Virus record (IMG/VR): IMGVR_UViG_3300028384_001275
Location: 40,524-104,523 of that record
Direction: 5' to 3' (one strand)
Source of the DNA: a virus
DNA: 64,000 nucleotides
This document shows, piece after piece, positions 1-64,000 of this stretch. Every line of letters starts with the position of its first letter. Within the stretch, counting starts at the first letter, position 1. The notes under the pieces are model-generated. The model searched no databases. It was not told where the DNA came from and saw nothing but the letters and a program-made list of their open reading frames with translations. The position numbers were made by a program, and so were the translations under genes.

Positions 1-537
1 GATTATACCTTTGGTGATGTGCATATTTTAGATATTCCTGAAAAACAAAAAAGTATTGGTTTCACTCATGTGTTGTTAGATAGTGATGGAAGTAAGAGTC
101 CTTATTATGAGATCTTTGCAGCACTATTAGATGAAATCCAAGATGCCTTACCTGCCCCTATCGAGTTTTTTCGTGTTAGACTTGCATTGCAGTTGAATAA
201 TGGTATAGACTCACATAATGCAGCACATACTGATAGTGAGAAAGATCATTATGCTGCATTATTTTACTTTCATGATTCATCTGGAGACACTGTATTCATG
301 GATCAATATGATAATCCCAATGAAGGTACAATTGATGAAAGATGGATGAGAGCGAGGACTCAAAACTACACTATTCAAAAGAGAGTAACACCCAAAGCGA
401 ATAGATTGTTTGTATTTGATGGTCATCAATTTCATTCATCATCCAATCCAACTGACAATAAGTTTCGTATTATTCTGAATCTCAATTTCACTTCTGATGT
501 CGATCTCTTCGCTGCTGCAAACACTAACAACAACTAA
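1..537 (+). CDS. 2OG-Fe(II) oxygenase, 5' end outside window
   Basis: Probable non-heme iron 2-oxoglutarate dioxygenase. The reading frame is open from base 1; a GTG at 19 is a possible start, but the codons before it read smoothly, so the gene probably begins upstream. Counting from GTG 19, the iron triad is H70-T-D72 and distal H139 in DGHQFH, with R150 as the likely 2-oxoglutarate anchor, inside the usual double-stranded beta-helix spacing. The last 41 bases overlap the next gene, which starts at ATG 497. It is the first of a run of dioxygenase-like genes, so a shared role in hydroxylating a protein, nucleotide or small molecule is inferred. Substrate unknown. Confidence 0.75.
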   Translation, partial: DYTFGDVHILDIPEKQKSIGFTHVLLDSDGSKSPYYEIFAALLDEIQDALPAPIEFFRVRLALQLNNGIDSHNAAHTDSEKDHYAALFYFHDSSGDTVFMDQYDNPNEGTIDERWMRARTQNYTIQKRVTPKANRLFVFDGHQFHSSSNPTDNKFRIILNLNFTSDVDLFAAANTNNN

Positions 538-1201
538 AAACTGGGATATTGATGATACTCCCCAATATTGGCAGAATATATGTGATGATCCCAGTGTATT
601 TGCTACATGGAAAGAAGTTGAGTATTGCCTTAATAATCCACAGGTATTTGATATTCAGCTAATTGATTCTAGGACTAATCAATACTACGATCTGCAATAC
701 TTCCCCAGACACTGGTCTAAACCTTGCCCTGATGTGTCTGATATTATGGATGCTGTCTCCAATGGACATAATATCGTAATCAATAATTTTAGCTGGGTTA
801 ATCACAAAAAACAAATACTATTGGATCAAATTGAGAATACTTTTCATGGTATAACTGCTGACTTTCATGTTTATGCTGGCATCAAAACTTCAAAGTCATT
901 TAGAATACATGAGGATTATTCTAATAACTTTATTGTCCAAGTGGAAGGAGAAACGCACTGGAAAGTATATAACAATCGTCGATCATTCTTAAACACACAA
1001 ATAAATTATATTCTTAATGAGGATGATTTAGATTGTATTATTGATGTTAAAATGCAACCAGGAGATATTCTCTACATACCACAAGGGTGTTATCATTTAG
1101 CACAACCACAAGAAAAAAGATTGTCTATTAGTATTCCTATGCAATCTAGATTGGCACACTTAAAAATGACAGATCGTAAGTATTATGCTCTCCCCAGTTA
1201 A
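497..1201 (+). CDS. JmjC/cupin-like iron dioxygenase
   Basis: A 234-residue protein with the layout of bacterial JmjC/cupin-type (ribosomal oxygenase-like) proteins: H138-E-D140 followed by FIVQVEGETHWKVY, then GDILYIPQG and distal H200. In known members of this superfamily these residues bind Fe(II) and the enzyme hydroxylates amino-acid side chains. The hydrophobic IVINNF stretch near residue 95 fits the start of the cupin core. The start ATG lies inside the preceding dioxygenase gene, and the 3' end overlaps the next gene by 17 bases, so the set is probably co-translated. The real substrate cannot be read from the sequence; family membership is fairly secure. Confidence 0.7.
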   Translation: MSISSLLQTLTTTKNWDIDDTPQYWQNICDDPSVFATWKEVEYCLNNPQVFDIQLIDSRTNQYYDLQYFPRHWSKPCPDVSDIMDAVSNGHNIVINNFSWVNHKKQILLDQIENTFHGITADFHVYAGIKTSKSFRIHEDYSNNFIVQVEGETHWKVYNNRRSFLNTQINYILNEDDLDCIIDVKMQPGDILYIPQGCYHLAQPQEKRLSISIPMQSRLAHLKMTDRKYYALPS

Positions 1202-1790
1202 TGTATTTCCATACATTTATAAAGCACAGTATGATTTTAATTTTGAATCTATTCAGCATGTAGTAGATCAACATTTAGATGATGCTCGTGAGCGTGGCAA
1301 TCCTGTTACCTTAGAAAAGAATGGTGGCGTCACGAGTGTTGTATTGTGCAAGGAGAATCCTCCTCATGGGTGGCCTTTGTTTGATGATTTTAAGGAGTGG
1401 TTGTTTCCTACTGTAGATGAATTGTGGGAAACTTGGAGAATGCAACCATGCTGTAAAACATTATCTGAGTCTTGGATTAATGTGCATCCCCCTGGTGCAT
1501 ATACTGCTGAGCATCATCATCAAAATGTCCAAGTTGCTGTATCCTGCTATCTCTCAGTGCCAGAAAATAGCGGTAGGTTTGTCATACAAAATCCACTAAA
1601 CATTTATAAGTTGGGTGAACCACTCAACTATCACTATTATGATCAGGAGATGGATTGGATGCCTATTGATGTGCAAACGAATGATGTGCTATTCTTCCCA
1701 GGTTGGTTAAACCATAAAACTGAAGTCAATAAATCAAACGACAATAGATATATTATGTCAATGAATATCATGGGTAATCTTAATGCTTGA
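1185..1790 (+). CDS. Putative 2OG-Fe(II) oxygenase
   Basis: A 201-residue protein of the phage 2OG-Fe(II) oxygenase type with the pattern ESWINVHPPGAYTAEHHH, a beta-strand ending CYLSVP, then NDVLFFPGWLNH and NRYIMSMN. Candidate metal ligands are among H110-H112 with distal H177; R188 would bind the 2-oxoglutarate carboxylate. It overlaps the JmjC-like gene upstream and the next dioxygenase by eight bases downstream (ATG 1783), consistent with translational coupling. Similar proteins are common in marine T4-like phages, but substrates are generally unknown. The tripled histidine leaves the proximal ligand ambiguous. Confidence 0.7.
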   Translation: MLSPVNVFPYIYKAQYDFNFESIQHVVDQHLDDARERGNPVTLEKNGGVTSVVLCKENPPHGWPLFDDFKEWLFPTVDELWETWRMQPCCKTLSESWINVHPPGAYTAEHHHQNVQVAVSCYLSVPENSGRFVIQNPLNIYKLGEPLNYHYYDQEMDWMPIDVQTNDVLFFPGWLNHKTEVNKSNDNRYIMSMNIMGNLNA

Positions 1791-2487
1791 AGTCCACGAC
1801 ACTAAAATTGTAAATTGGCAGTTGTTTGAGAAGATTGTGCATCTTCCCTACAAATTCACACGCACTGATGTGCCACCAACAGAATCACGTCCAGAGATAG
1901 ATTTCGCTGGTCTTTATTGGACTCATCAGCTATACAATTACTGTCCAGTTTCTGACCCTGACTATTTTCAGAATGCAGGACTTGATGGTAGTGATGATCC
2001 TATGTGGAAAGATATCCTCACCTATCTAGAGGCAACTGTGCCTAGTATGCCCCCTCGGGATAATCTTTATAGTGCATATATTAATGTATTGCGAGAGGGC
2101 AACAATCCTGGCATTCATGTTGATGCACCATATTTTGTGCCTGACAATCAAACAGTGCTGTTATATTTGAATCCTGATTGGGATCCAGAATGGGGTGGCG
2201 AAACTATATTTTTTGATCATGATCTTGACGCAAAAACTCTTGTTGCTCCTCGTGCTGGTCGTATTGTTATCTTTGATGGCAGGATCCCCCACACAGGAAG
2301 ACCACCAACGCCAAAATACAACCACAACAGGTATATTATGGCATTCAAATATATGAATCCAGAAGAGCGAGAGAAACTATTTGTTGACTATGAATTGAAT
2401 AACATGCCACCTGTTGAGGATCGTGGCATCGCGGGTTTTGATTCCCTGACAGTAAAAGAAATCTGGAAAACACTTGACAAAATCTAA
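1783..2487 (+). CDS. Prolyl-4-hydroxylase-like 2OG-Fe(II) oxygenase
   Basis: A 234-residue dioxygenase with a complete motif set: H112-V-D114, the GGETIFF strand, then GRIVIFDGRIPH with distal H170 and R183 in NRYIMAFKY. This is the classic prolyl-hydroxylase-type double-stranded beta-helix core and is the clearest member of the cluster. The ATG overlaps the stop of the previous dioxygenase by eight bases. The C-terminal 40 residues after the core are acidic and probably helical. Peptidyl-proline or another side chain is a plausible substrate by family, but nothing here identifies it. Confidence 0.8.
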   Translation: MLEVHDTKIVNWQLFEKIVHLPYKFTRTDVPPTESRPEIDFAGLYWTHQLYNYCPVSDPDYFQNAGLDGSDDPMWKDILTYLEATVPSMPPRDNLYSAYINVLREGNNPGIHVDAPYFVPDNQTVLLYLNPDWDPEWGGETIFFDHDLDAKTLVAPRAGRIVIFDGRIPHTGRPPTPKYNHNRYIMAFKYMNPEEREKLFVDYELNNMPPVEDRGIAGFDSLTVKEIWKTLDKI

Positions 2488-2533
2488 AGAGTGGATATTG
2501 TTAAATAGTATTGGACCCTCTAGGGAGGATCAA

Positions 2534-2695
2534 ATGTTCACAGTCAAGTCAGCACTCCTCAATCGTGAGGAAAAAAACCTAGTCAGACGTGCCCTCTTTC
2601 TTTATCAGAAAGATTGTTATAATCGATATGGTGATCTGACAGACGAGCAACACGAACTAATAGCGGAGATTGCGGACAAACTACATTTACGATAA
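2534..2695 (+). CDS. Small hypothetical protein
   Basis: A 53-residue charged, probably all-helical protein that I do not recognise. The frame extends upstream to a TTG at 2474, but ATG 2534 is preferred because GGGAGG sits a few bases before it and the longer form would overlap the preceding gene. It lies between two dioxygenase genes, with only two bases to the next start. Confidence 0.55.
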   Translation: MFTVKSALLNREEKNLVRRALFLYQKDCYNRYGDLTDEQHELIAEIADKLHLR

Positions 2696-2697
2696 TT

Positions 2698-3318
2698 ATG
2701 GAAGTATTGCCTTTATTTTCTACCCCTGTTTATCTTGATACCTGTGACATTCCTGAGATAGACTTTAACATGGAGTGGCAGAATCCTTGCGGTGATGATC
2801 CTACTTACGGCAACAATGGTAAGATCTCAGCTAATACTAATTGGTTAGAAGTTGGATTGTATAGTGATCTGAAACGCACGATTGAAGCACACCTCTCACA
2901 ATATGTTTTTGGTGTGCTGGGTAGTGGTAAAGGCATCACATTAGAGCACCAATCCTCCTGGGTCAATAGACACGACAGGGGAGATCGTGCTGCCAATCAT
3001 GTGCATGTGAATAGCATGTTTAGTGGTGTTTTATACTTAGAGGTCCCACCAGATTCGGGGGATCTAATTTTTAATGTTCCTGCATCTGTGCCAACCTATT
3101 GCACCAACACCGTAAGTTTGGATATTGTAGAACCCAACGTCTACAATCAGCGTGAAGTCCCATTCACACCTGATAGGGGAGATATTATTATTTTCCCATC
3201 ACATCTTCCACATTATGTTACAGCTAACAACAGCGATTTGCCAAGATATAGTCTGGCATTCAACTATTTTGCTAAAGGTGTGGTAGGATACAACGAATCG
3301 CGGTTGCATCTGAAATGA
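2698..3318 (+). CDS. Putative 2OG-Fe(II) oxygenase
   Basis: A 206-residue protein of the phage 2OG-Fe(II) oxygenase family. The N-terminus has the LFSTPVY signature common in this family. The core has SWVNRHDRG, then H101-V-H103, a SGVLYLEVP strand, GDIIIFPSHLPH with distal H172, and R183. The HxH in place of HxD is typical of this subfamily. The stop overlaps the next start (ATGA). It is the last of five consecutive dioxygenase-like genes from the left edge of the window, apart from the small gene at 2534. Substrate unknown. Confidence 0.78.
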   Translation: MEVLPLFSTPVYLDTCDIPEIDFNMEWQNPCGDDPTYGNNGKISANTNWLEVGLYSDLKRTIEAHLSQYVFGVLGSGKGITLEHQSSWVNRHDRGDRAANHVHVNSMFSGVLYLEVPPDSGDLIFNVPASVPTYCTNTVSLDIVEPNVYNQREVPFTPDRGDIIIFPSHLPHYVTANNSDLPRYSLAFNYFAKGVVGYNESRLHLK

Positions 3319-3662
3319 CAACACCTTTAATGATCGGTGAAAGTGTGCCACTAGAAGTTAAAAAGATTATAGAGACACTTACATTGGGACGTAGAGCAAG
3401 ATTTAGAGGTTGTGAGGGATTCATTGATTTTATTTCAGATCAATATATAACTATTTGTTATAAGCAGAAGAAAAGTTTGCCTGGTAGTCGTAGACCATAT
3501 GAAAACTCTAGTATTTTAGTATATCATTGGGACTGGGATGATTTAGAGGTTGATGATAGTGCCATGCACGATGTTAGGCAATATAGAGGAAAGATTAATG
3601 ATCACCCAGGTAACGAAATGTTACCGTATACGCCCCAGGCGGCGGATGTTGCCATTCTCTAG
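3315..3662 (+). CDS. Conserved phage hypothetical protein
   Basis: A 115-residue protein with an RFRGCEGFIDFISDQYITIC core that resembles a small beta-barrel protein found in marine T4-like phages; function unknown. It is coupled to the preceding oxygenase by an ATGA overlap. A sigma70-like promoter for the downstream restriction/methylation-like genes overlaps its last codons. Confidence 0.6.
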   Translation: MTTPLMIGESVPLEVKKIIETLTLGRRARFRGCEGFIDFISDQYITICYKQKKSLPGSRRPYENSSILVYHWDWDDLEVDDSAMHDVRQYRGKINDHPGNEMLPYTPQAADVAIL

Positions 3663-3678
3663 CGTGATGGTGTATAAT
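3649..3678 (+). promoter_or_regulatory. Sigma70-like promoter
   Basis: TTGCCA at 3649-3654 and TATAAT at 3673-3678 are separated by 18 bases, close to the bacterial housekeeping consensus. The ATG of the next gene is 24 bases downstream of the -10 box. This would let the nuclease/methyltransferase pair be read by unmodified host polymerase. Confidence 0.5.
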
Positions 3679-3701
3679 TTCAGAGTAACGCACCCCACCC
3701 G

Positions 3702-4304
3702 ATGACCAGCACCCTCTCCAAGGTATACCGCGACCTGATCCCCGTTGCCCTGAATGAGATGACCAGCATCCTGAATCAAATGCTTAGTGTGATCGATAAG
3801 GACCTGGATGGTATGGGTGGCACTGTTGATAAGACTAAGTTTCTGGCACATGTGCAACCCGTAGCTTTTAAGAATGCTGCTGCACGTCTTGGCATTGACT
3901 ATAACTTTGTCAATGCAAATGGTTACGACACTGAGATCAACATCCACGAAGAAGGTGCTGAGATCCGTTTTCGTATTGAGGACAAAATGTCTCTGATGGA
4001 ATCCACTGATTCTTTTGCTACTGGCAATAACCACAGCAAAGTCAAAGATTACACTCACTTTGTGATGAAGTTGCAGAATGTGGGTAACATCTTCACATCA
4101 TGCTTTGCTGCTCTAATTGATGTCCCCAATCTGTCAGATGGCAGCGGTTGGAATGATACTGTCACCAAGTCAGGTAAGAATAACAATGGTTTCTCTTCCC
4201 TGAAGATTCTTAAGGAAGATGCTGATAAGATTGAGGTGATCTATGGTAGCATTCGTAATGCCAAGAAATTCATCCACTCCGAATACGAAACTCTCGATGC
4301 TTGA
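3702..4304 (+). CDS. Putative PD-(D/E)xK restriction endonuclease
   Basis: A 200-residue protein immediately upstream of, and overlapping by eight bases, a DNA methyltransferase. Residues 74-95 contain GYDTE and then FRIEDKMS: an acidic residue (D76 or E78), a beta-strand and E93-D94-K95, the arrangement of a PD-(D/E)xK nuclease core. A polar TGNNHSKVKDYTHFVMKLQ stretch follows, and hydrophobic strands in this position are usual in type II enzymes. Together with the neighbour this suggests a restriction-modification pair, but the nuclease call rests on a short motif and context only. It could instead be an unrelated phage protein. Its first 30 codons are GC-rich relative to its neighbours. 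Confidence 0.42.
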   Translation: MTSTLSKVYRDLIPVALNEMTSILNQMLSVIDKDLDGMGGTVDKTKFLAHVQPVAFKNAAARLGIDYNFVNANGYDTEINIHEEGAEIRFRIEDKMSLMESTDSFATGNNHSKVKDYTHFVMKLQNVGNIFTSCFAALIDVPNLSDGSGWNDTVTKSGKNNNGFSSLKILKEDADKIEVIYGSIRNAKKFIHSEYETLDA

Positions 4305-4401
4305 TATTAATACCACACACCACATGAATTGCATCGATGGGATGCAACAAATGGATGCTGAAAGTGTTGACCTAGTTATCACCTCTCCTCCATATTCATG
4401 A
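4297..4401 (+). CDS. DNA methyltransferase, N-terminal fragment
   Basis: A 34-codon frame encoding the start of an N4-cytosine/N6-adenine methyltransferase: NCIDGM followed by VDLVITSPPYS. SPPY is the catalytic motif IV. It stops at TGA 4399-4401, overlapping the ATG at 4398 of the frame carrying the rest of the enzyme. In intact relatives SPPY is followed by roughly fifteen residues (typically starting DNLR) before the ADELSRVLKPGG segment; these are missing here. Either about 35-40 bases were lost together with the frame, or the assembly is wrong. Confidence 0.6.
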   Translation: MLDINTTHHMNCIDGMQQMDAESVDLVITSPPYS

Positions 4402-5084
4402 AGGTTGCAGATGAGTTGTCTCGTGTGCTCAAACCTGGTGGAGTCATTATGTGGAATGTCAACGATGCCACGGTGAAAGGTAGTGAAACTGGTAGTAGTT
4501 TTCGGCAGTGCCTTTACTTTATGGATGCTCATGGTCTCCGTTTACATGATACTATGATCTATGAAAAGACAGGCACAGCGTTTGCATCTGGTCCAAATAG
4601 TGTGAGATATACTCAGATCTTTGAGTATTGTTTTATTCTATCCAAGGGCAAACCTAAGACAATTAATCTTATTCAAGACAAGAAGAATAAGTGGGCAGGA
4701 TATACTTCATTCGGCAATGCTGTGACTAGGAAGAAGGATGGCACCTTCAATGATCCTGGTAAGAAGAGTAATGCCATCAGAGAATGGGGAGTGAGGACTA
4801 ACATCTGGAAGATCAAGAATAGTGGTGGTTTTGGACAATCATCCAAGGCAAGTTACAAACATCCTGCTACAATGCCTGAAGAGTTAGCTAGAGGTCATGT
4901 AATTACATGGTCTAATGAGAAAGATCTAATTCTTGATCCTTTTATGGGTGCTGGCACCACTGCCCAGGTTGCCCTAGAAGAAAACCGCAATTTTATTGGT
5001 TTTGAGATTGATGATACATATCATCAAATGTGTGTTGACAGAATCACACCAATGCAGGACAATTTATTGACACGGTTATGCTAA
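4398..5084 (+). CDS. DNA methyltransferase (N4-C/N6-A type), C-terminal part
   Basis: A 228-residue frame with most of a site-specific DNA methyltransferase: ADELSRVLKPGG, then NDATVKGSETG, a long variable target-recognition region, and ILDPFMGAGTT, the S-adenosylmethionine-binding motif I. The motif order (IV before I) is that of beta-class enzymes. The catalytic SPPY is not in this frame but in the short overlapping frame 4297-4401, so alone it should be inactive. An ATGA overlap could allow both halves to be translated and perhaps complement each other, but the lost linker residues make a decaying gene more likely. It pairs with the putative nuclease upstream; otherwise it could protect phage DNA as an orphan enzyme. 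Confidence 0.75.
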   Translation: MKVADELSRVLKPGGVIMWNVNDATVKGSETGSSFRQCLYFMDAHGLRLHDTMIYEKTGTAFASGPNSVRYTQIFEYCFILSKGKPKTINLIQDKKNKWAGYTSFGNAVTRKKDGTFNDPGKKSNAIREWGVRTNIWKIKNSGGFGQSSKASYKHPATMPEELARGHVITWSNEKDLILDPFMGAGTTAQVALEENRNFIGFEIDDTYHQMCVDRITPMQDNLLTRLC

Positions 5085-5281
5085 GAAACAAAGCAAAAGT
5101 AACACCTAAGAGTGATAAAGCAAAGAAGATCTTTGCTGAATATCTCAACAGTAAACCTATTGTAACTGTTGAGCATAAACGTGAGGACCGTTGGTTTTTC
5201 TCTAGCATAGATAATCCAGACTTCTGGTTTTGGGTTGATGTGCCTAAAGATATCAACTGGGAGTATACTTTAATCGATTAA
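5078..5281 (+). CDS. Conserved small phage protein
   Basis: A 67-residue protein with a basic N-terminus (KAKVTPKSDKAKK) and an aromatic C-terminus (DRWFFSSIDNPDFWFWVDV). It resembles an uncharacterised marine T4-like phage protein; no function is known to me. It starts seven bases before the methyltransferase stop. Confidence 0.6.
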   Translation: MLRNKAKVTPKSDKAKKIFAEYLNSKPIVTVEHKREDRWFFSSIDNPDFWFWVDVPKDINWEYTLID

Positions 5282-5299
5282 TTGCCCCAACTGCCCTAC

Positions 5300-5614
5300 A
5301 TGTCCATGACTGTAACTATCACCAGCGAGAAATCTATGTCTAACTATGAGAAATTGGTAGAAGACCTGAAAGAATTGATTTCAGGATATGTTGAAGAAGA
5401 TCAAGTATCTCCCACACAATTTGTGTGTGCTCTAAGAGCAGCATTGGCAGAGTGTCATGAATGGCATGAAACTAGATCAGTATTGCTCGAAGATACTCTA
5501 GAATTGCTCAAGACAAGGAAAACTGTAGTCACTGAGCGTGAGTTACTCTTAGAGACCACAGAAGATGTCGCTAAAGTAAACTATCAAGCAGGTTTTTGGC
5601 CTGGAAATGATTAA
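5300..5614 (+). CDS. Hypothetical helical protein
   Basis: A mostly alpha-helical acidic protein of unknown function. Starts at TTG 5282, ATG 5300, ATG 5306 and ATG 5336 are all possible; 5300 is chosen as the first ATG, though the segment beginning MSNYEKLVEDL (5336) looks like the true conserved start. The stop overlaps the next ATG (TAATG). Confidence 0.55.
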   Translation: MSMTVTITSEKSMSNYEKLVEDLKELISGYVEEDQVSPTQFVCALRAALAECHEWHETRSVLLEDTLELLKTRKTVVTERELLLETTEDVAKVNYQAGFWPGND

Positions 5615-5841
5615 TGAGTGCAGCAGATAACGCAGAGCAAGCATCACGAAAGATGCTTGCTAAATTACAAGAATATAACAATAAGATTCTTGGTAGTGAT
5701 GACATCGAAGAATCAATTATTGAGCGAGTGAATGCAGCAACAGAATTGCGGGACATATTGCAATCAACCCGAAAAATGCAAGAGTTGGCAGCAAAGCAAC
5801 ATCGACATTCTAAGCAGAGTGAGACTACCGATGAAGTATGA
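5614..5841 (+). CDS. Hypothetical helical protein
   Basis: A 75-residue highly charged, probably entirely helical protein. It is linked by a TAATG overlap to the gene before and by an 11-base overlap to the dioxygenase after. I do not recognise a function; small helical proteins like this are common in cyanophage accessory regions. Confidence 0.55.
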   Translation: MSAADNAEQASRKMLAKLQEYNNKILGSDDIEESIIERVNAATELRDILQSTRKMQELAAKQHRHSKQSETTDEV

Positions 5842-6388
5842 TAAACCTATAGTTATTGATAATTACTTTCCAGATTGGTTAGTTGATCATGTTGGAGATT
5901 ATTTTGCTGGTTATCCTGTAACCTTTACAAATTCTCCAACTGCTGTATATGAAAATGCCAAATTCTTTGGCAATATGATAATGACTGACGATCAATGGAC
6001 TGTGCCTGAAGATATTCAGTCTTGGTTTATTGAATACTTTAATAACTGCATTTATTTTGATATTTGTAAGAATGATAACATCACACATTGTCATCGCATT
6101 CTATTAAATGGGCAGGTGAAAGGTCAAAAATCACAGAATCACTGTGATTCAGATTATGATTGTTATTTGAGTGTGATTTATCATGCTTCAGGCACATCTG
6201 GAAGCACAGTGTTTGTGAATGATTCTGATGAGGATGTGCAAGAGGTAGAGTTTAAGCCTGGGCGCATGATTCTCTTCAATTCTACACTCTGGCATCGTGG
6301 AGATCCACCAGTTGATGATAACTATCGTGTGAGTCTTGGTTGTGTTTATCCCATGGTGCCCATTCAGGATCTTCCCCACCCCGTGTGA
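5831..6388 (+). CDS. 2OG-Fe(II) oxygenase
   Basis: A 185-residue prolyl-hydroxylase-like dioxygenase. The iron ligands are H104-C-D106 and H155 (NSTLWH), with R166 for 2-oxoglutarate; GSTVFVN and GRMILFN form the conserved strands between them. ATG 5831 is chosen because the protein then opens with the family-typical MKYDKPIVIDNYFP; the frame is open upstream to 5732, but that extension overlaps the preceding gene heavily. It is separated from the first five dioxygenase-like genes by the nuclease/methyltransferase block, so it is probably a separate acquisition. Substrate unknown. Confidence 0.75.
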   Translation: MKYDKPIVIDNYFPDWLVDHVGDYFAGYPVTFTNSPTAVYENAKFFGNMIMTDDQWTVPEDIQSWFIEYFNNCIYFDICKNDNITHCHRILLNGQVKGQKSQNHCDSDYDCYLSVIYHASGTSGSTVFVNDSDEDVQEVEFKPGRMILFNSTLWHRGDPPVDDNYRVSLGCVYPMVPIQDLPHPV

Positions 6389-6391
6389 CGG

Positions 6392-6454
6392 TCGGCAAGG
6401 TGCCCACTAATCTGGCACAGCACCTCTAAAGCATGTATATTAAAAGAGTCAAAG
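6392..6454 (+). promoter_or_regulatory. Repeated promoter module, copy 1
   Basis: This intergenic segment shares GTCGGCAA ... CACT(A/G)ATC and then GTATATTAAAAGAGTC with the segment at 7226-7290. TATATT at 6436-6441 is a good -10 box; no clear -35 is seen. The first coding base is at 6470. A weak hairpin (AGGTGC ... GCACCT) lies just upstream of the -10 box. Confidence 0.55.
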
Positions 6455-6469
6455 GGATCGCACCAAACG

Positions 6470-6634
6470 ATGACCAAACGCGAAGCAAAAGCTAACTTTC
6501 TGGCAGTATCTGTCCCCGAAGGTCTCAACGATAAACCTGCAATGCGTTACGCTTGGGGTTTATATACCGACCTACTTTGCAAAGAAGGTTACATCACCAT
6601 GAAACAGTATGAAACCTGGACCTGCCCTTTCTGA
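6470..6634 (+). CDS. Small hypothetical protein
   Basis: A 54-residue frame starting 29 bases after the conserved promoter element, in the same position as the first genes behind the other two copies. It opens MTKREAKANFLAVSVPEG and has a mixed helical pattern ending TWTCPF. No recognisable family. Codon use is like its neighbours. Confidence 0.55.
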   Translation: MTKREAKANFLAVSVPEGLNDKPAMRYAWGLYTDLLCKEGYITMKQYETWTCPF

Positions 6635-6671
6635 CCGCAAAAGTTACATCAAACCTCCAACATTTTCTACG

Positions 6672-6911
6672 ATGTCTGACTTTATTTGTGCTTACTTTGG
6701 TAAAGATTGGACCATCACTGCCCGAGGATTTGCATCACTCAAGCAGGCAGAATCGCATGGTAAATACATGATGCCAATGGCAGGATGTTTCGGTTTCGCT
6801 GTTATCTCAGAAGACCCAGATTCTTGGATTGTGTTTGATCAATTCAGCATGTTGTCTGGTAAAGAGACAGTAACTCGCGACGACTTCAAAAACTTCACTG
6901 TTTCCTTCTGA
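6672..6911 (+). CDS. Hypothetical protein
   Basis: A 79-residue protein opening MSDFICAYFGKDWTITARGF. The frame is open up to ATG 6609, which would overlap the previous gene by 26 bases; neither start has a clear ribosome-binding site. Its stop overlaps the next start (TGATG). Function unknown. Confidence 0.55.
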   Translation: MSDFICAYFGKDWTITARGFASLKQAESHGKYMMPMAGCFGFAVISEDPDSWIVFDQFSMLSGKETVTRDDFKNFTVSF

Positions 6912-7078
6912 TGATTACTTCCAAGAGTCAAATGCTCCGCATAATGAAAAATTGTGATGGAGCAGATATTCTCACCCGAGAGGAAAAGTTTCAGGTATTT
7001 GTGAGAGTTTGCGACAACATGTTGGAGCAAGGTAGAATGACCAAAGCAACTCACAAACGTTTCACCCACATTTTCTGA
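6911..7078 (+). CDS. Small hypothetical protein
   Basis: A 55-residue frame coupled on both sides by TGATG overlaps (6909-6913 and 7076-7080). It is basic and helical: MITSKSQMLRIMKNCDGADI is followed by LTREEKFQVFVRV. The doubly overlapped position is the main evidence that it is real. Confidence 0.6.
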   Translation: MITSKSQMLRIMKNCDGADILTREEKFQVFVRVCDNMLEQGRMTKATHKRFTHIF

Positions 7079-7218
7079 TGCCATCATTCACTGATAAACA
7101 ACTAGAAATCATTCTTGATGCTGTTGAGGATTATGGTGTGCTAGCTGATGAGAATCTTGCCGACGATTGTGCTGAGATTCTTGACATCATCGAAGCATAC
7201 ATGCTTAACAAGAAATAG
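7078..7218 (+). CDS. Small acidic hypothetical protein
   Basis: A 46-residue acidic helical frame (MPSFTDKQLEIILDAVEDYG ...) translationally coupled to the gene before it and ending just before the second copy of the repeated promoter module. No family recognised. Confidence 0.55.
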   Translation: MPSFTDKQLEIILDAVEDYGVLADENLADDCAEILDIIEAYMLNKK

Positions 7219-7290
7219 GTGGACAGTCGGCAAAGCGCACACTGATCCACCCATTCGCCCCTAAATCCTGTATATTAAAAGAGTCAAAGG
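7218..7290 (+). promoter_or_regulatory. Repeated promoter module, copy 2
   Basis: GGTGGA (7218-7223) can pair with TCCACC (7246-7251), a weak hairpin after the preceding gene. GTCGGCAAAGCGC and then GTATATTAAAAGAGTC (7270-7285) match the module at 6392-6454. TATATT at 7271-7276 is the probable -10 box; the next ATG is at 7303. Confidence 0.55.
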
Positions 7291-7302
7291 AATTCACACC
7301 AC

Positions 7303-7554
7303 ATGCAACTCACTTCCAAAGATGGTAACATGGTTGTTGACTTTTATCCCATCAAATTTGCAACGGGTGAAACTCACAATCGTCTGATGCTTAAGATTGT
7401 TACTTTCATGGGACAATCTCAGTCTAAGCGTTACATCAACAAGAAAGAAATGCAGCGTGAGATAGATTCTCGCGTTGAGGGTTATGGTTACGAAGTAACC
7501 GAGATTCACACAATCCCACAACTCTTCAACTCTGCAATGGGGATGGCGTGCTGA
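7303..7554 (+). CDS. Hypothetical protein
   Basis: An 83-residue protein directly behind the second repeated promoter. It has alternating beta-like stretches (MVVDFYPIKFATGE, LMLKIVTFMG) and a basic segment (QSKRYINKKEMQREI). Its stop overlaps the next start. Function unknown. Confidence 0.6.
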   Translation: MQLTSKDGNMVVDFYPIKFATGETHNRLMLKIVTFMGQSQSKRYINKKEMQREIDSRVEGYGYEVTEIHTIPQLFNSAMGMAC

Positions 7555-7856
7555 TGACAACTTACGAAGATGTGCTAGAGTATGAAAACTATTCTCCTTC
7601 AAGTCCTATGTCAATGATGAAACAAATTGTGATTGATAAGATGAATTCAAGTGACAATCGTGTGCCATTATGTGACATCGACATGACATCAGAGGAGGAG
7701 AATTGTATTCTCTGTCTGCTTGAAGAATATGGTTTGGATGATCCTCTCTGGGGTGAAACTGTCCGATCTATTCTTAACAAGAATCTGCAAAAACTGCGTG
7801 AGCTAAATGATACAACGTCTTCTGAATTGGTTGACAGTTCGTTTTACATTCTCTAA
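7554..7856 (+). CDS. Hypothetical acidic protein
   Basis: A 100-residue acidic protein, coupled to the previous gene by TGATG. GTG 7548 is an alternative start, but ATG 7554 gives a clean overlap. It contains SEEENCILCLLEEYGLDD, probably a helical pair. No family recognised. Confidence 0.58.
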   Translation: MTTYEDVLEYENYSPSSPMSMMKQIVIDKMNSSDNRVPLCDIDMTSEEENCILCLLEEYGLDDPLWGETVRSILNKNLQKLRELNDTTSSELVDSSFYIL

Positions 7857-7885
7857 ACTTGGTATACCTTACTATCCGCCAAAAA

Positions 7886-8140
7886 ATGAATCCAATCGTG
7901 AATCCTGACACAACTTATCACAGTCAAAGATTTGATCGACTCGTTGATGCTGTCGATGACTATCTTACTGATGAAGATATATCTTCAGAAAGATTCTACA
8001 AAGACTTACTAGAGGCGATCAAAAATGGGGCAGACTATCACGATCGCTATGCGAGAAAGTATCATGAATCATACCTAAAAGTGTGTGGATTGTTGAAAGA
8101 TGTCAGTGTGCCACCTGACGAGGTGTCCACTATCGGTTGA
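7886..8140 (+). CDS. Hypothetical protein
   Basis: An 84-residue protein beginning MNPIVNPDTTYHSQRFDRLV, largely helical and acidic with a tyrosine-rich middle (DYHDRYARKYHESY). A TTG start at 7859 is possible but less likely. Function unknown. Confidence 0.55.
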   Translation: MNPIVNPDTTYHSQRFDRLVDAVDDYLTDEDISSERFYKDLLEAIKNGADYHDRYARKYHESYLKVCGLLKDVSVPPDEVSTIG

Positions 8141-8149
8141 TCTGGACCC

Positions 8150-8166
8150 GTTTTCCTGTATTCTAA
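8150..8166 (+). promoter_or_regulatory. Promoter-like -10 element
   Basis: TTTTCCTGTATTCTAAGG at 8151-8168 resembles TTTTCCTGTATATTAAAA at 9091-9108, which precedes the helicase gene. TATTCT (8159-8164) would be the -10 box; the ATG is at 8171, leaving a nearly leaderless transcript if this is used. Confidence 0.35.
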
Positions 8167-8170
8167 GGAC

Positions 8171-8398
8171 ATGGAAAACAACGCAACCACAATGGTCTCA
8201 CTGCTCCAAGACTCCAAATTCATCGATGCTATTCAATCGATGCAATCTTTCGCTTTTGAGATGAATCCTGACATCGACATGTGTTACGATTATGTGTGTG
8301 AAATGGCAGGCATTTCCACCTTCGTTGCTGATGCTCCCGCATGGGATCTTTTCTACGATATGTGGGAAGTAGTTAAGGAGGAAAATGGTCTTGACTGA
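8171..8398 (+). CDS. Hypothetical acidic protein
   Basis: A 75-residue acidic helical protein (MENNATTMVSLLQDSKFIDA ... WEVVKEENGLD). It follows a promoter-like element and contains within its last codons the strong AAGGAGG ribosome-binding site of the next gene, which overlaps it by 14 bases. Function unknown. Confidence 0.58.
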   Translation: MENNATTMVSLLQDSKFIDAIQSMQSFAFEMNPDIDMCYDYVCEMAGISTFVADAPAWDLFYDMWEVVKEENGLD

Positions 8399-8672
8399 CA
8401 CTAAATCTTATCCACTGTTTTCTAATCTCACTAAAATGATCATCTCTTCCGAATCTCGCACCATCAACAACATGGATCATAAAGTTATCACTGCCGATGG
8501 TCTTGATCGTGTCCAGATTAACAATCAGCTCCACTATCTGAATGTGGAGATGGATAAACTTAAAGCGAAACAATCTGTTTTGCTTGCTGCTCGCGATGCC
8601 ATTGATTATGAGTGCGAGCGTATGGAAATCGGCAACGATTGTGACAACTTGTTTGAGCAGATGTTTGAATGA
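8385..8672 (+). CDS. Hypothetical coiled-coil protein
   Basis: A 95-residue protein preceded by one of the best ribosome-binding sites in the accessory region (AAGGAGG ending five bases before ATG 8385). Residues 45-80 (QLHYLNVEMDKLKAKQSVLL) look like a coiled coil. It overlaps the next gene by ATGA. No function recognised. Confidence 0.6.
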   Translation: MVLTDTKSYPLFSNLTKMIISSESRTINNMDHKVITADGLDRVQINNQLHYLNVEMDKLKAKQSVLLAARDAIDYECERMEIGNDCDNLFEQMFE

Positions 8673-8920
8673 TTTCCCTACCTAATTACAGCAAACCACT
8701 CTCAACATTTCATCCCATGATTACTGAAAAGGATCTCACTAATCTCAAAGAGAAGTATTTTGATTTCATCATTGATAACATGGACTACGATGGTTTATGT
8801 CAATTAGCATGGGATGCGTTGAGTGATTCCTACAAAGATTCTTCATGGGATGATGTAACCGAAGAGATCAAAGATCTTTATGATGAAGAGACTCTAATCC
8901 AACTTATTCCAGAATCATGA
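8669..8920 (+). CDS. Hypothetical acidic protein
   Basis: An 83-residue acidic helical protein with LTNLKEKYFDFIIDNMDYDG and SSWDDVTEEIKDLYDEE, of a type seen repeatedly in cyanophage small-gene clusters. It is coupled on both sides by ATGA overlaps. Function unknown. Confidence 0.6.
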   Translation: MISLPNYSKPLSTFHPMITEKDLTNLKEKYFDFIIDNMDYDGLCQLAWDALSDSYKDSSWDDVTEEIKDLYDEETLIQLIPES

Positions 8921-9051
8921 GAATTTGTCTTGCTGCTATTGTTATCATCATTACTGCTAACATTGGTCTATTAGCTATCAACAAGGTCCAAGATCTTCAG
9001 GATCAAAGAATGCAGAAACTTTGCAAAGTTGATGCAACTTATTGCATGTGA
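8917..9051 (+). CDS. Small membrane peptide
   Basis: A 44-residue frame starting in an ATGA overlap. Residues 4-21 (CLAAIVIIITANIGLLAI) form one transmembrane helix; the remainder is a short polar tail with two cysteines (LCKVDATYCM). It ends just before a terminator, so it closes the small-gene operon. Confidence 0.6.
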   Translation: MRICLAAIVIIITANIGLLAINKVQDLQDQRMQKLCKVDATYCM

Positions 9052-9072
9052 CACCTCACATGCTGTCCACTC

Positions 9073-9094
9073 GGGACGCTACGGCGTCCCTTTT
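9073..9094 (+). terminator. Rho-independent terminator
   Basis: GGGACGC (9073-9079), loop TACG, GCGTCCC (9084-9090), then TTTT. A perfect 7-bp GC-rich stem with a U-run, placed between the small-gene operon and the promoter of the helicase gene. Confidence 0.75.
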
Positions 9095-9096
9095 CC

Positions 9097-9117
9097 TGTA
9101 TATTAAAAGAGTCAAAG
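9097..9117 (+). promoter_or_regulatory. Repeated promoter element, copy 3
   Basis: GTATATTAAAAGAGTC at 9098-9113 is identical to the copies at 6435 and 7270. TATATT at 9099-9104 is the probable -10 box. It lies between a terminator and the helicase ATG at 9128, the expected place for a promoter. Confidence 0.6.
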
Positions 9118-9127
9118 AAACGCACCA

Positions 9128-10366
9128 ATGATCACCCTTCGTCCCCATCAGTCCCGTGCTCTCGCAGCAATGAGCGCCGCTGATCACGGTCAGGTTATTG
9201 TGCCAACTGGTGGCGGCAAGACTATCATCATGATTGAGCACGCTAAGCAACAACTAGAGCAAAAACCTTCCACCATTGTTGTTGTCGCTCCGCGCATTCT
9301 CCTCGCTAATCAACTCAGCACGGAGTTTATGCAAACAATCAGCGCAACATGGACGCATGTTTGCCATGCTCACAGTGGCGAAACGCATTACTTTAGCTCT
9401 ACCAAGAGTGACAAAATTGCACTCTTCAATGATACTGCACGGGCAGCAGGTGAGTCCTGCATCATCTTCACTACCTACCACAGTTTGCGTCGTGTTGTTG
9501 ATAGTGGCATCGACGTTGATGCTATCTATTTTGATGAAGCACACAATGCTTGCACTAAACACTTCTTTGTAAGTGTTGCTGCTATGAGTATGATTGCAGA
9601 CAAAAAGTATTTCTTCACTGCAACACCTCGCGTCAGCAATAAGCATGACCGTGGTATGAATAACCGTGAGATCTTCGGTCCCGTTATTGAGAATGTCCCT
9701 GCCCCTGAGTTAATTCAAGGCGGTCACATTCTTCCCCCTACGATTGTCCCTTTCGAGACAGATCACACCGTTGATAAGAAGAATCCACACCTTGTGCATA
9801 GCAACACTGTGCAGGATATTATTGACAATCTCGATGAGACTGACGCTGCAAAAGTGTTGGTAGCTGTGCCATCTTCCCGTGTGCTGGGTAACATTCTGGG
9901 TCACACAGATCTCTTGTCTGAGTTGTCTGATCGTGGATATGATGTCCTCCACGTTACATCTAAGTTTGGCGCATATGTCAACAAACAGAAAGTTTCCCGT
10001 GAAACATTCTTCGACACGTTGACAGCATGGGGCAAAGATTCTGATCGTAAATTTGTACTCTTCCACTACAGCATTCTGTCGGAAGGTATCAACGTCCCTG
10101 GTCTCACTCATTGCATCATGCTCCGTAATCTTAACGTGGTTGAGATGGCACAAACGATCGGACGTGTTATCCGTCTCGATCCTACTGACGCTGCTAAATT
10201 GCAGTCGGGTGAGTTACAGCCTCAGCAGTGGGGTTTCTATAACAAACCCACAGGATTTGTGACTGTCCCAGTTCATCGTAACTACGGCAAAGCAGTTATT
10301 AAGCGTTTGCAGCGTATCACGGATGAAATTTTTGTAAAGGGAGTGCCTGCCACTGCATTAGTCTAA
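9128..10366 (+). CDS. Superfamily II DEAH-type helicase
   Basis: A 412-residue nucleic-acid-dependent ATPase. Walker A PTGGGKT is at residues 26-32, motif Ia VVVAPRILLANQ follows, Walker B DEAH is at 136-139, motif III FTATP at 163-167, and motif VI QTIGRVIR at 342-349. Both RecA-like lobes are present and the length is typical of a minimal helicase without added domains. It resembles the T4 UvsW / type III restriction-helicase branch and may act in recombination-dependent replication or fork remodelling; the exact role is inferred. It stands alone between a terminator/promoter and a hairpin, so it is probably its own transcription unit. Confidence 0.88.
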   Translation: MITLRPHQSRALAAMSAADHGQVIVPTGGGKTIIMIEHAKQQLEQKPSTIVVVAPRILLANQLSTEFMQTISATWTHVCHAHSGETHYFSSTKSDKIALFNDTARAAGESCIIFTTYHSLRRVVDSGIDVDAIYFDEAHNACTKHFFVSVAAMSMIADKKYFFTATPRVSNKHDRGMNNREIFGPVIENVPAPELIQGGHILPPTIVPFETDHTVDKKNPHLVHSNTVQDIIDNLDETDAAKVLVAVPSSRVLGNILGHTDLLSELSDRGYDVLHVTSKFGAYVNKQKVSRETFFDTLTAWGKDSDRKFVLFHYSILSEGINVPGLTHCIMLRNLNVVEMAQTIGRVIRLDPTDAAKLQSGELQPQQWGFYNKPTGFVTVPVHRNYGKAVIKRLQRITDEIFVKGVPATALV

Positions 10367-10380
10367 CCAGTCGTTGAAGT

Positions 10381-10421
10381 GGCACAGAGGCGCTTGTAGG
10401 TGCCTCTCCGTGCCCTATATT
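10381..10421 (+). promoter_or_regulatory. Hairpin followed by -10-like element
   Basis: A nested stem follows the helicase gene: GGCAC (10381-10385) pairs with GTGCC (10410-10414), and AGAGGC (10386-10391) with GCCTCT (10402-10407). There is no U-run, so termination is uncertain. TATATT at 10416-10421 directly after it could be the -10 box for the gene at 10475. Confidence 0.45.
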
Positions 10422-10474
10422 AGATACATCGGAGGGGCACAGAAGACCGCCTCTCTTCACTCTCTTTTCTCATC

Positions 10475-10825
10475 ATGCGTAAGATCGAATCTCAAATGTG
10501 TGCCGCAGTCCAGAAAAACATTGACTGGCAATCTGGTAACACTTCTGTTCACTTTGATCCTGAAACTGGCGTCTCTGTTGTGCGTCTTCATGGCAACAAG
10601 ATCGCTGAGGTTTCTGATAACGACATGACAATTTTTGATGGTGGTTGGCAGACTACTACCACTAAATCACGTCTGAATGCACTTTGCCAAGAATTTTGCA
10701 TTGCTGGTGAAGGTGTTTTCCAGAAAAACTATCAGTGGTTTGTGCGTAAGTTTGTTGCAGAATCTCCCATCACTGGTAAAGTTTATAACGTAGAAGATTT
10801 TGAGAATGGTTTCATCTTTGCCTGA
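10475..10825 (+). CDS. Conserved phage hypothetical protein
   Basis: A 116-residue protein with a pattern I recognise from many cyanophages: SVVRLHGNKIAEVSDNDMTI, FDGGWQTTTTKSRLNAL and a C-terminal FVRKF ... EDFENGFIFA. The strong conservation points to an important but undefined role; no catalytic motif is visible. It follows a hairpin and a -10-like element and is probably expressed early. Confidence 0.65.
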   Translation: MRKIESQMCAAVQKNIDWQSGNTSVHFDPETGVSVVRLHGNKIAEVSDNDMTIFDGGWQTTTTKSRLNALCQEFCIAGEGVFQKNYQWFVRKFVAESPITGKVYNVEDFENGFIFA

Positions 10826-10881
10826 TTATGTTTGCAACACTTTCTAAGAAAAGATCCAAATCTAATCTCATCACAATTCAC

Positions 10882-11016
10882 ATGAAATTCCTTCTTCTCG
10901 TTATCATCGGTGTCCTGATCTACAATAGCAACGACACTCGATTTTTTATCTCAGATCAATTAAACAATGCTGCTGAGATTGTCCGCCCCGATCCTAACAT
11001 TCAAATTCGTTTCTGA
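10882..11016 (+). CDS. Small membrane protein
   Basis: Residues 1-12 (MKFLLLVIIGVL) form a signal-anchor-like hydrophobic segment, followed by a polar tail (SNDTRFFISDQLNNAAEIV). Related short proteins occur in cyanophages. ATG 10828 would give a 62-residue form with a basic leader; 10882 is preferred because hydrophobic residues then follow directly. Function unknown. Confidence 0.5.
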   Translation: MKFLLLVIIGVLIYNSNDTRFFISDQLNNAAEIVRPDPNIQIRF

Positions 11017-11027
11017 TCTGCTATAAT
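11000..11027 (+). promoter_or_regulatory. Sigma70-like promoter
   Basis: TATAAT at 11022-11027 with TTCAAA at 11000-11005, spacing 16. The dioxygenase ATG is 24 bases downstream of the -10 box. The -35 match is weak. Confidence 0.4.
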
Positions 11028-11051
11028 TACTAACAAAGCTAATTAACAACA

Positions 11052-11684
11052 ATGTCTGACAATCTTTCACCTAATCTATCTGATTCAATCACACAGGAAA
11101 CTTATGCTCTCTTCCCAACTCCTGTCACTAGATATCATCTCCGTAACCACGATGATATAAAGAAACAAATCCTAGATTGGATGAAAGAGCAACAAATCCT
11201 CCCACAAAATCCTAGACAAGCAATCTGCCATAACGTCGCACAAATTGGTCCTAATAATGCACCAACTAACGACATTCCTGACTTAACTAAATCCCTCCTC
11301 CAAGCAGTTGACTTTCATAATGCTAACGCATCTGCTTACCAATCTAACTTCCAAATCTCAGATTCTTACCTAGAGTTAGCTAATGAAGGTGCAATCTATG
11401 CTCCTCACGAACATTCAAACTGCATCTATTCCCTCACCTATTTCATTAACTTTCAAGACTCAACTCAACACTCTTTCCTTAAATTTAGAAAAAATGTTGC
11501 ATCTAATCATTACCCAATCCTTCAATTAGATTCTGATACCCCAACAGCATATAATCTCACAGAAGCAACATTTAACATGGAAGAAGGTGATGTTATCATC
11601 TATCCATCAAATCTTACTCATGGTTTTGACTCTAACCCACAACAAGATAGAATTACCCTAACCGCTAACATCATCACTGCCTAA
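11052..11684 (+). CDS. Putative 2OG-Fe(II) oxygenase
   Basis: A 210-residue phage-type dioxygenase. It has LFPTPVTRYH near the N-terminus (residues 20-29), then H119-E-H121 in YAPHEHSN, a CIYSLTYFINF strand, GDVIIYPSNLTH with distal H190, and R200. The HxH form matches the protein at 2698. It is preceded by a TATAAT box and is separate from the cluster at the left edge. Codon choice is rich in C-ending codons (ATC, CTC, AAC), unlike the other dioxygenases here, which hints at a different origin. Substrate unknown. Confidence 0.75.
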   Translation: MSDNLSPNLSDSITQETYALFPTPVTRYHLRNHDDIKKQILDWMKEQQILPQNPRQAICHNVAQIGPNNAPTNDIPDLTKSLLQAVDFHNANASAYQSNFQISDSYLELANEGAIYAPHEHSNCIYSLTYFINFQDSTQHSFLKFRKNVASNHYPILQLDSDTPTAYNLTEATFNMEEGDVIIYPSNLTHGFDSNPQQDRITLTANIITA

Positions 11685-11694
11685 ACTAACAACA

Positions 11695-11877
11695 ATGCCC
11701 CAAAGACTTCAACTCCTACTTGACCTCTATGATCAACAAACTCTCCCCCCTGATCAACAAATAGAAATGGCACAGTTTCTAATAGATACGGGACTAAATG
11801 AAACCCTCTTACAATATCAACAACTATGCGACTATTTCATCATTGAAGGACTATGTTATGATGTCCAATATACATGA
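11695..11877 (+). CDS. Conserved small phage protein
   Basis: A 60-residue glutamine- and leucine-rich helical protein (MPQRLQLLLDLYDQQTLPPD ...), 10 bases after the dioxygenase and sharing its codon bias. It resembles small uncharacterised cyanophage proteins; function unknown. Confidence 0.6.
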   Translation: MPQRLQLLLDLYDQQTLPPDQQIEMAQFLIDTGLNETLLQYQQLCDYFIIEGLCYDVQYT

Positions 11878-11887
11878 CTAAACTAAC

Positions 11888-11923
11888 AGTTTTCCACAAC
11901 TATCCGCGTTTCTGTGGAAAACT
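11888..11923. repeat. 11-bp perfect inverted repeat with TTTTCCACA
   Basis: AGTTTTCCACA (11888-11898) and TGTGGAAAACT (11913-11923) form a perfect inverted repeat with a 14-base spacer. Each arm contains TTTTCCACA, close to the DnaA box and, as I recall, to the form used in cyanobacteria. No U-run follows, so a plain terminator is less likely than a protein-binding or origin site. Confidence 0.6.
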
Positions 11924-11930
11924 AAAAAGC

Positions 11931-12133
11931 ATTAAATAAATATAGGTTGGTGTTTTATATGCCCTCCTAAATAGGTCCACAAATAGTTACCTCGGACTGT
12001 AACACATCGACTCTGAGTTTGTCAACTATTCTCGGAGACTAACACAAACTGCCCACAGTGCTTGACAATGCCCACCAAATCTGCAACAATACATACATCA
12101 ACTCAAGGAGGAGTTTCTAACATCAACTGACTT
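11931..12133. promoter_or_regulatory. Non-coding region with late-promoter-like motifs
   Basis: About 200 bases without a credible gene. TTAAATAAATATA at 11932-11944 and CTAAATA at 11967-11973 resemble T4-type late promoter boxes. CTCGGACTG and CTCGGAGAC repeat loosely. A strong AAGGAGGAG ribosome-binding-like site near 12105 is about 20 bases from the next ATG, farther than normal. Confidence 0.4.
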
Positions 12134-12322
12134 ATGGGAAGGACTTACAAACGCAACGACCTGCACAATAGCAGACGACCCAAATCTATCAGAGAAAAAC
12201 GACAGTTTAGCTCTGGTAAAAAGAGATCTCTTGATGATGACTTTTCCACAGACTTTTCCACAGGAAAGTATCAACAAAAGAATCAACGTATTGATGACAC
12301 TAACTGGCAGGACAATCAATGA
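12134..12322 (+). CDS. Small basic conserved phage protein
   Basis: A 62-residue very basic protein (MGRTYKRNDLHNSRRPKSIR, then GKKRS) with a polar C-terminus; it probably binds nucleic acid or is disordered. It resembles a small cyanophage protein of unknown function. Its coding sequence contains two direct copies of TTTTCCACA (12242-12250 and 12254-12262), which encode the FSTDFSTG stretch. It overlaps the next gene by ATGA. Confidence 0.6.
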   Translation: MGRTYKRNDLHNSRRPKSIREKRQFSSGKKRSLDDDFSTDFSTGKYQQKNQRIDDTNWQDNQ

Positions 12323-12438
12323 ATGACATCCTTAACGAAGATTGGATCGATTCTCTACTACAAGAGGACGAATCCTTAGACATTGATGACTCTATCCCTA
12401 CAGAGTTTGATGAAGACCTCCGAGGTGATTGGACATGA
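12319..12438 (+). CDS. Very small acidic protein
   Basis: A 39-residue strongly acidic frame (MNDILNEDWIDSLLQEDESL ...), coupled by ATGA to a very basic protein upstream and by ATGA to the next gene. The acid/base pairing of coupled neighbours is suggestive of interaction but is only inference. Confidence 0.55.
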   Translation: MNDILNEDWIDSLLQEDESLDIDDSIPTEFDEDLRGDWT

Positions 12439-12599
12439 AAACTATTCAACTCCCCACACATCCCCCAGTAAATATCAAGATCTGGGACAAACATAACAAA
12501 CACTTTTGGCAATACGATTACGACGGTTGTCCTAAGTATGGTCCCTTCAAATCCTCTCAGCAGGCTATCGCTGACGCAGAGGTATATTCAAGGGGTTGA
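12435..12599 (+). CDS. Small hypothetical protein
   Basis: A 54-residue frame with an aromatic central part (KIWDKHNKHFWQYDYDG) and a helical end (SSQQAIADAEVY). It is coupled to the gene before by ATGA and followed at once by a terminator hairpin, so it is the last gene of the accessory block. Function unknown. Confidence 0.6.
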   Translation: MKTIQLPTHPPVNIKIWDKHNKHFWQYDYDGCPKYGPFKSSQQAIADAEVYSRG

Positions 12600-12609
12600 C
12601 AACACTCTG

Positions 12610-12632
12610 GGGACAGTTATTCTGTCCCTGTT
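12610..12632 (+). terminator. Probable rho-independent terminator
   Basis: GGGACAG (12610-12616), loop TTATT, CTGTCCC (12622-12628), followed by TGTTTG. A perfect 7-bp stem with a modest U-run at the end of the accessory operon. Confidence 0.6.
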
Positions 12633-12651
12633 TGTATCATCCGCGAAGCGG

Positions 12652-12662
12652 GTATATTAAAA
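12652..12662 (+). promoter_or_regulatory. Promoter element like the accessory-region copies
   Basis: GTATATTAAAA at 12652-12662 matches the core of the three promoter copies at 6435, 7270 and 9098 and follows a short CCGC/GCGG hairpin. The next gene is 230 bases away, so the transcript would begin with the structured leader at 12763-12842. Confidence 0.45.
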
Positions 12663-12762
12663 ACGCCTACTTCCCTAACCTACAAAAGTATCTCAGCGAC
12701 CTCGATATATTAATCAAATGAAATTGCGGGTCCCCCCTACACAAAAAAATTTTCCAGGGTAT

Positions 12763-12842
12763 AATTCCTCCTGGGAGGTCTCTACAAAGACGACCTTTCG
12801 GGAGGAATTCTTATATATTATAGAATGCGCCGTAGAGACCTC
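12763..12842 (+). ncRNA. Structured leader or small RNA candidate
   Basis: Two perfect inverted repeats interlock: AATTCCTCC (12763-12771) with GGAGGAATT (12801-12809), and GAGGTCTCTAC (12775-12785) with GTAGAGACCTC (12832-12842). The order A-B-A'-B' allows a pseudoknot or two alternative folds. A local CCTCC/GGAGG hairpin could compete. TATAAT at 12760-12765 overlaps the first arm. No known riboswitch family is recognised. Confidence 0.4.
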
Positions 12843-12890
12843 TAGGATCGCCTGTAGCGCCCTTCTAAGTAAGTTTACGAGGTAATCATC

Positions 12891-13394
12891 ATGACTAAGA
12901 GAGATCAAGAGTTTATGTCTTTACAGGAGGAGTATGCAGATCTGTTAGGGCATGTATGGAAGGGGAATAAGATGTATGGATGTTATGAGATTATTCGGAA
13001 GTATTACAAGTGGAAGTATGATTATGAGATGATTGACTTCAATGGTAGGAGGAAGTTAACGTTATTTACTGAGGATGCGATTAAGGAGCAAGGAGGTAAG
13101 TGGGTATATCGCTCAGAGTGGGGAGATAGTGAGATTGATTTATCAGAGCTACAGCAAGATGATGTCCTAGTGTTTAGATTGTATACCACTGCACTGGACG
13201 GATCATATAGCGTAAGCAGTAGGCATAATCTTCCAAATCATGGTGGTGTGTATCTAGGCAATGGATTTATGTTGCATCATCCATATAAGCATCATTCAAT
13301 GATTGTTGATTTACAAAATGAAACTAACTCAGTTTATCTAATGTCATGTGTAGGAGCGTTAAGGTCTGGTGAAAACCTGGACAATGCTACATAA
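12891..13394 (+). CDS. NlpC/P60-type tail peptidase
   Basis: A 167-residue cell-wall peptidase of the phage tail NlpC/P60 type. C31 in MYGCYEIIRKYYKW is the nucleophile. DDVLVFR then NHGGVYLGNGFMLHH supply H117 as the catalytic base, with H129/H130 nearby as the possible third polar residue. Such enzymes sit at the tail tip and cut peptidoglycan cross-links during DNA entry; the location beside the baseplate genes fits. The start follows ACGAGG about ten bases upstream and lies downstream of a structured leader, which may control it. It is the first gene of the late structural block. Confidence 0.75.
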   Translation: MTKRDQEFMSLQEEYADLLGHVWKGNKMYGCYEIIRKYYKWKYDYEMIDFNGRRKLTLFTEDAIKEQGGKWVYRSEWGDSEIDLSELQQDDVLVFRLYTTALDGSYSVSSRHNLPNHGGVYLGNGFMLHHPYKHHSMIVDLQNETNSVYLMSCVGALRSGENLDNAT

Positions 13395-13416
13395 AAGTAA
13401 TAAGGCGTATAGGGTT

Positions 13417-13584
13417 ATGAGTAAAAGGTATGTACTAGAAGTGCAAGAGGATGAGTATGGTGATGTATTTGTGACACTACCTGATGAGTTACTTGAGGAA
13501 GCTGGTTGGGATGTTGGTGATGTGTTAGAGTATGAGGAAGATATTGATGGTAGTGTAATACTACATAAAATTATTGAAGAGTAA
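13417..13584 (+). CDS. AbrB/MazE-like small protein
   Basis: A 55-residue protein with the swapped-hairpin AbrB pattern: YVLEVQEDEYGDVFVTLPDE, then LLEEAGWDVGDVLEYEE and a final strand VILHKI. Similar acidic AbrB-like proteins are frequent in marine T4-like phages. It lacks the basic residues expected for DNA binding, so a structural or regulatory role is open. GTG 13369 would add 16 residues overlapping the peptidase gene; ATG 13417 is preferred. Confidence 0.6.
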   Translation: MSKRYVLEVQEDEYGDVFVTLPDELLEEAGWDVGDVLEYEEDIDGSVILHKIIEE

Positions 13585-13614
13585 AAAAATCGCGAAAAAC
13601 CGCGTTTTAAGATT

Positions 13615-13869
13615 ATGAGTGAAAAAAATCCGATCCTGCAATTTGAAAGCGACGAAGAATATTTGAAGTGGGCGCTAGAGACGTTATCTAAGGCGGTGGA
13701 AAATTTATCTCGACGGCAAGCAATTATTGAGCAAGCGATTCAGAAGATGCCACCACCTGGTCCTGATATGATTCAATATAAGATTCCAGGTGATGATGAC
13801 TATAGTAATATCAAAGTCATTTTAGATAATGTGTTTAAGCGTCTAAATAAATTGGAAACAGAATCTTAA
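13615..13869 (+). CDS. Hypothetical protein
   Basis: An 84-residue protein with an N-terminal coiled-coil segment (residues 14-42, LKWALETLSKAVENLSRRQA), a proline-rich hinge (MPPPGPD) and a second helix near the C-terminus. It lies seven bases before the large structural gene and may be a small virion or assembly protein. Not recognised. Confidence 0.6.
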   Translation: MSEKNPILQFESDEEYLKWALETLSKAVENLSRRQAIIEQAIQKMPPPGPDMIQYKIPGDDDYSNIKVILDNVFKRLNKLETES

Positions 13870-13875
13870 TACATA

Positions 13876-16800
13876 ATGGTTGCTTTTTTGCAGGAGACAG
13901 GTAGAAGTTTTCCGAATCCGATCAGCTCGGAGCAATACACTCGTCCATTTAAGCGACCATCATCAAGTAAGTATGAGTCTCATGATAAGTATCCCAATAT
14001 TGGGACAGGGACTGATTACTATATTCAATTTGAGAAAGGTGGTCCTGGGTCTAAACCCCTAGGATCTGATACTGTACATTATTTGGGTGATACTCCTAAG
14101 ATTGATGTGCGGTTTGATTCTAGTGGTAATATTGTAGTTGCGGGTGGCACATGTGATTTAGGACTCACACTACAATGGGATGATAATACAGGGACTGCTG
14201 GCACAACAGGTGCAGACGTATCAGCATCAATTAATGGATCAACAATTAGTGTATCACATGGTAGTGGTGAAAAAGGAAGTGATAGATCTAATTTAGTTTC
14301 TAACGTCGGACCTGGCACATACTCAACCAGTATTAGTAGTAATTACGGTAGGAGTATACGGGACGATCAGATTTGTTTTTATGATGATGATGGTAATGAT
14401 TGTAATGCCACATTATCAATACGGGTGCAGAATCAAGAGCCAACACCAAATGCTCTTAGTTATGCAACCCATCCTAATTTTGAGCGGCAAGCAATTTATC
14501 GTTTCTTCCGTGGTGCAAAGAATGATCACAAGTATAGTGATCTTGCTGGCATGTCTCGCGAAGACTTTGGTTGTGAGAATGAAGATTGGAGTGGAGTTGC
14601 GCGAGGGTATAACAAAGAGCCGCGTGATGGCAGACCTTCATTCTACCTGATGAATAAAGAGGTAACAGGCAGTAGTCCAATCAAACTATATTATTCATAT
14701 TGGCCAGATAACACAGTATTACACTTTGGTAGCGGAAACCCATCGGGCATTACAGTTGGATGTGGTAGAAACAAATACAAATATGTAAAGACCATTGGAT
14801 ATGGTTTTGCAACAGAATCTGCTGCGGGTGATTTCAAGGGATCTGCAGAGAATGCAGTGCCTTTATATCATTATCGCAAAGGTGTATATCAAAATGGACA
14901 GCAGGGAAAAGATATCGATGATTTATATACGATCGATCCCGCAAGTGAAGTTAACCTGAGTGGCGGTCCTATTGCTCCTAAGGATGCCCTGAGCGGAGAA
15001 TATGTGTATCAGGGTATCTTGTGTTATATTTTTGCGTCAGATGTTGTAGATGCACCTACGATCGAATATGTTGAGGGCACTGCAATCGGACCCACAGGTC
15101 AATGTGTAGATAAAACTGACTGGTATGACTATGGAATTGAAGGTAGCGGATATGGCGATGATGAATATCGCAGATTTGATCCAGCCTCATATGCAAACTA
15201 TGTGGCTGAGAGTGAGAATAGTAAAGGATATGCACCAACCACTCCTGGCACTGCGCTCTGGAATAGTGATAATGTAACTATTCAAAATGAAGATGCACAC
15301 TTCGAGTGGTTTTACGGATTGAATGGCGCAGTCAAAGCAGCACTTCCTCGTTATCTTGGATTTGAGGATGCATACGATTCTCAGTTTATGTTTTATCTGT
15401 ATGACACATCATACCCATGGAATGGTCCGATCTATGGAATCCAATATACATTGAATGATGTGCCATGTTGTCCCAATACAACTATTCCTGGACAAGGAGA
15501 AGATGATGATGAGCCTGGATGTGTTCCTCATGAATCATACCATTCACATTTTTATGAAATCAAACGAGACGCTTGGGAAACAACCAAGACACGTCTAAAG
15601 ATCAATGATGGTAAAGAAGATGTCAATGCAAACTTTACTGAAATTGATACACTAAGTCCAAGAATTTTATTTCGTTATACAAGTAGAGATGGTGATTGGA
15701 ATCGTGGTGATACTATTAATGGATGGTTTGTTAACGCAGTTTTCTATTATGGAGATGAGTTGAAAGTTGGTGTTATGCACCTTAGTGGCAATGGTAATGA
15801 TTTCACTTATAACTCGGCATATACATCTACAGACGGTGGTGCTATTCGCGTATTGGCAGGATATGGTATTCCTAACAAAGCTGCATTTGCTGGCGTCTAT
15901 GAATTTCCAAAGAAGATTTCATATTGGAAGGTTGAGATTTCACCCAATGCATTGATTCCGAATCGCACACTTGATGAAGCGGTACTAAAAGCATATGTTA
16001 ATAAGAAGGGTGAAGTCAGTGAAATTGAAATTATCAATTCTGGTAGAGGATATGAAAACCCTCTGATTAAAGTTATCAACCCAGGTCTACTGGAAGATTT
16101 TAATGCTAACGATACTGCAAAAATTATCAAAGCAAAAGTTGGCATGAATGCCGACTTTGAAAAAGCTATTGAAAATCCAAATGTCACTTTTTCATCAAGA
16201 GATATTGGAAAAGATAGTCATGAGGTATTTGGTATCAAGACAGGACAGTTTAGACCAAAGAATAAAAACAAAAGTCCTTATGTTTCTAAGGAAGCAGTCA
16301 TTGAAGTAACTAAACTTACAGATGAGGGTGGTATTGATAGTGTCCGCATTATTGATGGTGGATCAGGATATAGTAGTGATGAAATTCCTGATGTGTTGGT
16401 AGCAGATCCTGAGTATATCAAATATGATTCACCTCCCCAACCAGGCAAACAAAAAAATAGATTTAATAAGTCTCTAGAATCTATGGGTGCTCATATGGCA
16501 GCATCATGGTCTGAAGTGCAAAACTTGAATTCACTTGCAACATCAAACAAATCGGGTAAGACTAACAAAAAAGAAAGTGGTCTATTAGATACCAGCACTG
16601 AATATACTCAGTCTTCTGTAAACTTTATCAGAGATGGTATTAGTGTAGAGATACCAGATTCTTACATTAGAGTGCCTCAAGAAGAGATTAGTGAAGACGA
16701 ATTGCACATGTGCTTTGACTTGCCTGCAACATGTATTAAAGTTGATGCAAGAACAAACCTTAGTAAGGCATTACCCAAACAGGATCAATTTTCAGAAGTT

Positions 16801-18090
16801 AGTAAATTTAGCACTGGAATTTCAGAATTTGAAAAAGAAGCCATGCCCTATGTTGCTAGGGCAGGAGACTCGGTAGATGCACATGGTGAAAATATGTCAC
16901 ACCTCTATGCGCCCTTCGGAAAAGATCGGTGTATTAAGATGGGACAACCTAAGCTTTATAATATTCAAAGATGGTTTGAGATGCCTTGTCCCTATTTGGC
17001 ACAGAAGCAAGGGGGAGATGAAAACCTCGGTGAAGGTGTATCAAAGAAGAAAAGGAAGAATAGAAAATATGGAAATAAGCAAAGAGCATATGGATATCTT
17101 CCATATCAATATTGTGCATCTAAGGAAGAGAGTGCATCCTTCACAGTATCCATGGAATTTGAAGGTCGGACTATTGGATCTCAGGGCGAAGCATTTATGA
17201 ATTATCTAAACAGAATGCCCAAACCAAAACTTGCTCCTGTAAGAAAAGTTACTAATGGTAAGAAAACATGGAATTGTAATGATGGTGATGTTGAGGGTAG
17301 ATGCTATCACAATGATGACGGTGATGTTGTATTTGTTGCTATCGGGGGAGATGAAAATACCTATGACTATAACAGCATCGATGGGTATAGTGAGTATGAT
17401 CAATTTCAAACTTGGTTACAAGACAACCTAACATCACAGCTAACTCCCACAAGTGCTTATTGGACATTTACAACCACAACCACTACTCCTGGATCAGGTG
17501 TAGAAGGAGATCCAGATTATGTCCCCCCTGTTACTACCACTACTACCGACAATGAAGATGGTGTAGACTTTAATTACCCATATACAGCGTTTAGTGTAGA
17601 TTGCTCTACACCATATCCAGCGCATGAGTGTTGGGATACTTATGCTGGATCTAATGGACCCCTAAATGTCTATTGCGGATACGATAGAAATGGCACGGGC
17701 ATACCTGGAAAACGGTGGTGGGAAATTACAGCATTTAATAGGACAAATCCATTTTGTACATCTTGCCCTCCTGTAGTTTATGGATCTGCATATGCATTCT
17801 TCAATATGAATCAGGGGTCAGGAGCTAGTGTCGGATTGACATATGTGAATGATGCATCTATTGCAATCAATCCACAAAGAATGACAGAAGATGATGAGTT
17901 AAATAATAAGAAAAGAATGGTGCTTGGTCCTTACGACGGAAAGGTTACTATTCGCAACTGGTTGACTGGTGGCACTATTGCTCTAGGTAGATCCATTAAC
18001 AATTTTGGCAATCCATTCTTTGATGAATGCTCTCAGCCAGATGAGGGTAGTGCATGGACAGATGGTCAAACAATTAATGAGGAGTTTTAA
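13876..18090 (+). CDS. Large virion structural protein
   Basis: A 1404-residue tail/baseplate-type protein at the start of the T4-like wedge cluster. Residues 80-185 are Gly/Ser/Thr-rich beta structure. Residues 190-390 hold paired motifs IYRFFRGAKNDHKYSD and LYHYRKG ... DLYTIDP ... YVYQGILCYIF, resembling DUF5648-type repeats. Residues 715-735 and 825-845 carry GRGY/GSGY repeats also found in the giant protein. Residues 1198-1230 are a Thr-rich linker. Cysteines are unusually frequent for a virion protein. I see no enzymatic site. Position upstream of PAAR and gp25 suggests a baseplate hub or hub-associated role, by inference. Confidence 0.7.
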   Translation: MVAFLQETGRSFPNPISSEQYTRPFKRPSSSKYESHDKYPNIGTGTDYYIQFEKGGPGSKPLGSDTVHYLGDTPKIDVRFDSSGNIVVAGGTCDLGLTLQWDDNTGTAGTTGADVSASINGSTISVSHGSGEKGSDRSNLVSNVGPGTYSTSISSNYGRSIRDDQICFYDDDGNDCNATLSIRVQNQEPTPNALSYATHPNFERQAIYRFFRGAKNDHKYSDLAGMSREDFGCENEDWSGVARGYNKEPRDGRPSFYLMNKEVTGSSPIKLYYSYWPDNTVLHFGSGNPSGITVGCGRNKYKYVKTIGYGFATESAAGDFKGSAENAVPLYHYRKGVYQNGQQGKDIDDLYTIDPASEVNLSGGPIAPKDALSGEYVYQGILCYIFASDVVDAPTIEYVEGTAIGPTGQCVDKTDWYDYGIEGSGYGDDEYRRFDPASYANYVAESENSKGYAPTTPGTALWNSDNVTIQNEDAHFEWFYGLNGAVKAALPRYLGFEDAYDSQFMFYLYDTSYPWNGPIYGIQYTLNDVPCCPNTTIPGQGEDDDEPGCVPHESYHSHFYEIKRDAWETTKTRLKINDGKEDVNANFTEIDTLSPRILFRYTSRDGDWNRGDTINGWFVNAVFYYGDELKVGVMHLSGNGNDFTYNSAYTSTDGGAIRVLAGYGIPNKAAFAGVYEFPKKISYWKVEISPNALIPNRTLDEAVLKAYVNKKGEVSEIEIINSGRGYENPLIKVINPGLLEDFNANDTAKIIKAKVGMNADFEKAIENPNVTFSSRDIGKDSHEVFGIKTGQFRPKNKNKSPYVSKEAVIEVTKLTDEGGIDSVRIIDGGSGYSSDEIPDVLVADPEYIKYDSPPQPGKQKNRFNKSLESMGAHMAASWSEVQNLNSLATSNKSGKTNKKESGLLDTSTEYTQSSVNFIRDGISVEIPDSYIRVPQEEISEDELHMCFDLPATCIKVDARTNLSKALPKQDQFSEVSKFSTGISEFEKEAMPYVARAGDSVDAHGENMSHLYAPFGKDRCIKMGQPKLYNIQRWFEMPCPYLAQKQGGDENLGEGVSKKKRKNRKYGNKQRAYGYLPYQYCASKEESASFTVSMEFEGRTIGSQGEAFMNYLNRMPKPKLAPVRKVTNGKKTWNCNDGDVEGRCYHNDDGDVVFVAIGGDENTYDYNSIDGYSEYDQFQTWLQDNLTSQLTPTSAYWTFTTTTTTPGSGVEGDPDYVPPVTTTTTDNEDGVDFNYPYTAFSVDCSTPYPAHECWDTYAGSNGPLNVYCGYDRNGTGIPGKRWWEITAFNRTNPFCTSCPPVVYGSAYAFFNMNQGSGASVGLTYVNDASIAINPQRMTEDDELNNKKRMVLGPYDGKVTIRNWLTGGTIALGRSINNFGNPFFDECSQPDEGSAWTDGQTINEEF

Positions 18091-18092
18091 TC

Positions 18093-18623
18093 ATGGCATT
18101 TGGATTTCTTAAACCAGTATCATCTTTGAATGGATTGCCTTGCTCAGGGCATGGACTGTGCCTACCCTCTACTATCCACTCAGTGCAGGCATGTGGCACT
18201 CCTGCAATTCCATATCCAATATTGATTAAAAATTTCACATGTTGGTGGCCACCTCTCCCAATGGTGCCAACATTTCCTGTAACTCCTGAGCGAGCCACAG
18301 TTCTTGTGAATCGAGTGCCAGTTAGTGTAATGGGAGATACGTTTTCTTTGCACCCATCTACTTGCACAAATATTGTTGTCCATATATGTCCATGTGGCAA
18401 ATCAATGTGTGCTATACCATCGCCAGTCCCCTGCAGTGCCTTAACGATTGAAGATGGTGGTGTTGGGCATGTGAGAGTTGTAGTTGCAACTAGCTTAACA
18501 GTTTTTGCATTCAAACGACCCATTGCTAGGATGCTAGACCCTCTTGGTGTTGGATTTCCTGGATTTTCACTGCCTTGCTCATCTACAGTTGCGTTTGGGC
18601 ACCCGACTGTGCTATCATCATAG
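18093..18623 (+). CDS. PAAR-like tail spike tip protein
   Basis: A 176-residue protein with ten cysteines and several histidines, including CSGHGLC, PERATVLVNRVPVSVMGD, SLHPSTC and ICPCGKSMC. The repeating short beta-hairpins with conserved His/Cys and the phrase NRVPVSVMGDTFS are PAAR-like, the cone that caps a contractile tail's central spike and binds a metal. GAGGAG lies about ten bases before the ATG. It overlaps no neighbour and sits just before gp25/gp6, as expected of a baseplate cluster. Confidence 0.7.
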   Translation: MAFGFLKPVSSLNGLPCSGHGLCLPSTIHSVQACGTPAIPYPILIKNFTCWWPPLPMVPTFPVTPERATVLVNRVPVSVMGDTFSLHPSTCTNIVVHICPCGKSMCAIPSPVPCSALTIEDGGVGHVRVVVATSLTVFAFKRPIARMLDPLGVGFPGFSLPCSSTVAFGHPTVLSS

Positions 18624-18640
18624 GGTCCTAAAGGAGCAAA

Positions 18641-18790
18641 ATGGCAGCAAAATCACGAGTAGGTCTCTCAGGAGGCAACTTTATTGGTGGAAAACCGAAG
18701 ACAACCCGACAAGGGTCATCTAAGAACACTAAATATTCAGCAACTTCCTCAAATGCAAAGAAAAAGCGGTATCGTGGACAAGGACGCTAA
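18641..18790 (+). CDS. Small basic conserved phage protein
   Basis: A 49-residue very basic Gly/Lys/Arg-rich frame (MAAKSRVGLSGGNFIGGKPK ... KKKRYRGQGR) with a good AAAGGAG site eight bases before the ATG. I recognise the type as a conserved small cyanophage protein of unknown function located in the tail cluster; it may be disordered or nucleic-acid binding. Confidence 0.65.
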   Translation: MAAKSRVGLSGGNFIGGKPKTTRQGSSKNTKYSATSSNAKKKRYRGQGR

Positions 18791-18947
18791 GGTAAAAACC
18801 ACACCACAGTTGGTTAATGAGTCCAATTTGGCACTCTACCGTGTCTCTATGAATGTCCCGCAAGCAGCAAAGCATTGTGGAATGACTCTTAGAGAAATGA
18901 AAATGACATTTAGGGAGTTTCTAAAAACAAATCCTCCTGAAATGTAA
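18774..18947 (+). CDS. Conserved small protein, GTG start
   Basis: A 57-residue protein with KTTPQLVNESNLALYRVSMN and then VPQAAKHCGMTLREMKMTFR, a possible helix-turn-helix. The GTG at 18774 is chosen because the conserved part begins there and because longer versions run deep into the preceding gene. The stop overlaps the next ATG (TAATG). Role in the tail cluster unknown. Confidence 0.55.
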   Translation: MDKDAKVKTTPQLVNESNLALYRVSMNVPQAAKHCGMTLREMKMTFREFLKTNPPEM

Positions 18948-19447
18948 TGAAAAATCTCCTCTTCATCAGTCAAGATCGGGAAATGGCTCTCATACAAGAG
19001 TTAATTTACAAGATCAAAAAGTGGCAACCTGATTGGCACCCCTCTCGGACTTGCTTTTTGTGTGTATCGCCCGACTATTCAAGCATTGTTACTCAACATT
19101 TGAGTCATGCTTTGACTGTTGATGGGGAGATTTTCAATATTGAAGCGGTAAACGTGCCGTTTCCTGATGAAAGTCATATGAATTATAAGGTTGACTTTGA
19201 AATCAACCTTCAGCAATGGAAACAAAAGTGGGAAAGCTTTGTCTTAATTGAAGCTGGAGTCATCAGAGGGGGCAACTACACCTGGTTGACTGAGACAATG
19301 GAAGCAAATAGTGTCTCAGATTACGACACAGTTGCACTATGTGAGAATGTTAAGAGTAAATTCCAGTCTGATTTTGTTTCGCTTTACTACGATAACGATA
19401 TTGACGATCTCCATTTCTGGTGGGAGCAGCCAAACAATCATTGGTAA
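18947..19447 (+). CDS. Conserved phage hypothetical protein
   Basis: A 166-residue alpha/beta protein: an N-terminal strand LLFIS, helix, strand TCFLCVSPDY, strand SFVLIEAGVIRGGNYTWLT and an aromatic C-terminus DLHFWWEQPNNHW. The layout recalls a phosphoribosyltransferase-like Rossmann fold, but no ligand motif is convincing. It is coupled to the gene before by TAATG. Similar proteins occur in cyanophage tail clusters. Confidence 0.6.
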   Translation: MKNLLFISQDREMALIQELIYKIKKWQPDWHPSRTCFLCVSPDYSSIVTQHLSHALTVDGEIFNIEAVNVPFPDESHMNYKVDFEINLQQWKQKWESFVLIEAGVIRGGNYTWLTETMEANSVSDYDTVALCENVKSKFQSDFVSLYYDNDIDDLHFWWEQPNNHW

Positions 19448-19450
19448 CCC

Positions 19451-19458
19451 AATAAATA
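19451..19458 (+). promoter_or_regulatory. Late-promoter-like box
   Basis: AATAAATA at 19451-19458 is one mismatch from the T4 late consensus TATAAATA and lies 22 bases before the next ATG, ahead of gp25 and gp6. Confidence 0.4.
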
Positions 19459-19479
19459 ACTCAGAGAGTCATCATTACT

Positions 19480-19635
19480 ATGGCAAACTCCCCTGTCCCA
19501 GACCAGTCTGAAGATTTCCTATCAAGAATGACACTTATCACTGACCCGAGGAGTGATAAATATCTCAAGCGAGTCAAAAAATCACTAGAGTCTGATAAAT
19601 GTCAAGATACAGATTCCGATCAGAAAAATATGTAA
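19480..19635 (+). CDS. Small hypothetical protein
   Basis: A 51-residue charged frame (MANSPVPDQSEDFLSRMTLI ... KSLESDK) between a late-promoter-like box and gp25. Its 3' end overlaps the gp25 start by 37 bases. No function known. Confidence 0.55.
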   Translation: MANSPVPDQSEDFLSRMTLITDPRSDKYLKRVKKSLESDKCQDTDSDQKNM

Positions 19636-20012
19636 GTAGAGGATACAAGGATTTTGCAATTTCTTTTGCACCCAATCCTTCTACTGAAGATTTTGGAGCT
19701 GTTAAAAATGCAAATGCAATTAAACAGTCCGTAAGGAATCTTTTACTTACTCGTTTTGGGGAGAGACCCTTCCAAGAAAATATTGGGTCGCGGATTAAGT
19801 CTCTATTATTTGAGCCATTTGATCCATTTTCTGTGGATGAAATGAAAATGGAGATAATTAATGTCCTCACACGTCTAGAACCGCGCATCGAAATATCTAG
19901 AATTGAGATTTTAGACGAAAGTGATGTAAATTCCGTAAAAATTGAGCTAGATTTCAACATCGTTGGTGAAGAATTAGTCCAAACTATCGACTTCCTCTTG
20001 GAAAGAACGTAA
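19599..20012 (+). CDS. 25: Baseplate wedge subunit gp25
   Basis: A 137-residue protein of the GPW/gp25 family, the sheath-initiator of contractile tails. The family hallmark is GERPFQENIGSRIKSLLFEPFD (residues 54-75), with an N-terminal DFAISFAPNP segment and a C-terminal beta-sheet (VKIELDFNIV). It is one base from gp6, which it contacts in the wedge. Length matches the T4 protein (132 residues). Confidence 0.9.
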   Translation: MSRYRFRSEKYVSRGYKDFAISFAPNPSTEDFGAVKNANAIKQSVRNLLLTRFGERPFQENIGSRIKSLLFEPFDPFSVDEMKMEIINVLTRLEPRIEISRIEILDESDVNSVKIELDFNIVGEELVQTIDFLLERT

Positions 20013-20013
20013 A

Positions 20014-22200
20014 ATGCCTGCAATTCCCTCACAATTAACGTCTTTAGACTTCTTTGAGATCAAAGAATCAATCAGATCGTACTTGAGGACTCGTAAAGAG
20101 TTTACTGATTACGATTTTGAGGGAAGTGCTGCATCTTATTTGATTGATATCTTAGCATATAATACTTACTACACCGCATTTAATGCCAACATGGCGCTGA
20201 ATGAGGCATTTTTGGAGACTGCTACGGTTAGAGACAACATTGTCAAGCTAGCAAAACAGTTAAATTACACTCCTAGGTCGATTAAAGCTCCAAAGGGGTG
20301 TGTTAATTTGATTGTGCAGACCCAACAATCTATTAATGGTGCAACATTCCCCGAATTTGTCACTATGAAGGCGGGCGATGTCTTTGTTGCTGATAATTCT
20401 ACGGATAGTTTTACCTTTGCTTTGATGAGAGATATCAAAGTTCCCGTAGAATCGGGCACTGGTAAGGCATATTTTAACAATGTCACCATTTATCAAGGCA
20501 ATCGACTCCATTACAACTATACAGTTGATTATACGAAGAATCAAGAATTCATTATTCCCGATGAAAACGTCGATACTGAGCTTTTAGTAGTCTCAATTTC
20601 TCCAAATGCACAATCTTCAGAGAAAGATGCTTATAATTTGGCGGCAAATGTGACTACTCTCGATTCAAATTCGCGAATTTACTATCTTGAAGAAGCAGAA
20701 GACCTTAGATATCGTCTAGTTTTCGGTGATGGTGTTATTGGACGCAAATTAATTGATGGAGAATACATCACAATTACATATTTGTCCACAGAAGGCGTTG
20801 AAGCTAACGGAGCAAGTGATTTTTCATTCATTGGACAAGTCGTAGACAGTGATAATCGAGTTATTGCCCCAAATAAGATTTCTACAGAGACAAAGGACAA
20901 GGCACAGCAAGGAGAAAATCCCGAATCTGCATTATCAGTTAAGATGAATGCTCCTAGAGCATATGCAGCTCAAAATAGGGCAGTTACTGAGTCTGATTAT
21001 GAAACCATCACTGCTCAGATCTATCCCCAGGCTGCGTCTGTAACCGCCTATGGGGGCGAGAAACTGACTCCTCCTGTATATGGCAAGGTCTTCATTGCAA
21101 TTCGCCCCAAAACTGGCACAAAGCTAAATGCATCGACTAAAAAGTCGATTGAGAATGATTTGAAAAAATATACAGTTGCATCAATTCTTCCTGAAGTAAT
21201 TGATCCCACTACTTACTACATCATTCCAAAAACTTATGCATATTATGACGGTAATGCAACTAATCAAACAGGATCTGAAATTGGCACATCAATCCTGCAA
21301 AACATAGACAAGTTTAACAGGGATGGTCAGCAGAATCGTTTTGGTGGTCGTATTGATGGATCTAATTTTGGATCAATGATTGATAATAGTGATACTGCAG
21401 TTAGGGGTAATGTCACTCAAATGACAGTTGGTCAAAACCTTGATCAATTTACATTTGGAAATGTTTTTACTCAGTGCCTTAACTATGGAAATCCACTTTC
21501 AGATCCAGGTAAATATTCTGGCACCCCAGATGGCAGTAATAACGGCGACGGCAATGGTGATGGAGATGGTAATAATGGAAATGGTGATGGAAATGGTGAT
21601 GGTGATGGTGATAATGGAAATGGTGATGGTAACGGCGGTGATGGTAAATGTAAGCCTTCATTCTCGACAGTTAAGTCGGGCACTTTTTACGCAACAGGGT
21701 ATACCGAGCAACTGGCAAACCTTGCTGCAGACGGAAGTGGTGTAGCACCAACTCTTGTCGATTCTGCATTTACATCGGGCGATACTACTGAAACTCTTGT
21801 CCCTGTAAATATTAGAGATGACGGTCAAGGAAACCTGATGTTGGTGACACTCAGAGACGAATCTGAAGTTGTCCTGAATCCTACGGTAGGTACAGTTGAT
21901 TATGCTAATGGTGTTGTTTGCGTAGGACCACTTGCAATTTCTGGCACACCCGATGATACTGAAAGGGTGCCTATTCAAGTCGTCCCATTTGGTGGATCTA
22001 TTACTATTCCACCTGGTGTTGACCCCACTATCTTTAATCCTACGGTCAATCCAATCAACTTTAGAATTGAAGATATTTCAATCCCCAACTTCGATCCCAA
22101 TAACTTTAGTGGTTATAACTACGGTGATGTGGGGGGTATAAATATCATTGATTATCCAACGGATAACTTCACATATCCAGTATCGGACTCTTGTTTCTGA
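20014..22200 (+). CDS. 6: Baseplate wedge subunit gp6
   Basis: A 728-residue Baseplate_J-type wedge protein, slightly longer than T4 gp6 (660). The N-terminus has DYDFEGSAASYLIDILAYNT, TVRDNIVKLAKQLNYTPRS and later YRLVFGDGVIGRKL, ESDYETI and VKMNAPRAYAAQNRAVTESD, all typical. gp6 dimers form the inner ring of the baseplate and connect to gp25, gp53 and gp7. Unusual here is a Gly/Asn/Asp-only linker at about residues 505-546, followed by an extra 180-residue beta-rich domain that I cannot match to T4 gp6. Confidence 0.88.
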   Translation: MPAIPSQLTSLDFFEIKESIRSYLRTRKEFTDYDFEGSAASYLIDILAYNTYYTAFNANMALNEAFLETATVRDNIVKLAKQLNYTPRSIKAPKGCVNLIVQTQQSINGATFPEFVTMKAGDVFVADNSTDSFTFALMRDIKVPVESGTGKAYFNNVTIYQGNRLHYNYTVDYTKNQEFIIPDENVDTELLVVSISPNAQSSEKDAYNLAANVTTLDSNSRIYYLEEAEDLRYRLVFGDGVIGRKLIDGEYITITYLSTEGVEANGASDFSFIGQVVDSDNRVIAPNKISTETKDKAQQGENPESALSVKMNAPRAYAAQNRAVTESDYETITAQIYPQAASVTAYGGEKLTPPVYGKVFIAIRPKTGTKLNASTKKSIENDLKKYTVASILPEVIDPTTYYIIPKTYAYYDGNATNQTGSEIGTSILQNIDKFNRDGQQNRFGGRIDGSNFGSMIDNSDTAVRGNVTQMTVGQNLDQFTFGNVFTQCLNYGNPLSDPGKYSGTPDGSNNGDGNGDGDGNNGNGDGNGDGDGDNGNGDGNGGDGKCKPSFSTVKSGTFYATGYTEQLANLAADGSGVAPTLVDSAFTSGDTTETLVPVNIRDDGQGNLMLVTLRDESEVVLNPTVGTVDYANGVVCVGPLAISGTPDDTERVPIQVVPFGGSITIPPGVDPTIFNPTVNPINFRIEDISIPNFDPNNFSGYNYGDVGGINIIDYPTDNFTYPVSDSCF
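21531..21651 (+). repeat. GGTGATGGTAAT-type low-complexity repeat in gp6
   Basis: Tandem degenerate copies of GATGGTAATGG encode a run of Gly, Asp and Asn only. The encoded stretch resembles Ca2+-binding Gly/Asp loops or a flexible hinge, and the DNA is prone to slippage and length change. Confidence 0.8.
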
Positions 22201-22205
22201 GATAG

Positions 22206-25200
22206 ATGCCTAAACAGAATATTAACGTATCGGACAGAGTTGAAAATCAACTTCCTGAATTTATTCGGGAAGAAGATACTCAGCTTGTAAACTTCCTTTT
22301 TCAATACTACAAGTCTCAGGAAAAAACAGGTCGTCCTTATGACATCCTGAATAACTTACTGAATTATCTCGACCTGGATGCATATAGCACCCGAGAGTTG
22401 ACAGGTAGCACTGAGCTCCTGAATGATATTGATACTGCGAATACTAAAATTGAAATCGAGTCAATCGATGGATTCCGTGATAAAAACGGATCGATCATGA
22501 TTGATAATGAGGTGATCTACTACGAGACGGTCACCCGTGGTCCTGATGCGATTATTACTCCTGGACTATCTTATCCACAATTCAAAAAGAAAGAGCAGCA
22601 ACTAGAGAATCCATTTCCTCTGTTTGATGGGACTCGGACTGCATTCCCTCTTTCCTTTCTCGGCACCCCTGTAACACCCCCTTCCGCCGAGCACCTGATT
22701 GTTATTGCATATAATCAGTTAATGATCCCTGGTGTTGATTACACCCTTGATAATAGCACTATTAATTTCACATCTGCTCCTAGAGCAAGGACTGGTGCGG
22801 ATAACTCTGACTTCACACAGTTTACTTATCTGGTAGGTTACGCTGATCAGACTATTAAGACACTCGATACTGTCGATGGTAGTGTTTATAATGGCAAAAA
22901 AGAATATCCATTAAAATTTAATACTGAAAATTATAGTCCAACATCAGAGAGTGGTCTTCTTGTCAATAAGAATGGCAGACTTCTCACACCATATGAAGAT
23001 TATACTATCTTCTACGATAAGCTGATCTTTGATAATCCTGTAAGTGGATCAGACGCTATTCATATCAGATCTGTTGAATATATTGCTCCTTCCTATGGAT
23101 CTGGTGCTGTTGGTATTGTAGAAGTTGATGATTCTGGAAGTGTATCTAAAATTAGATCTAAGGTTGGTGGATCTGGTTATCGTTTGGATTTTAATCCAAA
23201 AGTTTCTATTCAATCAAATACTGGTAGAGGAGCAACCGCTCGATCTCTTGTCGGTGGTGTTAAAAACATTAATCTAATTGATGGTGGACAAGGATACACT
23301 TCATATAACCCACCCATCCCCATAGTAGCACGACCATCTTCTGCTAACGGCAGTCCAGCTAAGTTGTCACTAACAGTCGATGATGAGACTGGTCAAGTTT
23401 CAGAGATTTCCCTTGACAATAGTGGTAGTGGATATGAATTTATTCCAGCTATTACGTTTGTTAACCCTGGTGGGGCAAAAATTTCTGGAGCTACTATTGA
23501 CTCTGAAGGTCGTCTAAACCAAGGCAGTATCGTTGTCGATAATGGTGGACTTAATTATACCAATCCTCCAATGGTATACATTGATCCCGCTCCTATTGGT
23601 GGTATTGATGCGAAAGCAACTGCTCGTATTAATCAAGAATCTCAAGTTTATGAGATTCTGATTACCAATCGTGGTAGAGGTTACACCACTGCGCCCAGAG
23701 TTGCGATTATTGATCCTGTTGGTGCCCAGGTCCTTGATGTTACTGTAGCATCTGGATCAGTAACCAATATTGAAATGTTGACAGGTGGTAGTGGTTACAC
23801 CGATGCACCTTCGGTGTATATTGTTGACGATAGAAAAGACTCTGCAGGTGTATCTATTGGTGGCACAGGCGCTACAGCAGTTGCAACTATCTTCAACGGC
23901 GAAATTACCGATATTAACATTACCAATTTCGGTCAAGGATATTCTACTACAGAACCTCCTAAGATTTTTATTGCAGAACCTAAAGCAGCACGAGCATCGC
24001 TTGAAGTTGGATTTGGTGAGGTAACAGGTTACGATATTATTGAGAGTGGTGCAGGATATACACCTTCAGCATTTGAAGGATGCTCTAGAGGAGTGTCTGG
24101 TGCTGTCAGGTTTGATAATTTTAATAATGAGATTTATGCTAAGGAAGATCAGCTGAGACAATCCAGTCATAATGAAGGAGCGACTGTTGTTTCTCTGGAT
24201 TCTCTGTTTATTAAACAAGTTTTTGATAAGTTTAGACGACAGTATCTGCCAACTATTGAGATTGATTATACCAAGATCAATCCAATTCAGGTTATTAAAA
24301 ATATCAGTGACTTCTATGCATCGAAGGGCACCGAGCTCGCTACACAGTATCTGTTTAAGATCCTATTCGGTGAAGATGTTTCCCTTTACTATCCTAGAGA
24401 TGAGATTATTAGTCCTTCTGCAGCAACTTGGGTTGTCGATACTGTCCTCCGTGCTCAACTGATTGAAGGTGACCCCAACAATCTGATTGACTCTCAAGTT
24501 AATCAGTATGCCGATGCAGTTGATCAGAATATCAAGGCAGCAAATGCTCTAATTGAGAATGTCATCACAATCATTGAGGGCACCGATACCATTTATGAAT
24601 TGGCAATCTCAGAGGAAACTCTTGAAGGTGAATTTAAGATTCCTTATAAAACAACTCTGGTTGAGCCTCTGACAACAGATGGTCAGATTATTACTGTTGA
24701 CTCTACAATCGGATGGCCAGAAAGAAACGGCACTATTCGTATTAATGATGAAGAAGTTGTCCAGTATAAAGAGAAGTCTCTCAATCAATTTATCGAATGC
24801 ACCAGATCTAAGAATGGTGTAGTTGAGGATTGGGATCCTGGCACCACTATCACATCAGATATCTACATCTATGTGAATAGAGGTACAGCACAGGAATGTA
24901 AGTTAAGAATTCTCGGTATTGCTGAAGCTGGTACTACAGTACTGGATGACACTGGATCATATTATATCCCTGGTGATAAACTAAAGGTTGCAAACCTCGG
25001 ATCTACTGCAGTAGAAGAGCGTCTATCTTCTTGGTTGTATAACGTTAAAAAACTGATTTCAGTTACTTCTATTACACCTGGTGGTATTAATAATCAGACT
25101 GCAACTGTAGTTTGCAGGAATCCTCATGGATTGTTGGTATCTGATCAGGTGACTGTTTATGGCGCTAACCCCGTTGTATATAACGGCACGTTTACAGTCA

Positions 25201-28200
25201 CTTCTCGTATTGATGATTTCACATTTTCTTATCAGATTGCAACTGGCACCGAGCTAATCCCTCAGGGAAATATCCTTTTGTCGGTTGACCTGAATAGAGG
25301 TAAGTCTGATATTGCTTCTATTAATAAGGTTATCAGTGAGTTTACGACTAATATCCAAAACTCTTTCTTTAATGATCAATACGTTTATGTAGCTGCATCT
25401 GGTCTACCCAACTATAAGATTGGTCCTTTCACTGGATCGGCATTGATCCCTGGCAACCAACGTAAACTGCTTAGATTCCCCAGAAACGTCGAGACTATCT
25501 CTGAGCGTAAGAATATTAAAGAAAACTCTCCAATCGGTGCATGGGTCAATGGTGTTTCTATTTGGTCTTACAAGTCTATTGAGTCTGTCCAGTTTGGTCC
25601 TCTGACTTCCATCTCGGTTACTTCACCTGGTGAAGGTTATGATGCTGGTGCCAAACCAAACCTTGAGATCAATGGTGGTGGTGGAAGTGGCGCAGTAGCC
25701 TCGGTTGTAGTTGATGGTAGTCTTATAGGATTCTCAGTTACTGCTAGTGGTAGTGGATATACCGAGTCACCTCTAGTTTCCATTGTTGGTGGTGGCGGTA
25801 GTGGTGCAACTGCACAAGCTGTTATCACTGGTGGACGTGTTACTAGAATTTTGGTTGAGCAACCAGGTAGTGGATATACTTCCCAACCATCTGTTTCTAT
25901 TACTGGTGGGGGCGGCACAGGTGCAGAAGCAACTGCACAAGTCCGTGGTCCTATTTCTAAAGTCAACGTTACCAACTTTGGTAGTGGATATACATCACTA
26001 CCTGAAGTTAAAGTTAACTCTGGTGAAGGTGCTCTGGCACAACCCATCGTTATTAATGGTCGTATCGTTTCGATCGCTATTATTAACTCTGGTCAAAAGT
26101 ATACCAGTGCTCCCAATGTCATCATCAATGGTGATGGTTTCGGTGCTATTGCACAAGCAACTATTGGCACAACTGGTGAAGACAAGGGTCGTGTCCTTTC
26201 TATCCAAATCACCAACAAAGGTATTGGTTACACCCAAGGCAATACTACAGTCCGTCTGGAATCTGTTGGTCAACTGGCAACTTTTGAGGCTCAGGTCTTT
26301 AAGTGGAATAAAAACCTTCAGTATGACTTGAGTGCAAAGTATGATAATGCAAGAGGTTACGTCTTTACTGGATACAACAACCAGTTTGGTGGTGAATATG
26401 CTCACTTGAGCGATCCCAAAGAATTGCGTTATGTGGTAGGCGATAATGTTTTCCTCGACCCTGTTACACAAAGATTCCAGGAGCTAGAATCCAACTACAG
26501 ACACTCCCCAATTCTGGGTTGGGCATTTGATGGTAACCCCATCTATGGTCCTTATGGTTACATCGATCCCACTGACCAAAATAGTGGTATCAGAAGACTT
26601 CGCACTTCATACAAGCTGAAAGATAATGTTGTATATGACGAGGATACTAATCCAAATCCCGCTCGTGAAGATGGTCCTTCTCTGACCACTTATCCAGCAG
26701 GCACCTTTGTTACTGACTACACTTATGACTTCCAGTCTGGTGATCTTGACAACTATAATGGTCGTTTCTGTAAGACGCCCGATTATCCAGACGGCACTTA
26801 TGCTTACTTCATCACGATTGATGCATCTGATGCAGGTATTGCTGAATTCCCATATATTATTGGACCTCAGTTTAACTCACTACCCGATGAATGGAATTTC
26901 TCACAGACTGCAACTCAGGAAAATATCCCTGCAGGGGTTGTAAGATATAGAGATCCTTACGTTGACGTTGATATTGATATCGATCGTCAACCTAACCAGG
27001 AAGCAGATGTCCTGACAACTGAGCTTGAAGGTTGGCCAATCATTTTTGAAATTCAAGATAGCAATAATGATGGCATTATTGATGCAAATGAGCAACAAGA
27101 AATCTTGGAGATGTCAGAAGAGGCAACTCTGCAGATTTATGATTACTTCCCCCAAGTCTCCGAAGAGTCTCGTGTTGATATTGAAGTTGAAACTACTACT
27201 CAATTTGAAAATGCACAAATTGATGGTTTTGTGATTGAAAACCCTGGTAAATCCTACCAGGTCAACGATACTGTCTTCTTTAATAATGAAGGGACTGGTG
27301 GATTTGGTGCATCGGCATTTATTGAGTCGGTTAAAGGTCAAAAGATTAGTGCATACACCAAAGAGATCATTAATGACCGCCCCTATGGTGTAATTACTAC
27401 TGAGACAGATCATGAGTTGAGACAACAAGACGAAATTATTGTCAACTCTCGCCCAATTACCGATAATACAAGTAAAACCTTCAAAGTTAAGGTTGTCTCG
27501 GGTATTGAAGGTATTACGATCAATCAATCTGGCACAGGATACAACTCTGACATTCCTCCTACCTTTGAATTGATCACTTCTGCTGGTCAAGATGCCCAGC
27601 TAGAGTTGAAACTGGAGAATACTGGTCAGGTTAACGAAGTTAATATCATCAACTCTGGTAATGGTTACGATTCTGATAATCCCCCTCAGATTCGTATTTC
27701 ACATCCTCAGCAATATAAGAAAACTCGCTATTGGGTATCCGAATTAAATGAATCTGCTGGTAATGTAGTTGTTTTAGACACTCAAACAACTGATGATCGT
27801 CGGACATATGTCTGCGGATATGTAACTGAAGCAGATGGAGACCAGTCTGGATTCCTTGCAAAATTTGATGACTTGGGTCAGTTGGTTTGGAAGCGCACAT
27901 TGCTTCCTCAAAACACTGGTGTCAAAAAAGCAGAATTTGTCAAGATGTATATCAATTCTGCTCCAGAAAACGACCTCATTTATGTTGCAGGCCAAACATA
28001 TGACCCATCAAACACCACTTATAACCCAGATGTTTGGATTGGTCTTTATGAGTCTGGATTTAACAATGCAAATGATCCTGATGGCATTCTGAAGTGGCAA
28101 AAATCGATTGCTGGTATCTCTGGTAGCACTAGAAGAGATTATATCACCACAATTACTCTGGACCAAGAGCAACGTATTTATTTGGGTGGTTATACCGACT

Positions 28201-31200
28201 CCAACTCACCCGATCCCAATGATATGTGGATCATTCAGTGTGATATTGAAGGTAATCTGGTTGAGAAGAGAAAAATCGCGTCTGAAGACGGATCTGAAGA
28301 GCTTATGCAGCTCGAATGGATTGCAGATGACAGATTCTTCTTCGTTGGCGTTAATCAAGAAAATGATGACTGCATTTTTGGCGTATTCTTCTTCGATGGT
28401 GCAAATCTGGAGATCGATTACATCAGACAGATTCCTACTGTTGGTGGTTATGTAAGAAATCCTCGTTTTGTTATTGATGGGTATGATGATGTTGTTCTGG
28501 TGTGGGATATTTACAATAATGCTGCATCCAAGCAAGATAAGATTCAGGTCAATAAGTTTGCTGTTTCTACAGCACAAACCGCATGGGAATGGAGTAAGTC
28601 TTTAACAATTACAGGTGATTTTATTTCTATTAGTCATGCTGGAGTCAGCGTAGACGTATTTGGTAATTATACGATTGTTTCTGACATCGTAGAGTCCGAA
28701 AACTCTCGCTATAGCATGATTACTTACATGAAGTATGATGGCACCATTATTAAAGAATCTAAGATTGTAGATACTGACAATATTGGTTTTGAAGTAAAAG
28801 CACATAGTGTTGATAACTCTGGCGACCCAATTTTGGCTGTTGATCGTCGTAAAGCAGATCAACTTGCTGCATATAGATTCGATACTACCGATACAATCAA
28901 TGATGATGTCACAAAACGTGATTTGGGCACGTTTGTTTATTTTGATGCTGACGAAACATCCCTCGACACGGCAATTTACAAATTTGGCACCTCTTCTCTT
29001 AAATTGAATGATGTAGCACCAGTTAGTATCACTGGATTTGCACAGACAACTCAAGAGTGGAGTTTGCGTGGTTGGTTTGCAATGAATACCACAGCTCATG
29101 GCACAGATCATAAGCCTGTGCTATTTGCAGTAGACCCTGTAAGTGGTAGTAATGCTTATATGGTCCTAGATGGTGATTCTTCATCTGCAGACTATGGTAA
29201 GGCATTGATTTTCATCAATAATGCCCAAGTTGCTTCTTCTACCTCTACAACTAACTGGACAACCTTTGCATCTGCTGCATGGGTCCATGTGACCTTCCAG
29301 AAGCGTCTGGAATCCCTGGGTCTGTATCAGTATGAAGTTTATATCAACGGTAACCTAATTACTAATTTCCAGTCCACAACTGACATTGGTCTTGATGATG
29401 TAGTCTTGGGTGGTCCTATTTCCAGTCCCACCACTGCTAATTCTTTCCGTGGTCATATTGACGATATTGTGGTAGATGACGATGCACCATATACTTCAAC
29501 TTATACCATTCCTACCGCATATATTCCTGTTACAGATTCGGTTTCAGATATTGCTCTAATTAAATTTGATCGGAATCATACAAAGCGTAATGATTCCTAT
29601 ACAATGACTGGTCTTGATAACTGGTCCACTTTTGCAATGCAAGCAAGTGAGGCAGCAACTGTTTGGACCTCTCTTAATCAGTCTGCAATTAGTGTTTGGG
29701 AAATTGGACCTGGTGGTCTGCAGATTTTGGACATGTCTCAAACTTCTGCCAACCTCCAACCTGCAACTTACACATTTAGTGATGAAAAATTTGAATATGC
29801 AACTAGAACATCGACAATTCCTTCGCCTCTGGGCAAGCAGATGTCGATTGAGGCAAATGTCATCAGTAAATTCTATCTGCGTGATGCACTATATCAGAAG
29901 ATTGACAATGTTAAGGAATTTACCTTTAACCAGAATGTAAAACTGACCAAAGGCAGTATTCTACAGCAGTTTAACTCTGCTGGAATTACCCAAGCCTATG
30001 GCACTATTGTCGAAGTGCCTGTAGGCACTCTTACCAATCCTGGATTTGGCACTAAGTATAAGATTGGTAAAATCTTTGGCAACTTCAATAATGATAATAG
30101 ATTCCGTACAACTGCCAATGATGTCAATCAAATAACAGGGGAATATTTCAAAACTGAAGAAGAGGAATCTCCTTGGCAAGCATCTACTGCATATGCTGCA
30201 GGAGATCGAGTATATAATGCTAAGAGAATTTACGAAGCACAAGGAGCTGGCACTTCTGGCACTATTGCCCCAGTCCATACTGCAGGTGCAGCATCTGATG
30301 GTGTTATTAACTGGTCTCTAGTTGCTGATGCTGGATCATTCGATATTGATTTAACACAACATCCATATCCCAGACCCCAATACTTAGGTTTGGATATGCC
30401 TGAGTGGCAACCACATATCCTGTATGCAGTTGGGCAAAAAGTTTGGTATCGTCTTAATGTTTATGAAGTAGCCCCATCTGGTGGTGGCGTTACTACCACC
30501 ACACCACCCACTCATACTACTGGTGATGTTTCTGATGGCACTGTAACATGGAGATTTGTCTCCACAAGCGAAGCTATCAGTGCTAAGGCTCGCCTTATGG
30601 CATACGATCAGGGCAACAACTACACAGTTGAGATCGTTAAAGTGCATCCTGGATCCACGTTTATCCCTGGAGATGTAGTTTCTCTGAATTCAAATAATAT
30701 TGATCTTGCCGATGATGAAAAGAGTGTAACTATTTCTGGATTTGCGTCTGTCAAGGAAATCAAGGTTACTGCACGTCTTGAAAAAGATATTCTTCGCACC
30801 ACTGAGGCAAGGACTAATCTGGTGTATTGCACCTCCAATAGTCCACATTACTTCAAAGAAGATGAAATTATCTTCAGCGAAGGATTCCAAGGAGATCAAT
30901 TCAATGGATCTTTCTTTGTTGATCAAGTTATTGGATCTAGAGAATTTACTTTTGCTATCCGTGCTACTGCAGTAAGTGATCCTGCTTTTGAGCAAAATGC
31001 TATTGCAAGAGTCAACATTTATGGCAAACACCCAACGTTGGAATTTACTAGAGATCATCAATATGTCTTCGATGTATCTGATCCTTCTAACTTTGGATAT
31101 TATCTCTCCTTCTCCCAGGATAACCAATTCAAGTTGGAGTATTCCTTCAATAATATTACTAGAGAGGGCACCCCAGGCATTAATGCTGCTGGATCTACAG

Positions 31201-34200
31201 CACCTTTTGTCAAATTCTCTGTCCTGGGTCAGGTTACGAATATCTCGTATTACTTCGATCCATCACGGACTGGTGCAGATTCACCTGTTGGATCTAATTC
31301 GTTTATTGACGTTATTACAACTCCATATCAAGGTATTTTCAGAATTTCTGAAGTACCTACTGATAAGCAATTCAAATTCCCCCTGCTCAAAGAGCCTGAG
31401 AGAAATGCTGCTGAAGTTATTGATGATGAGTTTGACAACCCATATTCTTTCTACTCCACAACTTCGACAAGAGCAGTTGGACCTATCAATAGTATCAAAC
31501 TGGTTTCTCCTGGTGGATTCTATCAGAAACTGCCTATTATCTCTGATATTGCTTCTTTCCGTCAAATTGAAAAATTGGTTATCAATGACGGTGGCACTGA
31601 ATATGCGCCTGGTGTATATTCGCAAATTGATGTTGATGGAGACGGTGAAGGTGGTAAAGCAACTATTACAGTTGAATTTGATGACGAAGTTGGATCTGGC
31701 ACTATCACTGAGGCAGTTATAACCGATCCTGGTAAAGGTTACACCACTGCTAGTATTGATATTGATGGTATTCCTGGAATCTTAGGATCAACTCTCGCTG
31801 GATCTGGTGGATCCGTCTCTGTTATTATTCCAGACGAGGGTGAGGGTGCATCCGTCTTCCTGACTGGTAAGAATATTGGTAAGATCAGAAGACTGAAGAA
31901 TAATGAATTTGGTTTCGGATATTCTCATGACTATACTCTCAAACCTGAGATTACCTTCCCCGTTAACCTGCAACTCTTTAACACTTCGATTCTTTCTGAA
32001 ATTAAGATCACTAACCCTGGTAGTGGTTATACATCCACACCTGCTGTAGTCATCGAAGGTGGTGGTGGCGAAGGTGCAGACGCAGAGGCAGTTGTCAAGA
32101 ATAATCGTCTTTCTGAAATTATTATCAAGAATCCTGGTGCTGGTTACTCTTCTGAGCCTACTGTCACACTGAAGTCTGAGTTTAACTACGTTGTCAACCT
32201 CGACCTCAACTATCTGCAGTTTAACTTCCCTCACGGTATTACAACTGGTGCAGAAGTGCAATTTAGAGCAGATGATGTTGGTAGCACCGAGGGTCAGTTG
32301 CCTAGACCTTCTAGCGCAGGTCTGACTGCATTGATTGAAGGGCAAACATACTATGCTATTGCTGGTAATGTTAATGGTCTGGAATCTGATCAGATTAGAT
32401 TTGCATTGACCGCCGCTGCAGCTGCATCTGGAGACTTTATTACATTCCTGACTCAAGGTGAAGGTCGTCAAGTCCTTCTTACTGAAGTGTTTGGTGGTGC
32501 TGCCGAGGCAGTTGTTGAAACATCCAGATTCTTGGAAGGTGAAACTGTTTTCCAAGGGACAAACATTGAGCAAGCGACAGCAACAGGCACGGTTTCTAAC
32601 AATACTGGTTGGCAGATTGGTCCTAAAATTCTTAAGATTGTTGATTACACTGGTGATTGGGAATCGGGCGAAAGAGTAACTGGCACCATTTCTAAGGCAT
32701 CTGGTGTAATTGATAACTTCAGCATTGCTCGTGGCGTGTTGAATATTGGATCTTTGACTCGCACACCTGGTCGCTTTATTGATGACGTAGGTAAACCCTC
32801 TGAGATTGTCCAGAAGATTCAAGACTCCTTCTTCTATCAAAACTTCTCTTACGTTATTAAGTCTGAAACTCCAATCACTAATTGGAAAACTCAGATTCTT
32901 GAAAATAATCACCCAGCTGGATTTAACCTCTTTGGTCAGTTAGAGCTATCTGGTGGTAAGGATGTCTCTGGTCGTAAGATTGGCACAGAATTCACCAAGC
33001 AGGTGAATATCAATAACTACAGCAATGTTAATGAGATTACTTCATTCGGTGCTGCACAACCCATCTACACAGATTACAACAACACTGAAGTCCTCTTCCG
33101 TAAGAAGCGTCTGACCTCCTCCGAGGAAATTCTGACTTCTATTGTTAAGAAGCTGGATGATATCTCAGGTAGATTCAATGGTATCGATAAACAATTCCCC
33201 ATCACCGTTGAAGGTGAGCAAGTTATTGTCAATCAAGATCAGTTGATGATCACTTTGAATGGTGTGATTCAGGCACCTGGCGATTCATACTCTGTGGTCG
33301 GTGGTAACCTGGTCTTCTCTGAGCCTCCTAAGCCTCCCTCTAAGGTCAACTACAGAAATATCTCTATTAGCACAATTCCCATCACCAGAATCAATCTATA
33401 TTCTGGTCAAGTTGGCATTCCTAACTATGGTATTTTCCCCACTCTGGGTCAGCAGATCCAAGGAGAAAACTCGGATGCAGTTGCTACTGTTATTGGATCT
33501 GGCACTAATCACATTGATGTTATCAATATCAATGGCGTATTTGAGTTGAATGAAGAGATCGTCCGTGGATCACTCTTCTCAGCATTGGTCCAGTCGATTG
33601 AAGTCCAGAATACTAATACAATCTATGAATTTGGTGAGTCTATCACCAATCTGAATGGTGACACTGCAATCATTGAAGAAAATAACCTTAGTGATGGTGT
33701 CATCTCCGACGACCTGGTTATTTCTAAGACATCGGGCACAGCTAAGTATGAGACTGGCATTTTCAATATCAGACTAAATGATTATATTATCTCTGCTAAG
33801 TCTAATATTGCTGCTCAAGTTACCAGCATTTCACCTTACAGAGATCCAAATACAAGTGATATTGTAGATGAATTGATCATCAACCAAGGATCTTCTTTCT
33901 TTGGTCTGCTGTTTGAGCGTTTGGTTTCTCTAACCAATCCTAACGTAATCCTGGATGATATTTCTAAGTCCTCGATTACACCCACTGAATTGTATGATGC
34001 TTCAGAGCGTATCAACGCCGACTTCCTCGACTTTGAGGAAATTAGAAGCACTGAGATCGTTTATACAAATCTTGCAAATGGCACTTTTGAAGAAGGCGAT
34101 ACCATTATCAACAAAGAAGTTGATTATGGTAATGCAACCTCGGTATATCATGGTGGAGCTGCAAATAGATTCAAGGATTCCTCAAGAATGATTCTTGGGA

Positions 34201-37200
34201 ATAAGCAAGAAATTATTGACTTCGGTGAAGCAGAAATCGCAGTTTGGCATCCTGGATTCTATTTCCCAGGAGATGTTATTACAAATTCCTGGTCTAGATT
34301 CTCTGATGCATATCGTCTGATTCAGCGTAACAAGCTGTATATCGCTGCTCGTGCATACGATGAGATGATTACTCAGTATCCTTCGCTGTCTGTCCCCGAC
34401 GAGGACAAGTGTCTGCGTGACCTGGAATACTACATCGATGCAATCTCCCTGGATATCCACAGAGGTGGCAATGTTTATACTCGCAAATTTGTCCTTAAGT
34501 ATTTTAATGCTGGCACATTTGATTATGTGAATAGCGAAGTTGCTGAGACTCGTTTTGGATATGAAAAAGCGAAAGATTGGATGATCAAGGCACTTACAAA
34601 CAATATCGATCAAGATTACACTGGTCTCAGTGGTCCTAATGCAGGTATTGTCTTCAAACCTTGGAATGAAATTGATAAAGGTGGTAGTAGGGGATTGGGT
34701 ATTACTGCTGACCCATCACCTAATGATGATTATGGCACAGCTGGTAGTAATGCTGATAATACCGACGTTAATGTTTGCACCGATGTGCAAGATGCGATCA
34801 CTACTCTGTATGGAGTGATTGATGAAGCACTGGAAAATGGCAATACAACAGATCTTCCTGATGAGACGGAAGGCACTTATTCTGTTGGTCAAACCAAGTG
34901 TCGTCGTGATGTGGGTCTTCTGGTCGATGCTATCGCGGGTGATGTTAGCCAAGGGGGCAATTACAACATTGTCGAATTCGCTAAGAGATATTTTGATGCA
35001 GATGGCAATCCTATTACTAACGGTCTTATTGGTGAATATGCAGAATCTCTAACTGCATTTGAAAAGGCAAGAGACTTGTGCTACAGAGCGATTAATAACC
35101 TCCTCTATTATCAGGTTAATACTACTACACCTGAAACTGGTTACATGTTGAATGATCCCACCACTTATGCTGGTCCTTACAGCGGTGGTGAGACCTCAGT
35201 AACTCAACTGGATGTGAGTGCAGCATCTTATACTGCTTCTACTGGTGAATTGATATTGACCGTTGGGTCTGGTCATGGTCTGACGACTTCCGATACTCTG
35301 TATGTCCGTCCATATTCTCTGAGATTTACTTGTGATAGTGATAATCATGCAACTTTCCATGATTATCCTCGTAGTGGTGATCCTGCATTCAACAGTGCAA
35401 GAAATATTACCGCCACAAGCGCGACCACGCTTACTATAAACATAGGGGCTTCTACGAATAGCAGCTTCACTCCTACTGCAGCAACATATAACACTCAGAC
35501 AGGTGATCTGACGCTCACAATCGGCACTCACACTTTGGGTCTGAATGATTATGTGACGATTGCAGACGATGCTCTGACTTTCACCTGCACTCAGGATGAT
35601 GATGCAACCAGTCACACATATCCTCGGTCTACTGACCCTGCGTCTGGACAGAGACTGTTTATTACAGCAAAAACTGACACCACGATTACAGTCAATGTTG
35701 GTGCTTCTCCTGTCGGTCAACAGTATGACCACACCTTCGTTTCTGCAGTTGCCAACTCGGTTACCTACGGTGGTGGATATACCCACACCTTTATCAAGGC
35801 ACTCGACAATGCAGTTTACTCAGGTGGTGGCACACGGGCACAATATTTTGATCAAAACTACTCCTCTGGTAATAACCAGCAGATTGGTAACTGTGCAAAC
35901 GTCCAGGCATATATTCACACCCTGGTCAATATCGCATCAACTGCACTTGAGGCAGGAGATCTAACTAATATCAACGCTCTATCTTCGGTCACTGACGGCA
36001 CATTTGTTGATGGTGAAACTGTCAGGACTACCAAGCTGGGATATGATGATAAGTCCACTGGTCTGTTTACGACCAATGACATCATTAAAGGAGTTAGCTC
36101 CAACGCTTCCTTTACTGCAGTTGGCGTTAATTCTGGTCTGAAATGGTTGTTTGCTGGAAATATTACAGGGACATTTACTATTGGTGAATACATCACAAAC
36201 TCCAGACTAACAAATCAAAATAGCGTCACACAATCTGTCATTACTAAGAAAACTGAATTGTCTGGAACTAAGTCCATTGCATTCCCTGCAACTGGATACT
36301 TGAATATGCCAGAAAGCAATGATTTTGCTTTTGGCACTGGTGAATTTACAATTCAAGGTTGGATTCGCGTCCCCAACGTTGTGGGACTCAAGACTTTGTT
36401 TGATCTGCGTCGAGTATCAACTACAGGATTAAGATTTGTCCTTGATGGCACAACTTTGAGAGCATATAATGGCACATCTCAACTGGTATCTGGAGGAACT
36501 TTAGCAGCAGATACTTGGTATCACATTGCTCTAATCCGATCTTCTGCTGTTACTAGAATTTATCTAGATGGCACACAAGTTGGTAGTGATGCTGCTGACA
36601 CTAATGATTATGGTTATGCGCCTCTTTACATTGGTGCTGACTTTAATGGATCTAATAGCTTCCAAGGTTGGATGGATAATGTGGTGGTCAAGAAGGGCAC
36701 TGCTGACTATAGCTCGGCATTTACTGCTCCTACTCAGATCAATTATGCCAACCAAAATAATGATATTGTCTTCGGTCTTGACGGTGAAGGTCCCTTCATC
36801 CTGTCTACAACTGAAACATATGCAACTCTGACTGGACAAAAAACTTCTTCTGCTACTGTTAAGAAGGTAGATTATACTGCAACCTCCTTGATTATTAAAG
36901 ATGTTGATCTTGGTAGAGCAGTATACAAGAATTTGGCTGATATTGTTGAGTTGAATGATGAGTGGATTGCTGAAGAAGCAGTCGGCAGAATGAAGGCGAA
37001 ATTCCCTGATTTCATCATGCCTGGCGATAACGCAGCTGAAGGTCTCTATACAGGCACCAACTACTGCTTGCGTGATACCAAGGACTTCATCATCGGATCT
37101 CTGGTTAAAGATCTCAGAGAGGGTGGCAACTATCATACCCTCTACACAGGTCGGACCTATCTGGAAGCATCTGGAAAACTGAAGCACGTTGGTAATGAGA

Positions 37201-40200
37201 TTCTTCAGACCCTCTATACTTGGAATGAAGTTTATGACATTATTGAAAACAGCATTGTCAGAAACAACGCCGATACTGGTGTGGGTGTCTACACCACGAG
37301 ACTGAGAATTCCTCAGACTCAATATCCTACGGTGACTTCTACTGTCCAAGCATTCTTGGATGAGACTCGTCTGCTGATTGACGACCTGTTGGAAGTCCTG
37401 GCACCTACTGGTGATCGCTTCCGTGATGGTGGTGTTAATATCTGGAAAAACCGCGATTACATCGCTGAGGAGACTGTTGGTTACCTGCAGAATAAGTATC
37501 AGGCAACTCTCAACGGCACTGATTATGATTTCCTTGAAATGCCTGGTGGTGGTGAGTCCTCTTGTAAGCGCGATATTCGCACACATATCATTCCTGCGAT
37601 CATTGGTGATCTTTGCACAGGCGGCACCTATCAGACTGAAAAGATCCTCGATTCCTATCTGGATTCTCAAAACAACATTCTTTATGTTGAAGAAGAGTTG
37701 AATCCAATGATTGATGCCTTCCATTTCACTAACATGTTGTGTCAGAAGGCTGTTAATAATCTTCTGCTTTCTCCTGGTGAGACTGCAGGTGAGTTGAGTG
37801 TCCCAGCGTGGGTCCAAGACGATTACTATTCTCCTCTTTATACATCTCGCGCTGCTTATAAAGATAATACGCTTGAGGTTGATCCTCAAGGATATCCTCA
37901 AAATAATCGCAATTCCAATGATCGTTATATTGATGCTGTCAACACCATTCAGCGCAATAAGGATATTATTGCTATGGAATCTGTTGCAACCATGAATGAC
38001 TTCTCCAAGTTTGAGAATCTGGCCATTCCTGGCGGTCCTGTCAACTGCGAAGATGACGTTAGAGACATTATTGATGCAGTCTCCCATGACCTTCTCTTCG
38101 ATTGTAATGAGAAGACTTATGACGCAGCTGCTCTCTATGTTGAGACTGAGAATAACTCACTGAAGCATATTGAGTCTGAGTGGGAAGCATCTGTTACCAC
38201 TTATAAGATCGCTCGCGACATGATGACGTTGACCATGCGTAATGGATTTGGTCGTGACTATGTGGATGGAAACGATCCTCTGACAGTGCCCGTCCAGTCA
38301 TACGAGCAGAATCCTAAGGAGGACATCTACAGAGATGCTGCTGATGCAATCGATGCAAACATCAGATACATTGCTGAGCAAGCAGTTGATGCTGGAGAAA
38401 CTCAGTATCCTTCACTGGTTATTCCTGGCGGATCTATTAACTGTGTCCATGACGTTACTGACATCCTCCGTGCTCTGGTATTCAACCTGAAGTATGGCGG
38501 TAACAATATGCTTCAATATGCAACTGAATTCTATGTGAATGATGCAGGTAACCTGCAGCATATCTCCTCCCAGTCTGCTGAAACTATTTGGATCATTAAC
38601 AAGGCAAGAGATTTTGTTAAGCGTGCAATGAAGGGTCAGATCATCACCAATACTTCTGGTTATGGTGTTGCTCAACGATTCTACGATAGTGTTGCTAAAC
38701 CCACCAACCAGCTACGTCCTTCCAACCAGACTGATGGTGTTGATCTGACAGCATTTAATAACTTGGTTACTAGAAGTTTTACCAACGGCACAACCGACAT
38801 TAATAATTCTGAAAACTCGGCAACGGGTCAGGCAAATAATGAAGACCTTGTTTGTCGTGTCACCACAACTCTCCCCTCAGGCACTCCTACAGATGGCGTC
38901 CTCTGGGAAGGTGGTGGAAGTGATTATGGATCTTGGATTGGTATTAGAGATAGTGGCACATACTTCCGTCTCCGTGCTGGTGATGGTGGCAACTCCTTCG
39001 CAGGTGGTGCAACTTACACAGATACTGGTCTGGCATTGCTGGATATTCCCATCTCCGATCTGTCAGATTATTTCGATGGTGGCACTCATGAGATCGTCTG
39101 GCAGATCAATGTTGGCGGTAATACTGCAACAGGTCCTGGTCTCGTCAAGGTCTGGTTTGATGGAGTCCCCGTGGGCGAAGCACAGACACCTGGCACTAGC
39201 AACACTGGACTTGGTGCTAACTCTGGTTATTGGTCTGGTGGTGGCAATGGTGGTTTCGGTGCAACTTCTGGTGTTTCTGGTGGTGTCCCATCAGGCGAGC
39301 CTACAGCAGCATGGGCATATACAACTTCTGATCTGGATTACTATCGCGCACGTCGTGTTGATGAGTCCTACACAGGCACTGAGACCGATGAGGTTAGCAG
39401 TGAGATTGATACTCTGATGGCATTTGTTACTGATGGTCTGGCATCTCCTGCTCAGGTTAATAGTCGTGGTTACGATATGCCTATCATCTGGCCAATCAAG
39501 TTTACCCCTGAAGTTACTATTAGAGATCTAGGTATCACATATGATACTGCTGGTGGTGGTCAAGATGCTGATGGCACTTGGAATCAGACTTGCTCTCAAG
39601 TTGCATCTTCTATCGATACCCTGATGGACATCGTTATTGATACAATCTCCGAGGCTGCAAATAATAATGTATATCATCTGACTAGCATCACCAAAACTAC
39701 ACCAGCAACTAATAACACCATATATCAAGCTGGCACATGTTATAACGTAACCTCTTCGATTGATACTCTCTTTGAGATCATGACAGACACCCTTGGTGGT
39801 GGCACTGAGAATGATAAGATTGTTGCTAATAGACTTCTGTTTAATTCCCATGCGGTTGCACAAAGAGCATTTGCAGATACTCAAGCACAATTCTCAGATA
39901 CGAATCTAACTATTGAATTTGCCGAAAAACTCACTAAGGCAGTCCGTTATGACCTTATTACTGGTGGTAATGCAGGAGCATTTGCACTTGCACAAGAATG
40001 GTTTGACGGTGAGGGCAATTTCATCGCATTCACTGATGTTATTCGCACACACATCATTTACTGCATGACTCGTGTTAGAGAATATATTAAGTCTGTAATG
40101 TATTTGATTGATACTGATCCTGGTTGGGATACTTATGATCTCTATAATCCTGCAGAAAGATTTGAATGGAATCAAGAAGCTGCAGAGTTTATTATTGACT

Positions 40201-43103
40201 CTTCTATTAACCCCATTGAATATGCTCTGGAATTGTCTAAATTCCCAACAGAAGCGAAGGTAACTTTCATTGCATCTACAGATGTCCAGAATCTGTCTAA
40301 TTCTTATGAAATGGGTGTTGACTACAACACCGATCCCGCTCTGGTATCATTGACTCCTGTGGTGGATGTTGGATTTGATCGTCAAGAAGATAGAATCAGA
40401 ATTAATCGTACTAACTTCTTTAGAAGAGGTGATATTCTTCAGTATATCCCTGTGCAGGGAGCAACAACACTTTCTGGCGTTGGTGACATTGGACAATCTT
40501 ATTATTATGTGATTACAGGAACTGCAACTTGGTTTGAAATCGGTCGTCATTATATCCACGATGGTCGTTTCAGAGATCTCAGTGCAGATACTGCAAATAC
40601 AGGATCTCACCAAATGCAAGTTGTGAGACGGAGTGGTGTGAATCGTGCAACAATCAAGTATCCTGAAGATCCTTCAGAGACACCAATCCAGGGTGGATTT
40701 AATCCTGCAGACGTTTTGGTTGGATCAACTTCCAATACAACTGCTGAGGTTTCTCGCATCGATCAAAACGTTGCAAAAATTCGCACAATCACAACTTACT
40801 ATAAACTTACTGGAGTTGGCACAGATAACTTCATTAATGGAGAAACTGTCCAAGTCCAAGGTGCAGCATCCAATAATGGTAAGATCTATCAGACAAGGAA
40901 TAAAGATGCAGATAATGAAACGTTTGTGAAGTTGATTAGTATTGCTGGCACAATTTCTGCTGGTGATGTATTGGAGGGTGTTACTTCTGGTGCTACTGGC
41001 ACAGTTTCTTCTACTGCAGGAGACATTAATGAGCGTATGTTAGTTAATGTCAAGTCTGGATCTTACGCTACAGATGACTGGTTCTTTGATAAGAATTCAG
41101 CAACTGAAGCATACATGTCCACCTATACCAATAAGTCTGGATCACTTACTGGCAATACTGGAGGTCGTGTTACTATTGATGTTGAAACTATTCAGGGTGC
41201 ATGGGATGCTGGCGATATAGTTTATGGAAGTGATACTGATTATATTCTTGATATTAAGGGTATTTCTGGCACACAGATTCAGCTCAATCAATATATTCAC
41301 GGCACCAATGTTTATCAACTTGAATTGGGCACGGCAATTACAGACACTGGTGTTTCTGATACTTTCCGTCCAGGCGATGAAATCTCTCTGCTAATTGGCA
41401 CAACTGAAAAGAATCCAGGTTTCCGTGCAACAGTTACCAAATATATTAATGGCACTAATGCAGATCCAGAGGATCCCAATTATGGTATCCATCGTTTATG
41501 GATTGGTAATTTGAGAGATGTTGGCGCTGGAGCTGAGATTTCTGAGGTCACTAACAGCAATAACAACATCGGTAAATTGGATATTGGATCCAACTTCCCA
41601 ACAATCTATGCACCTGTTTCTTCTTATACAGACACTGGATATTCTTCTTATGGCAAAGTAATTGCTATTGAGCAGAGTGGTATCACAGCAACTATTTGGG
41701 TTGAAAATGCTGTTGGTGAATTTGTAGATAATATGACTGTCAAATCTGATGATGGATGGGGTGGTGCTGTCACATCTGCACGGACACTTACTGGACGAGT
41801 TGATCGTTACTTCCGAGGTTTCGATGGCACTCAGACTCAGTTTGATATCACAATTTCCAACGGTGAGGCATATTTCCCAGATGCTGCTGGACACTTGTTG
41901 GTATTTGTCAATGGTGTGCTTCAACCCCCTGGCGCTAATGCTTCTTACGTTGCCTTCTCCGATAAGGTTAACTTCACTGAGGCACCTGACATTGGATCTG
42001 AATTTATTGGTTACTACGTCGGCAAACTCCGTCAACTTGATGACATTAGTTTTGAGTTTGATTCGCTGAGATCTTCCTTCAACCTGAAACGTGACGGTCT
42101 CTTCTACTCGCTGACTCTGACTGAGGGTGTTTCTTCTAACACAATCCTACCCGAAAATAACATCATTGTTTCGCTCAACGGTATCATCCAGGAAGCTGGA
42201 ATTGCTTATGAGTTGGTTGGATCTAGAATCATCTTCGCAGAAGTGCCTCGCGCAGGTAGCACATTCGTTGGATTCTCCTACATCGGATCTGACGCTGACG
42301 TTATCGCAGCAACTGTGATTCCTCCTGTTGAATCTGGCGACCAGTTGAGAATTGAAGGTGAGGAATTTAATCGTGAGGTTGCTCTGATTGAATCTTCCAA
42401 TTCTTTGATTACATTTGAATATACTGGATCCGTTAAAGGTCGTAATGCAGACGCACTATCCACAGTCATTGGTGGTCAGGTTACTAATGCAGTGCTTACA
42501 AATTCTGGTGATGGTTATACCTCACGTCCCAACGTTGACGTTATCTCCTCCACTGGGTTTGACGCTCAGATCAAGGCGCTGATGGGTATTGCTCGAATTG
42601 ATGTGAAGTCAAGTGGTGTTGGATATCAATCTCCTACCGTGCTGATTGATAATGAAGTCCCTGATGACTTCACAACTCCTACAGGCACTCCAATTAATGG
42701 TGGATTTGATATTTACGCAGGCGAAGGTCCTCAAGGTGAAGGCGGCACAACAATACCCGCTGGCACCATTGCGATCGTCCAAGATCCTGTCAATGTCACC
42801 GTCAACCAAGGTCAAAGTGCATCCTTTAGTGTGGTTTCCACAGTGACTAATAGTCAAACTATGAATTATCAATGGCAGAAGAAGGAGTATGGCACACAAG
42901 TCTGGTCCAATATTATTGGTGCTAACCAGTCTGTATATAACACTGGAGTAACAGTCCAAGCTGATGATGGTGATGAATATCGTGTAGCAATCACTGCTGC
43001 TGGCGCAACTCCTGTGTATTCCTTGTCTGCTATTCTCACAGTCCAGACTGGAGCTACTGTAATCAGCAACTTCAGTCCTGCCAACATCTTCTCTAGCAAC
43101 TAA
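22206..43103 (+). CDS. Giant baseplate/tail mosaic protein in gp7 position
   Basis: A 6965-residue single frame between gp6 and gp8, where T4 has gp7 (1032 residues). The N-terminus (LVNFLFQYYKSQ, residues 27-38) and a segment near 670-760 look wedge-like. Modules seen: GSGY glycine repeats at about 319-624, 1135-1345, 1768-1835, 3119-3328 and 6756-6812; a YHYH domain (GWAFDGNPIYGPYGY) at 1430-1545; a propeller-like segment at 1838-2216; LamG lectin folds at 2242-2435 and 4684-4845; two carbohydrate-module-like repeats at 2654-2790; a helical repeat with C-x-x-D ... GGN at 4033-5968; and an Ig-like domain at 6854-6948. It is probably a wedge-anchored surface or adsorption fibre; enzymatic activity is not evident. 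Confidence 0.85.
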   Translation: MPKQNINVSDRVENQLPEFIREEDTQLVNFLFQYYKSQEKTGRPYDILNNLLNYLDLDAYSTRELTGSTELLNDIDTANTKIEIESIDGFRDKNGSIMIDNEVIYYETVTRGPDAIITPGLSYPQFKKKEQQLENPFPLFDGTRTAFPLSFLGTPVTPPSAEHLIVIAYNQLMIPGVDYTLDNSTINFTSAPRARTGADNSDFTQFTYLVGYADQTIKTLDTVDGSVYNGKKEYPLKFNTENYSPTSESGLLVNKNGRLLTPYEDYTIFYDKLIFDNPVSGSDAIHIRSVEYIAPSYGSGAVGIVEVDDSGSVSKIRSKVGGSGYRLDFNPKVSIQSNTGRGATARSLVGGVKNINLIDGGQGYTSYNPPIPIVARPSSANGSPAKLSLTVDDETGQVSEISLDNSGSGYEFIPAITFVNPGGAKISGATIDSEGRLNQGSIVVDNGGLNYTNPPMVYIDPAPIGGIDAKATARINQESQVYEILITNRGRGYTTAPRVAIIDPVGAQVLDVTVASGSVTNIEMLTGGSGYTDAPSVYIVDDRKDSAGVSIGGTGATAVATIFNGEITDINITNFGQGYSTTEPPKIFIAEPKAARASLEVGFGEVTGYDIIESGAGYTPSAFEGCSRGVSGAVRFDNFNNEIYAKEDQLRQSSHNEGATVVSLDSLFIKQVFDKFRRQYLPTIEIDYTKINPIQVIKNISDFYASKGTELATQYLFKILFGEDVSLYYPRDEIISPSAATWVVDTVLRAQLIEGDPNNLIDSQVNQYADAVDQNIKAANALIENVITIIEGTDTIYELAISEETLEGEFKIPYKTTLVEPLTTDGQIITVDSTIGWPERNGTIRINDEEVVQYKEKSLNQFIECTRSKNGVVEDWDPGTTITSDIYIYVNRGTAQECKLRILGIAEAGTTVLDDTGSYYIPGDKLKVANLGSTAVEERLSSWLYNVKKLISVTSITPGGINNQTATVVCRNPHGLLVSDQVTVYGANPVVYNGTFTVTSRIDDFTFSYQIATGTELIPQGNILLSVDLNRGKSDIASINKVISEFTTNIQNSFFNDQYVYVAASGLPNYKIGPFTGSALIPGNQRKLLRFPRNVETISERKNIKENSPIGAWVNGVSIWSYKSIESVQFGPLTSISVTSPGEGYDAGAKPNLEINGGGGSGAVASVVVDGSLIGFSVTASGSGYTESPLVSIVGGGGSGATAQAVITGGRVTRILVEQPGSGYTSQPSVSITGGGGTGAEATAQVRGPISKVNVTNFGSGYTSLPEVKVNSGEGALAQPIVINGRIVSIAIINSGQKYTSAPNVIINGDGFGAIAQATIGTTGEDKGRVLSIQITNKGIGYTQGNTTVRLESVGQLATFEAQVFKWNKNLQYDLSAKYDNARGYVFTGYNNQFGGEYAHLSDPKELRYVVGDNVFLDPVTQRFQELESNYRHSPILGWAFDGNPIYGPYGYIDPTDQNSGIRRLRTSYKLKDNVVYDEDTNPNPAREDGPSLTTYPAGTFVTDYTYDFQSGDLDNYNGRFCKTPDYPDGTYAYFITIDASDAGIAEFPYIIGPQFNSLPDEWNFSQTATQENIPAGVVRYRDPYVDVDIDIDRQPNQEADVLTTELEGWPIIFEIQDSNNDGIIDANEQQEILEMSEEATLQIYDYFPQVSEESRVDIEVETTTQFENAQIDGFVIENPGKSYQVNDTVFFNNEGTGGFGASAFIESVKGQKISAYTKEIINDRPYGVITTETDHELRQQDEIIVNSRPITDNTSKTFKVKVVSGIEGITINQSGTGYNSDIPPTFELITSAGQDAQLELKLENTGQVNEVNIINSGNGYDSDNPPQIRISHPQQYKKTRYWVSELNESAGNVVVLDTQTTDDRRTYVCGYVTEADGDQSGFLAKFDDLGQLVWKRTLLPQNTGVKKAEFVKMYINSAPENDLIYVAGQTYDPSNTTYNPDVWIGLYESGFNNANDPDGILKWQKSIAGISGSTRRDYITTITLDQEQRIYLGGYTDSNSPDPNDMWIIQCDIEGNLVEKRKIASEDGSEELMQLEWIADDRFFFVGVNQENDDCIFGVFFFDGANLEIDYIRQIPTVGGYVRNPRFVIDGYDDVVLVWDIYNNAASKQDKIQVNKFAVSTAQTAWEWSKSLTITGDFISISHAGVSVDVFGNYTIVSDIVESENSRYSMITYMKYDGTIIKESKIVDTDNIGFEVKAHSVDNSGDPILAVDRRKADQLAAYRFDTTDTINDDVTKRDLGTFVYFDADETSLDTAIYKFGTSSLKLNDVAPVSITGFAQTTQEWSLRGWFAMNTTAHGTDHKPVLFAVDPVSGSNAYMVLDGDSSSADYGKALIFINNAQVASSTSTTNWTTFASAAWVHVTFQKRLESLGLYQYEVYINGNLITNFQSTTDIGLDDVVLGGPISSPTTANSFRGHIDDIVVDDDAPYTSTYTIPTAYIPVTDSVSDIALIKFDRNHTKRNDSYTMTGLDNWSTFAMQASEAATVWTSLNQSAISVWEIGPGGLQILDMSQTSANLQPATYTFSDEKFEYATRTSTIPSPLGKQMSIEANVISKFYLRDALYQKIDNVKEFTFNQNVKLTKGSILQQFNSAGITQAYGTIVEVPVGTLTNPGFGTKYKIGKIFGNFNNDNRFRTTANDVNQITGEYFKTEEEESPWQASTAYAAGDRVYNAKRIYEAQGAGTSGTIAPVHTAGAASDGVINWSLVADAGSFDIDLTQHPYPRPQYLGLDMPEWQPHILYAVGQKVWYRLNVYEVAPSGGGVTTTTPPTHTTGDVSDGTVTWRFVSTSEAISAKARLMAYDQGNNYTVEIVKVHPGSTFIPGDVVSLNSNNIDLADDEKSVTISGFASVKEIKVTARLEKDILRTTEARTNLVYCTSNSPHYFKEDEIIFSEGFQGDQFNGSFFVDQVIGSREFTFAIRATAVSDPAFEQNAIARVNIYGKHPTLEFTRDHQYVFDVSDPSNFGYYLSFSQDNQFKLEYSFNNITREGTPGINAAGSTAPFVKFSVLGQVTNISYYFDPSRTGADSPVGSNSFIDVITTPYQGIFRISEVPTDKQFKFPLLKEPERNAAEVIDDEFDNPYSFYSTTSTRAVGPINSIKLVSPGGFYQKLPIISDIASFRQIEKLVINDGGTEYAPGVYSQIDVDGDGEGGKATITVEFDDEVGSGTITEAVITDPGKGYTTASIDIDGIPGILGSTLAGSGGSVSVIIPDEGEGASVFLTGKNIGKIRRLKNNEFGFGYSHDYTLKPEITFPVNLQLFNTSILSEIKITNPGSGYTSTPAVVIEGGGGEGADAEAVVKNNRLSEIIIKNPGAGYSSEPTVTLKSEFNYVVNLDLNYLQFNFPHGITTGAEVQFRADDVGSTEGQLPRPSSAGLTALIEGQTYYAIAGNVNGLESDQIRFALTAAAAASGDFITFLTQGEGRQVLLTEVFGGAAEAVVETSRFLEGETVFQGTNIEQATATGTVSNNTGWQIGPKILKIVDYTGDWESGERVTGTISKASGVIDNFSIARGVLNIGSLTRTPGRFIDDVGKPSEIVQKIQDSFFYQNFSYVIKSETPITNWKTQILENNHPAGFNLFGQLELSGGKDVSGRKIGTEFTKQVNINNYSNVNEITSFGAAQPIYTDYNNTEVLFRKKRLTSSEEILTSIVKKLDDISGRFNGIDKQFPITVEGEQVIVNQDQLMITLNGVIQAPGDSYSVVGGNLVFSEPPKPPSKVNYRNISISTIPITRINLYSGQVGIPNYGIFPTLGQQIQGENSDAVATVIGSGTNHIDVININGVFELNEEIVRGSLFSALVQSIEVQNTNTIYEFGESITNLNGDTAIIEENNLSDGVISDDLVISKTSGTAKYETGIFNIRLNDYIISAKSNIAAQVTSISPYRDPNTSDIVDELIINQGSSFFGLLFERLVSLTNPNVILDDISKSSITPTELYDASERINADFLDFEEIRSTEIVYTNLANGTFEEGDTIINKEVDYGNATSVYHGGAANRFKDSSRMILGNKQEIIDFGEAEIAVWHPGFYFPGDVITNSWSRFSDAYRLIQRNKLYIAARAYDEMITQYPSLSVPDEDKCLRDLEYYIDAISLDIHRGGNVYTRKFVLKYFNAGTFDYVNSEVAETRFGYEKAKDWMIKALTNNIDQDYTGLSGPNAGIVFKPWNEIDKGGSRGLGITADPSPNDDYGTAGSNADNTDVNVCTDVQDAITTLYGVIDEALENGNTTDLPDETEGTYSVGQTKCRRDVGLLVDAIAGDVSQGGNYNIVEFAKRYFDADGNPITNGLIGEYAESLTAFEKARDLCYRAINNLLYYQVNTTTPETGYMLNDPTTYAGPYSGGETSVTQLDVSAASYTASTGELILTVGSGHGLTTSDTLYVRPYSLRFTCDSDNHATFHDYPRSGDPAFNSARNITATSATTLTINIGASTNSSFTPTAATYNTQTGDLTLTIGTHTLGLNDYVTIADDALTFTCTQDDDATSHTYPRSTDPASGQRLFITAKTDTTITVNVGASPVGQQYDHTFVSAVANSVTYGGGYTHTFIKALDNAVYSGGGTRAQYFDQNYSSGNNQQIGNCANVQAYIHTLVNIASTALEAGDLTNINALSSVTDGTFVDGETVRTTKLGYDDKSTGLFTTNDIIKGVSSNASFTAVGVNSGLKWLFAGNITGTFTIGEYITNSRLTNQNSVTQSVITKKTELSGTKSIAFPATGYLNMPESNDFAFGTGEFTIQGWIRVPNVVGLKTLFDLRRVSTTGLRFVLDGTTLRAYNGTSQLVSGGTLAADTWYHIALIRSSAVTRIYLDGTQVGSDAADTNDYGYAPLYIGADFNGSNSFQGWMDNVVVKKGTADYSSAFTAPTQINYANQNNDIVFGLDGEGPFILSTTETYATLTGQKTSSATVKKVDYTATSLIIKDVDLGRAVYKNLADIVELNDEWIAEEAVGRMKAKFPDFIMPGDNAAEGLYTGTNYCLRDTKDFIIGSLVKDLREGGNYHTLYTGRTYLEASGKLKHVGNEILQTLYTWNEVYDIIENSIVRNNADTGVGVYTTRLRIPQTQYPTVTSTVQAFLDETRLLIDDLLEVLAPTGDRFRDGGVNIWKNRDYIAEETVGYLQNKYQATLNGTDYDFLEMPGGGESSCKRDIRTHIIPAIIGDLCTGGTYQTEKILDSYLDSQNNILYVEEELNPMIDAFHFTNMLCQKAVNNLLLSPGETAGELSVPAWVQDDYYSPLYTSRAAYKDNTLEVDPQGYPQNNRNSNDRYIDAVNTIQRNKDIIAMESVATMNDFSKFENLAIPGGPVNCEDDVRDIIDAVSHDLLFDCNEKTYDAAALYVETENNSLKHIESEWEASVTTYKIARDMMTLTMRNGFGRDYVDGNDPLTVPVQSYEQNPKEDIYRDAADAIDANIRYIAEQAVDAGETQYPSLVIPGGSINCVHDVTDILRALVFNLKYGGNNMLQYATEFYVNDAGNLQHISSQSAETIWIINKARDFVKRAMKGQIITNTSGYGVAQRFYDSVAKPTNQLRPSNQTDGVDLTAFNNLVTRSFTNGTTDINNSENSATGQANNEDLVCRVTTTLPSGTPTDGVLWEGGGSDYGSWIGIRDSGTYFRLRAGDGGNSFAGGATYTDTGLALLDIPISDLSDYFDGGTHEIVWQINVGGNTATGPGLVKVWFDGVPVGEAQTPGTSNTGLGANSGYWSGGGNGGFGATSGVSGGVPSGEPTAAWAYTTSDLDYYRARRVDESYTGTETDEVSSEIDTLMAFVTDGLASPAQVNSRGYDMPIIWPIKFTPEVTIRDLGITYDTAGGGQDADGTWNQTCSQVASSIDTLMDIVIDTISEAANNNVYHLTSITKTTPATNNTIYQAGTCYNVTSSIDTLFEIMTDTLGGGTENDKIVANRLLFNSHAVAQRAFADTQAQFSDTNLTIEFAEKLTKAVRYDLITGGNAGAFALAQEWFDGEGNFIAFTDVIRTHIIYCMTRVREYIKSVMYLIDTDPGWDTYDLYNPAERFEWNQEAAEFIIDSSINPIEYALELSKFPTEAKVTFIASTDVQNLSNSYEMGVDYNTDPALVSLTPVVDVGFDRQEDRIRINRTNFFRRGDILQYIPVQGATTLSGVGDIGQSYYYVITGTATWFEIGRHYIHDGRFRDLSADTANTGSHQMQVVRRSGVNRATIKYPEDPSETPIQGGFNPADVLVGSTSNTTAEVSRIDQNVAKIRTITTYYKLTGVGTDNFINGETVQVQGAASNNGKIYQTRNKDADNETFVKLISIAGTISAGDVLEGVTSGATGTVSSTAGDINERMLVNVKSGSYATDDWFFDKNSATEAYMSTYTNKSGSLTGNTGGRVTIDVETIQGAWDAGDIVYGSDTDYILDIKGISGTQIQLNQYIHGTNVYQLELGTAITDTGVSDTFRPGDEISLLIGTTEKNPGFRATVTKYINGTNADPEDPNYGIHRLWIGNLRDVGAGAEISEVTNSNNNIGKLDIGSNFPTIYAPVSSYTDTGYSSYGKVIAIEQSGITATIWVENAVGEFVDNMTVKSDDGWGGAVTSARTLTGRVDRYFRGFDGTQTQFDITISNGEAYFPDAAGHLLVFVNGVLQPPGANASYVAFSDKVNFTEAPDIGSEFIGYYVGKLRQLDDISFEFDSLRSSFNLKRDGLFYSLTLTEGVSSNTILPENNIIVSLNGIIQEAGIAYELVGSRIIFAEVPRAGSTFVGFSYIGSDADVIAATVIPPVESGDQLRIEGEEFNREVALIESSNSLITFEYTGSVKGRNADALSTVIGGQVTNAVLTNSGDGYTSRPNVDVISSTGFDAQIKALMGIARIDVKSSGVGYQSPTVLIDNEVPDDFTTPTGTPINGGFDIYAGEGPQGEGGTTIPAGTIAIVQDPVNVTVNQGQSASFSVVSTVTNSQTMNYQWQKKEYGTQVWSNIIGANQSVYNTGVTVQADDGDEYRVAITAAGATPVYSLSAILTVQTGATVISNFSPANIFSSN
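25611..26240 (+). repeat. GSGY glycine-repeat array in giant protein
   Basis: At least six tandem copies of about 35 codons encode (I/V)xxxGSGYTSxPxVxIxGGGGxGAxAxA. The DNA copies are similar enough to align by eye (GGTAGTGGATATAC-like blocks at 25749, 25865 and 25979), so the array can expand or contract by recombination. Confidence 0.8.
34306..40110 (+). repeat. Alpha-helical C-x-x-D/GGN repeat in giant protein
   Basis: About seven diverged copies, near 34381, 34890, 37030, 37560, 38030, 38420 and 39900. Each has N-x-x-x-I-A-x-E-x, a YPSLxxPGG-like linker, C-x-R-D, a helix ending DL-x-x-GGN, Y-x-x-x-x-G-x-L-x-x-V and A-R-D. A LamG fold sits between the second and third copies. Confidence 0.7.
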
Positions 43104-43107
43104 ATAA
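43100..43107 (+). promoter_or_regulatory. Late-promoter-like box CTAAATAA
   Basis: CTAAATAA at 43100-43107 contains the TAA stop of the giant gene and precedes the next ATG by 10 bases. The same sequence recurs at 44707-44714, again over a stop codon, which argues for selection. Confidence 0.4.
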
Positions 43108-43117
43108 AAGTAAAAAG

Positions 43118-44710
43118 ATGACTGCAACTGCCAGTTACGTTTCTGCAACTAGGATGATAACGGTGTCGGGTGATGGTTTGCCCGCACCTGTCTCCGCAGG
43201 CACTTTTCCAAATACCAATAATCCTAATACCATTCAGGAGCAGGATTTTGACCACAACTTCTATCATCGTGGTGGGACTTTTGGTATCACCAGGACTTTT
43301 GATGACAATACATGGTCTCAAGATGGATTCATTAGATCCATCACTATTTCTGTAAATGATCTTAGTTTGTTTACAGGAGAAAATCCCAGTATTTCAGTCG
43401 GTGATTATTTGTTATTTACATTTAGTGATGGATTGAAACAAAGATTCATTTTTAGAGGGACTGCATTCACTTCTATTTCGGGTGAGTGCAGATTAGCTTC
43501 AGATGACAAGTTAGATATTATTGTTACAGATCAAGGCAGTGGAAGTGGCACTTATGAATACTTTGATCAAAGAGATGGTAGGACAACAACTCCCCTAGGT
43601 GCTATTGGCATTGCTGCCAATGGTGTTATTTTGTATAACCCATCAGCGGGTGGTGGAGGAAATCCCCCAAGTGGATTTAGTTGGAATAGTGTTGCAGCTA
43701 CTGTAGTAAGTTTTGGAGATGATACATGTGGTGGTCATCCAGAGCAAACGGGACAATATAATTATGATGATGCTAAATTTCTGACCTGTTGGAAAGCAAA
43801 CTCCAGCATGGCTGGATATAATGATTATTATGGCACAACACAATATAATGGTGATGTTTTAAGGCATCCTGACGGACATTCAAAAATACTTGGTATTGCA
43901 TTTGACGGATTCCCAATTTATGGTCCTTATGGATATGGCGACCCATGGGACACCTCTACTGCGGTAAGACCCATAACATCATCATATGCGATCCGAGATA
44001 CTGAAGTAGACGGTCGTCCAGATTATGGCACTGATGATACAAATCCTCCCGCAGGATCTTTAATGGAAGATTATGAATTTGTTGAAGGTAGTGGAGATCT
44101 TGATTATCACAATGGTCGTTTCTGCATTACTCCTGAGTTTCAGGATGGCACCTATGCATATTTCATAACAGTTGATCCTGACAATGTAGAAACCCCTACG
44201 TTTCCATACATCGTGGGTCTCACTTCTCGGATGGGTCTAAACAAACCAGCAGATGATGGTGCAAATCCTGTGACTACGGATCCTGGCAGTGGTGGAGGTG
44301 GTGGCACCGTTACACCCGAGACATTGCGGTTTACACTGCAACCCCAAAACGTTTCAGTCAATCCTGGTCAAACGGCAACATTTACAATTATTGCAGATAT
44401 TATCCCTGGAGGTGGCACAGTTGCCTATCAGTGGTATAGATCCACAGATGGTGGTTTTGCATTTGCAGCGATCACTGGAGCAACCTCTTCAACTTATGAG
44501 GTGACTGCTCTAGCATACATGACAGGATATAAGTATCGCTGTCGGATTACTGGACCTGTTGGTGAGACAGCAGCAGAAAACTCACCCCTTGACTCCAATG
44601 CTGTTACGTTAACAGTTACTGGATCTGGTGGAAGTGGTGATACTGCTAATAGATTCGACTCTACAAGCAGCACATTTGACTCCACATCACAAACTTATGA
44701 TGGCACCTAA
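43118..44710 (+). CDS. YHYH-domain and Ig-like structural protein
   Basis: A 530-residue protein. Residues 160-370 form a YHYH-type domain with HSKILGIAFDGFPIYGPYGY, a long loop and DYHNGRFCITPEF ... YFITVD ... FPYIVG, closely parallel to the domain in the giant protein. Residues 400-503 are an Ig-like domain (QPQNVSVNPGQTATFTI ... YQWYRS ... YRCRI), again matching the giant's C-terminus. The last 18 residues repeat FDST. It looks derived from the giant gene or sharing parts with it. A surface-exposed tail role is likely; biochemical function unknown. Confidence 0.7.
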   Translation: MTATASYVSATRMITVSGDGLPAPVSAGTFPNTNNPNTIQEQDFDHNFYHRGGTFGITRTFDDNTWSQDGFIRSITISVNDLSLFTGENPSISVGDYLLFTFSDGLKQRFIFRGTAFTSISGECRLASDDKLDIIVTDQGSGSGTYEYFDQRDGRTTTPLGAIGIAANGVILYNPSAGGGGNPPSGFSWNSVAATVVSFGDDTCGGHPEQTGQYNYDDAKFLTCWKANSSMAGYNDYYGTTQYNGDVLRHPDGHSKILGIAFDGFPIYGPYGYGDPWDTSTAVRPITSSYAIRDTEVDGRPDYGTDDTNPPAGSLMEDYEFVEGSGDLDYHNGRFCITPEFQDGTYAYFITVDPDNVETPTFPYIVGLTSRMGLNKPADDGANPVTTDPGSGGGGGTVTPETLRFTLQPQNVSVNPGQTATFTIIADIIPGGGTVAYQWYRSTDGGFAFAAITGATSSTYEVTALAYMTGYKYRCRITGPVGETAAENSPLDSNAVTLTVTGSGGSGDTANRFDSTSSTFDSTSQTYDGT

Positions 44711-44714
44711 ATAA
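44707..44714 (+). promoter_or_regulatory. Late-promoter-like box CTAAATAA
   Basis: CTAAATAA at 44707-44714 overlaps the preceding stop codon and lies 22 bases before the next ATG, matching the box at 43100. Confidence 0.4.
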
Positions 44715-44736
44715 CACTGTAAAAGAGTAACTATCC

Positions 44737-46224
44737 ATGGCTAAGCAAAATCTTAATATTGGATCGGCGGCTAACGACGGCACAGGTGATAGTCTCAGAG
44801 ATGGCGCTATCAAATTAAATAGCGTGATTAATGAGCTGTATACTGCTCTTGGAAATGATACCAACCTTCAAATTAATATCGATAGTCCGACTACAGGACA
44901 GTTATTGAAATGGAATGGATCATTATTCACTGAGGGATCATTTAATTCATTAACTGAAAATCTAGATGTCAATGATCAAAATATCACATCATCTGATGGT
45001 GGTGATGTAGTATTGAAACCTCATAGCACAGGCGATATTAAATTGTGGGCAGGTGGCACTGGTAGTGCTCTTACATATATCGATGGCGCTGACGGTAAAC
45101 TAAAGTATTCAAACTTTTTTTCCCAGTTATCAGATCTACCTGATGTGTCCACTCATCATGGTATGTTTGCTCATGTCCATGATGAAGCACATGGTTACTT
45201 TGCACACTCTTCTTGGATTCAGTTGCTTGATACTGGATCTTCCATCGGTGAATTGTCTGATGTAGACATGACTGTTGGTGGCGGACCCTCCGCTGGTCAA
45301 GTGCTGAAGTGGAATGGCACTGATAATAGATGGGAGCCTGGAAATGATGCTACCGCAGATGGTGGTGGTGGTGGCACTACACAAAACTTGTTTGAAACTG
45401 TTAATGCCGATAGTGGATCGACAACTGCTTCTGCTGCAACAGATACATTAACCATCGCTGGCGGCACACTTATTTCGACAGAAATAACTGGAGATACTGT
45501 TACTATTAACATGACAGGATCTTTGGGAGATCCCGATCAAAACCTCTTTTCCGTTGTTGGATCAGATTCTGGATCAAAGACTGCCAATTCCACGACAACG
45601 ACTATCAACTTTATTGGTGGCACTGGAATTTCTACTGCTATCAGTGGAGATAATCTGACTATTACGAATGACTCCCCCAATGCAGATCAAAATATCTTTG
45701 CTACTGTTTCGGGTGATAGTGGTGGATCAACTACGGCAGATGCAACTAATGCAACACTAACTGTTGCAGGTGGCACAGGTGTTTCTACAGCAATTACATC
45801 TAATACAGTTACTGTAAATGCTGAAGTTGCATTTGCGTCAGCTGGCACACCGAATGCCAATACAACTTTGATTGCCGACGAAAACGGCATGTATTATAAG
45901 GCACCTTCACCTACTGTTGGTTTTACAGTTAGTGCTTTTGGATCTACCGCATATACCTTTGAGGGTGGTGGGGTAAATAGTAGCACAAACAACCCAACGC
46001 TCTATGTGTATCGTGGGTTTACTTACAGATTCAATAATACAGCAACTTCAGCACACCCCTTTGCTCTTCGGACTTCTAATGGTGGTGGAGCTGTATCTGG
46101 TGTTGCAGGATCTCAGTCTGGTGTCCAATATTGGACAGTGCCAATGGCATTAGCTGCAGGCACGACATATGTGTATCAATGCACAATTCACTCTGGTATG
46201 GTCGGCAATATTGTGGTGGTCTGA
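44737..46224 (+). CDS. Structural protein with C-terminal cupredoxin domain
   Basis: A 495-residue virion-type protein. The N-terminus (MAKQNLNIGSAANDGTGDSL) is a trimer-type tail domain common in marine phage structural genes; the middle is made of beta repeats around GGT(G/L)(I/V)ST(A/E)I. Residues 395-495 form a cupredoxin fold with the four ligands of a type-1 blue copper site: H440 in AHPF, C482 and H485 in CTIH, and M488. LYVYRGFTYRFNN matches the strand before the first ligand. A copper-binding domain on a tail protein is striking: it may bind copper, aid trimer stability or attach to a host surface. Function is inferred; metal binding is untested. Confidence 0.75.
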   Translation: MAKQNLNIGSAANDGTGDSLRDGAIKLNSVINELYTALGNDTNLQINIDSPTTGQLLKWNGSLFTEGSFNSLTENLDVNDQNITSSDGGDVVLKPHSTGDIKLWAGGTGSALTYIDGADGKLKYSNFFSQLSDLPDVSTHHGMFAHVHDEAHGYFAHSSWIQLLDTGSSIGELSDVDMTVGGGPSAGQVLKWNGTDNRWEPGNDATADGGGGGTTQNLFETVNADSGSTTASAATDTLTIAGGTLISTEITGDTVTINMTGSLGDPDQNLFSVVGSDSGSKTANSTTTTINFIGGTGISTAISGDNLTITNDSPNADQNIFATVSGDSGGSTTADATNATLTVAGGTGVSTAITSNTVTVNAEVAFASAGTPNANTTLIADENGMYYKAPSPTVGFTVSAFGSTAYTFEGGGVNSSTNNPTLYVYRGFTYRFNNTATSAHPFALRTSNGGGAVSGVAGSQSGVQYWTVPMALAAGTTYVYQCTIHSGMVGNIVVV

Positions 46225-46227
46225 TAA

Positions 46228-48090
46228 ATGACAAGGACAGTCCCTGGATCAGGAGCACAGATACAACCCGTATTTAATAGTATATACGGTGTTAGAGAAG
46301 TATATGTAACTAATGGTGGATCTGGATATAGTCCCAGTAATCCACCTAGACTTCGTATTGGAAATTGTGGCACTCCCATTAGAGATGCTGTGCTTCGTCC
46401 AATCATTGAAGGGGATAATGGAGAAATCACAGCTGTTGAGGTTTTAGACCCAGGTGAGGGTTATGATCCCCTAAGATTGTTTATTGATGATGATAGTAGT
46501 AATGGTGGAGCTACAGGCATTATCAATCTAACTGATGATGGGGGTGTTGACTATATTACAGTCACTTCATTTGGCGATAATTATTTTGATTCTGTAGCAG
46601 AAGTAAGAGGTGGTGGAGGATCTGGAAGTGAGCTGGTCCCCATTACGGGTCTTGTTACAGGTCTTTCAATTACTAATCCTGGTCGTAATTATACTGAGAA
46701 TGATGTAAATATCATTATCTCTGGTGGTGGCGGTGATGGTGCAACTGGTGTTGCATCGGTAAATCCATTTGGTGAGGTTGCATCTATCAATCTTACAAAT
46801 GCAGGTGAATTCTTCGAGACTCCCCCACTAATCCAAATTATTGGTGGTGGTGGATCTGGTGCTACTGCAGAGGCATTTATTGACCTTGGTAGAATTACAT
46901 CTATTGATTTATTGTCTGGTGGTGGTGGATATACATCAAGTCCACAAATCATCTTTACTAGAGATACTGATTTAATCAGGACAACACGAAATAGACAGTC
47001 ACTTAACTCAGTCCTATTTAACCTTACAGGTCTTACTAAAGACGTTGGATCATCAGATACTACAGTTAATGTAGAGACCACTGGTGCATTTGTTGGATCT
47101 GGCAAATTTCTCATTGGTAGAGAAGTTGTCAGATATACAGGCAAGACTGCAGGATCTTTTACTGGATGCACCCGTGGCACCAATTTCAGATTTGACCAAA
47201 AAGTTATTCTCGATTCATTGCAAGATGATGCAGATACGGGATTGACAAACTATCAATTCCGAGTCACAGACCGCGTAAAGCGTGTTGTTGAAAACTCAAA
47301 TAACCGAGTTGCAATCGTTTATGACTGGGATAGACCTACTAGATCGCTTTATCTAACATTTGAAGTTGATGAGCTGGCGTTTATTGATGGTGGGCGCTCT
47401 AATGAAAAGGCAAAAATTATTGCATTTGTTGCTGGCACTGCAGGCGCATCAGGCACAGGTGTAGCACCTCACATTTTGTTAGAAGCAGAAGGTCAAAATA
47501 TTATTGCATTTACAAACCCATTTTCTGAAATTCAAAACCGTAGGTTTGAAGATGATGATGAGTTGGATGGTGCTGGTGATGGCATCATCGACTTGGTTAA
47601 TACTGGGACAGAGTTTGAAAATCAAATCAATCTTGATGGTGGTATTGCATCCTCCAGATATGGTATTGAAGAGACTCTTGGTGGACAAAACACCACTCTG
47701 CTTCAGGTTGGCGATCAAATCTATGATGGCAGCCCACAACCCTTAGTTGCATTTGTGCAAACTGCAGGTGCGTTGGGTGACGGTGATACTCATCAATCTA
47801 CTGCAAATATTGTTATCGAGTATTCATCATCAACTCTATTTAATGTGCCTGGTGCTGGTGGATCAGAAGAGGTAGTTGAGGGTCTCACTTCGGGTGTAAC
47901 AGCAACTACTGTTAGTAGGGTTACTGGACCAAAGACAGGGCAATTCACTTTGTCTGTTAAGAGTATTACAAATGATGACACAACTTACAAGTTTAGTCCA
48001 GGTGAAACTCTGCGAGGTAACACAAGTGGTGCCCAAGCACTTATCAAATCAGTTGAATATACAAGCTTCCTCAGAAATGAGGACACCTGA
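46228..48090 (+). CDS. Glycine-repeat tail structural protein
   Basis: A 620-residue protein. Residues 25-235 are tandem GSGY/GGGG repeats (VTNGGSGYSPSNPP, ISGGGGDGATGVA, LLSGGGGYTSSP) like those of the giant protein. A middle module contains REVVRYTGK ... GCTRGT, a pattern also present near the giant's N-terminus. The C-terminus ends in SPGETLRGNTSGAQALI, a G-x-T-SGA repeat also found in the 2434-residue tail protein. The gene is three bases after the cupredoxin gene and before gp8. It is probably a baseplate-attached structural protein; no enzyme motif. Confidence 0.68.
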   Translation: MTRTVPGSGAQIQPVFNSIYGVREVYVTNGGSGYSPSNPPRLRIGNCGTPIRDAVLRPIIEGDNGEITAVEVLDPGEGYDPLRLFIDDDSSNGGATGIINLTDDGGVDYITVTSFGDNYFDSVAEVRGGGGSGSELVPITGLVTGLSITNPGRNYTENDVNIIISGGGGDGATGVASVNPFGEVASINLTNAGEFFETPPLIQIIGGGGSGATAEAFIDLGRITSIDLLSGGGGYTSSPQIIFTRDTDLIRTTRNRQSLNSVLFNLTGLTKDVGSSDTTVNVETTGAFVGSGKFLIGREVVRYTGKTAGSFTGCTRGTNFRFDQKVILDSLQDDADTGLTNYQFRVTDRVKRVVENSNNRVAIVYDWDRPTRSLYLTFEVDELAFIDGGRSNEKAKIIAFVAGTAGASGTGVAPHILLEAEGQNIIAFTNPFSEIQNRRFEDDDELDGAGDGIIDLVNTGTEFENQINLDGGIASSRYGIEETLGGQNTTLLQVGDQIYDGSPQPLVAFVQTAGALGDGDTHQSTANIVIEYSSSTLFNVPGAGGSEEVVEGLTSGVTATTVSRVTGPKTGQFTLSVKSITNDDTTYKFSPGETLRGNTSGAQALIKSVEYTSFLRNEDT

Positions 48091-48094
48091 CCCC

Positions 48095-48102
48095 TATAAA
48101 TA
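48095..48102 (+). promoter_or_regulatory. T4-type late promoter
   Basis: TATAAATA at 48095-48102 is a perfect match to the T4 late consensus and lies 22 bases upstream of the gp8 ATG. It is the best late promoter in the window. Confidence 0.7.
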
Positions 48103-48124
48103 AAAAGAAGGCAATTTCCCTAAG

Positions 48125-49660
48125 ATGGCTCTACTTACTGACCAATTTAGAATTTTTACTGCGGAGAGATTCCGAAAAGCACTTGAGGGACCTAATCCCA
48201 CTGAGAGTGATTTGGACGCAGGTGCCAGTCGCGATCGACTATATGTTTTTATCGGTCGTCCCCAATCCTGGGATAATGAAAACTCTCCTCCAGATCCTGT
48301 AGATTCTCTTCAGGAATTTGCCGATGACTATTCGGATATGATTTCGCTTAAGCGCGTGCTAGCGAATGATACTGTGCAGGTTATCCGTCGTATTGACTGG
48401 ATTCCTCCTGAGCAAACCACTGGTGGTTTGGGTTATGTTTATGATATGTATCGCCATGATTACAGTGCTACGAAGACGGCATCTTCGGGTGCTACGAAAC
48501 TATATGACTCGGACTTTTACGTTGTCAACTCTTCATATCAAGTCTATAAGTGCATTTACAACGGCACATCTCCTTCTGATCCTAACGGTAAGCCTTCTAC
48601 TGTTGAGCCTACTGGCACCTCAACTTCTGTTATCACAACTGCTGACAGTTATCGTTGGAAGTATATGTATACGATTCCTGTGGGTCAGGTGTTGAAATTC
48701 TTCTCTAATGAATATATGCCTGTGCTGAGTGACACTGCTGTGGTGTCTGATGCAATCGGTGGTGAAATTGATACCGTTATTATTGCAGCTGCTGGATCTG
48801 GTTATAACAATGGCACTTATGAAAACGTCCCCATCAAGGGCGATGGAGTTGGTGGTCGAATTTCCCTTGTGGTTGATGGTGGTCGTATTGTTTCGGCAAC
48901 TGTGACTTCTGGTGGTAGTGGTTATACTTTCGGTAAGGTCGTGATCGATGAGGTCAACGGTATCGGTGCTGGCACGGGCACAGGTGCCAGTGTTGAGGTT
49001 GTTATTCCTCCCGTTGACGGTCATGGTGCAACACCTGCTAATGAGCTGGGTGGTTTCCGAGTGATGATTAATACCAAATTCACTTATGCTGAAGGTAGTG
49101 GTGACTTCCCGACTGATAACGACTATCGTCGTATTGGTTTGGTGATCAACCCATTTAGGTATGGCACCGAAGAATTGACCTCTGCCATTACACTGTCTGC
49201 CACAAAGGCAGTTATCTTCTCCCCCACATTCACAGGTCAGTTTACTACTGATGAAATCATCACACAGTCTAGGACTGTTGGTGGTCAGCAAGTTACTGCT
49301 CGTGGTCGTGTTATCTCTTGGAATAACACAACAAAAGTCTTGAAATATTACCAGAATAGAATTGATGGAATCTTCCCTGAATTCACTGGTAGTTTGATTG
49401 AATTTGAAGGTGGCAACCCTGTGCTGGGTGCAACATCTGGTGCATCTGCTGACCCCGATATTAACTTCCCCATTGTATCAGGATCTTCCACCCGTGTCAT
49501 TAATAACACTGAATATGACCTCGGTATGGCATTCACCAACGGTTATGCAAAACCTGAAGTTGAGCCTAACTCTGGCGAAGTCATCTACATAGATAACAGA
49601 GGCGCGATTACTCGTGCTGGTGACCAAATCGAAGATATCAAAATCGTAATCGAGTTCTAA
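48125..49660 (+). CDS. 8: Baseplate wedge subunit gp8
   Basis: A 511-residue homologue of T4 gp8 (334 residues). Matches to the family are the N-terminal RLYVFIGRPQSWDNENSPPD, VIRRIDWIPP, YQVYKCIYNG, SYRWKYMYTIP, YRRIGLVINPF and the C-terminal GEVIYIDNR ... IKIVIEF. The extra length lies at about residues 212-300, where two GSGY glycine repeats (AAGSGYNNGTYE, SGGSGYTFGK) are inserted into the family fold. gp8 forms the wedge with gp10, gp7 and gp53. Late promoter TATAAATA directly upstream. Confidence 0.85.
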   Translation: MALLTDQFRIFTAERFRKALEGPNPTESDLDAGASRDRLYVFIGRPQSWDNENSPPDPVDSLQEFADDYSDMISLKRVLANDTVQVIRRIDWIPPEQTTGGLGYVYDMYRHDYSATKTASSGATKLYDSDFYVVNSSYQVYKCIYNGTSPSDPNGKPSTVEPTGTSTSVITTADSYRWKYMYTIPVGQVLKFFSNEYMPVLSDTAVVSDAIGGEIDTVIIAAAGSGYNNGTYENVPIKGDGVGGRISLVVDGGRIVSATVTSGGSGYTFGKVVIDEVNGIGAGTGTGASVEVVIPPVDGHGATPANELGGFRVMINTKFTYAEGSGDFPTDNDYRRIGLVINPFRYGTEELTSAITLSATKAVIFSPTFTGQFTTDEIITQSRTVGGQQVTARGRVISWNNTTKVLKYYQNRIDGIFPEFTGSLIEFEGGNPVLGATSGASADPDINFPIVSGSSTRVINNTEYDLGMAFTNGYAKPEVEPNSGEVIYIDNRGAITRAGDQIEDIKIVIEF

Positions 49661-49663
49661 GAG

Positions 49664-52600
49664 ATGCCCCAGAATACTAATCTAAACATCAGTCCTTATT
49701 TTGACGATTTCAATAAGGATGATAACTACTACAGAGTCTTGTTTAGACCTGGGTATCCGATCCAGGCAAGAGAGCTTACCACCATGCAGAGTATTCTGCA
49801 GAATCAGGTGGAATCGATTGGTCAGCACTTCTTCAAAGAAGGTGCGATGGTCATTCCTGGTCAGGTAGGATACGATCTAGAAGTCCAAGCGATCATCCTG
49901 CAGCAGAATTTCTTGGGTGTCGATATTGAAACTTATCGCACACAACTTCACGGTCAAATTGTTGAAGGCATCACTACTGGCATCAAGGCGAAAGTCCTCT
50001 ACTCGATTTCATCTGCAGAATCAGATCGTAGTTATGTCACTCTGTATGTGAAGTATATTGACTCTGGAGATACTTCATCTGACACTACGTTAAAAACTTT
50101 CCAACCCAATGAGCAGTTGCTCGCTGAAAAAGAGATTACGTTTGGCACAACTCTAATTGAAATTGGATCTCCATTTGCACAGTTGTTGCCTGTTAATGCG
50201 ACAGCTACTGCATCTACAGCGTATGTCAATCAAGGTGTTTATTTTATTAGAGGACACTTTGTCGATATTCCCTCTTCTTATTTGATCCTGGATCAATACA
50301 GTAACTCTCCTTCTTATCGTGTTGGTCTGGAAGTTAGTGAATCCATTATCACTCCTGAAGATGATCCCGATCTGAATGATAATGCAGCAGGTACGTCAAA
50401 TTATTCGGCACCTGGTGCTCACAGATTTAGAATCAAAACACAACTCGTCAAGAAGGCGATTAATGATTCTACCGATAAAAACTTTATTGAGCTACTTAGA
50501 CTCAACAACTCTAAAGTTGAAGAGTTTGTAACAGCTACTGCATACTCTGAGCTTGAAAAGTCCCTCGCACGTCGCACATATGAAGAGTCTGGCGACTATG
50601 TGATTGATACATTTACAGTTACTGCTAGAGAGCATCTTGATGATGGATTCAATAATGGTGTCTATAGAGCAGGTCAAATATCCCCAGAAGGGAACCTTGC
50701 TTCAGATGACCGTGTTGCTTTTGAAGTTTCTCCTGGTCGTGCTTATGTGAAAGGTTATCGGGTCGAATTCCTAACTCCTCAATATGTTGATGCTCTTAAA
50801 CCTCGTGACTTTGAAGGTGTCCAAAATGCTATCCTTTCATTCCGTTTAGGTCAATTTGTTAAAGTATATGACGTATATGGTTGGCCAGATCTTACTGGAG
50901 AAGGTGTAACCAAAGCATATCAAACTCTTGAGTTGTATGATGATTGGACTTTGAATACCACTAACACTGTTGTTGGTAGACAGATCGGTCGTTGTCGCAC
51001 AATTCAGCTCCAAGAAGACACGGATACTACATATGATCTGTGGATTTTTGATGCACAGATGTATACTGCATTGAATTTTGCAACAGGTAATAATAGTGTC
51101 ACTGTTGGCGATCGTTTGAAGGGTCGGACATCAGGTGCTACTGGTTTTGTCGCTGATGCAGGATCGGGCACATATTGTCATGTTGAGCAAGTATCTGGCA
51201 ACTTTGTAAATGGTGAGGTCATTGAGAGAGATGGTCGCGTTATCGGCACCCTGGAAGCAGCACATACATTCAATCTAACTGATACTCGGTCCTGTCGTGG
51301 TCGTAACACCAGCAATCAGATTATCTTTGGTGCAAACTGGTTGCTGAATGATCAGCAGCAGATTGAAGGATCTACAATTACCTATGAAACATCTCCAGAC
51401 CACCAGCTGGTTGGTTTCCGCACCAAGTTTGCTGATGATCTTCGTCCTGGTGATGTTGTAACACCAACTCAGTCTAGTGCAGAAGGAGAAAATTCTCTTA
51501 GAATTACAAGAGTCAATCCTCAACAAATTGCAACTAGAGTGGGTAATGCATATACAGGTGCCACCAGTTATATCTTCGACTATCTAGACCAAGAAGCATC
51601 GATTGATAACAGTCTAAAGAAGGGCACAGTTAATGCTGGTGAATACAATACCTTGGTGAGAATGCGTCCTTTCGTATTCCAAAAGGACTATCAGAATGGT
51701 GAAATGACAATCGATGCACCTAGAGTATCGATGAAGTCAATTTCTGACGAATCATTCTTTGTCTTTAGGACGTTTAATAATAAGACTGTTGTATCTGGTG
51801 GTGTTACCGTTTCGTTGCCAGAATCTGAGCAGTTTGCAACTCTAGATGATGAGAATTATATTCTCACGGTCCTTGCAGAATCTGGTTCTGCTTATACTGT
51901 GGGTCAAAATCTCGATATTGATGCACTGAATGATGCAGGCACCCTGACAGTTACCTTCGGTGCTGATAGACAATCTGTGACTATTGATGGTCTGGCAAAT
52001 GTCAACACGATTAAGTTGACTGCATTGGTATCTAAGAATATTGTCACTAAGAAAATTAAAACCGCATCTAAGATGCGTGCCATGAAGGTTATTAGGACCG
52101 ACAAGAATAATGACGATCCCAAGTATGGTCTGGCATATGGTAACCTATATGGCACCCGTATCGAAGACGAAGAGATTTCATTCGCTCTGAATGATGTCTA
52201 TAAGATTCATGCTGTGTATGAGTCTGAAGATGATAATGATGCAACACCTCCTTATGCAGTCCTGACAGAATCTACATTCTTCGACAACGGGACTGTTGTA
52301 GTTGGTCGGACATCAGGTGCTAGAGCTCGTGTTATTCAGTTTATCAATAGCACCTTGAGACTGTATTATGTTGCTCTAAACGAGATTCCTTTCCAGCCTG
52401 GTGAAACAATCGACGGTGTGGATGACGACGGTAATGCTTTGACTGCAATTATTGATGACGCTGAGGGATCAGTTATCAAGGGCAGCAAAGTTATTACTTC
52501 TCAATATGAATTAGATCCTGGTCAGAAGGCACACTTCTATGATGTGTCTAAGATGCTGAGAAACCCTGCATTCACAGCACCCATCCGTAAGTTGATGGTT

Positions 52601-55600
52601 ATCTTTGATTACTTCGTCCATGAATCTTCAGGTGACTACTTCTCCAACCAGTCATACACAGGTATTCCATTCAAGGATATTCCTAAGTATAAACTCGACG
52701 GATCTATTAACTTCCTGAGAGATCAGGTTGACTTCCGTCCTGGCGTTGGTGAGTTGGCATCTGGATCGGGCACAGTATCTGCACCTTTCTTTGTGAATTG
52801 TGCTTCTCTCGATTTTGGTGCTAGGACATTTGATACATCTGGTGGTGCAGGTGGATCAACTATCTTTGATGTGCCTAAAGTTAATACCGAGATCCGTATG
52901 GATTATGAGTATTATCTACCTAGAGTTGACAAACTTTTCCTGACTCATGATAGTCAGCTTAAGTTGGTGAGTGGCGTATCTTCGGAAGAGATGCCACCAC
53001 CAGATAATGTGCAGAATGCAATGCTTTTGGCACAAATTGAGAATAGACCATATGTCTATGATGTAGAAAGAGACATTCTGCTGTATCCAGAAATTATTCG
53101 TCGTTATACGATGAAGGACATCGGTGAAATTGAGCAGAGACTGGAGCACGTTGAATATTATACTGCTCTGTCGATGCTTGAATCACAGGCAGAAAATACT
53201 AAGTCCTATGATGACAACGGATTCGACAGACTGAAGAATGGTTACGTTGTTGATGACTTTACTGATCATACGATTGGTGACGTGCTTAACGTGGACTATA
53301 AGGCATCCATGGACTTCCAAGAAGGATGGTTGCGCCCTGCTCACTATACTACCAATGTACCTCTGGAGCTGAATCTTTCAGAGTCTACAAATATTGTTAA
53401 AACGGGTGGTAATATGGCAATGTTGCCATATGAAAATCTAGCAATTATTACTCAACCATATGCATCTCGTGTTGAAAATGTAAACCCATTCAACGTGTTT
53501 ACATTCATTGGTCGTATTGATTTGTCCCCTGCATCCGACGACTGGATTGACACTAGACGTAGACCTGCTCGTATCGAAAACGTTGAGGGCGACTTCTCTT
53601 CTGTTGCTAGAGACTTACAGATTGACCAGAATGGTTTTGCTCCTATCCAATGGGGATCTTGGCGGACTAATTGGACTGGACAATCTCTAATCTCTAGGAC
53701 TCGATTTAGAAATAGATCTGGTAGTTTCTCTGCAGGTGGTCGTCGTTTGGGTCGTCTGGGTCACGGTCAAGGTCGTCAACCCATCTTCGTCCACGAGAGA
53801 CGCACATGGCGTGTTGTTAATAACCAAGCGAGACAGGGCATTCGGACCCGTGTTGTGCCCAAGATTGATAAGAAATCTTTGGGTGATAGCGTGCTGTCGG
53901 TCTCAGCAGTGCCCTGGATTAGATCCAGAAATGTTTCCTTTAACTCTGAGCGACTGAAGCCTCGCACCAGAATGTATGCATTCTTTGATGGTGTAAATGT
54001 AACTGGTTATATCACACCAAAAGTAGTTGAATTGGTTAAAAATTCTACTGCTGATCCAAATACAAACGAAACACCTTTTGTCGTTGGTGAAACTGTTAGA
54101 GGTCTAACTTCCAAGTGTAAGATTAAAGTTGCAGCTGCTAATGATGCTTATGTAACAGACCCTTATGGTGTAGGAGCTGCTACTTTGGCAGAATCTTATG
54201 CATCACAAACCAGTTTCCTCAACATTGATACAGAAGCGATGTCTGCTACTGTCAATCCTAATTTCTTTGGAAATATAACTGTTGGCGAAGTGCTTTTGGG
54301 AGAAACTTCTGGTGCTCGTGCGGTTGTGAAAGATCGCCGTCTTCTCACAGATAATGTTGGTAACCTCCGTGGTGTCCTCTTTATTCCAGATCCCAAGAAT
54401 GATTCTAATCCTCGTTGGGCAACTGGCACAAGGACTTTTAGATTTACAACATCCGATACTAACAGTAGAGCATCTGGTGAAGTTGATTCTTCGGCAGATA
54501 CTACATATGCTGCACAAGGCACATTGAGAGTTGTTAGAGAGAATATTCTTGCAATTCGTAATGCTGAAATTCAGAGAGATACCGTCCGTGATCGACGGAC
54601 TGTGATTACTACTAGATCATCTACACGTCAGATTGGTTGGTATGACCCTCTAGCACAATCTTTCTTGCCTCAGGAAGAAGGTGGTGTTTTCTTGACGGGT
54701 GTTGATATTTTCTTCAAGACTAAGGACACGAATGTCCCCATCTCGATGCAGATTCGCACCATGGAGAATGGCACTCCAACTAAAGAGATTCTACCTTTCT
54801 CTGATGTAACTATTTCACCTGATCAGGTTGAGTTGTCTGATAACGCAGCTATTCCTACTAGATTCACATTTAGATCTCCAGTCTATGTCAAATCTGATAT
54901 TGAATATTGCTTCGTCTTGTTGTCAGACTCTAATGAATATCAAGTCTGGATCTCCAGAATGGGTGATGTTGACGTTACTGGCACAAGGACTATTTCCGAG
55001 CAACCATATTCTGGTGTGCTCTTCAAGTCACAAAACGCTTCTACCTGGACTGCAGACCAATATGAAGATCTCAAGTTTACTATTTACAGAGCAAAATTCA
55101 CACAGTTGAATGGCACAGCTATTCTGAATAATGCTGAATTGGGTGAAGGTAATGGTGGTATTCATAATCTAATTGAAAATCCAATCCTTACAATTAAACC
55201 CAAGCAAACTTTGCTCCTCCCCACAGGAGGTAATTACAACTTCACTATTGGTGCAAGAGTCTTGCAGCAACCTTCAGGTGCTTCAGGTACTGTTACTGCT
55301 TTTGATGCAGTTTCAGATCCTGAGGAATTGACACTTACTGATATCCAAGGAAATTTTGCCGCAGGTTTCCTTGATGCTCAGAATAATCCTTTCCAAGGTC
55401 TGACATCATCTCAGTCGGTTGCAACGATTGTACTTTCGGCAATTTTCAATGGTGTGTTTGAAGTTGGCGATACTGTTACTGGATCTGGATCTAGTGCTAC
55501 AGGTGTAGTCACTTCTTATGTCTCTGGGACAAATACATTGACACTCAATTATATCAGCAAATCATTTGATGCAGCTGATACCTTGACCAATCCTGGTGGC

Positions 55601-56968
55601 ACATCTGCAACTATTACAAGTATTGCATATAGTGGTGACTCTTATACTGCATACCCAACACAAGCACCTTCTTTCCCAGCCGATGATAAGGAAGTGTTGG
55701 TTTTCCACAGAAACCATGGTATGCACCAGAGGACTAATAATGTAAGAGTTAGTGGCATTGTTTCAGAAGTGCCAGATACCACTCTCACATCAACACTGGC
55801 AGCAGGTGCTACATCGATCCAAGTCCAAGATTCATCTCAATTCCATACAATCATTGGTGGTGCTTCAATCGGTAACCTCAACCCTGGTTATCTGAAGATC
55901 GGTGATGAGATTATTAAATATTCTGCCGTCTCTACTAATGGACAGGTAATTACAGTTGCAACCAGTGGTCGTGGATCTAATGGCACTGCTGATGTAGAGC
56001 ATCCTTCAGGTACAACTGTTGAATGTTATAACCTAGATGGAATTCCTCTGGTTGAATTGAATAAGGTCCATGAAAATATTTCATGTCCTTGGTTGGATAC
56101 CTATATGCTACACATTGAAAAAGTAGCAACTAATGGTATTCGTGGAGGTGGCACAGATGTGCTAGCTTCTCAAAATATTCAATTTGAGACCATCACTCCT
56201 ACCATTTCCACAATGGTAACTCCTGAGTCTGCTATTACTGCTCGGGTAAATACTACAACAGCAACATCAATCGGTGATGGATCCACAACTGTGGATCAAT
56301 CTTCCTTTATTAATAACGGACAATATGTTGATGTTGTGCTTAATGAAGAGAATACCTTCTATTCTCCACAGATGATCGCTTCCAAGATCAATGAAGAGAA
56401 TAAATTAGATGGTAATAAATCTTTAACAATGGCACTTACACTGACCAGTGAAAAAGATACTATCTCTCCTGCTATCGACCTAGATAGAGTGTCGTTGATT
56501 ACAACAACGAATCGCATTAATAAATGGCCAGGTGGTCCTTCACCATATGGACAGCAAAATGCAATCGATAGATCACGCGATGTATCTACTCTGCCTCAAG
56601 GTGATCAAAACGATGCTGTGTATATTACACGTCTAGCACGTTTGGGATCGGAGTCACGCACATTGAAGTTTGACTTCCAAATCACTCGCCACCCTGACAC
56701 TGAAGTCAGACTCTATTACAGAGCATTTAAGACTGGAGATAATGCTGATCCAACAACTATTGGTTGGACATCGGTTGGCGATCCCATTACAACATTGAAT
56801 CAGCAATATGACATCACACCTACAGATGAATATCTGTGGAAAGATTATTCTTACGAAGTCAAAGGTCTTTCATTCAATGCTTTCCAAGTGAAGATTGTAA
56901 TGAGATCTAAGAATCAAGCAAGAGTACCATTTATTGCTGACTTCAGAGCAATAGCTCTAGCTACTTGA
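49664..56968 (+). CDS. Large DUF4815-type tail protein
   Basis: A 2434-residue structural protein. Residues 8-60 (ISPYFDDFNKDDNYYRVLFR ... ELTTMQSILQNQ) match the DUF4815 family of marine phage tail proteins. Residues 1343-1446 are Arg-rich and lead into VPWIRSRNVSF ... LKPRTRMYAFFDGVNVT, a segment I recognise from such proteins. After it come WYDPLAQSFLPQEEGG, a receptor-type beta domain and GETVTG-like G-x-SGA repeats. The final 200 residues (YGQQNAIDRS ... DYSYEVKGLSFNAFQVK) also look typical. Adjacent to gp8, it probably forms the baseplate periphery or fibre connector; exact role unknown. Confidence 0.78.
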   Translation: MPQNTNLNISPYFDDFNKDDNYYRVLFRPGYPIQARELTTMQSILQNQVESIGQHFFKEGAMVIPGQVGYDLEVQAIILQQNFLGVDIETYRTQLHGQIVEGITTGIKAKVLYSISSAESDRSYVTLYVKYIDSGDTSSDTTLKTFQPNEQLLAEKEITFGTTLIEIGSPFAQLLPVNATATASTAYVNQGVYFIRGHFVDIPSSYLILDQYSNSPSYRVGLEVSESIITPEDDPDLNDNAAGTSNYSAPGAHRFRIKTQLVKKAINDSTDKNFIELLRLNNSKVEEFVTATAYSELEKSLARRTYEESGDYVIDTFTVTAREHLDDGFNNGVYRAGQISPEGNLASDDRVAFEVSPGRAYVKGYRVEFLTPQYVDALKPRDFEGVQNAILSFRLGQFVKVYDVYGWPDLTGEGVTKAYQTLELYDDWTLNTTNTVVGRQIGRCRTIQLQEDTDTTYDLWIFDAQMYTALNFATGNNSVTVGDRLKGRTSGATGFVADAGSGTYCHVEQVSGNFVNGEVIERDGRVIGTLEAAHTFNLTDTRSCRGRNTSNQIIFGANWLLNDQQQIEGSTITYETSPDHQLVGFRTKFADDLRPGDVVTPTQSSAEGENSLRITRVNPQQIATRVGNAYTGATSYIFDYLDQEASIDNSLKKGTVNAGEYNTLVRMRPFVFQKDYQNGEMTIDAPRVSMKSISDESFFVFRTFNNKTVVSGGVTVSLPESEQFATLDDENYILTVLAESGSAYTVGQNLDIDALNDAGTLTVTFGADRQSVTIDGLANVNTIKLTALVSKNIVTKKIKTASKMRAMKVIRTDKNNDDPKYGLAYGNLYGTRIEDEEISFALNDVYKIHAVYESEDDNDATPPYAVLTESTFFDNGTVVVGRTSGARARVIQFINSTLRLYYVALNEIPFQPGETIDGVDDDGNALTAIIDDAEGSVIKGSKVITSQYELDPGQKAHFYDVSKMLRNPAFTAPIRKLMVIFDYFVHESSGDYFSNQSYTGIPFKDIPKYKLDGSINFLRDQVDFRPGVGELASGSGTVSAPFFVNCASLDFGARTFDTSGGAGGSTIFDVPKVNTEIRMDYEYYLPRVDKLFLTHDSQLKLVSGVSSEEMPPPDNVQNAMLLAQIENRPYVYDVERDILLYPEIIRRYTMKDIGEIEQRLEHVEYYTALSMLESQAENTKSYDDNGFDRLKNGYVVDDFTDHTIGDVLNVDYKASMDFQEGWLRPAHYTTNVPLELNLSESTNIVKTGGNMAMLPYENLAIITQPYASRVENVNPFNVFTFIGRIDLSPASDDWIDTRRRPARIENVEGDFSSVARDLQIDQNGFAPIQWGSWRTNWTGQSLISRTRFRNRSGSFSAGGRRLGRLGHGQGRQPIFVHERRTWRVVNNQARQGIRTRVVPKIDKKSLGDSVLSVSAVPWIRSRNVSFNSERLKPRTRMYAFFDGVNVTGYITPKVVELVKNSTADPNTNETPFVVGETVRGLTSKCKIKVAAANDAYVTDPYGVGAATLAESYASQTSFLNIDTEAMSATVNPNFFGNITVGEVLLGETSGARAVVKDRRLLTDNVGNLRGVLFIPDPKNDSNPRWATGTRTFRFTTSDTNSRASGEVDSSADTTYAAQGTLRVVRENILAIRNAEIQRDTVRDRRTVITTRSSTRQIGWYDPLAQSFLPQEEGGVFLTGVDIFFKTKDTNVPISMQIRTMENGTPTKEILPFSDVTISPDQVELSDNAAIPTRFTFRSPVYVKSDIEYCFVLLSDSNEYQVWISRMGDVDVTGTRTISEQPYSGVLFKSQNASTWTADQYEDLKFTIYRAKFTQLNGTAILNNAELGEGNGGIHNLIENPILTIKPKQTLLLPTGGNYNFTIGARVLQQPSGASGTVTAFDAVSDPEELTLTDIQGNFAAGFLDAQNNPFQGLTSSQSVATIVLSAIFNGVFEVGDTVTGSGSSATGVVTSYVSGTNTLTLNYISKSFDAADTLTNPGGTSATITSIAYSGDSYTAYPTQAPSFPADDKEVLVFHRNHGMHQRTNNVRVSGIVSEVPDTTLTSTLAAGATSIQVQDSSQFHTIIGGASIGNLNPGYLKIGDEIIKYSAVSTNGQVITVATSGRGSNGTADVEHPSGTTVECYNLDGIPLVELNKVHENISCPWLDTYMLHIEKVATNGIRGGGTDVLASQNIQFETITPTISTMVTPESAITARVNTTTATSIGDGSTTVDQSSFINNGQYVDVVLNEENTFYSPQMIASKINEENKLDGNKSLTMALTLTSEKDTISPAIDLDRVSLITTTNRINKWPGGPSPYGQQNAIDRSRDVSTLPQGDQNDAVYITRLARLGSESRTLKFDFQITRHPDTEVRLYYRAFKTGDNADPTTIGWTSVGDPITTLNQQYDITPTDEYLWKDYSYEVKGLSFNAFQVKIVMRSKNQARVPFIADFRAIALAT

Positions 56969-57020
56969 TTTCAACCCTTACATGGTTGATTATAATTATT
57001 ATTATTAGATCTGTCAAGCT

Positions 57021-57287
57021 ATGAATAAAGACCACATTGAGAAATACCGAGATGATCTTATCCCCGTTGAGGGGAAGGATGGATGGTATCGAGATCCTGA
57101 TACAATGGCTATTGTGAATTGCAATAAAACAGAGTATGATAACTACATGGCGGCATATGAAGCACGTCAGAAGAAAAGTCAAAAATTTGATGATTTACAA
57201 ACTGACGTTGATGCGCTAAAATCTGATCTTGGTGAGATCAAATCCCTTCTTAAATCATTAGTAAATGGAGAAAACAATGACAGCTGA
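57021..57287 (+). CDS. Conserved small coiled-coil protein
   Basis: An 88-residue protein with a globular start (GWYRDPDTMAIVNCNKTEYD) and a C-terminal coiled coil (DDLQTDVDALKSDLGEIKSL). A TATAAT at 56991-56996 in an ATT-repeat region may drive it. It overlaps the next gene by 11 bases. Similar small proteins accompany tail genes in marine phages; they may be fibre assembly helpers. Confidence 0.62.
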   Translation: MNKDHIEKYRDDLIPVEGKDGWYRDPDTMAIVNCNKTEYDNYMAAYEARQKKSQKFDDLQTDVDALKSDLGEIKSLLKSLVNGENNDS

Positions 57288-57495
57288 TGTGACCGAAACT
57301 GCATCTCAGGAAGAGCTTCTTGAGCAATTCAAAGAGCGTTACCAAAATATTCTCAGTGAGAATCAGCAACTCTCGAAGAAAATCAAAGATAATGAAGCAA
57401 CTGCTTTGAAACTTCTTGGTGCCATTGAAACTCTTGAGTATCTCGGTAAAGACGAAGAAGAAGAAACAGAAACAGAAACAGAAACAGAAGAATGA
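57277..57495 (+). CDS. Acidic coiled-coil protein
   Basis: A 72-residue protein with a helix rich in Glu/Lys/Leu (SQEELLEQFKERYQNILSEN) and a C-terminus of alternating Glu-Thr (ETETETETEE) made by a hexanucleotide repeat GAAACA. ATG 57277 is chosen because GGAG lies eight bases before it; ATG 57265 is also in frame. Closed by a strong terminator. Possibly a tail assembly chaperone; unproven. Confidence 0.55.
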   Translation: MTADVTETASQEELLEQFKERYQNILSENQQLSKKIKDNEATALKLLGAIETLEYLGKDEEEETETETETEE

Positions 57496-57500
57496 TAAGG

Positions 57501-57524
57501 ACCCCCCGAAAGGGGGTTTTTTAT
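57501..57524 (+). terminator. Strong rho-independent terminator
   Basis: CCCCC (57503-57507), loop GAAA, GGGGG (57512-57516), then TTTTTT. The GNRA-type loop and uninterrupted U-run make this the clearest terminator of the window. It separates the baseplate block from the tail fibre. Confidence 0.88.
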
Positions 57525-57528
57525 TAGC

Positions 57529-57535
57529 ATAAATA
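57529..57535 (+). promoter_or_regulatory. Late-promoter-like box CATAAATAA
   Basis: ATAAATA at 57529-57535, preceded by C, lies just after the terminator and 44 bases before the fibre ATG. One mismatch from TATAAATA. Confidence 0.5.
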
Positions 57536-57578
57536 AACCAGAAAGACTCCATGTCGTGCTCTAGGATCCTTTTAAGCG

Positions 57579-60500
57579 ATGGCAAATAGAATTCAATTAA
57601 GACGTGATGGTGCTCAGCAGTGGGCAAACGTTAATCCAATTCTTGCTCAAGGTGAGTTGGGAATTGAGATTGATACCTCTCGTATCAAAATCGGTGATGG
57701 TGTTACGGCATGGAACTCTCTGAGATATGAGAGACCGCTTGAAACCGAATCAAACACTGCTAACACTTTGGTTAAGAGGGATTCTGACGGTAACTTTGAA
57801 GCAGGATCTATTACCGCATCTCTAATCGGAAATGCTGCAACTGCAACCCGACTGGCAAACGCACGTCAGATTCAGTTGGGTGGTGACATGTCTGGTGCTG
57901 GCACGTTTGACGGATCTTCAAACCTAACCATCACTGCTGAGCTGAATTACGTTACGGCACTGCCACACTATGATGCTGAAAACCTAGGAGCAACTGGCAC
58001 ATATACGAGATTTACAGTTGACTCTCGTGGTCGTATTGTTAATGCTGACAATCCCACAGCATTGTCAGACTTTGGTATTACTGACGCACAACCTCTGGAT
58101 AGTGATCTGACATCTCTGGCTGGTATGTCAGGTTTCGGTATCATCTCTCGTCAATCAGAAGGCACACTGGTCAACCGCACCATCACTGGTGGTAGTGGTC
58201 GTGTTATTGTTAATAACGGTAATGGTCAGTCTGCTAACCCATTTGTTGACCTGGCAGATACCACTGTTGTTGTTGGCACCTATAACCAACTCAATAGTAG
58301 AGATCCTCTTTACAATCCAAAAGTTTCGGTTACTACTGGTGAAGAAACTGTTAACTCTCCTAATTTTGAGGTTGACAGATATGGTCGTTTAATTTATGCT
58401 AACACCAGTCCTATTGCAACCGCAACGGAGGGTGCGAAGTCTGGCACATCTTTCACCACTTACGATAACGCTGTTGCGTATTCTAGATTTAGCAAGATTA
58501 TTGCAAGTAACGGTCGCTGCTACCAGGCGGCTATTCGTGACATCCCAGCAGGACTCGGCGAACCTAGTCACAACACCCAAAATGGCGATAACGACGATCA
58601 GGGTGGATGGAGAGACCTGGGTTCTGATACCATTGAGCAAAAGGGTCTTGCGAGTTTCGACCAAGAAGACTTTAATGTAGATGATAATGGTCATGTAACG
58701 ATTGCTGCAAACGCTATTGAGAATTCCCAACTACAATCGTTGGGTCACCTCATGTTTACTGACCAAAATGCAACGGAGACTTTTGAGCTTGACCCCGAGC
58801 GTACGACTGATAATGCTTATCATGGCATTACCAAGCTTAATCATATTAACGTTAACAACAGAACTGGCGGTAGCGTTTTCCGTATCGTTGGTTACGATAC
58901 TGCTGAGTATCCTTTCCAACCTGGCATTCTGGATCAGGGAAATTCCTATCCTGCTATTGCTCCTGACGACGCTGACGGTAACGGTCTTGCCACCAGTGGG
59001 TCATCTCTCACTGGCGCTGTTGACATTAACCTCGATACTACCATCGCTGGTAACATTACTCTTGATGTTACAAAAGCCAACCAGTTCATTAAGCGGACCT
59101 CGGGTAATCTAGAGATTGCTCTGGAAGTTAATGAAGCGACTAATCGCTCCATGGATATCAACGTCACCAATACAGGTGCTGGTGACGCAACTTTCAACCT
59201 GACTGCTGATCAGGACATCACTATTAGTGTGACTGATGTTGACCATAGAGTCAACGTTGAAGACTTTCACTTCCAAGATAATGTCCTTTCCACCACCAAC
59301 TCCACAATGGTGTTGGACCCTAATGATGATGACGATGCTACTGGTGTTGTCCGTATCCGTGGTGACTTGACGGTTGACGGCACAACTACAACAGTCAACT
59401 CAACTGTAACGACTATTCAAGACCCTATCATCACTTTGGGTGGTGAGGATACTTTAACAGTTGATGACAACCTCGACCGAGGTGTTGAGTTTAGGTATTA
59501 TGATACGCAGGAGCGTTTCGGTTTCTTTGGTTGGGATGAAGATTATGCGGACAGTAACATATGGACTGGCACTGGCGGGTATCGCTTCCTCTACAACGCG
59601 ACTAACACAAATGAGGTTTTTGCTGGTACTGACGCTGCTCTCATTGCTGGTAACCTCAGGCTCACAACAAACACAGGATCCACATCTACCACGTCTGGCA
59701 CCCTGGTAGTCACTGGTGGTGTTGGAGTTTCTGGTGATGTCCATATTCAAGAGACGGTTACAGTTGGTAATCAAGTAGAGATTAACGATAGTGTCGTTAT
59801 CAAGTCTGACAATGAAGACTTTTTGATTCAGACCTCTGCTGGTGCCACAAAGTTTAGTGTTGATACTGATACTGGTAACACAGTTATTGAAGGCACAGTT
59901 GATATTACACTTGAGACAAAAATTTACGACAAACTGGTTGTCCGTGCAACCAATAGGAGTTTCAAAGTCCAGAATGGATCTGCTGTTGATAAGTTTGTTG
60001 TTGATTCTGATAACGGTAACACTGAAATTGAAGGCACTCTTGACGTTGATGGTGGAGTAACTTTCAACAGCACTTTGGATGTTGACCTCGCTACCACTCT
60101 TAACAATACTCTGGATGTTGACCTGGACTCAACATTCCATGATGATATTACTCTCGATACCACTGGTAAATTCTTTACCATTACCAACGGCACCGATCAG
60201 AAGTTTAGAGTAACTTCTACTAATGGTAACACCGATATTGAGGGATCTCTTAATGTTGCTGGTGTTAATACTTTTGAGCGCACTAACAACATCGCTGTTG
60301 CAACCACTGATTCTAATATCACCCTGAGCACTGGTGGTAATGCTACCTTTGCTGGTGGCGTTAACATGGATAAGGACCTCCGTGTTGGTGGTGACATCTA
60401 TCTGGCAGACCGTCTGGTGGTTAAAGATGCTGGCACAGCACGCACACGTCCCTCTCTGCTCAACAACGTTGATGTTTTGTATCGCACCTATATGGGTGGT

Positions 60501-62714
60501 GGCACAGCACATAACGCCAGCTTTGCTAACGATGCAGATGCTCAGTTGAGAGTTGCTGGTGGTGTTGGCATCGTCCAAGATCTTTATGTTGGTGATGATT
60601 TTTATATCGGCAAAGTTAGCAACACTGATACTATTGAATTTAGTGTCCTTGGTGAATCTGGTGCTACAACAATCGGTCGTGTCGGACAGGGTGGCGTTAC
60701 TGATGGCAGTCTGACAGTCCACGGTGATGTCATTTTCAATCGTGATGTTACTTTCAACGGTGATGCTCTGACGTTTGGTGTTAACAACTCTGATGTGTTG
60801 ACTGTCAACGCAGTATCTACTTTCACCGACAGTGTAACGATCAATCAGAATCTGACGGTTGATGGTAACACAGTCTTGGAAGGCAACCTGACCGTTAATG
60901 GCACAACCACAACTATCAACTCCACCACACAGACTCTGGACGATCCTGTCTTCACTCTGGGTGGTGATACTGCTCCTACTGGCACAGATGCCAAGGATCG
61001 TGGTATTGAATTCCGTTATTACGATACCAGTGCAAAGGTTGGTTTCTTTGGTTGGGATAACTCCGCATCACGTTATGCTTTCTACGATAACGCCATTAAT
61101 TCTTCTGAAGCATTCTCTGGCACTCGCTCTGGTATTGATGCAGGTAGCCTTAAGCTCTTTGATACTACTAACGCAACTAACGCTGCAACTGGCACACTTA
61201 TTGTTGGTGGTGGTGCTGCTATTGGTCTTGATTTGTATGTAGGTGATGATTTGGTTGTCACCGATGATGGATCTTTTGGTGGCAATGTAAATATTACTGG
61301 CACTCTTGACGTTACTGATGATTTCGCTGTATCTACGAAATTTACAGTCGATGCACAGACTGGCAATACTTTCGTTGATGGCACATTCACTGTTAACGGC
61401 AATAGCACTATCGGTAATGCTGGCAGTGATTCTCATACAGTAAACGGCACAGTTGCTTTCAACCATGCAATCACATCTACAGATATTACAGCCGACCAGA
61501 TTGAAATTGGTGTTGACGGTCCAACTGAAATTAGCACCACTGCTGGTAATCTCATCCTTGACTCCGTTGGCGGCACTGTCAATATCACAGATAATGCTGA
61601 CGTAGATGGTAACCTCAATGTTGATGGCAACACACAGATTGATGGTACGCTCACGGTTGATGGCAACACGACTATCGGCAAGTATTCTACCGCTAATCAC
61701 ACGGTTAACGGTACTGTCACATTCAACCAAGCGATTACTTCCACCAACATCACGGCGGACGAAATCAAGATCGGAGTAGATTTCAATAACATGATCAGCA
61801 GCACGAGTGGGGTGCTTGCTCTTAAAGGTGAGAATGGCACGGTTGCTATTTCTCAGGGTAGTAATTTGCTTGTTGAGGGTAACTTAACAACGAGAGGAAA
61901 TAGCACACTTGGTAATGCTTCTACCGATACTCATACTGTTAACGGTACTGTCACATTCAACCAAGCGATTACCTCTACAGATATTACTGCCGATAACATC
62001 AAGATTGGTGTTGATGCATCAACTGAAATCAGCACCACTGTAGGTAATTTGATTCTTGATTCCTTTGGTGGTACGGTCAACATCACTGATAATGCTACTG
62101 TCAGCGGCACTTTGGTCGTATCTGATCAGGCAACTATCAATGATACTCTGATTATCGATTCTACTAATGAAAACTTTATCATTAGATCTTCGGCAGTTAA
62201 TAAATTTACCGTTGATACCGATAACGGCAACACCTTTATTGCTGGCACAATTCAGGTTGAAGGTCTGACAACCATCAATGACAATATTGATATTAACGGT
62301 AACGCTGATATCTCTGGCACATCTACATTGGGCGGTGTTGTTAATATCACTGATACTACTAACGCATCTACTGGCAACAGCTTTTCTTCCTCTGGTGCTC
62401 TGCAAGTTACTGGTGGTGCATCTATCGCCAGAGACGTAGCGATCGGTGGAGATATTCAGGTCTATGGTGACTTTGAGGTTGACGGTAACGTCGTCCAGAA
62501 AAAGGTAACCAGGAATTCCGTGGTCGTGTTGAATTTACTAAGAATGAGACTGCAAATCGTCTTACTGACAACTGTGCAATCATGGTGCCCCAAGGTGGCA
62601 TCGCGGTTTACGAAGATTCTTTCTTCGGTCAGAAGATCTTCGTTGGTCCTGACAATGCAGAAACAATTACTTTCTTCGGTGCCACGGGTAACATTACTGC
62701 AGATGGCACTGTAA
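57579..62714 (+). CDS. Tail fibre protein, frame 0 part (frame broken near 62504)
   Basis: A 1711-codon frame with a fibre N-terminus (MANRIQLRRDGAQQWANVNP, then LGIEIDTSRIKIGDGVTAW) like the Mtd N-terminal domain. The rest is beta-fibre repeats: two diverged copies of a module with TVNG/DGTTTT, RG(V/I)EFRYYDT and GFFGWD (residues 596-722 and 1091-1224), then three 80-residue repeats with HTVNGTV and ITADxIxIGVD. After codon 1642 (AAG at 62502-62504) the frame becomes nonsense of about 70 residues (VTRNSVVVLNLLRMR ...). The fibre sequence goes on in the -1 frame. It should bind host receptors at the tail periphery. Confidence 0.8.
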   Translation: MANRIQLRRDGAQQWANVNPILAQGELGIEIDTSRIKIGDGVTAWNSLRYERPLETESNTANTLVKRDSDGNFEAGSITASLIGNAATATRLANARQIQLGGDMSGAGTFDGSSNLTITAELNYVTALPHYDAENLGATGTYTRFTVDSRGRIVNADNPTALSDFGITDAQPLDSDLTSLAGMSGFGIISRQSEGTLVNRTITGGSGRVIVNNGNGQSANPFVDLADTTVVVGTYNQLNSRDPLYNPKVSVTTGEETVNSPNFEVDRYGRLIYANTSPIATATEGAKSGTSFTTYDNAVAYSRFSKIIASNGRCYQAAIRDIPAGLGEPSHNTQNGDNDDQGGWRDLGSDTIEQKGLASFDQEDFNVDDNGHVTIAANAIENSQLQSLGHLMFTDQNATETFELDPERTTDNAYHGITKLNHINVNNRTGGSVFRIVGYDTAEYPFQPGILDQGNSYPAIAPDDADGNGLATSGSSLTGAVDINLDTTIAGNITLDVTKANQFIKRTSGNLEIALEVNEATNRSMDINVTNTGAGDATFNLTADQDITISVTDVDHRVNVEDFHFQDNVLSTTNSTMVLDPNDDDDATGVVRIRGDLTVDGTTTTVNSTVTTIQDPIITLGGEDTLTVDDNLDRGVEFRYYDTQERFGFFGWDEDYADSNIWTGTGGYRFLYNATNTNEVFAGTDAALIAGNLRLTTNTGSTSTTSGTLVVTGGVGVSGDVHIQETVTVGNQVEINDSVVIKSDNEDFLIQTSAGATKFSVDTDTGNTVIEGTVDITLETKIYDKLVVRATNRSFKVQNGSAVDKFVVDSDNGNTEIEGTLDVDGGVTFNSTLDVDLATTLNNTLDVDLDSTFHDDITLDTTGKFFTITNGTDQKFRVTSTNGNTDIEGSLNVAGVNTFERTNNIAVATTDSNITLSTGGNATFAGGVNMDKDLRVGGDIYLADRLVVKDAGTARTRPSLLNNVDVLYRTYMGGGTAHNASFANDADAQLRVAGGVGIVQDLYVGDDFYIGKVSNTDTIEFSVLGESGATTIGRVGQGGVTDGSLTVHGDVIFNRDVTFNGDALTFGVNNSDVLTVNAVSTFTDSVTINQNLTVDGNTVLEGNLTVNGTTTTINSTTQTLDDPVFTLGGDTAPTGTDAKDRGIEFRYYDTSAKVGFFGWDNSASRYAFYDNAINSSEAFSGTRSGIDAGSLKLFDTTNATNAATGTLIVGGGAAIGLDLYVGDDLVVTDDGSFGGNVNITGTLDVTDDFAVSTKFTVDAQTGNTFVDGTFTVNGNSTIGNAGSDSHTVNGTVAFNHAITSTDITADQIEIGVDGPTEISTTAGNLILDSVGGTVNITDNADVDGNLNVDGNTQIDGTLTVDGNTTIGKYSTANHTVNGTVTFNQAITSTNITADEIKIGVDFNNMISSTSGVLALKGENGTVAISQGSNLLVEGNLTTRGNSTLGNASTDTHTVNGTVTFNQAITSTDITADNIKIGVDASTEISTTVGNLILDSFGGTVNITDNATVSGTLVVSDQATINDTLIIDSTNENFIIRSSAVNKFTVDTDNGNTFIAGTIQVEGLTTINDNIDINGNADISGTSTLGGVVNITDTTNASTGNSFSSSGALQVTGGASIARDVAIGGDIQVYGDFEVDGNVVQKKVTRNSVVVLNLLRMRLQIVLLTTVQSWCPKVASRFTKILSSVRRSSLVLTMQKQLLSSVPRVTLLQMAL
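61690..62110 (+). repeat. Tandem fibre repeats
   Basis: Part of a threefold repeat starting near 61430. GGTACTGTCACATTCAACCA is exact at 61709 and 61944. The repeats encode HTVNGTV(A/T)FN and then ITST(D/N)ITAD and GNLILDS(V/F)GG. Confidence 0.75.
62499..62505 (+). other. Frame junction AAA AAG G, possible -1 slip site
   Basis: Codons AAA (62499-62501) and AAG (62502-62504) are followed by G. Reading back one base gives GGT AAC CAG GAA TTC and joins exactly to the downstream fibre frame. A -1 slip would leave the AAG-decoding tRNA on AAA, but the preceding codon would shift onto GAA (a mismatch). I see no clear downstream stimulator. A lost G in GGG explains it equally well. Confidence 0.6.
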
Positions 62715-64000
62715 CTGCTGCTACTCTTAGTGCTACCACAGGTAACATTAGCACTGTCAATACCACTTCTAATGCTAACATTGGCGGATCGATTATTGTC
62801 AATACTAACAAGTTTATTGTTGCTGGAGCTACAGGTAATACTGATATTGCAGGTGCCCTTGCAGTAACTGGAGGGACCACCTTATCGAGCACACTGACAG
62901 TTAATAATGCAGTTGACTTTAATAACACCTTGAATGTTGATGGTGCCACTACACTAAATGCTGCACTGACACAAAATAGCACAAGCCTCTTCAAGGATAA
63001 TGTGGTTCTGCGTGGTGCTTCTAAGACACTGAAGCTGCAAAATGGATCTTCCCAAGATCGTATTACCATGTCTTCTACCACTGGTAATATTACGGCAACT
63101 GGTGCAGGTGACTTTGGATCCATGTCCATCACTGGTAACACAACTGTTGGTGGCACTCTGGGTGTAACGGGTCAGATCACTGGTGATGTTACTGGCGACT
63201 TGACGGGCACATCAGATAAGACAGATCTGGTGGAAATTACTGATACTCCCACATCAAACCTGACTTACTACCCTGTTTTCGTATCTGCTAACACTGGATA
63301 TACTGAAATTCGGACAGACTCTGGTCAACTGCAATATAATCCTTTTGAGAATAGACTGACAGTTAGTAACTTCCGATCAACCACCGACTTTGAAGTCCAA
63401 GGTAACTTGAATGTTACTGGTGCATTGACCTTCTTCCAGTCTCAGGTTGGTAGTATTGCCAACCATGATACTGACGCTCTGTCAGAAGGGACTACTAATC
63501 TCTACTACACCAATGAGAGAGTTGATGATCGTGTTGCAGCACTGATCAATGGCGGCACAGGTATTTCGGCAACGTATAATGATGCTGGTAACCTGCTGTC
63601 TCTTGCTGTTGACTTTGGTGAGATCAATACTGATAATCTGACTGAAGGTAGCACTAATAGATTCTTCACTCAAGCGAGGACAAGAAATGCTTTTACTTAT
63701 GGCACTGGTATTCAGCACGACGGCAGTGGCACTATTTCAGTTACTCAGTCGGATATCAATACAGACAATATCACTGAAGGGTCCACTAACCTCTTCTTCA
63801 CTCAGGCTCGCGCTCGTGGTGCATTCAGTGTTACTGGCGACCTCGGTTACAATGCTTCTACTGGTGTCTTTAGCTTCACCGAGCGCACTGATGCTGAGGT
63901 AAACGGTCTTGCTGATGCTCGTATTGCACTGAATGTCGGCACAAACCTTGATCTGAGTAATCAGGACACGGATGATCTGTCAGAAGGTACTACTAACCTT
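62504..64000 (+). CDS. Tail fibre continuation in -1 frame, 3' end outside window
   Basis: This frame is open from the junction to the window edge, about 499 codons, and encodes typical fibre sequence: GNQEFRGRVEFTKNETAN, DSFFGQKIFVG, then repeats of LSEGTTNLYYTNERVDDRVAA and LTEGSTNRFFTQARTRNAF. It has no good start of its own near the junction; the first ATG is at 62581 inside conserved sequence and lacks a ribosome-binding site. It is therefore the second half of the same fibre rather than an independent gene. Confidence 0.75.

Follow-up and report, generated by a model that had tools for sequence, protein, structure and literature searches.

Genomic context of the gp9-type protein

The window, by which we mean the whole 64,000-nucleotide stretch of DNA analysed here, comes from a viral record of 104.5 kb and includes the tail genes listed in Table 1. 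Central to them is a 495-residue protein that fits the profile of a family annotated as 'baseplate wedge tail fiber protein connector'. It also matches the Pfam family T4_gp9_10_N above the cut-off (E=5.7e-9), and a 42-sequence gp9 profile searched against the PDB matched T4 gp9 over residues 3-132 (E=4.7e-8) and T4 gp10 over residues 2-40 (E=6e-12). Following the majority annotation, we take the T4 counterpart to be gp9, not gp10. The first-pass annotation had spoken of a tail structural protein with a copper domain at its tip; the domain, its ligand set and their conservation stand, and the protein that carries them can now be specified as a gp9-type connector.

The N-terminus of the protein is of the baseplate type and is not an export signal. 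In a full-length AlphaFold2 model this region contains a helix (residues 19-38) and the repeat region contains beta strands, both at low confidence. The repeats that had been described as typical of tail proteins are indeed present, as three beta repeats of the form QN(L/I)F..(D)(S/T)G.., a unit that occurs as a single copy in most other cyanophage gp9 proteins.

Profile matches to Pfam and PHROG identify the genes around the gp9-type ORF as those for a YHYH virion protein, a second wedge-related protein and gp8, and P-TIM40, S-SZBM1 and P-RSM6 have them in the same order. The nearest named phage is P-TIM40, with 60% identity across the full-length gp9-type protein. Because the gp9-type match and the tail gene order are common to named cyanophages, we conclude that the window phage is a Kyanoviridae-like cyanomyovirus. 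Positions 22206-43103 of the window form one ORF for a 6965-residue virion protein that contains YHYH-like stretches and Gly-rich beta repeats.

T4 gp9 is trimeric, with 18 copies per virion; its N-terminus binds the baseplate and its C-terminal domain holds the long tail fibre coaxially (PMC3004832). By homology to T4, the 495-residue protein would be located in the baseplate and would dock the fibre, which makes the cyanophage gp9-type protein a probable long-tail-fibre socket.

Table 1. Features of the locus in window coordinates, with related sequences referred to in the text.
Feature	Position	Strand	Remarks
YHYH-domain virion protein, upstream neighbour	43118..44710	+	Pfam PF14240, E=1e-35
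gp9-like baseplate wedge / long-tail-fibre connector, 495 aa	44737..46224	+	phrog_677, E=1.3e-140
N-terminal gp9/gp10-type baseplate-anchoring region, aa 3-70	44743..44946	+	Pfam PF07880
Three beta repeats, aa ~216-362	45382..45822	+	alignment
Cupredoxin domain, aa ~393-495 (last ~103 residues)	45913..46221	+	AlphaFold2, Foldseek, profile matches
Ligand 1, His440, H-P-F motif	46054..46056	+	invariant; just before strand 442-445 in the model
Ligand 2, Cys482	46180..46182	+	invariant; at the end of strand 477-482
Ligand 3, His485	46189..46191	+	invariant; in the loop joining the last two strands
Ligand 4, Met488, axial	46198..46200	+	invariant; in the His485 loop, right before the last strand, 489-494
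Baseplate wedge-related protein, downstream neighbour	46228..48090	+	phrog_708, E=9e-201
Ligand-free second cupredoxin-like copy in relatives, baseplate protein downstream of gp9			L085, L087, L088, L157, L166, L171, L176, L184, L188
GTDB-filed contigs			L179-L185; Nonlabens, Euryarchaeota, Flavobacteriales, Rhodopirellula; L185 is a Gammaproteobacteria MAG with a gp9-type match only

The C-terminal domain is a cupredoxin

A cupredoxin domain had been suggested for the C-terminus of this protein, and AlphaFold2, Foldseek and profile comparison with the PDB agree on it. Modelled template-free from a 77-sequence alignment, the domain forms an eight-stranded cupredoxin fold with a pLDDT of 92.7 and a pTM of 0.83. 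Its best Foldseek matches in the PDB are the copper nitrite reductase of Hyphomicrobium, rusticyanin, amicyanin and plastocyanin, the protein on which superposition had been proposed (E down to 1.5e-5, probability 1.00, TMq ~0.5-0.57). The full-length model ends in the same high-confidence domain, with the same kinds of best Foldseek matches; its pTM is 0.32, it is poor elsewhere and it was used for domain boundaries only. A low full-length value is expected when a single chain of a trimer is modelled. The earlier limits of the domain (45922-46224) proved correct to within a few residues.

Sequence profiles lead to the same fold. When a profile of 62 homologues was compared with the PDB, 28 chains matched at E<=1 and every one of them was a cupredoxin or a copper nitrite reductase, with amicyanin as the best match (E=2.7e-4). 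By fold and by homology, the C-terminal domain of gp9 is thus established as a cupredoxin. The TM-scores are moderate and the Foldseek rmsd to cupredoxins is often 4-6 A, which indicates that it is a distant variant. No cupredoxin model of Pfam or NCBIfam scores above its own cut-off for the gp9 domain: PF00127 (Copper-bind) gives weak matches in 46 of the 62 members (14.7 bits against a gathering cut-off of 21.2), and the NCBIfam amicyanin model TIGR02657 matches 59 of them (16.9 bits against a curated cut-off of 110.2). Scores under these two cut-offs are probably the reason why the databases leave the domain unnamed, and a widespread module has in this way been missed and left unannotated.

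A complete and conserved type-1 ligand set

In the model, His440, Cys482, His485 and Met488 occupy the classical positions of a type-1 copper site. These are the residues that the first-pass annotation had picked out, they lie where it had placed them, and together they make up a complete type-1 set; their adjacency is seen at the level of model topology only. Cys482 is the sole cysteine of the 495-residue protein, and His440 and His485 are the sole histidines of the cupredoxin domain. In the profile alignment, the loop from cysteine to methionine (CxxHxxM) has the same spacing as in amicyanin chains.

The conservation of the ligands in homologues, proposed earlier as a check on the copper site, turned out to be complete. 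All four were kept in 135 of 135 distinct C-terminal domains of homologues, the most divergent at about 37% identity, a count made with search patterns that contained the cysteine and histidine and, in one scan, also the methionine. A recount on domains from which the ligand-bearing search patterns are absent gave the same picture: 19 of 19 keep all four, including seven in which the loop is altered to Cx4HxxM or CxxHxxxM. Type-1 copper families typically vary the length of this loop while the ligands stay fixed. Two alignments, of 62 and 77 sequences, have 12 invariant columns apiece, and these contain all four ligands; among 42 full-length gp9 proteins the ligands are included in the 19 invariant positions out of 101 in the C-terminal region (p~0.001 for random placement).

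Distribution of the module

We detected the cupredoxin domain in 307 phage records, almost all of cyanomyoviruses, and the gp9-type protein in 318. The domain is a family-wide feature of cyanomyovirus gp9 and is not peculiar to the window phage. Its relatives lie mainly in fibre and baseplate proteins, those of phages with non-photosynthetic hosts included. The proximal tail fibre of P-SSM2 has two related cupredoxin copies, and that of S-SCSM1, labelled 'virion protein' in its record, also carries a cupredoxin; virion mass spectrometry has been reported for S-CREM2 and S-SCSM1. Related cupredoxins occur further in a structural protein of S-TIM5, in the podovirus P-GSP1, in a tail fibre of Melnitz, an OM43 phage, and in pelagiphage-type fibres, one of them with a T7-type N-terminus. 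In one T7-type tail fibre (L190) the cupredoxin lies near the end, at residues 475-573 of 622.

Additional copies are found in the baseplate proteins of relatives. Cyanophage baseplate proteins have a C..H..M cupredoxin nested within their YHYH domain, both in the counterpart of the upstream YHYH protein (L150, L159, L164) and in that of the downstream wedge-related protein (L084, L091, L097). Many relatives of the latter protein carry one liganded and one ligand-free cupredoxin. The window YHYH protein is without a nested copy, neither kind of copy was detected in the window wedge-related protein, and the 104.5-kb record, in the window and in the rest, holds no further cupredoxin copy and no separate plastocyanin gene or PF00127 match. 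Some extra copies elsewhere have Gln where the axial Met would be (CHHHTGQ and CHFHTNQ, in L021 at residues 169-304 and in L102 ORF 791), as does the second copy of gp9 that some relatives possess; Gln at this position is presumably the stellacyanin pattern.

Among GTDB genomes there were seven matches, all in phage-type loci. Six share the tail gene order or the large tail genes of the window and one has only the gp9-type protein, and these contigs are likely to be phage contamination of genome assemblies. Plasmid sequences gave no match. We considered host plastocyanin as the source of the module and found it unsupported in view of the short CxxHxxM loop, the profile matches to amicyanin-like and other cupredoxins, and the occurrence of the module in phages of non-photosynthetic hosts. 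Its presence in phages of OM43 and SAR11 counts against a link to host photosynthesis.

A proposed copper-stabilised knob at the fibre joint

We propose, with a probability of roughly 0.6, that the gp9 domain holds a one-copper, short-loop type-1 site and acts as a metal-stabilised knob at the fibre joint, loaded late and serving stability. In this model a single copper ion is predicted at His440, Cys482, His485 and Met488, in a type-1 site with amicyanin spacing. Phages assemble in the cytoplasm, which is copper-poor, and since the protein has no export signal, any loading with copper must be late. We hypothesize that the apo-domain folds in the cytoplasm and that copper loads onto the folded apo-domain, most likely at or after lysis. 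The loaded site would then stiffen the domain, giving a rigid terminal knob where the long tail fibre joins the baseplate. By homology to T4 gp9, the cupredoxin would be the outer, fibre-carrying domain, and under the T4 stoichiometry each trimer would bear three knobs and each particle 18. The copper would serve stability and not electron transfer. The fold, the ligand set and its conservation are computational observations; copper as the bound metal, the time of its loading and its stabilising role are our inferences.

A domain with the fold and the four ligands of the blue copper proteins that serve respiration and photosynthesis is present in almost every T4-like marine phage that infects picocyanobacteria, and in our view their virions therefore probably carry a metal. 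Three functions had been offered for the domain by the first-pass annotation, namely copper binding for stability, redox sensing at the cell surface and a repurposed fold, and of these we favour a metal-stabilised structural module. We extend the idea more tentatively, at somewhat less than even odds, to marine tailed phages including cyanomyoviruses, OM43 phages and pelagiphages: their baseplates and fibres would carry loaded type-1 sites, 18 of them in gp9 alone, free virions would thereby be copper proteins, and the copper would be put to use in fibre docking, in stability in seawater or in host-surface engagement.

Alternative readings of the site

The four residues might instead bind another metal, Zn(II) or else Cu(I) serving only as a static clamp, with no blue copper site ever forming. 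Ligand 1 is followed by Pro in the gp9 domain (HPF) and by Asn in amicyanin, so that the second shell is unlike that of amicyanin and gives this reading some footing; His-Pro after ligand 1 is what we take to be the type-1 pattern of multicopper oxidases (HPFHLH). Type-1 sites also accept other metals in vitro. However, two His, a Cys and a Met are a copper set and an invariant Met is rare in zinc sites, whereas Met488 is invariant in all 135 domains. We therefore consider another metal rather unlikely.

It is also possible, if fairly improbable, that the gp9 cupredoxin takes part in redox or host sensing, as a receptor-side element whose copper cycles or exchanges at the host surface to sense, engage or deliver copper to the cell. 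This would be the copper counterpart of the 'Ferrojan horse' idea for iron. The retention of a complete, redox-competent ligand set, beyond the mere fold, is in keeping with such a role, as is the placement of the module near the end of the L190 fibre and in other fibre proteins, and for the iron of phage fibres an engagement of metal receptors on the host has been proposed (PMC11705849). Nevertheless, gp9 sits on the rim of the baseplate and not at the receptor-binding tip (PMC3004832), the proposed element has no known electron partner, and the hosts of the carriers range over cyanobacteria, OM43 and SAR11.

A third reading, a metal-free cupredoxin beta-sandwich that serves protein-protein contacts only, is suggested by the baseplate protein just downstream of gp9. 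In nine genomes, among them those of syn9, P-SSM3, metaG-MbCM1 and S-H25, this protein contains a cupredoxin-related copy whose ligands have been replaced, although these are divergent sequences that align with less certainty toward the C-terminus. The copies with Gln at the Met position point the same way. The ligand-free copies indicate that the fold can lose its ligands in a virion setting, yet gp9 has not done so: it retains all four in each of the same nine genomes, and ligand loss was seen in none of the 135 domains, even where the loop length has changed. Ligand loss next door but not in gp9 is the strongest non-chemical argument that the gp9 site is used. Repurposing of the ligand-free fold applies to the neighbouring copy in relatives, and for the window gp9 copy it is disfavoured and quite improbable. 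That the fold itself is wrongly assigned and the four residues coincidental, as the sub-threshold scores of all Pfam and NCBIfam cupredoxin models might suggest, we regard as negligible against the concordance of sequence profile, AlphaFold2 and Foldseek.

Comparison with known systems

Cupredoxins and gp9 are each already known. In the literature searched, mostly outside subscription journals, we found no account of phage baseplates or fibres that regularly include a cupredoxin carrying all the type-1 ligands. Amicyanin (TIGR02657; PDB 1aac, 1sfd) resembles the gp9 domain in its identical CxxHxxM spacing, its rank as best profile match and its shared beta-sandwich, but it carries electrons as a free protein of the periplasm and has His-Asn at ligand 1, whereas the gp9 copy has His-Pro-Phe there and forms the C-terminus of a virion protein. 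Plastocyanin and PF00127 share the fold and the ligand types, with the gp9 domain scoring under the curated cut-off. Phage-borne petE is an auxiliary metabolic gene in its own right (PMC3037559), unlike the domain fused to gp9. Copper nitrite reductase, rusticyanin and the cupredoxin domains of multicopper oxidases are top Foldseek matches; compared with copper nitrite reductase and the multicopper oxidases, the gp9 domain is without type-2 or type-3 copper ligands and without a catalytic partner domain. T4 gp9 is homologous to the N-terminal and middle region of the 495-residue protein, the match being limited to residues 3-132; the cupredoxin that ends the cyanophage protein has no matching part in T4 gp9.

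The nearest precedent is provided by the HxH iron sites of T4 gp37-type fibres (PMC11705849), which likewise place metal ligands in a tail protein. Those sites are octahedral His sites on the trimer axis, whereas the predicted gp9 site lies within one chain and includes Cys and Met ligands. If copper is bound, it would add a second metal chemistry to phage tails besides the iron HxH sites and a new means of fibre stabilisation in seawater, with at least 18 copper sites per virion in nearly all known cyanomyoviruses, the phages of the ocean's most abundant phototrophs. Redox or metal cues might also act through it during infection, and it would amount to a small particulate copper pool.

Two further observations concern other parts of the protein and other viruses. 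The gp9-type protein contains a His cluster, HHGMFAHVHDEAHGYFAH, at window positions 45154-45207 (residues 140-157), with an HxH formed by H146 and H148 that is absent from S-RIM8-type gp9 and kept in P-TIM40 and S-SZBM1; it is possibly a second, trimer-axis metal site resembling that of T4 gp37. Fold matches to the C-terminal domain in BFVD included A0A481YVH3, A0A481Z7Q7 and others, small proteins termed 'beta-sandwich proteins' that come from giant viruses resembling marseilleviruses and pithoviruses.

Follow-up and report, generated by a model that had tools for sequence, protein, structure and literature searches.

A frame change in a cyanophage fibre gene lies at the right edge of a tract identical to a second phage contig and is probably a chimeric join

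The window analysed here is a 64,000-nucleotide stretch of viral DNA that closes a virus record of 104,523 bases, and its gene content is that of the baseplate region of a T4-like cyanophage, with gp6-, gp8- and gp10-like genes. From upstream to downstream it carries a structural gene of 6965 codons, two small ORFs and a fibre gene that begins at 57579. The large structural gene is one open frame (22206-43103) matching phrog_701; its counterpart in S-WAM1, a 20,214-nt gene in the same position, is annotated as baseplate wedge initiator. The gene order upstream of the fibre gene, a gp10-like wedge gene followed by two small ORFs, matches that of S-WAM1, and the neck genes expected downstream fall past the contig end. 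The same gene is found in the same place, as one CDS, in four isolates (S-WAM1, S-SZBM1, P-TIM40 and P-RSM6).

On the plus strand, the frame-0 ORF of the fibre gene (57579-62714, phrog_697) encodes 1711 aa, of which the last ~70, past 62504, are out of frame. Its N-terminus holds an Mtd_N domain of the virion-attachment type (57591-57707; Pfam PF18454, E 4.6e-12, above the cut-off). The phrog_697 profile matches both the N part of the gene (E 0, 1398 bits) and the C part after the frame change (E 1.7e-74), so that profile and synteny together place it among the structural/fibre genes of this family in the Kyanoviridae. Described members include the S-WAM1 "YadA domain-containing structural protein" (AOV61566.1) and the S-SZBM1 protein UNH61317.1. 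The window copy shares their position, downstream of the gp10-like wedge/fibre connector with two small ORFs and ahead of the neck genes, and is homologous over the whole length; the Mtd_N start was noted in the window copy. Unlike its relatives, whose single frame stays open over about 2074-2617 aa, it is not a single uninterrupted frame: it is split at 62501-62504 by two additional nucleotides and cut by the contig end. Internal duplication of fibre modules is suggested by two or three stretches of 120-225 nt within the gene, at 61374-62096, that repeat one another imperfectly (about 64-76% similar).

The frame change is present in the deposited sequence. Frame 0 is open from the ATG at 57579 until a stop at 62712-62714, but it reads GTC GTC CAG AAA AAG, with AAA AAG at 62499-62504, and then turns into nonsense for its final 69 codons (62505-62714, by ORF and tblastn analysis). 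Coding continues in frame -1, on the same strand, from the GGT at 62504 for 499 codons, and this frame stays open to 64000, the contig end; ORF, phrog_697 and tblastn evidence all identify it as fibre sequence. A frame open by chance was ruled out, since, with every codon of the long genes taken as a starting point, the -1 frame stays open for a median of 5 codons and for at least 300 codons in 0.04% of cases. The preliminary description had the fibre coding run unbroken over 57579-64000 except at one point on AAAAAGG, where frame 0 gives way to frame -1, and this reading is borne out by the ORFs and by profile matches on both sides of the junction. When ORFs of relatives were used as tblastn queries, four independent relatives broke at 62501-62504.

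No other switch of frame within a gene was detected anywhere in the 104 kb by tblastn with 409 ORFs of relatives, 258 of which had matches; general indel noise is therefore unlikely and was rejected. A second place flagged near position 46226 of the window proved to be a gene boundary read from stop to stop.

Comparison with relatives defines the change. The set comprised 25 distinct relatives with this junction, namely 23 viral contigs and the isolates S-WAM1 and S-SZBM1, and all 25 read through in frame as CAG AAA GGT AAC CAG (VQKGNQ). At greater length the junction is CAG AAA GGT AAC CAG GAA TTC CGT GGT or synonyms, that is, GDFEVDGNVVQK-GNQEFRGRVEF. Because the relatives have AAAGG, the AAAAAGG of the window (62499-62505, plus strand) contains two extra A's; the difference is +2 nt against every aligned relative, and a +2 and a -1 shift land in the same frame. 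In the relative L088, aligned to the window over about 750 bases, these two nucleotides are the sole gap. In another relative, L037, an in-frame CAAAAAGG arises simply from the use of CAA as the Gln codon. The single-base deletion offered in the preliminary description was rejected, as the relatives demand a gain of two bases and no base has been lost; the comparison of A and G run lengths that it proposed (AAAGG in 25/25, AAAAAGG here) itself speaks against a deletion. Likewise, the reads it named as a refutation, AAAAAGGG, were mis-aimed, given that the relatives predict AAAGG.

The two extra bases lie at the end of a short tract with a different nearest relative. Over 62403-62504 (plus strand) the window is identical at 102/102 positions to L059 (IMGVR_UViG_3300028384_000673, 111,559 bases), and the matching ends right after AAAAAG, so that the right edge of this island is the frame change. 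Over 62403-62501 the match to L059 is 99/99, whereas all other relatives are identical at 69-83 of the 99 positions. Outside the island, identity between the window and L059 is 65-88% in the upstream flank, directly downstream there is no alignment, and aligned segments elsewhere in the fibre gene are mostly 65-86% identical. L088, on the other hand, is 75% identical to the window in the island, with 86% and 94% in the flanks on either side; L088/L101-type sequence reaches 86-92% in the flank just upstream and 94% just downstream. The nearest relative changes sharply at the junction, as would be expected of a chimeric assembly. Among the records scanned, a search for further carriers of the island returned L059 and L107 only, both being the same contig. 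The island is thus L059 sequence inside an L088/L101-type gene, with the additional two nucleotides as its right edge.

CAGAAAAAG occurs in L059 as well, where it stays in frame owing to the absence of 12 residues (GNQEFRGRVEFS) that the relatives possess; the L059 DNA at the site is CAGAAA followed by AAGAAC, and the L059 protein continues KNENPNNL. At L059 positions 6024-6060, exactly 36 nt (the same 12 residues) are absent by comparison with the other relatives that share this junction. The loss keeps the frame and looks like that of one of two tandem 12-residue units.

The two contigs are linked at a second place. The final 99 bases of the window (63902-64000, plus strand) match the end of the L059 contig exactly; the two contigs break off at one and the same base, inside an LSEGTTNL motif that is repeated. 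Compared over their full lengths, the two contigs have their longest exact matches in the island (102 nt) and at the ends (99 nt), followed by matches of 83 and 63. Since two contigs ending in the same 99-mer are expected of a de Bruijn graph with k~99 at a branching node, we infer that both probably derive from one graph, built with k ~99 from one shared sample. The island exceeds this k of 99 by three bases only. A search for a further record with the same start as either contig, carried out to confirm k = 99 and the common sample, returned none among the records scanned. The 99 common bases in the LSEGTTNL motif suggest one assembly graph for both contigs and illustrate why such fibre genes break assemblies.

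Our preferred explanation, to which we assign a probability of roughly 0.6, is that the frame change is the right edge of a chimeric patch produced during assembly or library preparation and that no working genetic element is involved; the coincidence of the island end with the AAAAAG run points to a chimeric join. Under this explanation, the L088/L101-type fibre gene of a T4-like cyanophage would have received ~102 bases (62403-62504) of another phage, L059, whose contig apparently comes from the same sample. Most likely, assembly of the upstream part entered the L059 path at a shared k-mer, and that path would then have been rejoined to native downstream sequence via an inexact overlap or a chimeric read. 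The contig would thereby retain CAGAAAAAG of L059 and resume native sequence at GTAACC, which CAGAAAG would precede in the native gene. With CAGAAAAAG joined to GTAACC, two A's would be counted twice and the frame moved by +2 (= -1). We infer the artificial nature of the splice from features that can be read directly in the contigs: the two added bases, the island, its match to L059 and the shared end. We also count in favour of a chimera that the contig ends 1.5 kb from the site and that the gene is rich in internal repeats. Inter-strain chimeric contigs with indel errors have been described in de Bruijn assemblies (PMC11443906), and microdiversity tangles marine phage assemblies (PMC6487183). 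Our case resembles such contigs (PMC11443906; PMC6487183) in that a relative, apparently co-occurring, supplies a patch bordered by an indel and that the contigs end at shared k-mers, and differs in that the chimera is deduced here from sequence alone. We count against it that a plain de Bruijn path cannot create the k-mer ...AAAAAGGTAACC without supporting reads; an artefact requires either chimeric reads or, at scaffolding, a join by inexact overlap. Both the value k = 99 and the exact joining step are reconstructions of ours, and the failure of the scan of contig starts to give a second example also weighs against the artefact.

The main rival, a genuine recombinant, predicts the same sequence as a misjoin. 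Here an L059-type patch would have replaced native DNA during co-infection, and the right crossover would have slipped on AAAG, adding two nucleotides and truncating the fibre; because L059 lacks the 12-residue unit, homology would stop at CAGAAA. One exchange would account for both the island and the added bases, fibre segments of this family vary in mosaic fashion among relatives, and assemblers normally require read support for junctions. Nevertheless, two crossovers ~100 nt apart would be required, and the product, which lacks at least the last 430 residues of a virion protein intact in all relatives, would have to dominate the population. An island of 102 nt at a presumed k of 99 is also better explained by the graph. 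We regard this alternative as possible but rather unlikely.

Simple slippage in the A run, from AAA to AAAAA by mutation or sequencing error and independently of the L059 tract, would fit the observation that both extra bases are A and lie inside an A run. It would leave unexplained why the 102-nt identity to L059 ends at that very base; moreover, a run of three A's is not slippage-prone, and the contig shows no other indel. We consider it very improbable. Slightly less credible still is a combined scenario, in which a recent recombinant of two co-infecting cyanophages acquired AAA AAG by out-of-register exchange at a fibre repeat unit and -1 slippage partly restores the fibre.

Programmed -1 ribosomal frameshifting is known in phage tail assembly chaperones, as in lambda G/GT. 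The window resembles that system in having a slippery run of lysine codons followed by an open -1 frame, and a slip from AAAAAG would indeed restore the frame, giving VQKKGNQ. The preliminary description had raised such a shift as an on/off switch between a short and a long fibre. Unlike lambda G/GT, the gene is a different one, and neither a conserved slippery site nor a downstream structure accompanies the run. None of the 25 in-frame relatives of this junction type, which have AAA GG in frame, contains the AAA-AAG codon pair, so that programmed shifting is not conserved; the window has the heptamer G AAA AAG as opposed to the strong A AAA AAG; no stimulatory RNA structure was detected downstream of the junction (fold z -0.28 vs shuffled sequence); and in isolates one CDS covers the whole protein. 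Elsewhere in the long genes, eight further AAA-AAR pairs occur, and the -1 frames that follow them extend over no more than 24 codons. The literature searched revealed no programmed frameshift in a tail fibre. Programmed shifting at G AAA AAG is accordingly the reading we credit least, but some slippage of the AAAAAG run might occur as a side effect of the join. A phase-variable homopolymer switch is not supported, as the site holds five A's and relatives have one in-frame AAA before GG, not a long homopolymer of varying length.

The feature is thus most likely not real as a genetic element but a splice made by assembly or template switching. Of the earlier interpretation, the junction, the frame and the mention of assembly error among the options stand; the specific mechanisms do not, given the +2 against relatives and the lack of a conserved slippery pair. 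Our results call for caution when frameshifts are read from uncultivated phage genomes, as the edge of an inter-strain chimera can mimic a slippery site in a host-range gene. Even without reads, such edges are recognisable by an exact tract common to a second contig together with contig ends sharing one k-mer. If a genuine recombinant were the true origin, the locus would show how co-infecting cyanophages exchange fibre repeat units.
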